This document shows, piece after piece, positions 1-24,900 of a DNA stretch of 24,900 bases. The stretch is taken from the IMG/VR virus record IMGVR_UViG_3300022707_000673, positions 1-24,900 of that record; one strand, given 5' to 3'. Under the pieces are notes generated by a model, which did not search any database, was not told the DNA's origin, and worked only from the letters and a program-made list of their open reading frames with translations. Each line of letters begins with the position of its first letter. The first letter of the stretch is position 1. Origin of the DNA: a virus. The translations under genes were made by a program, and so were the position numbers.

Positions 1-650
1 CCGCCTGCTCCACCTCCACCATTAATACCGCCTGATGCTAAACCGCCCGTACCGCCAGTTGCTCCATCGACAATAACATTACCACCAATTCCACCATTAA
101 TACCATCTCCGCCTTCTCCGCCGCCGCCCCCAGAATATTGAAATCCGTTACTACCACCGGCGGTAGTTCCACCAAATCCAGGAGCAAAACTAACGTCTAT
201 ACTTCCTTGACCACCAGCTCCGCCGTCTCCACCACTACTTCCATTATCTCCACCGACTCCACCTAAACCGCCGGTAGCTAATATCTTTACATCATTACCT
301 GAGAAAGTTGTGTTACCACCTGTACCACCAGTGCCTCCATTACCATCAGAAGCCCCTGCACTACCGGCGGTCCCTCCTGTTCCTATAACGATTGTGTATG
401 TATCTCCGGGAGTGACTTGATGAGTACTTAAACTATAGTGACCAGCACCACCACCGCCTCCACCGCCTCCAGCATTAAACGGAGAGCTTGAACCTTCTCC
501 ACCACCAGACCCACCACTTCCTGCGCCTGCACCTATCATTTCAACTATAATGGTACTTCTAGCCGTGGGTACGGTAAAGGTATCGTTACTTGAAAATTCT
601 TCAAATGTTAATTGATCCTTAGCTGGAAACGTAATTACTGCAGCTGACAT
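1..650 (-). CDS. glycine-rich tail tip / adhesin protein (C-terminus outside the window)
   Basis: The reading frame starts with ATG and stays open for about 216 codons to the window edge, so the C-terminus is missing. After a short head, residues about 22-36 read TFTVPTARSTIIVEM, followed by GAGAGSGGSGG and long runs of Gly with Ser, Thr, Ala and Asn. This resembles the glycine-rich domain that opens with an 'FTVP...t.vEv.GaGGGG' strand in many phage tail proteins. Known relatives pack Gly-rich segments as polyglycine-type sandwiches at receptor-binding tips. Its ATG overlaps the stop of the preceding gene (TAATG), so it is the last visible gene of the tail operon. An adhesin or tail-tip role is inferred from domain and position. 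The low-complexity Gly repeats could be an exchangeable host-range segment. Confidence 0.72.
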   Translation of the reverse strand, partial: MSAAVITFPAKDQLTFEEFSSNDTFTVPTARSTIIVEMIGAGAGSGGSGGGEGSSSPFNAGGGGGGGGAGHYSLSTHQVTPGDTYTIVIGTGGTAGSAGASDGNGGTGGTGGNTTFSGNDVKILATGGLGGVGGDNGSSGGDGGAGGQGSIDVSFAPGFGGTTAGGSNGFQYSGGGGGEGGDGINGGIGGNVIVDGATGGTGGLASGGINGGGGAG

Positions 651-1162
651 TATTTAACCTCCCCGTATACGGAAACATGAAAGTCTCCCTGATCGACCTG
701 AACCCCGGTAAATCTTATTCTTACCATATCATTTTCATTTATATCTTGAGCTGCCGCATTAATAAAATTGACTGCCCCGCTTAATGATCCTATTGTAAGT
801 CCCGTTAAATCGACCGTGCTAGTTAGGACCGTGTTGAAGTTTATTCCATTGTCTGTAGATACTTCTAGTTCCATTTCTAAGGTTCCGCTTGTTGATACAC
901 TAAGAAGGGTTATTATTACGCTAGTCATTGTTAAATTAACTGGGGATCTAAATATCGGCACACGTGTTAGGATCTCGGCTTCTGTATAGTCTTCTATATC
1001 ACCTTGGAATACCACGTCAATCATATCTACTCTAGAGGTTTGTTTCAGTGCTTCAATATCAGTATTAAATGAATCTTGGTTACTTACAATACCCTTGAAT
1101 AGTTCTTCTTTTGTGGGTTGCCCGGCATCCGTGGACGCTGAGGGTACAGCTACATAAGCCAT
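650..1162 (-). CDS. small beta-sandwich tail-tip-associated protein
   Basis: This 170-residue protein has a polar, helical N-terminus (about 1-45, rich in Asp, Gln and Thr). Next come alternating Thr/Val/Ile strands and a central motif, LEMELEVSTDNGINFNT, typical of virion beta-sandwich proteins ('evSxDnGxtf'). A similar phrase, LEVSFDNGTTFFTLE, occurs in the 133-residue protein downstream of the capsid gene, so the two may share a fold. ATG is preceded by AGGAG at good spacing. It sits between the tail hub protein and the glycine-rich tip protein, and its TAA overlaps the next ATG. A structural role at the tail tip is inferred from position; no catalytic motif is seen. Confidence 0.7.
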   Translation of the reverse strand: MAYVAVPSASTDAGQPTKEELFKGIVSNQDSFNTDIEALKQTSRVDMIDVVFQGDIEDYTEAEILTRVPIFRSPVNLTMTSVIITLLSVSTSGTLEMELEVSTDNGINFNTVLTSTVDLTGLTIGSLSGAVNFINAAAQDINENDMVRIRFTGVQVDQGDFHVSVYGEVK

Positions 1163-1170
1163 TATTTCTC

Positions 1171-3720
1171 CTAAGTTATTAAATGTATATTTACAGTAGT
1201 TTCGTCATCATCTGTTATACCGTTATTGTCTGTGATATAACCATTTACTATTTTATCTTCTGAAGTTGAGGATGCAAAATCGGGGGCAGTATTTTCTGTA
1301 ATGATACTTGTTTGATTAAATATATTTCCGAAGTCGCTTAACTCTAACTGCACTCTCTCACCGGTCACATTCTTTCCTATTACCATCACCAGTTTTCTTC
1401 TACTAGTGGGATCTCCTAATCGCTTAAAGAGACGGTCAAAATCCACAGCAACAACCTCGCCTATTTCTATATCTTCAAATCTCAAATCAGTATTTATAGT
1501 AATGTCAGATCGGCTTAGTCTATTAAAGTACACGTTTCTATGTGAGTATATCTCGGCATCCGTATCGTTATAAATGAAAACATCTGATTCATCCGATTTA
1601 TTAGTCTCTATATATTGTTCTACAAAGTCACTTGAAAATGAGAATGTTTTATTACCGGGTTCTAGTGTTGATTTATCCACATCTACAAATCTATAATTTA
1701 CAAATGAGTTCCTAAAGGCTTTACCGTTAGAAGTTTTTATTGTCCAGGCTACTACATCTTGATCTCTTATTACTATAGGATCGTTAACTGCGAATATACT
1801 ATTTACATACTTTACTTTTAAATCGTTATCAAATGTCATAGCAGAGAATAGACTTTTATTAATTAGATCAGTTACGAGTTTTCCAGTAGGCAATGCTCCT
1901 GCGGGTGTAGTTGGTAAGGTTAGAGATATCAATTGAGTGTTAAGAATTTCTCCTTGAGTAAAGCTAGTCTCATTAACTTCAGTAACATTTAGTTGTCTTA
2001 AAACGTCCCGGTTAACTTGCGCCCCAGTGGTAATCCATACTCCATCAGGCTCTCCATCCTCGGTCCTGCCAAATGTGTCTGCACTTACTATAGTAGTATC
2101 TCCAACATACTCAGGAAACTTAGCCTCTATAAGGTCTGTCTTATTGGGGTCCGCAAATACTACTCTTAGGTCTAAACTAGTATCATTAACTTGTAGTATC
2201 TCATAGAAGGTTGTAAATGTAAGATCTCGCGGCCTGATAAAGTCTCTAGGTTTAAGTATCTCAGATAAGGTTTCTGTTCCAGCAAAGGTTACGTTCCTAG
2301 ATCCATTAGTAAAAGTAAAGGTTAGGTTTACATCAGTAGTACGAGCAAGATTAAATTCAATATTAGAATCAAGTATAATTTTAAGTTCATCAGTAGGGTC
2401 TCCTAAATTAGATATCGTAAACTGATTGTCATCTACCGGGGTTCCTTGTAGGTATAATGTTTGCACCGGCTGCCTAATAACATCTGAGCTTAACGTAGGA
2501 GTTGTAGTAAGGCTTTTAACTAGTACTGCGGTATTATCTGGAGCAAGGTTTCTTATCTCTATTCTCTCACCGGTATCAAATTCTAAAAACTCACCTGGGG
2601 ATAGATTAAGGGTATCACTAAGCTCTACTCGATTAAATTGTTTTATTTTTATTAATGTTTTTGTTAGTTCTGTACAGGCATGACCGGCTACTATAAAATT
2701 TCTATTCTTAATTGTGGTTGCGATACTTGGTTTAACTGAAACGGTAAAATCTACAAATCCAAAATCGGGGGTATCATTAAGAGTAAGGCTAGTATCAGAT
2801 TGGATTGAATCGACCGTGAATGTTTGTGTGCCTATAGTTAATTCATCATCAGGAGAAAGCTCGGATAGAAAGAGAGTGCCTGTTCCGGTTAGAGTTGCGT
2901 CTATATTTGTTCCTGTGGCGGTCCCTGTTATCTCATACCCATCGCCTATTTGTTCTATTGATTGTATTTGAACTCCATCGGCTCGTCCGTATATCCATCT
3001 TTTAAATCGCCCTTTAATTGTGGAAGCCACATCATCCGTATCATCATAAGCTGTCATTGGCATACTTTGTTGTAGATCGAATATGGAATCCTTAACCTTA
3101 AAGCTTATCTCTTTGGCATTGAATGTCTTATTAGTTACTCGGCCCCTGAATATGATTTTTGCATCACTAAATGGTAGATCTCTAAACCAATTATATATGG
3201 CTACCTGGCGGTTCTCAAAATAAAGAGTATCGAATATCTCATCTAATCCACCATCACCATTCTCTAATTTTAAATCACCGGTTCCTACTAATGAACTAAG
3301 TCCTTGTTCTATTCCTATCTTATGTTTGAATCCTGGTATAGACTTAATCCTAGCATCATAAGCTACATGATCTCCTAAGTCAGTTAAGTCCCAAGATACG
3401 GTTACGGGGGCACTAGAAAAAAAGAATCTATAAGTAGCAATTGTCTCAACGGTTGAAGGATCTACCCCTCCACTTACATGAGCAAAAAGAGTTGAAGTTT
3501 GAGTATCAAAAAAGAATGTACCCTCAACAACACTAACTAACGCCGATACCTTAGTAAGTACAGTAGTCTCAACTTTAAGTCCAACTACAAAAAACGCGGT
3601 AGTCTTGCGGAATACGTTAGGAGAATTTAGGGTCCAATTGAATACCCTTTGATTAGCTTCTACATGAGCTAGTACTATTTTTTCAGATGATTGTTTAGTT
3701 ATTAAAGTTGATCTTGTCAT
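1171..3720 (-). CDS. large tail hub / central tail-tip protein
   Basis: This 849-residue protein is the largest in the window and lies in the distal tail cluster. Residues about 146-215 carry a pattern common to phage tail-hub proteins: GDLKLENGDGGLDE, then a 'YFENRQVAIYNW' strand, then IIFRGRVTNKTF and ISFKVKD. At about 265-335 there is an inserted small beta domain (TGTGTLFLSELSPDDELTIG ... FTVDSIQSDTSLTL) of the kind seen as 'GTGT.F...l..GD.i' modules in many virion proteins. A looser copy of that pattern appears at about 465-540. The C-terminal third is beta-rich and ends in a polar tail with DNNGITDDDE. The gene starts at the TAATG shared with the upstream fibre gene. A hub or tip role is inferred from pattern and synteny; no peptidase or lysozyme motif was recognised. 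Confidence 0.72.
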   Translation of the reverse strand: MTRSTLITKQSSEKIVLAHVEANQRVFNWTLNSPNVFRKTTAFFVVGLKVETTVLTKVSALVSVVEGTFFFDTQTSTLFAHVSGGVDPSTVETIATYRFFFSSAPVTVSWDLTDLGDHVAYDARIKSIPGFKHKIGIEQGLSSLVGTGDLKLENGDGGLDEIFDTLYFENRQVAIYNWFRDLPFSDAKIIFRGRVTNKTFNAKEISFKVKDSIFDLQQSMPMTAYDDTDDVASTIKGRFKRWIYGRADGVQIQSIEQIGDGYEITGTATGTNIDATLTGTGTLFLSELSPDDELTIGTQTFTVDSIQSDTSLTLNDTPDFGFVDFTVSVKPSIATTIKNRNFIVAGHACTELTKTLIKIKQFNRVELSDTLNLSPGEFLEFDTGERIEIRNLAPDNTAVLVKSLTTTPTLSSDVIRQPVQTLYLQGTPVDDNQFTISNLGDPTDELKIILDSNIEFNLARTTDVNLTFTFTNGSRNVTFAGTETLSEILKPRDFIRPRDLTFTTFYEILQVNDTSLDLRVVFADPNKTDLIEAKFPEYVGDTTIVSADTFGRTEDGEPDGVWITTGAQVNRDVLRQLNVTEVNETSFTQGEILNTQLISLTLPTTPAGALPTGKLVTDLINKSLFSAMTFDNDLKVKYVNSIFAVNDPIVIRDQDVVAWTIKTSNGKAFRNSFVNYRFVDVDKSTLEPGNKTFSFSSDFVEQYIETNKSDESDVFIYNDTDAEIYSHRNVYFNRLSRSDITINTDLRFEDIEIGEVVAVDFDRLFKRLGDPTSRRKLVMVIGKNVTGERVQLELSDFGNIFNQTSIITENTAPDFASSTSEDKIVNGYITDNNGITDDDETTVNIHLIT

Positions 3721-5912
3721 TATACGGTCGTTCCTACTCCATCTACCCAGTTGGTTCCATCAAAAGAAATCAAATGACCTATGGTTGTATCAAAGAATAT
3801 TTGACCGGTTATAGGGCTTCCAGGACGCGATCCGGTTGCTCCATTAGTTACTACTAATTCATTACTTACTACTTGATTATGTTCTATAGCAGCACCATTT
3901 AAAAGTATACTACCTTGAGTACCACCACCGGTTAAAACAACCTCGGCAGTAATTATCACATCCCCAGTCTTTCCAGAACCATTAGTAATTTTTCCAGAAC
4001 GCAAATGTACATCTCCGGTATCTCCAGAACTTCCTGTCCCCGACAAGTTTCCAGATTGTAACATCGCCTCACCAGTATTAACACCTAAGGCAGCAGTATT
4101 ATTACTCCACATTCCCACAGGGGTAGATGCCTCACTTACTATAGTTGCTGCAGTAGTACCAGACGGGGAACTTAAGCTATTAAAGAACGTAGCAACACCA
4201 TTAAGTTCGACTCTAGTTTTAGCATGTATTTCACCAAATGCGGTAGACGCGTTTCCTAAGTCTCTTGTTCCATCTCCATCGGGTATGATATCAGAATCCA
4301 CCGCGTCCGACCACGCATCTCCTGAATTAGTATCCACATAGTTTTTGGTTGCTGCACTTCCGCTTGCTGTAGGTTCTGCTAGGTTGGTTACTTCCGCTGC
4401 GGTCATATCAATTGTTCCACGGTTGCCACTACCCGCATTTGTCCCAGGTCTAATTCTTATATCCCCGGTATCCCCACTTGCTCCACCTTGAATTATATTT
4501 CCTGATTCTAAAAAGACATCGACTGTATTACTTGCATTTGCTACATTATTATTTGGACTCATTACCCCAACTTGATTAGCAGTAGCTATGGACGCCGGTC
4601 TAAGAACGATTGCGCTGCCCGCTCCGCTGGGTGAGCTTTCTAAATCTACGATCCCAGTCAATGCCACTCTAAATTGGTTAGCAAACATTCTATCAAAAAA
4701 CTTAGCGGTAGACCCTACATCCCTTGATGCGGATACGTCTGGCACAATATTAGCGTCAACTGGATCAGACCATGCATCTCCACCACCACCTGCTGGGGTT
4801 GCCCATATAGTTTCTCCTAGGACTCCCGTTTGAGTTAGCACATCTCCATTTGTACCTTTGGTTGGTATATCTACGAATAGTTTACCGTCTGTTCCTGCTC
4901 CAGATTCTAGACCGGTTCTTACTATTATATCTCCTGCGGCCCCGTTTACTGAGTTACCAGATTCTAGTCTTAAGTCTCCTGCATTAGTGCCTCCAGTTGT
5001 ATTCTCACTATATATGATTAAACCTTCACCTTCTGTTCGAGAACTAATTGTATTATCGGTTGTACCTGAAGGACTATTTGAATCATTATTGTCTATTACT
5101 ACTTCATTATTACCTACCCTTACTTCATTGGTAAATAAGATACCCCAACGGTCTGAATTTGATCCGATGTCATGACTAGCGCTAGGTATAAGCGCCTGGC
5201 TAACTGAAGTTGGGGAAGTTAGGTTGGAAAGCGTATCGTTAGCTCCAGCAAATGCATCATGTAATATTGTCCAGTCCGTTATATCTCCTGCGGTTCCTCC
5301 ATTATGAATATATGCAATACCTTCATCTGTACGCTTAGCAACATCACCTTCTTCTGCAGTTAAAGCAATCTGTGCGGCTTCGGAAGCGACTACATCAACA
5401 CTAGTAATAGCGGTAGCGGGTATCTGAGTAATAGGAACTTTACCGCCGGCATCTAATTCGGCAACCCCATTGGCGGCTCCCTTTGTACTAGTTTCAATCT
5501 TATCATTTTGTAGGTTTGTAATATCAGTATCGTTAGTTCCAATATCAGTGGTGTTCGTACCTATGTTAGTTGTATTGGTCCCGATGTTAGTAGTATTGGT
5601 ATCTATATCACCTTGCAATTCTTCAAGAGCGGCTTGTGCATCACTAGATGTTAGATTACCGGTTGGCGTAACGACTATACTAGAGGCGGCTTCATCTGGC
5701 AGAGTCTTCCAAGCGGCAGCATTATCATCGTAATAACGTATTTTATCTATTGTAGTATTGTAATAAAGATTACCAGCAGTTGGTGCCCCTGCATTTGCGG
5801 CTTCATATGCGGCATCATTTGCGAAGGTAAGTAGATTGGCGGCCTGTATATCCCCAATAGTAGGGGTAGTCCCTGAAGTTGATCCATCAAAAAAATCGAG
5901 TTTTCTAGCCAT
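3720..5912 (-). CDS. tail fibre / tip protein with heptad repeats and three tandem modules
   Basis: This 730-residue fibre-like protein starts with an N-terminal head (1-75) containing a 'P.aGn.yyNt..dkiryYdd.aaW' motif. A linker NLTSSDAQAALEELQ follows, then four TNTTNIG-type heptads (105-132) that predict a trimeric coiled coil. A region rich in small residues follows. Three related modules come next, anchored at HDIG (about 248), RDVG (about 398) and RDLG (about 551), roughly 150 residues apart. Each contains 'SPSGt' and a later 'lrSGn....GdTGDi.ir.G' stretch. A second copy of the head motif closes the protein (GQIFFDTTIGHLISFDGTNW, about 703-722). Starts and stops overlap neighbours as TAATG on both sides. 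Host-surface binding or tip-fibre function is inferred. No chaperone or autoproteolytic C-terminal domain is visible. Confidence 0.72.
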   Translation of the reverse strand: MARKLDFFDGSTSGTTPTIGDIQAANLLTFANDAAYEAANAGAPTAGNLYYNTTIDKIRYYDDNAAAWKTLPDEAASSIVVTPTGNLTSSDAQAALEELQGDIDTNTTNIGTNTTNIGTNTTDIGTNDTDITNLQNDKIETSTKGAANGVAELDAGGKVPITQIPATAITSVDVVASEAAQIALTAEEGDVAKRTDEGIAYIHNGGTAGDITDWTILHDAFAGANDTLSNLTSPTSVSQALIPSASHDIGSNSDRWGILFTNEVRVGNNEVVIDNNDSNSPSGTTDNTISSRTEGEGLIIYSENTTGGTNAGDLRLESGNSVNGAAGDIIVRTGLESGAGTDGKLFVDIPTKGTNGDVLTQTGVLGETIWATPAGGGGDAWSDPVDANIVPDVSASRDVGSTAKFFDRMFANQFRVALTGIVDLESSPSGAGSAIVLRPASIATANQVGVMSPNNNVANASNTVDVFLESGNIIQGGASGDTGDIRIRPGTNAGSGNRGTIDMTAAEVTNLAEPTASGSAATKNYVDTNSGDAWSDAVDSDIIPDGDGTRDLGNASTAFGEIHAKTRVELNGVATFFNSLSSPSGTTAATIVSEASTPVGMWSNNTAALGVNTGEAMLQSGNLSGTGSSGDTGDVHLRSGKITNGSGKTGDVIITAEVVLTGGGTQGSILLNGAAIEHNQVVSNELVVTNGATGSRPGSPITGQIFFDTTIGHLISFDGTNWVDGVGTTV
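5517..5600 (-). repeat. four 21-base tandem repeats encoding TNTTNIG heptads
   Basis: Inside the fibre gene, four consecutive degenerate 21-base units encode T-N-T-T-N-I-G, T-N-T-T-N-I-G, T-N-T-T-D-I-G and T-N-D-T-D-I-T. The heptad spacing, with Ile and Asn/Thr at regular positions, resembles trimeric coiled-coil stalks of phage fibres. The unit count could change by slippage or recombination and so alter stalk length. Confidence 0.75.
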
Positions 5913-6367
5913 TATGTCTCCTTGTATTCATATATTTCTAATCCACCGGGCTTTACTGAGTCATTTAATGCAGTATCAAATAAAGGATAAACTGCGGTTT
6001 CCCAACGTCTTGATATGGCAATGTAATTATTGAGATTTGTGGAATGATTAATCATACTAAATTTTAATGTATATTCTTGTTCTGTTACACCTTGACCTAA
6101 ACGAAGTATCAAACTATCAAAGTCAAATCTAATAAACCCATGTGCGAAATCCTGTGGTATGGCAGTATTAATAGTTGCAAAATTGATTGTCTTAGTTATT
6201 AAGCTAGTGGCTCCCTGTAATATTTCTAATTGAAAGTCCCCATCTACCAGAGTTCCTTCCTTATATATCCACGGTCTGATGTGCGCTACAGATACGTCCC
6301 TAGTAATACGAATAGCCTGTTCGAATGTAACTCCTGCGAATAGTTCGTCTATTAGTAAAGTACTCAT
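5912..6367 (-). CDS. small distal tail protein, unknown function
   Basis: This 151-residue protein has mixed alpha/beta character and no signal peptide, membrane segment or catalytic motif. The N-terminal half contains HIRPWIYKEGTLVDGDFQLE followed by 'ILQGATSLITKTINF'. This reads like a small beta domain with a ligand-contacting face, as in tail-tip accessory proteins. It lies between the distal tail protein and the fibre gene. Its ATG sits inside an ATGA overlap with the upstream stop, and its own TAA overlaps the fibre ATG, which implies coupled translation in fixed proportion. Structural tail-tip membership is inferred from position only. Confidence 0.62.
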   Translation of the reverse strand: MSTLLIDELFAGVTFEQAIRITRDVSVAHIRPWIYKEGTLVDGDFQLEILQGATSLITKTINFATINTAIPQDFAHGFIRFDFDSLILRLGQGVTEQEYTLKFSMINHSTNLNNYIAISRRWETAVYPLFDTALNDSVKPGGLEIYEYKET

Positions 6368-7137
6368 ATAACCTGTCTAAAATCTAAGTTTGTATTATAA
6401 GTTTGACCGCCCGACGCTGTCCATTGTGGAATGCTATCAAAATAACTATACATTGTAAGTCTGAATTTACCATCATTTATTGCATCACTATTAACATCCA
6501 GTATTAGCCATATTGGTTGAGTAATTCCATGTTGGATATAGATATCATCTAGGGTTTCTTGTTCAGTTGTATTAGCAAATTCGATTGTTCCTGATATTAG
6601 TTTAGTCTTATTGCGTTCGTCTATGAATTTTTGACCGTATCTATTAGTCCTGATACTTGAGTTATCTGAAAATCCGTAGTTGAACGTTCCAATGGAAAGG
6701 CTATTAGAGGCCAAGTTGGTTCTCTTACCTATGAAAATATTACTAATCTCGGCGAATGTACCGTTTCCTGTGAATGTTATCTCTACAAATCTATGGTTAA
6801 CTAATGTAATGAATTCAAATCCTATATTAAACTCTGCACTTAATGTAATAGGTATGGGAGTAGATAATGAGAAATCACTAGTAGTAGAAGTCTTAACACT
6901 CATTACACTTACCCCTAGCGTATCGGTAGCATCTCCAGTTATGGCTATGGTATCAATATCAGAAGCGACTCCTAGATCAAATTCAATAACGGCGGTATTA
7001 CCTGTACTCCTAAACTTGATTGCGGTGGATTCATTTTGTACATTCGATAATGGAAACTGAGCATTGGGTGTACCGGTTGTTAAAGTTAGAGTTGCATTGT
7101 CTACTAAATTGGTTGATAAAAAGTTAATCCCTGACAT
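6364..7137 (-). CDS. distal tail protein with galactose-binding-like N-terminal domain
   Basis: This 257-residue protein follows the tape measure, the usual place of a distal tail protein or baseplate hub partner. Residues about 1-140 look like a discoidin / galactose-binding-like jelly roll: NLVDNATLTLTTGTP, FPLSNVQN, KFRSTGNTAVIEFDLG and a later RFVEITFTGNGTFAEISNIFIG. The C-terminal part (about 150-257) is a second beta region ending WTASGGQTYNTNLDFRQ. The start overlaps the tape-measure stop (TAATG). Carbohydrate contact by the N-terminal domain is possible, but in phage tails such folds are often purely structural. No calcium or catalytic residues can be assigned. Confidence 0.68.
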   Translation of the reverse strand: MSGINFLSTNLVDNATLTLTTGTPNAQFPLSNVQNESTAIKFRSTGNTAVIEFDLGVASDIDTIAITGDATDTLGVSVMSVKTSTTSDFSLSTPIPITLSAEFNIGFEFITLVNHRFVEITFTGNGTFAEISNIFIGKRTNLASNSLSIGTFNYGFSDNSSIRTNRYGQKFIDERNKTKLISGTIEFANTTEQETLDDIYIQHGITQPIWLILDVNSDAINDGKFRLTMYSYFDSIPQWTASGGQTYNTNLDFRQVI

Positions 7138-9197
7138 TAATCAAATTCTCCTAATACTAATCCGTTGGCTACTTGTCTTGATACTGATCTCCCAACTACT
7201 TCTCCATCTAGTTCTACAGTTGTATTTACTGTTATAGGTTGACCGCCTGCCCCGCCTGATCCACTAGCTAATCCAAGTAAGGTTGTTTGTTGTTGACGAT
7301 TAAGAATCATTTCTCCTGAGTTTACATTAGCTGCAACACGGTCACCACTAAATGAGCTACCTGGAACGATACCACCATCAGCGAAACTTATTCCAGCAAC
7401 CTTTGCGGCCTGAGCGGCAACGGCGGCCCCCACTGCGGCAGCGGCTACAAAACTAAAGGGAGGAGGAAATGCCTCAAAAGCCTTAACTACTGCAGCTGGT
7501 CCAGAAATTGCAATTTGAGTAAGGGCGGCAGCTTTACCAATAGCGGCTAGAGTTTTATTATTAGATTGAGATAGAGTAGCGATTGTATTTAGTGATGATT
7601 TTCTATCAGCTTCTTCTCTATCTGAGTTCTCTTTCTTTTTCTTTTTAATACGTTTATCGGCTTTTTCACTTGCTTCTGCTAATACTTTTAATGCTTGGTC
7701 ATGCTTACCTTGGTTCTCTAATTCCTTAGCACGGGCGACTACCTTCGCGGCTTCTTGTTCACCTAGACCACGTTGTAATCTTTCAAAGTCTTCACTACCC
7801 TTAAGTTCTTCCGCAGCAGCGTTTTGTGCATCTTGATCTATTTTAGCTTGTGCTTTTTCTTGTTCTATTAATTGTAATAAGGTGAATTTCTCTTGTTCTG
7901 ATTCGACCGTCTTTTTATTAGACGTTACCGTGGCATTGGCTTTTGCTTCAGTAGCGGCGATTTCATCATTATAAAGTTTGATAGTACTTGTGGTAGTTTC
8001 ATCTATTACTTTATTAGTTGCAATTTGAGAGGCTTCTATTTTGAAATTGGCTTCTGCGGCCTCTACTCCTACTTCCTCAAATGTTTCTTGTAATATAGTT
8101 AATGTAATAATACTGGAATCTAGAGTACTAGTATCTAATCCTAAGAATTCTTGAGTAGCGCGGGCAGCCTCTAACATAGCAACGGTTGTACCTACCGCAC
8201 CTTCTGCTATCGCATTAAACCCTATACGTAAATTGTTTATGAATATTCTTGATTCGGCTATTACGTTATTAAAGAAGATAAATGTATTACCTAAGTTACG
8301 GATGACCGCTGGGATTGCCGCCATTACATCTTTTAGGAATCCTGCAAATGCTTCACTCTTTCTTATATTTTGAATGACTAATGTTAATGAGGTAGCTAGA
8401 GTCTTTAATGCCGGGGTTAAACTTGCACCTATATCGGTTGATAATAAATCAAAGTTATCTTTTAATGTACTAACTCTACCGGATAGCGTCTGACTAAGTT
8501 TGATCATACCTTCAAATGCAAAAGCTCCGGTCTCTCCTAAACTTTCAAAAGCTTTTTCGAATGTAGCAAAATCAACTTTCCCACTACTTACGGCATCTCT
8601 TACAGCACTCTCGGCAATACCCATAGTCTTAGCAATGGCAGGTCCAATAGGAATAGCTCTTTCTTGTAATTGTAATAATCTCTCACCGGTTAATTTACCT
8701 GCGGCAGATACCTGTCCAAATATAAGCGATATACTTTGAATGTCAGTACCAGAAGCGGCTGCAACGTCACCTAATACTTGTAGTTTTTCTTGAGCTTCAT
8801 CAGCACTTAATCCGAAACCTTGTAATTTAGCAGAGGCTTGGGCTAATTGTGTAAATTGGAATGGGGTAGTAGCTGCGAAGTTTTGTAGGTCTCTAATTGC
8901 TTTATTTGCATTACCTGCAGAACCGGTTAAAATTTCAAATTGAGTTGTTATAGTTTCTAAATCCGTAGCTGCTTTAATAAATGATGAACCTAGACTTACT
9001 AATGCTCCTGCTAGTTTGGCTACTGCTATGGCTCCAATGTTACCGGCAAATACTTTTAAGGCACTAGTTGTATTCTTTACTGATACGTTAATACTTTTTA
9101 AGTTCTTATTAGCTTTCTTAGCCTGGGCTCCTAACTTCTTTACCGAAGCAGTGGCCGCATCGCTTATAACTTTAATAATAATTCTAACGTCTGCCAT
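7137..9197 (-). CDS. tail tape measure protein
   Basis: This 686-residue protein sets tail length and occupies the tail tube lumen before DNA ejection. The N-terminus is basic and helical. Residues about 75-225 match the conserved tape-measure domain: ATDLETITTQFEILTGS, DLQNFAATTPFQF, LQGFGLSADEAQE, IFGQVSAAGKLTGERLLQL and RDAVSSGKVDFATFEKAFE. Hydrophobic helical segments follow at about 255-335, then a charged coiled coil at about 395-540, rich in Glu, Lys and Ala. The C-terminus has an Ala-rich hydrophobic helix and FADGGIVPGSSFSGDRVAAN with NSGEMILNRQQQ, a common tape-measure ending. By the usual rule of about 0.15 nm per residue, the tail would be about 100 nm. It overlaps the chaperone T ORF by 14 bases. 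Confidence 0.95.
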   Translation of the reverse strand: MADVRIIIKVISDAATASVKKLGAQAKKANKNLKSINVSVKNTTSALKVFAGNIGAIAVAKLAGALVSLGSSFIKAATDLETITTQFEILTGSAGNANKAIRDLQNFAATTPFQFTQLAQASAKLQGFGLSADEAQEKLQVLGDVAAASGTDIQSISLIFGQVSAAGKLTGERLLQLQERAIPIGPAIAKTMGIAESAVRDAVSSGKVDFATFEKAFESLGETGAFAFEGMIKLSQTLSGRVSTLKDNFDLLSTDIGASLTPALKTLATSLTLVIQNIRKSEAFAGFLKDVMAAIPAVIRNLGNTFIFFNNVIAESRIFINNLRIGFNAIAEGAVGTTVAMLEAARATQEFLGLDTSTLDSSIITLTILQETFEEVGVEAAEANFKIEASQIATNKVIDETTTSTIKLYNDEIAATEAKANATVTSNKKTVESEQEKFTLLQLIEQEKAQAKIDQDAQNAAAEELKGSEDFERLQRGLGEQEAAKVVARAKELENQGKHDQALKVLAEASEKADKRIKKKKKENSDREEADRKSSLNTIATLSQSNNKTLAAIGKAAALTQIAISGPAAVVKAFEAFPPPFSFVAAAAVGAAVAAQAAKVAGISFADGGIVPGSSFSGDRVAANVNSGEMILNRQQQTTLLGLASGSGGAGGQPITVNTTVELDGEVVGRSVSRQVANGLVLGEFD

Positions 9198-9612
9198 TTA
9201 CTCTCGCTTTACTATCTTGCTTCTTAGCTTTTCTTTCGTGTTCTTTTTGTTGTTGTTCTTCAGCTTCGTATTTTAGTTGGTTTAGTATTCCAAATATTTC
9301 TATTATCTTTGAGGGTTGTTCGTGGTGGGAACCTGGATAGGGCATTGCGCCATTCGAGTTATATTGTTCAAATAAGGTTAGGACGTAATCAAAATAAGGA
9401 TATTTAAATCTATCAAACGGTCCTTTTAGTTTCAAGTTAAGAGAGATGATTTCAGTAGCTTTACTAGTCATACCCTGCTTAATTTGCTCTAACACTTCGG
9501 GAGTATATCCCTTATCTAGCAATCTAGGATCTATTTCTTCTTTAAATTTAATAGAGTTATAATGCCCGATTAGTTGAGTGTATTCGTAATTGGATAAACT
9601 AGAAATACTCAT
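9184..9612 (-). CDS. tail assembly chaperone, T-like part (probably made as a -1 frameshift fusion)
   Basis: This 142-codon ORF lies exactly where lambda gene T lies, between the G analogue and the tape measure. It is charged and helical, with YTPEVLEQIKQGM, FDRFKYPYFDYVLTLFEQ and a very basic C-terminal helix ending RKAKKQDSKARVNGRR. The nominal ATG has no Shine-Dalgarno sequence (TATAATCGCATC precedes it). The frame stays open upstream of that ATG for 18 more codons (VEDVWLIGYLWLYIYNRI) back to the slippery site at the end of the G analogue, and is reached there by a -1 shift. The likely product is therefore a G-T fusion of about 299 residues. In lambda, gpGT binds the tape measure and recruits tail tube subunits. 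Assignment rests on position, frame and the slippery site rather than sequence similarity. Confidence 0.8.
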   Translation of the reverse strand: MSISSLSNYEYTQLIGHYNSIKFKEEIDPRLLDKGYTPEVLEQIKQGMTSKATEIISLNLKLKGPFDRFKYPYFDYVLTLFEQYNSNGAMPYPGSHHEQPSKIIEIFGILNQLKYEAEEQQQKEHERKAKKQDSKARVNGRR

Positions 9613-9662
9613 GATGCGATTATAGATGTAAAGCCAAAGGTAACCGATTAACCAGACATCTT

Positions 9663-9687
9663 CTACTTTTTTGCGGGCGTTTTTCCC
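9663..9687 (-). other. programmed -1 ribosomal frameshift site (two slippery heptamers)
   Basis: On the minus strand the last codons of the G analogue read AAG GGA AAA ACG CCC GCA AAA AAG TAG. This contains G GGA AAA (9687-9681), close to lambda's G GGA AAG. It also contains A AAA AAG (9672-9666), the canonical enterobacterial dnaX-type heptamer, directly before the TAG. Both are in register as X XXY YYZ. Slipping back one base at either enters the frame of the downstream T-like ORF with no intervening stop. AAGGGA lies about 11 bases upstream of the second heptamer, near the spacing of the stimulatory internal Shine-Dalgarno in dnaX. No convincing downstream pseudoknot or stem was seen. Confidence 0.85.
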
Positions 9688-10082
9688 TTCTTAACTAAAG
9701 AGACACCTTCAATTGCTTCCCCTGTACTTGGATCTACAAATTCTTTAGGTATTGCTGCCAATAAGTTTAGACATACTAATGTTAGTTTCTGTCCTTGTTC
9801 CATGTTAAAAAGATCATCAACACTTTCATCTGTCAATCCCTTATCATCAAAACCAAACTCGTAGTCCTTACCTTCCGAATTCTTTAACCCGGTAATTGAT
9901 TTAACTGCATATTTTACAGCTAAGGCGGCACCTTTCATAGCACCCAATGGGTCTCCTTTAATTTCACCGTTTATTATTTCGGCTTGGATCTCCATTTTTT
10001 GATTAAAAGACAATGGGCTAATCTCAAATACTAACCCATCTACTTTAATTTTAATCCGATCTTCTGTCGAATAGATTCTCAT
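9663..10082 (-). CDS. tail assembly chaperone, G-like
   Basis: The product is 139 residues from the chosen ATG, almost the length of lambda gpG (140). It has a beta-rich N-terminus (RIYSTEDRIKIKVDGLVFEI), helical middle segments (FNQKMEIQAEIINGE, AALAVKYAVKSITGL) and a short basic tail KKGKTPAKK. A GTG 69 bases upstream would run 47 bases into the tail tube gene. This ATG instead has GGGGAG about nine bases upstream and sits just after the tube stop, so it is preferred. The gene lies between tail tube and tape measure, the fixed location of G/GT chaperones. The unshifted product would be made in excess over the fusion. Confidence 0.85.
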   Translation of the reverse strand: MRIYSTEDRIKIKVDGLVFEISPLSFNQKMEIQAEIINGEIKGDPLGAMKGAALAVKYAVKSITGLKNSEGKDYEFGFDDKGLTDESVDDLFNMEQGQKLTLVCLNLLAAIPKEFVDPSTGEAIEGVSLVKKGKTPAKK

Positions 10083-10104
10083 AACATTCTCCCCTTGATT
10101 ATGA

Positions 10105-11286
10105 TTAAATAAATCCAATAAAAATTTCTGCAGTATCACCCTCATCACCACGGGCAGCCATATAGGTTACCTCGTTTTGTAATAGACCGTCTGCATCAGC
10201 TTCTCCAACTTCAGTTACAACACACTTCTGCATATACACTGCTACCACTTGATCAAATTCTCCAGTGACTGCGGTAGGTACCTGAGCGGATGCAAATAAA
10301 CTAAATTCAGTATTGTCTCTAAAGTCATCCCAATTCTCACAAGTATCATCTTGCTTGTAGGGATTAAAAGATCCTGAAATACTTCTTTCGGTTGCTCGAC
10401 CACTAGTACGACCGTTAGGTGAACAGGTAGAAGTTGCAAATCCTAAGGTATTCTCAAGACTAAAAGAAAGTTCGTTTACATCAATTTGAACAGCATCCTT
10501 AAATACACATGCACTTAAGATGATAGGTGGTTGAGAATCATCATAGTCCGGGGTAAATGGGGTAGCGGTTAAACTACAATCCCAGTCCATTCCTTCAAAT
10601 GCAAAATTAAAAGATGCAAGTTGACCGGTTGTGAAGTTCTCTAAACTGAAGCTAGTTACTCTTGATCCAGTAGCTTGTTCAAGTCTTGCCGATTCTACAT
10701 ACTTAGATATAGATAAAGACGGGTGACCTGAGTCTGCAACGGCGTAAGTCGTAAACTTAGCAATGATAACGTTGTCAGTAAATGCACCTGCGGCGGCAAC
10801 TAGCAATGTAATGTTAGCTGAACCTCCGCTTGGGTCTACTGCGGTAATTGGTGATACATGAAAGTCGCCTGATTCTTTAACTAGAATAATATCGCCGATA
10901 GCGAAGTCTCCAATGTCAGCATCCTCTATTTCGATTTGACTTGCCGTGTGACCGGTCTTAGTAGTCGTATCTGAGGTTTTCTGACGTCTTGATCCCATAG
11001 CCGATCTCATAAGCGCATCATACTCAGGGGCGGACCCCTCAACATCACTCGCTCTCATCTCTACGGGGAGACTTCCACTTACAGTTCTCGTTCCAGTTAA
11101 AGGTTTAGACTTACCGATACTTCCATTAAAAATGTTTCGTTCTAATAAATCTTTCGCCGGGGTTAACTCAGTCCCATCGGATAGGGTCTGAACGAAGGAA
11201 GTCGCGGCAGTTGGTGCCTTATACGTTCCCTCCGTATCCTCGATCTCAATACCAATGACGGTATTGTCTTTAACAGTTAAAGCCAT
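10105..11286 (-). CDS. major tail tube protein
   Basis: At 393 residues this is long for a tube protein, but it occupies the right place, directly before the tail chaperones. The N-terminus MALTVKDNTVIGIEIEDTEG with 'YKAPTAATSFVQTLSDGTEL' matches a phage tail-tube family in which a short helix and a 'v..E.t.GT...p' phrase open the protein. Conserved-looking pieces include SGSLPVEMRAS, SLSISKYVESARLEQATGSR and ISGSFNPYKQDDTCENWDDF. The extra length lies in the middle (about 100-180), with DADIGDFAIGDIILV, a likely inserted beta module. It starts at an ATG after an intergenic gap of nine bases. Tube identity is well supported by context; the role of the insert is unknown. Confidence 0.85.
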   Translation of the reverse strand: MALTVKDNTVIGIEIEDTEGTYKAPTAATSFVQTLSDGTELTPAKDLLERNIFNGSIGKSKPLTGTRTVSGSLPVEMRASDVEGSAPEYDALMRSAMGSRRQKTSDTTTKTGHTASQIEIEDADIGDFAIGDIILVKESGDFHVSPITAVDPSGGSANITLLVAAAGAFTDNVIIAKFTTYAVADSGHPSLSISKYVESARLEQATGSRVTSFSLENFTTGQLASFNFAFEGMDWDCSLTATPFTPDYDDSQPPIILSACVFKDAVQIDVNELSFSLENTLGFATSTCSPNGRTSGRATERSISGSFNPYKQDDTCENWDDFRDNTEFSLFASAQVPTAVTGEFDQVVAVYMQKCVVTEVGEADADGLLQNEVTYMAARGDEGDTAEIFIGFI

Positions 11287-11295
11287 AATTTTCTC

Positions 11296-11751
11296 CTATA
11301 ATAAGGTTAACCTATATAAAATGTCTACGGTCGCTCTCAACACCACCGCGTTATCCTCTACCAAATATTCCGGTTCATTGGTTGTGAGGTTGCTAACATT
11401 TAAGACTATTCCGGGCAGTCCTACTCTGTCATTAATTAATCGTTTATAAATAGCCATAATATTCTCATCACTATCCAAAAACTTATCTACGGAACGACTA
11501 TCACTGATAGACTCCTGATGATATCTCTTTACTAATACTATTTCAAATGTATGTAAGAACGTCATAAATTTAGTTACACCTTCTACTTCTTGCTTAAAGC
11601 CGGGCCTAACACCATAACGGTCTGTACTTTGTTTAAAGTTATTCTTTTCTATTTCATTAACAAATGCAATCTTTTTAAAGTCAGCACCTAATTCTAAACC
11701 AATTTCTGATTCCATCGATTCTAATATTTGTCTAACTACATTATCTGCCAT
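11296..11751 (-). CDS. probable tail terminator / tail completion protein
   Basis: This 151-residue alpha/beta protein lies between the head-tail connector and the tail tube gene, the normal site of the tail terminator that caps the tube and docks to the head. The N-terminus is a long helix (VVRQILESMESEIGLELG). The middle contains FMTFLHTFEIVLVKRYHQ, and the end is VVLRATVDILYRLTLL, giving a helix/strand order compatible with gpU-like or neck type folds. ATG overlaps the upstream TAA. No motif is diagnostic, so the assignment relies on synteny and size; a tail completion protein is the main alternative. Confidence 0.62.
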   Translation of the reverse strand: MADNVVRQILESMESEIGLELGADFKKIAFVNEIEKNNFKQSTDRYGVRPGFKQEVEGVTKFMTFLHTFEIVLVKRYHQESISDSRSVDKFLDSDENIMAIYKRLINDRVGLPGIVLNVSNLTTNEPEYLVEDNAVVLRATVDILYRLTLL

Positions 11752-12602
11752 TATCTAGTCCATCTTACCGATTCATATTTACGTAACTTCTCATTCTTAT
11801 CAAAACCATCATCATTTAAATCTATACTTAACCGGTCGGGCTGCATCATTTGTTCATATTTATTATCGTATTCTCTTGACTTCTGAAACCATGTATCATC
11901 TGGTGAATCTGATAGGTTAAAGAATATCTTAGATAGTGCAAGGTAAGTAGCGGCTTCTCTAACTTCAAATACATCTAATAGATCCCAAGGAACAATGTTC
12001 TCATGTTGAAGACTGGTATCTGAGGAAACCCCTGGTATTGTTTTTATGTATCCTATATGTCTTAGTCGTTCAATAATATCATCGCGGGCCGATATATGTG
12101 ACATAATGTGAGTAGTTTCTCCTGGAGGTAATAACCCCTCATTGTCTATCTCAAAGAACTTTTGTTTAAGTTGATTATCATCTGAGAATACTATACTAAT
12201 GCCTCTGTAAGTAGTTGCGGAATGATCGACAGACGGTCTAATCCTAATATAGAATTTAGTTATAGAGTTTACTTCTGTCTCATCTAAAACGGCACGGTCC
12301 CATGTTATATACCCATTACGAATAAATCCTTTCGTTTCATCATGTACTTCTAAACTAACAAACGTGGATGTATCTTCATCGAATCTTTCTACTTGAAGTG
12401 TATTGGCATTTGTGTTAGGGGTTGTGAATTCCATATAAACGGCATTAATAGGCTTTCGAAATCCTATATATAAGTAGTCTTCAGTAGAGGAAAGTGAAAA
12501 GGTGAAGTCATCTCTAGTAAAGTCTGCAGCATCGTTTGAGTGATCTGTAAAGACCGTGTTATCATCTTGGAGTATAGTAAGTTTAATTCTTGAATCTATC
12601 AT
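11751..12602 (-). CDS. head-tail connector with N-terminal beta-sandwich domain
   Basis: This 283-residue protein appears to have two parts. Residues about 1-145 are beta-rich, with YIGFRKPINAVYMEF, 'LQVERFDEDTSTFVSLEVHD' and GFIRNGYITWD, resembling a discoidin-like or other carbohydrate-binding-type sandwich. Residues about 165-255 are helical, with ARDDIIERLRHIGYI, VPWDLLDVFEVREAATYLAL and SPDDTWFQKSREYDNKYEQM. That pattern fits adaptor proteins that sit under the portal. Near the C-terminus, DLNDDGFDKNE (261-271) resembles a degenerate calcium-binding loop. It is placed just before the tail terminator and tube genes. A neck adaptor role is inferred; the fused N-terminal domain is unusual and could decorate the neck or collar. 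Confidence 0.6.
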   Translation of the reverse strand: MIDSRIKLTILQDDNTVFTDHSNDAADFTRDDFTFSLSSTEDYLYIGFRKPINAVYMEFTTPNTNANTLQVERFDEDTSTFVSLEVHDETKGFIRNGYITWDRAVLDETEVNSITKFYIRIRPSVDHSATTYRGISIVFSDDNQLKQKFFEIDNEGLLPPGETTHIMSHISARDDIIERLRHIGYIKTIPGVSSDTSLQHENIVPWDLLDVFEVREAATYLALSKIFFNLSDSPDDTWFQKSREYDNKYEQMMQPDRLSIDLNDDGFDKNEKLRKYESVRWTR

Positions 12603-12817
12603 TAATATAATCCTATCGCTTTTGTTATAAAAGCACCCACGGTAGCACTAAGGGGCATAAGCCATTTTAAGTACCATCTCTCCATACGGTCAATTCTCTT
12701 TTCTGCTAATTCAGTACGTCTCATGTGTTCACTAAGTTGATTAGTTTGAACTTGACTTGCTACTTTTAATTCGGTTACATCTTCTATAATCTTATCTAAC
12801 TTCTTTTCAACTGACAT
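12602..12817 (-). CDS. small coiled-coil protein with C-terminal membrane helix
   Basis: This protein of about 71 residues has a charged amphipathic helix (SVEKKLDKIIEDVTELKV ... HMRRTELAEKRIDRMERW) and a C-terminal hydrophobic segment WLMPLSATVGAFITKAIGL. The architecture resembles XhlA-type holin accessory proteins, but the gene lies among neck genes rather than in the lysis cassette. I chose the ATG that gives MSVEKK. An in-frame GTG three codons upstream, directly abutting the upstream TGA, is equally possible. Its TAA overlaps the ATG of the connector gene. The function is unknown; membrane association is inferred from the C-terminal segment. Confidence 0.6.
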   Translation of the reverse strand: MSVEKKLDKIIEDVTELKVASQVQTNQLSEHMRRTELAEKRIDRMERWYLKWLMPLSATVGAFITKAIGLY

Positions 12818-12826
12818 CCTCACCAC

Positions 12827-13132
12827 TCACTCTAATAGCCTTTCTTTTTTCATTACTCGAATAATATTTTTAATCGCGTCTCCAACCTCTTGTGGATTTA
12901 GGGTTGCGTTCAAATCGAGGGACAATAAATTGACCTTGGATTGCTCAAATTTAGTTAAAGCATTTGGATTATGGTTATCTAAAACCGCTTGGATGGACGC
13001 CCGGTCAACTTCTTCGGCATCTTTTACAAGGATTCTACTTTTATTTATTAATAAATTAAAAAAATTAATATTGTTTAACTCATTTACTAAAATTTTACTA
13101 TTGTATGTGTTTGGAGTTGTTAAATTTATCAT
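12827..13132 (-). CDS. hypothetical small acidic-basic helical protein
   Basis: This 101-residue protein belongs to no family I recognise. The N-terminal half is Asn/Ile/Leu-rich (NELNNINFFNLLINKSRILV). The rest is helical, with SIQAVLDNHNPNALTKFEQS and IKNIIRVMKKER. There is no membrane segment, signal peptide or cysteine. The ATG lies in a TAATG overlap with the preceding gene, and the stop abuts the next reading frame, so it is an integral part of the operon. It sits in a block of three small genes inserted between appendage and neck genes; a virion role is not evident from the sequence. Confidence 0.6.
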   Translation of the reverse strand: MINLTTPNTYNSKILVNELNNINFFNLLINKSRILVKDAEEVDRASIQAVLDNHNPNALTKFEQSKVNLLSLDLNATLNPQEVGDAIKNIIRVMKKERLLE

Positions 13133-13338
13133 TAGGTCTCCTCTGTTCCTTCAATCGCAAAAAATTCAGTGAGAGGAACTGGATCATCTGTGCCATGTAT
13201 AGGGCAAGGGACATTCTCGTCAACGGCAATTTGATCATCAAAAATATAATGCCAGCCTTTTCCAAAACCAGGATCACCGGCTACGGCGTCAGGGTCCTCA
13301 GCATTACATTTTTTTCTAGTATTATAAATCGTTGCCAT
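13132..13338 (-). CDS. hypothetical small protein with CPIH motif
   Basis: This 68-residue acidic protein was not recognised. Visible features are a basic start (YNTRKK), an aromatic GWHYIFDD segment, two cysteines (about 11 and 45) and a CPIHG motif near residues 45-49. The latter could be half of a metal site but is incomplete for a zinc ribbon. It overlaps the upstream cysteine-rich YkgJ-like gene by 17 bases and the next gene by a TAATG, so expression is coupled to both. The proximity of two cysteine proteins is suggestive, but a shared function is only an inference. Confidence 0.55.
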   Translation of the reverse strand: MATIYNTRKKCNAEDPDAVAGDPGFGKGWHYIFDDQIAVDENVPCPIHGTDDPVPLTEFFAIEGTEET

Positions 13339-13795
13339 CTTTTATCCTTTTATACATTGCTTGAGATAAATCCTCAAAACCCTTTGACTTAAAAGCCGAA
13401 GAAGCTAAAGCCTCGGAAGTATCATTTCGTATTAATCCCACACTTAATTTATTTGTTGGGTCGCAGTTTTTGCTTGGAGTGACCGCGTTACGTTTAATAC
13501 AAACTAAAGGGCGCGCATCCCAAATTCTACAAGAGGCATTGTCATCTAAAAATAGACATTTTAAATCGGCAGTTTTTAAATCCTTTTGGGTCACCCTTTT
13601 TTCTAATCTCTCAAAATCAATTTCTATTTTTTCGTTAATCATTTTTTTATAAATAATATCGGCTTGCTCCGGGATTACACTTACGGACTTTTCATAACAA
13701 CAATTAAACCTACCCTTATTACAACCTTTTTTACACGTTGTACCTGGTATATTACATAGACTTTTGACTGCCGTTCTTACTACTTCTAATTTCAT
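13322..13795 (-). CDS. YkgJ/Fli-type CxxxC-CC metal-cluster domain protein
   Basis: This 157-residue protein has a cysteine pattern typical of the YkgJ-like (CxxCxxCC, putative zinc- or iron-chelating) family. C21-x3-C25-x6-C32-C33 near the N-terminus is followed by C80 ... C89-R-I-W-D-A-R95-P96-x-x-C99. The 'C.iw..RP..C' half is especially characteristic. Such proteins occur in bacteria and some phages, and their biochemical role is not firmly established. Here it lies in the middle of the late virion operon: its ATG overlaps the stop of the 364-residue appendage-like gene (ATGA), and it overlaps the next gene by 17 bases. It may be a moron-type gene modifying the host or a virion protein; no catalytic assignment is justified. 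Confidence 0.72.
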   Translation of the reverse strand: MKLEVVRTAVKSLCNIPGTTCKKGCNKGRFNCCYEKSVSVIPEQADIIYKKMINEKIEIDFERLEKRVTQKDLKTADLKCLFLDDNASCRIWDARPLVCIKRNAVTPSKNCDPTNKLSVGLIRNDTSEALASSAFKSKGFEDLSQAMYKRIKDGNDL

Positions 13796-14886
13796 GGTCT
13801 GTTTAACTCCCTGGTTAAGGCAAATACTTCTGTGTTTACTGATGAATCATTTCTAAGTTGAACTTCAAATATAGCCTGACCGGTGGGAAGATTAGAAACT
13901 GCTCCCATATCAAAAATTGTATCTGTAGTGTTTGTTATACCTAATATTTCAGCAATATCCAATGCATTTGTTGCATCAAAAACTTTAACGTCACCTGAGC
14001 TTGCGGCCGTCACTCTTGCAATAAGTGTTATAAAGCGATTTATATCTTTAGGTCTATTATTAGTTCCCTGAAAAGGGAATTTAGCTTTAACAGTATAAGC
14101 TGCATTTTTAGTGTTTATTTTATCTTTCCAAGAAACATTATCTTGAGCATAAGCCTTTGCGATCTGTAAGATCCATTTGCCTCCACTACCAGCGACAATA
14201 AACGGAATATTATTTGCTACCGTAACTGTAGAATCAAAAACATATATTTGCCAATTTAAAGGATCTCCTTCTTCATAAACTAATCGCTGACTATCACCGG
14301 TAGTTCCACCTAAAGAAGCAAATTCAGTAGAGGGGTCATTAATATCTGCAACTGATAAAGTTGTAATGTTTTCTGCCTCTGGCAAGTCCCCAGAATTAAC
14401 AAACGTGACTAAGATATCCTTATTATCTGATATATTACCGCCGCTTGAGCTAACTAAAGTAACTCCAAAAGTGAAATAAGTTGTATTATCTGTTGTAGCT
14501 GTAACTTCAAAAATTTGAAAAATAGTTGAGTCGCTAGATAATTGAATTCTAATACGTGAGCCAACTCCCACTAGATCTAAAAATGCTGAAACGTCTATGC
14601 CGTCTTGATTATTGTCATCTATAAATAATTCTGTAGCACTTGATTGAGTAGCATTATTCCATTCAAGCCGTTTATCTTTAGGAGGTGCGGTGAAATCGTT
14701 TATATCACTACGCCAATGGCTAGATGCAAAAGCCCCAGAGCCTCCCGTTCCTTCGGTTAAATCTATTACCGCTCCGGCATCATCTATTTGTTTTGTATGC
14801 TTATCGGCACTATCTACATAAATATCCGTAGTCCCACTGGGCGGGGTCGATGGAGTGGTTTGATTTTCGTATCTAGTCTTTCCCAT
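13792..14886 (-). CDS. virion appendage-like protein (possible head fibre)
   Basis: This 364-residue beta-rich protein is of low hydrophobicity. Residues 10-45 show TPSTPPSGTTDIYVDSADKH, then KQIDDAGAVIDLTE, a phrase that recurs at the N-terminus of many phage fibre and appendage proteins ('P..pa.G....y.ds....k..dd.G'). The central part has repeated 'VTATTDNTTYFTFGV'-type strands and the C-terminal part reads FPFQGTNNRPKDI, ASSGDVKVFDATNAL and GQAIFEVQLRN. It sits downstream of the capsid gene and upstream of the neck genes, so attachment to head or neck is more likely than to the tail tip. ATG is one base after the stop region of the preceding gene. The assignment is inferred from composition and context. 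Confidence 0.6.
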   Translation of the reverse strand: MGKTRYENQTTPSTPPSGTTDIYVDSADKHTKQIDDAGAVIDLTEGTGGSGAFASSHWRSDINDFTAPPKDKRLEWNNATQSSATELFIDDNNQDGIDVSAFLDLVGVGSRIRIQLSSDSTIFQIFEVTATTDNTTYFTFGVTLVSSSGGNISDNKDILVTFVNSGDLPEAENITTLSVADINDPSTEFASLGGTTGDSQRLVYEEGDPLNWQIYVFDSTVTVANNIPFIVAGSGGKWILQIAKAYAQDNVSWKDKINTKNAAYTVKAKFPFQGTNNRPKDINRFITLIARVTAASSGDVKVFDATNALDIAEILGITNTTDTIFDMGAVSNLPTGQAIFEVQLRNDSSVNTEVFALTRELNRP

Positions 14887-14887
14887 T

Positions 14888-15184
14888 TTATCCCTCTATT
14901 ACCAAAGTGCCATTAATTATTAAAGTACCTTCAACCAATTGTGTTCCATGTACATGCATTTGACGTCTCTCTGGTATTGTAAAAGTTTCAGAAGAAAGTA
15001 TATGATCTATCCCCGCTAGTATATCGGTACCAGCTGCGGAAGTGATAGTTACCTTACCGTTACCATCGTCAGTAACAGATAAACCTACACCGAAATTAAT
15101 ATTACCAACATCGTCTACAACAGTTATCCCACCGTCTTGAACGATTATTACTCCTCTGGTAAACATTTGTCCTGGAAATGCCAT
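14888..15184 (-). CDS. small virion protein with beta-solenoid-like end
   Basis: This 98-residue protein, rich in Gly, Val, Ile and Thr, contains short alternating strands (GVIIVQDGGITVVDDVGNI). Its C-terminus repeats a rung-like pattern (TQLVEGTLIINGTLVIEG), as in beta-solenoid stalk proteins. It has no cysteine, signal peptide or membrane helix. It lies between the 133-residue and 364-residue proteins in the post-capsid cluster. Its TAA is immediately followed by the next ATG. It may be a small spike, decoration protein or fibre base; this is inferred from sequence texture and position only. Confidence 0.58.
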   Translation of the reverse strand: MAFPGQMFTRGVIIVQDGGITVVDDVGNINFGVGLSVTDDGNGKVTITSAAGTDILAGIDHILSSETFTIPERRQMHVHGTQLVEGTLIINGTLVIEG

Positions 15185-15192
15185 TTACGTTC

Positions 15193-15594
15193 CTATGCTA
15201 AAAAGTTAATTAAGACCCTAAAGGCCACTGACCCCGAAGATGTTTTAAATTTTAATTGTTTTATATCACCCTTTACATCCCACGTTATTGAATCTGTTTT
15301 TTCTAATGTGAAAAAGGTCGTGCCATTATCAAAAGAGACCTCTAAAGTAGAGCCCGTTGAATCCCTTAAAATACCTGCTCCAGTAATTATCTTATCCGCT
15401 GCCGCTGGGACATTTACCGGTGTTGTTGTAGCAGTTCCCGTAAATGAAACGGTAGTACCAGATGTGGAATCAAATACTGGTATTGGTTCATCGCTCGGGT
15501 TCTTAATATTAACGCGTCTATCTACACCACCGTCTGAAGCATTTTCTTCATAGGCTGCCCTATCTCTATCTTGTCTATTCTTACTTATCGGCAT
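15193..15594 (-). CDS. small beta-sandwich virion protein
   Basis: This 133-residue protein has a polar, charged N-terminal arm (PISKNRQDRDRAAYEENASD) followed by an all-beta body. The body carries IPVFDSTSGTTVSFTGTATT, STLEVSFDNGTTFFTLE and FKTSSGSVAFRVLINF. The 'evSfDnGttf' phrase is shared with the 170-residue tail-tip protein, consistent with a common virion beta-sandwich fold. It is placed directly downstream of the capsid gene cluster, so head decoration is possible, though a neck or tail role cannot be excluded. It overlaps the 66-residue gene upstream by 14 bases. Confidence 0.58.
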   Translation of the reverse strand: MPISKNRQDRDRAAYEENASDGGVDRRVNIKNPSDEPIPVFDSTSGTTVSFTGTATTTPVNVPAAADKIITGAGILRDSTGSTLEVSFDNGTTFFTLEKTDSITWDVKGDIKQLKFKTSSGSVAFRVLINFLA

Positions 15595-15781
15595 TTGGTG
15601 CCTTACTTATTTCTTCATTAAGTGATATCTCATACCAACAAACCCACTTGCCATTCTTTTGTTGTGCGAAATCGAAGTAATGAATCTTCTTTGAAAATCT
15701 ATTATTATTTCTAAACATAAATGCACGTAATTCGTCCTTGGTTTTTGCTTCTAAGAAATTAGGTACGTGATTAGTTCTCAT
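15581..15781 (-). CDS. hypothetical small protein after the capsid gene
   Basis: This 66-residue, mildly basic protein was not recognised. Aromatic residues are concentrated in FSKKIHYFDFAQQKNGKWVC followed by WYEISLNEE, giving a likely strand-turn-strand. One Cys is present and there is no membrane segment. It is the first gene after the capsid-downstream hairpin and overlaps the next gene by 14 bases. Its ATG follows an AAGG-containing leader (AAGGTAATTA). The fold and function are unknown; its place in the virion cluster is the only functional clue. Confidence 0.55.
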   Translation of the reverse strand: MRTNHVPNFLEAKTKDELRAFMFRNNNRFSKKIHYFDFAQQKNGKWVCWYEISLNEEISKAPNADK

Positions 15782-15801
15782 TAATTACCTTATATAGTAT
15801 A

Positions 15802-15818
15802 GAGGGCCGGAGCCCCCC
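15802..15818 (-). promoter_or_regulatory. stable hairpin downstream of the capsid gene
   Basis: On the minus strand, GGGGGC-TCCG-GCCCTC can fold into a 6-bp GC-rich stem (one G-U pair) closed by a C(UCCG)G tetraloop, one of the unusually stable UNCG loops. It lies 16 bases after the capsid stop codon and before the next gene, in a 52-base gap that is the widest in the head operon. There is no T-tract after it, so it is unlikely to be a full rho-independent terminator. Protection of capsid mRNA from 3' decay, or partial attenuation, is inferred. Confidence 0.55.
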
Positions 15819-15833
15819 ACAAATTAATTACGA

Positions 15834-16697
15834 TTAAGTACCAGTTGTGTTTAACAATACCTGCTTAACGCCTTGCTCAAGTACAGTAAATCCCATACCC
15901 ATAGAGAATGCATACTCGGTTTTTTGAGTACCAAGAGCGGCTCTACGTGTTTCAAATTTAACTTCCTTTTGAACAGCCATAGCTACAGCTTCCTTTTGAT
16001 AGGCAATTGCCTCAGCATCAGAAAGACCGTTATGTACAACTACTCGAAAGCCAAAAACCATACCAATTTCACCTTGAAGTAAAGCGGTTCTAGCTCCATA
16101 CTTTTCTGCAGAAATAAAATTATCAATATTCAGCATAACCTTATCCTGGGCAGCTGATACTAATAACCATCTGTCATCCTCTGAAACCTCAGCTACGTTT
16201 AAAAGTCTACGAGCCTCAGTGATATCGTCAAGCGTTATTTCATCGTTCGTTCCACCAGTAAGTTGAATTCTGTGATCAGGGGCAGCAGCAGATGCTAGTC
16301 TAAGTTCCGCAATGATCTGGTCATCAATATACTTACCATAAGTTCTACCAGCTGAACCGGCGAGCTCGGCCTCAATTGAAATGGTTGTTTGTTGTGAAAT
16401 TCGATCTGGAATCTCATATGGTAATACTGTCCAGTCATCAAGGGCTAGAACGTCAGTAGCGAAGTCAACAGTTTGAGCCGGGGTAGCAGTTACACCATCA
16501 GGGTTTAATGCACCGGGATCTGCGAAGTGACTATCGTAACGAGGTAATTCAATTTGTTTAATACCTTTAGTTGCTCTAGCACTCTCATCTCTTACTGTAG
16601 GACGCAATTTTGCAGTACGGATCAGTTCTTCTTGAACTATACTAGCAATCAGTTCCATCTCAGTAGAGCCCGTTTGTGTAGTAGTAAATGTTGCCAT
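15834..16697 (-). CDS. major capsid protein (HK97-like fold)
   Basis: This 287-residue protein forms the head shell. It lies right after the scaffold gene. Features typical of short HK97-fold capsid proteins are a helical N-arm (ELIASIVQEELIRTAKLRPTV), IKQIELPRYDSHF and a long spine-helix region (ISIEAELAGSAGRTYGKYID, QIIAELRLA). The A-domain-like segment is ITEARRLLNVAEVSEDDRWL followed by NFISAEKYGARTALLQGEIG, a G-F-R-V-V-V strand and the final KTEYAFSMGMGFTVLEQGVKQV. The upstream leader has AAAGGAGAT at good spacing to ATG. No protease gene or N-terminal delta domain is seen, so a separate scaffold is likely used. Codon use looks clean, as expected for a highly expressed gene. Confidence 0.9.
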   Translation of the reverse strand: MATFTTTQTGSTEMELIASIVQEELIRTAKLRPTVRDESARATKGIKQIELPRYDSHFADPGALNPDGVTATPAQTVDFATDVLALDDWTVLPYEIPDRISQQTTISIEAELAGSAGRTYGKYIDDQIIAELRLASAAAPDHRIQLTGGTNDEITLDDITEARRLLNVAEVSEDDRWLLVSAAQDKVMLNIDNFISAEKYGARTALLQGEIGMVFGFRVVVHNGLSDAEAIAYQKEAVAMAVQKEVKFETRRAALGTQKTEYAFSMGMGFTVLEQGVKQVLLNTTGT

Positions 16698-16710
16698 TTA
16701 TAAATCTCCT

Positions 16711-17313
16711 TTAAGATTGTTTAAGTTTAATTAATTCGGCAGTCTTTTCCTGTATTGTCATTTTCTCTATTGGTTTAGGACCACCGGTTTCAGTCGGATC
16801 ATCAGATGAAGGAGCTAGATTAGTTATGTTAGTAGTCACAGACTTTGGAATTAGTAATGCATGCTTTTCCCGGAACTCATTTGCTACTTTATGTACGGAA
16901 TCTGGATTAATTGAACCATCGTCATTAAACTCAACCGCATCTAAATTAGCATGTACTAAGTATTCAGAACTAATATTACCTAACTCACTTTTAAGAGCAC
17001 TCTTTTTTACCGTATTAAGATAATTCGAGCGTTCCTGTTTTCTACCTGCTCTTTCACTTTCTATTTCGACTTTTTGATTTTCGTATAACTCTTTCCAACG
17101 GTCTTGCTCTTGTAACTTTTCTTCCTCAATGTGTTTAAGCTTTGATTCATACTCATTTACTTTTGCTTCTAGATCCTTAGTCTTAGTCTTATATTTATGC
17201 ATATCTTTCGACACGTCATCATAAGCCTTTTTAGGTACACGCTTCTCAGCCTCACTTGAATTACTTTCTTGAGACTCATTGTTCTCGTTACTAACGTCTG
17301 TCACTTCTGACAT
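16711..17313 (-). CDS. capsid scaffold protein
   Basis: This 200-residue, highly charged protein lies directly upstream of the capsid gene, the standard scaffold position. The N-terminus is Asn/Ser/Glu-rich and disordered (NENNESQESNSSEAEKR). Residues about 35-100 form a long coiled coil rich in Lys and Glu (DVSKDMHKYKTKTKDLEAKV ... EEEKLQEQDRWKELYENQ). The C-terminal end carries a helix with basic residues (IEKMTIQEKTAELIKLKQS), as in scaffolds that contact the coat protein. ATG is preceded by a GGAGGAAATAT leader. No protease catalytic residues are visible, so this looks like a pure scaffold, released or degraded during maturation by means not visible here. Confidence 0.85.
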   Translation of the reverse strand: MSEVTDVSNENNESQESNSSEAEKRVPKKAYDDVSKDMHKYKTKTKDLEAKVNEYESKLKHIEEEKLQEQDRWKELYENQKVEIESERAGRKQERSNYLNTVKKSALKSELGNISSEYLVHANLDAVEFNDDGSINPDSVHKVANEFREKHALLIPKSVTTNITNLAPSSDDPTETGGPKPIEKMTIQEKTAELIKLKQS

Positions 17314-17331
17314 ATTTCCTCCTAGGGTATA

Positions 17332-17796
17332 CTAACCCACTTTGATTTTGTTAAACTGCTTGACCCATTCTTTTACTAGGACTTCCGCAGCGGTCTTTAA
17401 ATCCGTCTTGGTTAAATTCAAAAACGGTCTATCTTTACTTACTAAGTTTGCTTTCTTCTGGTTATTAGGACTTACTTGTATTGTAATATCAGAACCCCTA
17501 GTTGAAGCATTTAATGTATCTATCATAGAACCGGTCTGAGTTAAGTTTGATTTGGCTGCAGTAGTTTTACCTTTTGCTAGTCCACCTTTACTTCTCAAAT
17601 GTCTACGATTCCTTTTAGTTTTTTTAGTTAATGGTTTAAACTTTTTTTGTTGTCCAGTACTAGGAGAACCGCTACCGGCTCTAACTCTAGTCTTAATACT
17701 TTTGACCGTAGCCTTACCTATCTTCTGCCGAGTCTTCTTACTCAATGCAAGACCTAATGCTCTTTGTAATTCTCTAGCTAATTTATCAAGTGCCAA
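17332..17796 (-). CDS. minor head/neck protein, paralogue 1 (gpG-like)
   Basis: This 154-residue, strongly basic protein starts at TTG; no ATG occurs before residue 90, and AAGGA lies about nine bases before the TTG. Its layout is an N-terminal helix (LARELQRALGLALSKKTRQK) and a KAT-x-K-S-I-K-T-R strand. A very basic loop FKPLTKKTKRNRRH is followed by 'NLTQTGSMIDTL', a strand, and 'RPFLNLTKTDLKTAAEVL'. This order, with 'L..TG.m..tl' and 'RpFL.Lt..d', matches proteins of the phage virion morphogenesis / gpG-like group that help head-tail joining. It overlaps the related upstream gene by 11 bases. The identification is by motif order and place; exact role in head or neck remains inferred. Confidence 0.66.
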   Translation of the reverse strand: MALDKLARELQRALGLALSKKTRQKIGKATVKSIKTRVRAGSGSPSTGQQKKFKPLTKKTKRNRRHLRSKGGLAKGKTTAAKSNLTQTGSMIDTLNASTRGSDITIQVSPNNQKKANLVSKDRPFLNLTKTDLKTAAEVLVKEWVKQFNKIKVG

Positions 17797-18265
17797 ATCG
17801 TATAAGTCCTTGTATTATTTCTTCGGCTAGACTATCTAAGTCCGGCTCACTTTGTTCTAATCTATTATTAAATCTTGCAAGTATGGTATTCAATTCTGCA
17901 GGTGTAAGTCCTAAGAACTCTCTAAATCCATTCCTACCTTGCTTAGCAAAAAACGCTTTATCATTAGCAGTCTGATCTTTGTATCCAATTGTAATAAACC
18001 CCGGTCCATGACTTAGTATTTCCATCTCAGTTAATGTCTCACCGGTCAACGTTAGATTCACCTTGTTTGATTTCCCAGATGCTTTAAAGTCAATATGTTT
18101 CTTATACTCTTTACTGTAAGGCTTAAATGGAGCACCAAACTTATCTATACCCTTTTTAGTTCTAATCACAATTGTACGGATAGCTTCATTACCAATAGCG
18201 ATACGAGCTTCAGCATCAAACCCAGAGTTAATTGATATAATAAAAGATTGCTTAGGTTGTGCCAT
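17786..18265 (-). CDS. minor head/neck protein, paralogue 2 (gpG-like)
   Basis: This 159-residue protein follows the portal gene and overlaps it by 14 bases. The sequence gives a strand 'IGNEAIRTIVIRTKKGID', then FGAPFKPYSKEYKKHIDF, then 'NLTLTGETLTEMEI', a GYK strand, 'FFAKQGRNGFREFLGLTP' and a terminal helix. The 'G.pf.pys.eYkk' and 'L..tGe.l..m' phrases with 'R.FLGLt' are typical of gpG-like virion morphogenesis proteins. Motif order matches the next gene, which suggests tandem duplication, although the two have diverged. They may form a hetero-oligomer at the portal vertex; that is an inference. Confidence 0.68.
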   Translation of the reverse strand: MAQPKQSFIISINSGFDAEARIAIGNEAIRTIVIRTKKGIDKFGAPFKPYSKEYKKHIDFKASGKSNKVNLTLTGETLTEMEILSHGPGFITIGYKDQTANDKAFFAKQGRNGFREFLGLTPAELNTILARFNNRLEQSEPDLDSLAEEIIQGLIRFGT

Positions 18266-19781
18266 TTTCTTCTCTACCTATATTCTCATCAGGACTAGAT
18301 GTACCTTCATCCTCACTAGTAGTCGCAGGACTTAGTTCAAACATCTTTTCCATCTTACGATCCGCTTCTTTATCTAATTCTTTTTCCCAAGCATCCACTT
18401 GTAGTTCACTAAACTCGGGATTCATTGTCTTAATTGCTTGACGTCTACTGATAAGTCCTATCTCCATAAGCTTACCCACTTCTTCTATTTTCTGTGCATC
18501 CGTTTTTAATGCTTTAGTTTCGGCATATCTAATTGCAAATGTAGGGGTGAACGATTGACTAAATTGTCTCTTATCGTCTATTAGACCTTCAGTGGCCCAT
18601 ACCTTACGAAGCTTAGTCATTACTTCCCAAAACTTTAATTCTATATCTCTATATACTTCAGCTTGTTTTTTAACTTCTTCAGAAGCATCACCTTCATCAA
18701 TAGCCTTAGCAAATCCAGAAGCTTCACGACCGGGCATCATAGATCCAACATTACCAGTCTTAATACCTTCGGTAGCCATGTATCCACTTAATTGGAATTG
18801 CGCTAACATTAAACCCTTTTCTATATCAGTTGTTGGTTGTATTGTTCCAATCTCAGGTTCTCCACCATCAGGATTAGAATCTCCTAAGTTTACCAACGCA
18901 TCGGGATTAATCTCGGCCCCGGAGATGTCACTATTCTTAGTCCATATAATAGAGTGAGACATAAATTGAAATGCATAATTCATATCTACTAGTATCTTCG
19001 GAATAAGGATGGACATATCTAAACCGGTCTGATTAGGAAGTGGAACTAATTCGAATCTTGACTTATTAATGTATACCTGAGGAATAACCCCAAATTCATT
19101 TTTAGTACTAGGATGTCCAAGAGCTATCATCTTATCTTTACGTATTGCACCTTGAGAATCAATAATTAGAAATTCATCATCAGAATAAAGAGCATATATA
19201 TTTACTTCTATTTCAATTTGTTCATTACGTACATCTCGGCCTTCTCTATCTACAACTTGTTCAAATATAGCCTTAGTCTCAGTACCAAGGAGTTTAATAA
19301 ATACGGTCATATTCATTGGGTCTGTAGGGTCATCACTATAAGCTAAACATTGGTGACCGCCGATTACTCTAACCTTAATCTTACCATCTTTTACAAACGG
19401 TTCTATAGCACACATACGCTGAGCATTAAACATCTGATTAGAATCCATCATCTTATTATTAAGAGAAGAATCCCTAACTATCCCCGCCATTATTTCCGCA
19501 TCGGTTTTATCATCAGTAATACGAGTTGGATGAGTTGAGTATACACGGCTTAATTTATCTGTAACTTTCTTAAGTAGATTTATACTAGGTATTCTTTGTT
19601 TTGCACGTTGTAAAGCCGCAGGAGAAATGATTTCCAGAGTTAAACTAGCTTCTATCTCTCTACGTAATTGACCTTCTAGTATCTTAAAGATTCGTCTATT
19701 AAATAAGAGAGTATCCTCATGCCTTTCAATATGATCTACAATGGCAGGGATCATCTCAACTAATGGTTTTTGTGTAGCCAT
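18252..19781 (-). CDS. portal protein
   Basis: This 509-residue protein lies directly downstream of TerL, as expected of the portal, the dodecameric ring through which DNA is packaged and ejected. The N-terminus is helical (MIPAIVDHIERHEDTLLFNR). An early 'NLLKKVTDKLSRVYSTHPTR' region precedes the wing-type strands (VRVIGGHQCLAYSDDPTDP, IEIEVNIYALYSDDEF). A stem/crown-like helical part follows (MLAQFQLSGYMATEGI, ASEEVKKQAEVYRDIELKFW). A helix SRRQAIKTMNPEFSELQVDA is followed by an acidic, Ser-rich disordered tail. 'GREASGFAKAIDEGDA' is typical of the tunnel-loop region of such portals. Size and order fit a siphovirus portal. Its ATG is nine bases after the TerL stop. Confidence 0.88.
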   Translation of the reverse strand: MATQKPLVEMIPAIVDHIERHEDTLLFNRRIFKILEGQLRREIEASLTLEIISPAALQRAKQRIPSINLLKKVTDKLSRVYSTHPTRITDDKTDAEIMAGIVRDSSLNNKMMDSNQMFNAQRMCAIEPFVKDGKIKVRVIGGHQCLAYSDDPTDPMNMTVFIKLLGTETKAIFEQVVDREGRDVRNEQIEIEVNIYALYSDDEFLIIDSQGAIRKDKMIALGHPSTKNEFGVIPQVYINKSRFELVPLPNQTGLDMSILIPKILVDMNYAFQFMSHSIIWTKNSDISGAEINPDALVNLGDSNPDGGEPEIGTIQPTTDIEKGLMLAQFQLSGYMATEGIKTGNVGSMMPGREASGFAKAIDEGDASEEVKKQAEVYRDIELKFWEVMTKLRKVWATEGLIDDKRQFSQSFTPTFAIRYAETKALKTDAQKIEEVGKLMEIGLISRRQAIKTMNPEFSELQVDAWEKELDKEADRKMEKMFELSPATTSEDEGTSSPDENIGREENGTT

Positions 19782-19789
19782 AAATATCC

Positions 19790-20977
19790 TTAATAATACT
19801 TTATCGAGCCCTTACGTCTAGGCCTTCTAAGTGGGTTATAATACCAAGCTAAGTATCCCAAAGCATCGCTAATGTGGGAAAGCAATGGGTCTTTATTGTC
19901 ATATACTAATTGTTCTAAATCTGAAATAAGTTTTTTACACTTGGGATCTATATGTATTCTGTTATAATAAAACAACCGGTTAATGTTATTGTATCTGTCT
20001 TTCTCTCTGGGGTTCTTAAACGCCGGTAAATTGAATCCACTTCTTCTTAATATCTCGTGGTCTGTATTTGTTGAAGATGACTTTCTACGGTTCCCAGTTT
20101 CATCACATATTATTTTATCAACTTTAAACTTGTATTTTCTCTTGATCTCTGCGGCCGCCTTGAATGTGTTCGAGTTCTCCTGGTAGAGTTCGTCTGTGAC
20201 ATATATCTCACCGGCTTTCTCATACGCATATATACCACATAAAGGATGCACATTAAAATCAAGGCCCATATCAATAAAACGCCCAAAAATATCAAACTTT
20301 TTAACATGTTTTTCCCTATCAAAATTGTAATAGACTCGACCGCTAGATAGATTAATAAACTTACCATCTAATTCTTGTTGTGCAAGTCGGTCATCATAAT
20401 TCTCTTTGAGTTGCTTAATATAGTTTACTCCAAGATTTCTAGCATTCTGTATAGTAGTACTGTGAATAACCTTGCTGCTTGAACCGGGATTCTCAACAAA
20501 TCTCTTATACAACCAATTAAAACCATTCGGAGTAGTAGTACCTTTCCATTGCAACGGTCCCTTACCACGAATACGACCTATTAACACTTCAAACGCTTCT
20601 TTTCTATTAAATGCAACCTCATCAGACCATACCCAGCCGACCTCGACTCCACGTAATAGATCATACTTTTCCATGGACATAACATAGACAATCGTATTAG
20701 CTATATGTATTTCACTATCTTGTTGCTTATATTGATATGGTATTTGTAATTCATCTAATAACTTAAATAGTCCTTGAAGAGTTGCTTTCTTTAATTGCGA
20801 ATACGAGTTGGCGGTTATTAATCCTTTTACTCCAGGATACTTTAGGATCATAGTGATTGCCCAAAATGCTCCGGCGTGCGTCTTGCCGCTTCCTATTCCA
20901 CCACAATATAAAGTAAAGGCTTCCTTGGAATCGAGAAACTCCATCTGAGATTTACTCAAACATATTTCTTTATCCAT
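19790..20977 (-). CDS. terL: terminase large subunit (packaging ATPase and nuclease)
   Basis: This protein of about 395 residues translocates DNA into the prohead and cuts concatemers. The ATPase Walker A is GGIGSGKT (about residues 24-31), Walker B is VGWVWSDEV with the acidic pair, and the coupling motif is KGTTTPNGFNW. The C-terminal RNase H-like nuclease has three acidic clusters: FIDMGLDFNVHP, IICDETGNRRKSSS and LLSHISDALGYLAW. I chose the ATG giving MDKEICLSKS. A TTG nine codons upstream has no Shine-Dalgarno and would increase the overlap with TerS to 35 bases, whereas the ATG overlaps by eight. It is the best-identified packaging protein in the window. Confidence 0.94.
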   Translation of the reverse strand: MDKEICLSKSQMEFLDSKEAFTLYCGGIGSGKTHAGAFWAITMILKYPGVKGLITANSYSQLKKATLQGLFKLLDELQIPYQYKQQDSEIHIANTIVYVMSMEKYDLLRGVEVGWVWSDEVAFNRKEAFEVLIGRIRGKGPLQWKGTTTPNGFNWLYKRFVENPGSSSKVIHSTTIQNARNLGVNYIKQLKENYDDRLAQQELDGKFINLSSGRVYYNFDREKHVKKFDIFGRFIDMGLDFNVHPLCGIYAYEKAGEIYVTDELYQENSNTFKAAAEIKRKYKFKVDKIICDETGNRRKSSSTNTDHEILRRSGFNLPAFKNPREKDRYNNINRLFYYNRIHIDPKCKKLISDLEQLVYDNKDPLLSHISDALGYLAWYYNPLRRPRRKGSIKYY

Positions 20978-21401
20978 TCTCTGCTTTATCTTCTTTTTCT
21001 TCAACTAATTGGAGGGACTGATCCTTTTCACTAACTTTAATAATTTTAGGTAATTCGACCTTCTTCTTGTCAGTGTCATATAATCCATGTAACTTGTTTA
21101 TTTCTTTTTGAACGTCATTGGCTGTCTTGAATTGACCCACACTATAGGCTTGACGGTATAACTCATTGTGACGTTGGATAGCTAGAGACTTATGTGCCTT
21201 TTGCTTTTCCACATCTTGTTCAACCCATTCATCTACTACTTGCCGGATATATCTCTCAACTGTAGAATCGGCTAGCCCGTGTTTGTCTGTTAACGTAGAA
21301 ATGACTTCAGATTCCGAATACCCTTTAGATAAGAGTTCAGAAACCTCATACTTACGCATATATAGTTCTTTTTTGGTTGCCCTTGCGATACAATCCTCCA
21401 A
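20970..21401 (-). CDS. terS: terminase small subunit
   Basis: This DNA-recognition subunit of the packaging motor is up to 143 residues long. Near the N-terminus is a helix-turn-helix (VSELLSKGYSESEVISTLTD, then STVERYIRQVVDEW). The middle helix carries 'RHNELYRQAYSVGQFKTAND' followed by KEINKLHGLY, a very typical small-terminase phrase. The tail is charged (VEEKEDKAENG) and likely contacts TerL. The longest frame begins at TTG without a good Shine-Dalgarno. An ATG 14 codons in (ELYMRKYEV) is a reasonable alternative start. It overlaps TerL by eight bases and is the first gene of the leftward morphogenesis operon. Confidence 0.85.
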   Translation of the reverse strand: MEDCIARATKKELYMRKYEVSELLSKGYSESEVISTLTDKHGLADSTVERYIRQVVDEWVEQDVEKQKAHKSLAIQRHNELYRQAYSVGQFKTANDVQKEINKLHGLYDTDKKKVELPKIIKVSEKDQSLQLVEEKEDKAENG

Positions 21402-21479
21402 GGTTATAGTTTAGATACAATCTTCCCTACTATATATAGTTCCAATCGTTTGAACTAGTAGTAATGAGGGAGATCAAAA
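21402..21479. promoter_or_regulatory. divergent control region between terminase and lysis operons
   Basis: This 78-base AT-rich gap separates two divergent operons, so promoters for both should lie here. A perfect 12-base palindrome ACTATATATAGT (21429-21440) can serve as a -10-like element on either strand (TATAGT). It partly overlaps an inverted repeat TAGTTC-9-GAACTA (21437-21457), possibly an operator. No convincing -35 hexamer is seen on either side, so a phage-specific activator or an extended/late promoter is plausible. GAGGGAG near its right end is the ribosome site of the amidase gene. Confidence 0.5.
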
Positions 21480-21959
21480 ATGCGGGAGATTCAAAAACTA
21501 ATAGTCCATTGTACGGACTCACCTGATGATTTAGATATCGGATTTCAAGAAATTAATCAATGGCATAAAGAACGTGGCTGGCTTTCAGATAGTGGGATAA
21601 GTTGTGGGTATCATTATATTATTCGTAGAGATGGTAAGATAGAACGTGGTCGACCTGATGAAGAACCTGGAGCACATTGTTATGGTCAAAATAGGGAATC
21701 AATTGGAATAGTATGGTCGGGGCGTAATGAAGCCACAGAAAAACAATTATCTTCATTATATCAGTTATTACTAATACTTATGCATAAATACGCACTTTCT
21801 ACAGATAATATCCACGGTCACAATGAATTTAGTAAAAAAACTTGTCCTAATCTCGATATGGATTGGGTACGGGCTGAAGTTGTATTTAAAAAGATTAATA
21901 ATATTGACGATTTAATATGGAGTATAGTGAATGAAATGGTTGAACGACCCAAAAAATAA
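21480..21959 (+). CDS. endolysin: zinc N-acetylmuramoyl-L-alanine amidase
   Basis: This 159-residue enzyme cleaves the amide bond between N-acetylmuramic acid and L-alanine of the peptide stem. It matches T7 lysozyme-type amidases along its length. A LIVHCT strand gives zinc ligand H10, followed by 'EINQWHKERGW', CGYHYIIRRDG (with the T7-like Tyr at about 44) and GAHCYGQNRESIGI (H66). 'IHGHNEFSKKTCPNLDMDW' gives H114, K120 and C122, spaced as the T7 ligands H122/K128/C130. There is no signal peptide, so export depends on the downstream holin. The ATG has GAGGGAG eight to nine bases upstream. It starts the lysis operon and overlaps the holin gene by 29 bases. Confidence 0.93.
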   Translation: MREIQKLIVHCTDSPDDLDIGFQEINQWHKERGWLSDSGISCGYHYIIRRDGKIERGRPDEEPGAHCYGQNRESIGIVWSGRNEATEKQLSSLYQLLLILMHKYALSTDNIHGHNEFSKKTCPNLDMDWVRAEVVFKKINNIDDLIWSIVNEMVERPKK

Positions 21960-22194
21960 TGAACCGTCTGTGTCTCTTACTTTGGTTATGGTAAGTTTTA
22001 TTGTGTATTTGGGAGTTGCTACTGCGGAGGCATTTGGGTATGTGAAGTCCTCAGAGGCTCTACAGATGCTTTTTATGACTAGCGCGACCCTATACTTTGG
22101 TAGACGAGTAAAACGGCTTATAGAGCATCCTAAGAAGAATAAAAGATCAAAAGTACCGAAAATAACATGGGAGCCCAAAAATGAGACCAAGTAG
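21931..22194 (+). CDS. holin (two-helix membrane protein)
   Basis: This 87-residue protein has two predicted membrane segments (SLTLVMVSFIVYLGVATAEA at about 14-34 and ALQMLFMTSATLYFG at about 43-57). They are separated by a short polar turn, and a very basic C-terminal tail follows (RRVKRLIEHPKKNKRSK). This is a classic two-TM holin layout: it would form the lesion that lets the amidase reach the cell wall. The ATG is preceded by GGAG at about eight bases. It lies inside the 3' end of the amidase gene and overlaps the next gene by 14 bases, so lysis genes are translationally coupled. Timing properties cannot be read from the sequence. Confidence 0.8.
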   Translation: MKWLNDPKNNEPSVSLTLVMVSFIVYLGVATAEAFGYVKSSEALQMLFMTSATLYFGRRVKRLIEHPKKNKRSKVPKITWEPKNETK

Positions 22195-22591
22195 TGCGAA
22201 AGCTAAAGGGCGGCGGCTTCAACAAGAAACTAGGGATAGCTTACTTAAATATGCTCCTAGCTTAGAGGAAGATGATGTACGGTCTACTAGTATGGGTGCG
22301 AGTGGTGAGGATATCCTATTTAGTCCTGCCGCAAGAAAGATTTATCCGTTTAGTATTGAATGTAAGAATGTTGAGAAATTAAGTATATGGGGTGCGATAG
22401 ATCAAGCGATTGATAATAAAGGTAAGCATGATGAGATGGTCGTGTTTGCTAAGAATCAATCTGAGACGTATGTTGCATTGAAATTTGAAACCTTTTTGGA
22501 GATGGTATATGGGAAACAAGATAATGATGTCGATTGTGATGATAGCAATTGGATTTGTATTGGGGAATCTTATGTTCCCGAAGATAATTAA
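22181..22591 (+). CDS. PD-(D/E)XK-type nuclease (Holliday-junction-resolvase-like)
   Basis: This 136-residue protein contains a clear nuclease pattern: MGASGEDILFSPAARKIYP, with the motif Asp at about 44, followed by FSIECKNVEKLSIWGA with E60-x-K62. An N-terminal helix AKGRRLQQETRDSL (about 7-21) and a downstream AIDQAIDN helix match small RecB/Hjc-like phage resolvases. Such enzymes may process packaging intermediates or branched DNA. It is odd to find it inside a lysis cassette: it overlaps the holin gene and is overlapped by 83 bases by the next gene. Its ATG has GGGAG about eight bases upstream. Substrate specificity is unknown. Confidence 0.75.
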   Translation: MRPSSAKAKGRRLQQETRDSLLKYAPSLEEDDVRSTSMGASGEDILFSPAARKIYPFSIECKNVEKLSIWGAIDQAIDNKGKHDEMVVFAKNQSETYVALKFETFLEMVYGKQDNDVDCDDSNWICIGESYVPEDN

Positions 22592-22904
22592 AGAAATAGA
22601 GATTAGAGAAGTTGAAGTAATCAAGGAGCGTATTAAACGTGTGGTTCATATTATTGAAAGGCCCGATGGTACTAAAGAAACGATCATTAAAGAAGAAACT
22701 GAAAAAGAGACTACGGTGGCTAAGGAGAGTATTGAAAAAACTAGGCCCGCAAGGATGGATTGGATCGTCGGGGTAGGTAAGGATATGATCGGGGGGGAAG
22801 ATTACATCTATACCGTAGACCGTAGAATCATTGGTAATCTATACCTTGGAGCCTATGGAAATACAAATTCAAGTTATGGCTTACGTGCTGTTATGACTTT
22901 CTAA
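22509..22904 (+). CDS. anchored periplasmic protein with C-terminal beta segment (spanin-like candidate)
   Basis: This protein of about 131 residues has a single N-terminal membrane helix (SIVMIAIGFVLGNLMF), a charged coiled region (EIEIREVEVIKERIKRVV ... EETEKETTVAKESIEKT) and a beta-rich C-terminus ending in Phe (RRIIGNLYLGAYGN ... LRAVMTF). The last part could insert or pair at the outer membrane. Position after holin and endolysin suggests an Rz/spanin role linking the membranes, but no Rz1-type lipoprotein is nested in another frame. I chose the ATG with GGAG seven bases upstream. An earlier TTG is possible but less supported. It overlaps the nuclease gene by 83 bases and the convergent RHH gene by 14. 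Confidence 0.6.
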   Translation: MGNKIMMSIVMIAIGFVLGNLMFPKIIKEIEIREVEVIKERIKRVVHIIERPDGTKETIIKEETEKETTVAKESIEKTRPARMDWIVGVGKDMIGGEDYIYTVDRRIIGNLYLGAYGNTNSSYGLRAVMTF

Positions 22905-23079
22905 TAAACTCTCTTAATTCTTGCAACCGTTTTGAGACATCTTTATCCAAGTAATCAAAATTAGAATTTAAAATTAGATTCTCCATAAACTTTGACATTG
23001 AGTTGTTAGACTCGGCTGCAAACCCTTTGAGTATCTTCTTAACAATGGGGTCTATTCTTAGATTTAAATAAACTTTCAT
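22891..23079 (-). CDS. ribbon-helix-helix DNA-binding protein
   Basis: This 62-residue protein has the size and pattern of Arc/CopG-type repressors. A short N-terminal strand (KVYLNLRID) precedes a helix (IVKKILKGFAAESNN) and a second helix beginning with Ser (SMSKFMENLIL). A further charged helix is at the end. Such proteins bind DNA as dimers through the strand. The strongest ribosome site in the window, AAGGAGG, lies about six bases before the ATG. The gene is last in the small-gene operon, converges on the lysis cassette and overlaps its final gene by 14 bases. A role in timing lysis or late expression is an attractive inference but not shown; its target could be the inverted repeat upstream of the amidase. 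Confidence 0.72.
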   Translation of the reverse strand: MKVYLNLRIDPIVKKILKGFAAESNNSMSKFMENLILNSNFDYLDKDVSKRLQELREFIRKS

Positions 23080-23084
23080 AAATA

Positions 23085-23091
23085 CCTCCTT
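23085..23091 (-). promoter_or_regulatory. strong Shine-Dalgarno AAGGAGG of the RHH gene
   Basis: This perfect seven-base ribosome binding site begins within the TAA of the 27-residue peptide gene and ends five bases before the RHH ATG. It supports that start and predicts high translation compared with the neighbouring genes, which have weaker sites. Confidence 0.8.
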
Positions 23092-23173
23092 AAATGCTAC
23101 TCAATAACAATAGTAACATTCCTATACAAAATCCTAATAAATAAAACGTAATAAAAGTAACTACCCTACTCAT
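23090..23173 (-). CDS. 27-residue single-helix membrane peptide
   Basis: This very short ORF has almost only hydrophobic residues: MSRVVTFITFYLLGFCIG, followed by a Leu-rich stretch and SSI. It would form one membrane helix. Its ATG overlaps the end of the 59-residue gene (eight bases), with GGGA eight bases upstream, and its TAA overlaps the Shine-Dalgarno of the RHH gene. The fit into the operon with no wasted bases argues that it is real. Function is unknown; antiholin, superinfection exclusion or protein-partner roles are all conceivable, and none is supported directly. Confidence 0.5.
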   Translation of the reverse strand: MSRVVTFITFYLLGFCIGMLLLLLSSI

Positions 23174-23345
23174 TTAAATAATCCCAGTAAAGTAAGTCAA
23201 TAGTTATCGATAAGTCTTCAGCCCTATTCCATTGTACATAACATGATTTATCCTCATCAAATTCCGAAAGTACGGACCGTAAACAGCATCTTTCTTTCAT
23301 AAGTAATTCAACTAAGGCAATGAGTTCTTTTTCACGTTTTGTCAT
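23166..23345 (-). CDS. 59-residue hypothetical protein
   Basis: This small mixed-charge helical protein has TKREKELIALVELLMKER, a pair of cysteines (C20, C21), a third Cys near 35 and an acidic, aromatic C-terminus (TIDLLYWDYLNE). Its ATG overlaps the TGA of the 35-residue Lys-rich gene (ATGA) and no other in-frame ATG is available upstream. The leader is purine-rich but has no clear Shine-Dalgarno, so translation probably depends on reinitiation after the upstream gene. No family was recognised. Confidence 0.55.
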   Translation of the reverse strand: MTKREKELIALVELLMKERCCLRSVLSEFDEDKSCYVQWNRAEDLSITIDLLYWDYLNE

Positions 23346-23449
23346 TTCTTTTTTCTTTTCTTTGGTTTTTTCTTTGGTAGATGACTACTCATTTCTTCAT
23401 CCTTCTTGGGCTTTTTCTTCTCTCTTTCTTTTGGTGTATGACTTGGCAT
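23342..23449 (-). CDS. 35-residue lysine-rich protein
   Basis: This ORF encodes a start MPSHTPKEREKKKPKK, an acidic patch (DEE) and a second basic half that ends in PKKRKKK. About half of the residues are Lys or Arg. It begins in a TAATG with the 86-residue gene and ends in an ATGA with the next, which argues for real, coupled translation. Nucleic-acid binding or association with an acidic host protein is possible from charge alone. Length and composition do not allow a family assignment. Confidence 0.5.
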   Translation of the reverse strand: MPSHTPKEREKKKPKKDEEMSSHLPKKKPKKRKKK

Positions 23450-23709
23450 TACTTGTCTCCTTTGTCGTGTGCTAGATTACCGTAATCTTCCTCGGCTTTT
23501 TCTAGCTTGGTTTTTAGTTCCTTCATATCGTTTTTCATTCTTATAAAGTCCTTCTGATCATACAGCCCCGCTTCCATTCGATTAGCCATACTCTGAGCTT
23601 CCGCAATTAGACCGTCTAGTCCTGCAAAGTTCTTAGTTTTGCTACAGGCCCGCATTTCATCTAATACATCACATATAGTTCTATTTGGAAAATATCCCAG
23701 TCCCTTCAT
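23449..23709 (-). CDS. 86-residue helical protein, unknown function
   Basis: I chose the ATG giving MKGLGYFPNRTICDVLDE; its first bases overlap the TGA of the preceding frame (ATGA). A TTG 14 codons upstream is possible but would overlap that frame substantially. The protein is helical, with CDVLDEMRACSKTKNFAGLD, GLIAEAQSMANRMEAGLYDQ and a coiled C-terminus (KNDMKELKTKLEKAEEDYG). No catalytic or metal motif is evident. It is in the small-gene operon before the lysine-rich gene, joined by TAATG. The function is unknown. Confidence 0.6.
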   Translation of the reverse strand: MKGLGYFPNRTICDVLDEMRACSKTKNFAGLDGLIAEAQSMANRMEAGLYDQKDFIRMKNDMKELKTKLEKAEEDYGNLAHDKGDK

Positions 23710-23870
23710 TTCTTCCACTTTACCTTTCCACCTAATTGATCTACTAACCAATCTAATGATTTCCTTAATTCATCTAATCTACCAAAGTCTTCTTATCCGC
23801 CAAATAACCGCCATATATTCCAAGGGATCTTTATTGGCTCTTGCTTAACTAGTACATCTTTTGCTTTCAT
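23706..23870 (-). pseudogene. 54-codon gene interrupted by an in-frame TAA
   Basis: The frame opens at an ATG in a TAATG with the zinc-ribbon gene and reads 25 codons (KDVLVKQEPIKIPWNIWRLF, then GG). It meets TAA at 23795-23793 and then continues in the same frame for 28 sense codons, EDFGRLDELRKSLDWL followed by VDQLGGKVKWKK. It ends at a TGA that overlaps the next gene's ATG (ATGA). The second half has protein-like composition but no ATG, GTG or TTG of its own. The simplest reading is one gene of about 54 residues broken by a nonsense change (GAA/AAA to TAA) or by a base error. Stop readthrough is an alternative. The first 25 codons could also stand alone as a peptide gene. Confidence 0.55.
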
Positions 23871-24091
23871 TAGTCTTCTCCCTTATTCGTACGCATCTGA
23901 GGTTCTCGCTGTTCGTCTAGCCATGTGTCAAACCCCGCACACCAGTTTTTCCAATATTGTGAACTACCTTCTTGTGTAGGATCGACTTTCTTCTCACACC
24001 CAGAACACCACCAATATTGATACTGCATAGTACTATCTAGTTTTGTACCGTATTCTAGTTTAATCTCATCTTCGCAATTAGGACATTTCAA
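23870..24091 (-). CDS. small zinc-ribbon protein
   Basis: This 73-residue protein has a four-cysteine zinc ribbon: C3-P-N-C6 near the start and C29-S-G-C32 after a Tyr/Trp-rich strand (QYQYWWCSGC), plus a later Cys at about 51. The C-terminal part (WKNWCAGFDTWLDEQREP) is aromatic and could bind a partner. Such short ribbons often regulate or recruit, but no specific partner is visible. It overlaps the preceding gene by 14 bases and the next gene by a TAATG. Confidence 0.68.
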   Translation of the reverse strand: MKCPNCEDEIKLEYGTKLDSTMQYQYWWCSGCEKKVDPTQEGSSQYWKNWCAGFDTWLDEQREPQMRTNKGED

Positions 24092-24272
24092 TGGGTCTCT
24101 CCTTGCTAAACCAAGTAGTTAGTACTTTATCACAGCGGCATTTTACTTGATTAAACTCATTTTTCCTATATCTATATAGATAACCGCCATGCACCGCAAT
24201 ATACTCAATCCATTCTCCTTTAGTTCCACCACCGGCTTGTTTTAATATTATCCAGTCAAATTCGTGTTTCAT
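24078..24272 (-). CDS. 64-residue hypothetical protein with CxC
   Basis: The ATG giving MKHEFDWIIL lies just after GGGGAGG, an excellent ribosome site encoded within the end of the lipoprotein gene, so it is preferred over a TTG four codons upstream. The protein contains a glycine/lysine loop (KQAGGGTKGEW), an aromatic strand GGYLYRYRKNEF and a CxC pair (45 and 47). It is basic overall and lacks a membrane helix. No family was recognised. It overlaps the zinc-ribbon gene by 14 bases. Confidence 0.6.
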   Translation of the reverse strand: MKHEFDWIILKQAGGGTKGEWIEYIAVHGGYLYRYRKNEFNQVKCRCDKVLTTWFSKERPIEMS

Positions 24273-24655
24273 ATTCCTCCCCAATCGATAGTTCCATCAT
24301 ATCCGATAAAGAACTCGCATTGTTGACCGTCGTGTGTGCGATGGTAGCCCGGTTGCAATTCGTGGAAGTTTACTAATCTAAAATAATGGGGTCTATCCAT
24401 GCCAGAGATAATAAGTAGATATTCATCCCTATGATCAGGATCATTCCCACAAGGGTCTATAATAGCATCTATTACCATACTAGGGGGATTCTCTATAAAT
24501 TGCAAATCGCCGCCGCATGAGATTAGTCCGCCCTCGTCTGTTAAGGTTATATTACATTCCCCGCCTTGATCTGTCATTTGAGGTTGAGCGCATCCAGTTA
24601 GTACTATTAATCCTACCGCGACTATCCCCCACATTATAATATCAAATAGTTTCAT
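24269..24655 (-). CDS. phage-encoded lipoprotein, cysteine-containing
   Basis: This 128-residue protein begins with a lipoprotein signal: a short N-terminus, a hydrophobic core (IIMWGIVAVGLIV) and the lipobox LTGC with the lipidated Cys at about residue 22. The mature part has further cysteines at about 34, 47, 69 and 113, probably in disulphides, and a beta-rich acidic body. There is no Asp at +2 (it is Ala), so outer-membrane sorting by Lol would be expected in a Gram-negative host. Phage lipoproteins of this type are known to block superinfection or to serve as outer spanins. This one is not proline-rich and is not next to the lysis genes, so superinfection exclusion is the more natural guess. 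It ends in an ATGA with the next gene. Confidence 0.72.
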   Translation of the reverse strand: MKLFDIIMWGIVAVGLIVLTGCAQPQMTDQGGECNITLTDEGGLISCGGDLQFIENPPSMVIDAIIDPCGNDPDHRDEYLLIISGMDRPHYFRLVNFHELQPGYHRTHDGQQCEFFIGYDGTIDWGGI

Positions 24656-24795
24656 TTATTCCCCCTCTGATAACCAATAAATATAACAATATTAAAAAGC
24701 ATAACTCCTAGCCCTTTTGCTGAATCGCACCAAAATAACAAACACCCTAATCCACGGGTGTCATCTTCAAATTTGTCAATATGTATTAGTTTCAT
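24652..24795 (-). CDS. 47-residue single-helix membrane protein
   Basis: This is the first gene of the leftward small-gene operon, right behind the candidate promoter. GGGAGG lies five bases before the ATG. The N-terminal half is polar (KLIHIDKFEDDTRGLG) with two cysteines (about 18 and 23). The C-terminal half has a hydrophobic segment (GLGVMLFNIVIFIGY) and a basic end. Its TGA overlaps the lipoprotein ATG (ATGA). The product may be an early host-takeover or exclusion peptide; this is inferred from position only. Confidence 0.58.
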   Translation of the reverse strand: MKLIHIDKFEDDTRGLGCLLFWCDSAKGLGVMLFNIVIFIGYQRGNK

Positions 24796-24814
24796 TTTTC
24801 CTCCCATTTGTTTC

Positions 24815-24843
24815 ATCTTACATAACTCTTATCGGAAGGTCAA
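24815..24843 (-). promoter_or_regulatory. sigma70-like promoter for the leftward small-gene operon
   Basis: On the minus strand a TTGACC (24843-24838) is separated by 17 bases from TAAGAT (24820-24815). This gives five of six and four of six matches to the -35 and -10 consensus at the optimal spacing. It lies between an upstream terminator and the ATG of the 47-residue gene, leaving a leader of about 13 bases or slightly more. It is the best-formed promoter seen in the window. Confidence 0.65.
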
Positions 24844-24865
24844 GGAAAAACTTTAGGGAAAAGAT

Positions 24866-24888
24866 AAAAAAAGACCCCTTTCGGGGCC
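24866..24888 (-). terminator. rho-independent terminator for an incoming leftward transcript
   Basis: On the minus strand GGCCCC-GAAA-GGGGTC forms a 6-bp stem with a GNRA tetraloop, immediately followed by seven T residues. It would end transcription arriving from genes beyond the right edge and insulate the promoter just downstream. On the plus strand the stem is followed by no T-tract, so it works in one direction only. Confidence 0.85.
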
Positions 24889-24900
24889 CCAATCCATACT

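Follow-up and report, generated by a model that had tools for sequence, protein, structure and literature searches.

Probable G/GT recoding of the lambda type, with a dnaX-like element upstream, in a sequence-divergent family of siphovirus tail genes

In phage lambda and many other tailed phages, a -1 slip yields a longer, fused tail helper protein. The question raised by the locus described here was whether two overlapping genes of a siphovirus genome are expressed in this way, and at which of two slippery heptamers the slip would take place. The 24,900 bases of the window make up an entire IMG/VR virus record, with most of its genes on the minus strand. The two overlapping genes, a G-like gene and a T frame, sit between the tail tube and tape measure genes, the position of a G/GT pair, and T overlaps the tape measure gene by 14 nt. 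In the order of the minus strand, the features are:

10105..11286, minus strand: major tail tube protein, the upstream neighbor of G (Pfam Phage_tube_2, 6e-14)
9663..10082, minus strand: G-like gene, putative tail assembly chaperone of 139 aa, ATG with a strong Shine-Dalgarno (SD) sequence (ORF, AF2 model and Foldseek against BFVD), AAGGGGAG
9184..9690, minus strand: T frame, the -1 open frame, which begins just past an upstream stop in this frame and closes with the stop at 9184-9186 (alignment; AF2 pLDDT 86)
9184-9612, minus strand: nominal T-like ORF, ATG-started, as called in the original prediction
7137..9197, minus strand: tape measure protein, the downstream neighbor (Pfam TMP_3, 8e-30; PHROG tape measure)

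Several other genes of the window were observed in passing. A protein with a CxxCxxCC zinc- or iron-chelating domain (Pfam 5e-7) is encoded within the structural module at 13322-13795 (minus strand). Among the head-tail genes, 12602-12826 (minus strand) encodes a small protein that looks like a coiled coil and has a single hydrophobic segment at its C-terminus; it is holin- or XhlA-like in appearance and had no Pfam match. On the plus strand, the ORF at 22181-22591 gave a weak phage PDDEXK endonuclease match, under the curated cut-off, and lies near an Amidase_2 endolysin at 21480-21959.

Neither G nor T had a credible Pfam or PHROG match, and scans of all family members produced scattered chance hits only. 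G had no match in the PDB by fold or by sequence search, and the fold search with T gave no usable match. Profile comparison with lambda gpG and gpT was not significant; 26 residues of G aligned near the N-terminus with lambda gpG, without significance. The AF2 model of G had a pLDDT of 92. In a Foldseek search of BFVD with this model, many of the top matches were annotated phage tail assembly chaperones (those of Gemini, Finch, 019DV002, Molivia, Teatealatte, Loki and Maja), with probabilities up to 1.00, all E values being above 1e-3 and TM-scores about 0.5 or less. This suggested that G resembles phage tail assembly chaperones in its predicted fold. The unshifted product was also like lambda gpG in length, as had been predicted (139 aa against lambda's 139-140 aa). 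We named G a chaperone because of gene order, recoding and fold resemblance, not because of sequence membership.

The 3' end of G reads, on the minus strand, AAG AAG GGA AAA ACG CCC GCA AAA AAG TAG. The original prediction had placed two heptamers here in the correct register, G GGA AAA and then A AAA AAG, the second abutting the stop. The coordinates agreed with this:

9681..9687, minus strand: heptamer-like G GGA AAA, probably not a conserved shift site (in the window only among 63 junctions)
9666..9672, minus strand: slippery heptamer A AAA AAG, the most likely real shift site, abutting the G stop (clade and family conservation)
9663..9665, minus strand: 0-frame stop TAG of G, the first codon past the heptamer (ORF)

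In each heptamer the first letter, X, is the last base of a 0-frame codon, and the pair falls within the 25 nt of G over which the -1 frame is open. In-frame X XXA AA[AG] heptamers occurred at 0.0014 per codon across the window's genes, and the chance of at least one in the five overlap codons was p ~0.007. Neither heptamer was striking alone, because codon usage gives G GGA AAA about 10% of the time for its KGK peptide and A AAA AAG about 8% for its AKK peptide. The strong evidence for a putative frameshift site was comparative.

Single-protein searches of phages and viral contigs with G and with T found no relatives, and the tail tube and tape measure proteins therefore served as queries. 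Tape measure, tail tube and tail tube profile scans gathered about 100 loci from viral contigs, and profile searches of the frames in those loci gave 63 distinct G/T junctions, the window included. No relatives were found in named phages, and a tail tube search of named phages and genome contigs was also empty.

T was in the -1 frame and overlapped G in all 63 junctions. An in-register X XXY YYZ heptamer lay within the overlap in 58 of the 63, and in 54 it was of the X XXA AAZ type. The commonest motifs were A AAA AAG, G GGA AAG and C CCA AAG, which are the three most efficient motifs in a systematic E. coli study (PMC4066793). A quick tree of the tail tube proteins placed the window within a 27-row group, in which every X XXA AAZ site was A AAA AA(G/A/C). 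Across this tree the first letter of the motif changed at least five times. The slippery heptamer near the end of G, A AAA AAG in the window, was thus a conserved feature, and the programmed -1 frameshift that had been predicted was supported by the comparison.

A subclade of about eight junctions (L074, L083, L086, L088, L090, L093, L095 and L100) keeps the -1 overlap but has no heptamer of the X XXA AAZ type in it, and may rely on tetramer sites (A_AAG, A_AAC) or on some other mechanism. One candidate for an additional heptamer type, A AAG GGY in L086, L088 and L093, was rejected because it codes for a conserved KGV peptide and relatives carry C AAG GGG at that place. In five other junctions (L017, L061, L066, L071 and L073), the overlapping pair A AAC CCA / C CCA AAG lets a single site be read as X XXY YYZ in two ways.

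Upstream of the heptamer, the family carried a second signal, which is found in the window at:

9684..9689, minus strand: internal SD-like AAGGGA, 11 nt 5' of A AAA AAG, a probable stimulator (family-wide peak at this spacing)

The mean anti-SD pairing energy of the family was about -4.1 kcal/mol for 8-mers starting at -17 to -15, and -0.1 further upstream. The SD cores clustered at -17 to -13 from the heptamer, those of the window being at -16 and -15. Synonymous codon resampling of 43 non-redundant junctions showed pairing beyond expectation (-5.17 versus -3.65, z -4.7). Since the sequences are related, these z-scores overstate independence, an effect lessened by the 60% identity cut used for non-redundancy. 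The spacing falls in the 9-14 nt at which SD sequences stimulate -1 shifts (PMC5009743). SD-like sequence was depleted just 5' of the element, 20-40 nt upstream of the heptamer (z +3.6 and +3.2 for the stretch 21-30 nt further 5'); farther out, neither excess nor depletion was seen. This parallels release factor 2, where no competing sites lie immediately 5' of the stimulator (PMC5009743). No statement of such an SD-like element in phage tail genes was found in the papers searched.

A dnaX-like AAGGGA about 11 bases upstream had been part of the original prediction. Its position held and its enrichment was family-wide, but the window's own copy was indistinguishable from codon choice (-5.3 versus a resampled -4.96, p 0.55), and we therefore infer its role there from the family. 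On that basis, AAGGGA would probably stimulate slippage at A AAA AAG.

The same data bear on transcriptional slippage, by which the polymerase rather than the ribosome would make the fusion on a run of A. The site is A-rich, and some relatives have runs of 8-9 A. The run in the window is six A, however, and in 22 of the 54 relatives, where the site is of the G GGA AAG or C CCA AAG type, no run at the site exceeds three; these counts make the explanation unlikely. Register and SD-like spacing moreover obey ribosomal rules, and we gave transcriptional slippage hardly any weight.

The comparison also separated the two heptamers. Both are in register within the open overlap, G GGA AAA conforms to the pattern of frameshift motifs, and a slip at either would lead to nearly the same fusion, so that two consecutive slip sites might both be used. 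Yet G GGA AAA was unique to the window among the 63 junctions, being missing even from the nearest relatives, L020 and L049, and at about 10% its occurrence is within reach of codon usage. Its GGGA falls where the family has its SD-like element, and since AAGGGA contains the same four bases, that element and the first heptamer are not independent. A AAA AAG, for its part, is among the most efficient motifs in E. coli (PMC4066793). Three other junctions hold two X XXA AAR sites, and in each the two overlap. A literature search turned up no report of tandem slippery sites in the tail genes of phages, an outcome that does not prove their absence. The predicted pair of functional heptamers was thus not upheld, and use of both sites appears improbable. 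By conservation across the junctions, the second heptamer, A AAA AAG, is the conserved one, and the first may contribute in a minor way. A slip at the first heptamer would give a distinct peptide:

Predicted peptide for a slip at G GGA AAA, containing GKNARKK: GKNARKKVEDVW

Downstream of A AAA AAG, the T part of the fusion would start at GTA (9664-9666). Exactly 18 codons lie between this heptamer and the nominal T ATG, in agreement with the open -1 frame predicted there:

9613..9666, minus strand: 18-codon -1-frame linker, a conserved helix 5' of the nominal T ATG (alignment, AF2, substitution pattern), VEDVWLIGYLWLYIYNRI
9610-9612, minus strand: nominal T ATG, 53 nt past the G stop; a free T from it would begin with MSISSL

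The linker peptide was conserved across relatives in the alignment. In nine independent close pairs, 74 of 149 substitutions fell at the third codon position (p 3e-5), consistent with a coding sequence. AF2 predicted a helix at residues 4-22, with pLDDT mostly above 90, which reaches the nominal Met, and initiation at that Met would remove the linker helix from the model.

The nominal start had been noted to lack a Shine-Dalgarno, and its best duplex energy was +1.8 kcal/mol, against -8.3 kcal/mol at the G start. Over the 63 junctions, 10% of the candidate starts in the T frame had an SD of -6 kcal/mol or better, compared with 89% of the G starts. Before the T core there was no ATG in 25 of the 63 and no ATG, GTG or TTG in 8, and the nominal Met was not conserved among relatives. 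This suggested that, in the family in general, T cannot be started independently.

These results speak to translation of T on its own, in which no fusion would be made and ribosomes would either start at the ATG at 9610-9612 or re-initiate, coupled to termination at the G stop. An ATG is indeed present in the window, and translational coupling is common among phage genes. It is, however, an ATG without SD whose Met many relatives miss, and 5' of it lies a conserved, coding peptide that belongs to the first predicted helix. Most relatives also have no start codon at initiation distance after the SD-like element. Independent translation of T is accordingly very unlikely.

A candidate downstream structure, for which a search had been proposed, was present in the window:

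9624..9661, minus strand: possible weak stem-loop, 4 nt past the heptamer, with an outer 6 bp AGAUGU/ACAUCU (folding versus shuffled sequences)

The stem had an energy of -10.7 kcal/mol, but it was only marginally better than shuffled sequences, with z -2.1 over 45 nt and -0.4 over 65 nt. For the family, the mean z of downstream folding was -0.70, versus -0.32 for control stretches, and an Rfam search gave no match. The structure downstream of the slip site is thus weak.

Taken as a whole, the comparisons indicate, with a probability of about 0.93, that the locus is a G/GT-type tail assembly chaperone pair whose G-T fusion would be made by a -1 slip at A AAA AAG. Counted against this reading were the lack of database matches for G and T, the weak fold scores, the marginal stem, the window's SD-like element being within codon choice, and the subclade of about eight without X XXA AAZ. 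Most ribosomes would stop at the TAG of G and release free G of 139 aa. A minority would slip back one base at 9666-9672, with the lysine tRNAs moving from AAA and AAG onto AAA and AAA. These would read on in the T frame to give a fusion of about 299 aa (~33 kDa) with the predicted junction peptide TPAKKVEDVW. Pairing of AAGGGA with 16S rRNA, 11 nt upstream, would probably raise the rate of slippage, as it does in E. coli dnaX. If assembly proceeds as in lambda, G would form a coat on the tape measure protein, with tail tube subunits brought in through the T part of GT.

The lambda gpG/gpGT -1 frameshift is said to have been described by Xu, Hendrix and Duda in 2004. It is reviewed in PMC5009743. 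Lambda and the window share the order tail tube, G, T and tape measure, a G of 139-140 aa, and a -1 heptamer near the end of G. When lambda was put through the same scan, GGGAAAG was found 15 nt before the G stop, which led us to place the window's pair with the lambda type. Lambda's own G GGA AAG is used by relatives of the window, whereas the window has A AAA AAG directly at the stop. The G and T sequences have no significant similarity to those of lambda, and the SD-like element of lambda is weak (best -2.1 kcal/mol), unlike that upstream of the heptamer in the window's family.

E. coli dnaX shares with the window A AAA AAG and, some 10 nt upstream of it, an internal Shine-Dalgarno of the AGGGA type. 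The window differs from it in that the 0-frame product is the shorter and the shifted product the longer one, in having no strong downstream stem, and in its unrelated proteins. Among the closest known systems are also the g-t frameshifts of the haloarchaeal viruses HCTV-1, -2 and -5 and the HK97-like chaperone cluster, which belong to different sequence families. For HK97-like genes, a reporter gave 6-7% (PMC3711429). Judged by these comparisons, the pair appears to be a new case of lambda-type G/GT recoding, divergent in sequence, and across its family it is accompanied by an upstream element like that of dnaX.

More tentatively, a large, previously undescribed lineage of siphoviruses might set its G:GT ratio by a dnaX-like SD stimulator, retained through switches of the slip site among A AAA AAG, G GGA AAG and C CCA AAG. 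The G GGA AAA and A AAA AAG of the window could then be a site in mid-turnover, a view that is less likely than not.

With the frameshift, an otherwise unannotated gene pair becomes annotatable as a G/GT tail chaperone, and T would otherwise be miscalled as an independent ORF with the wrong start. The 63 junctions are also a natural data set on the evolution of frameshift signals, in which the slip motif varies against a constant frame relation and a retained SD-like putative stimulator.
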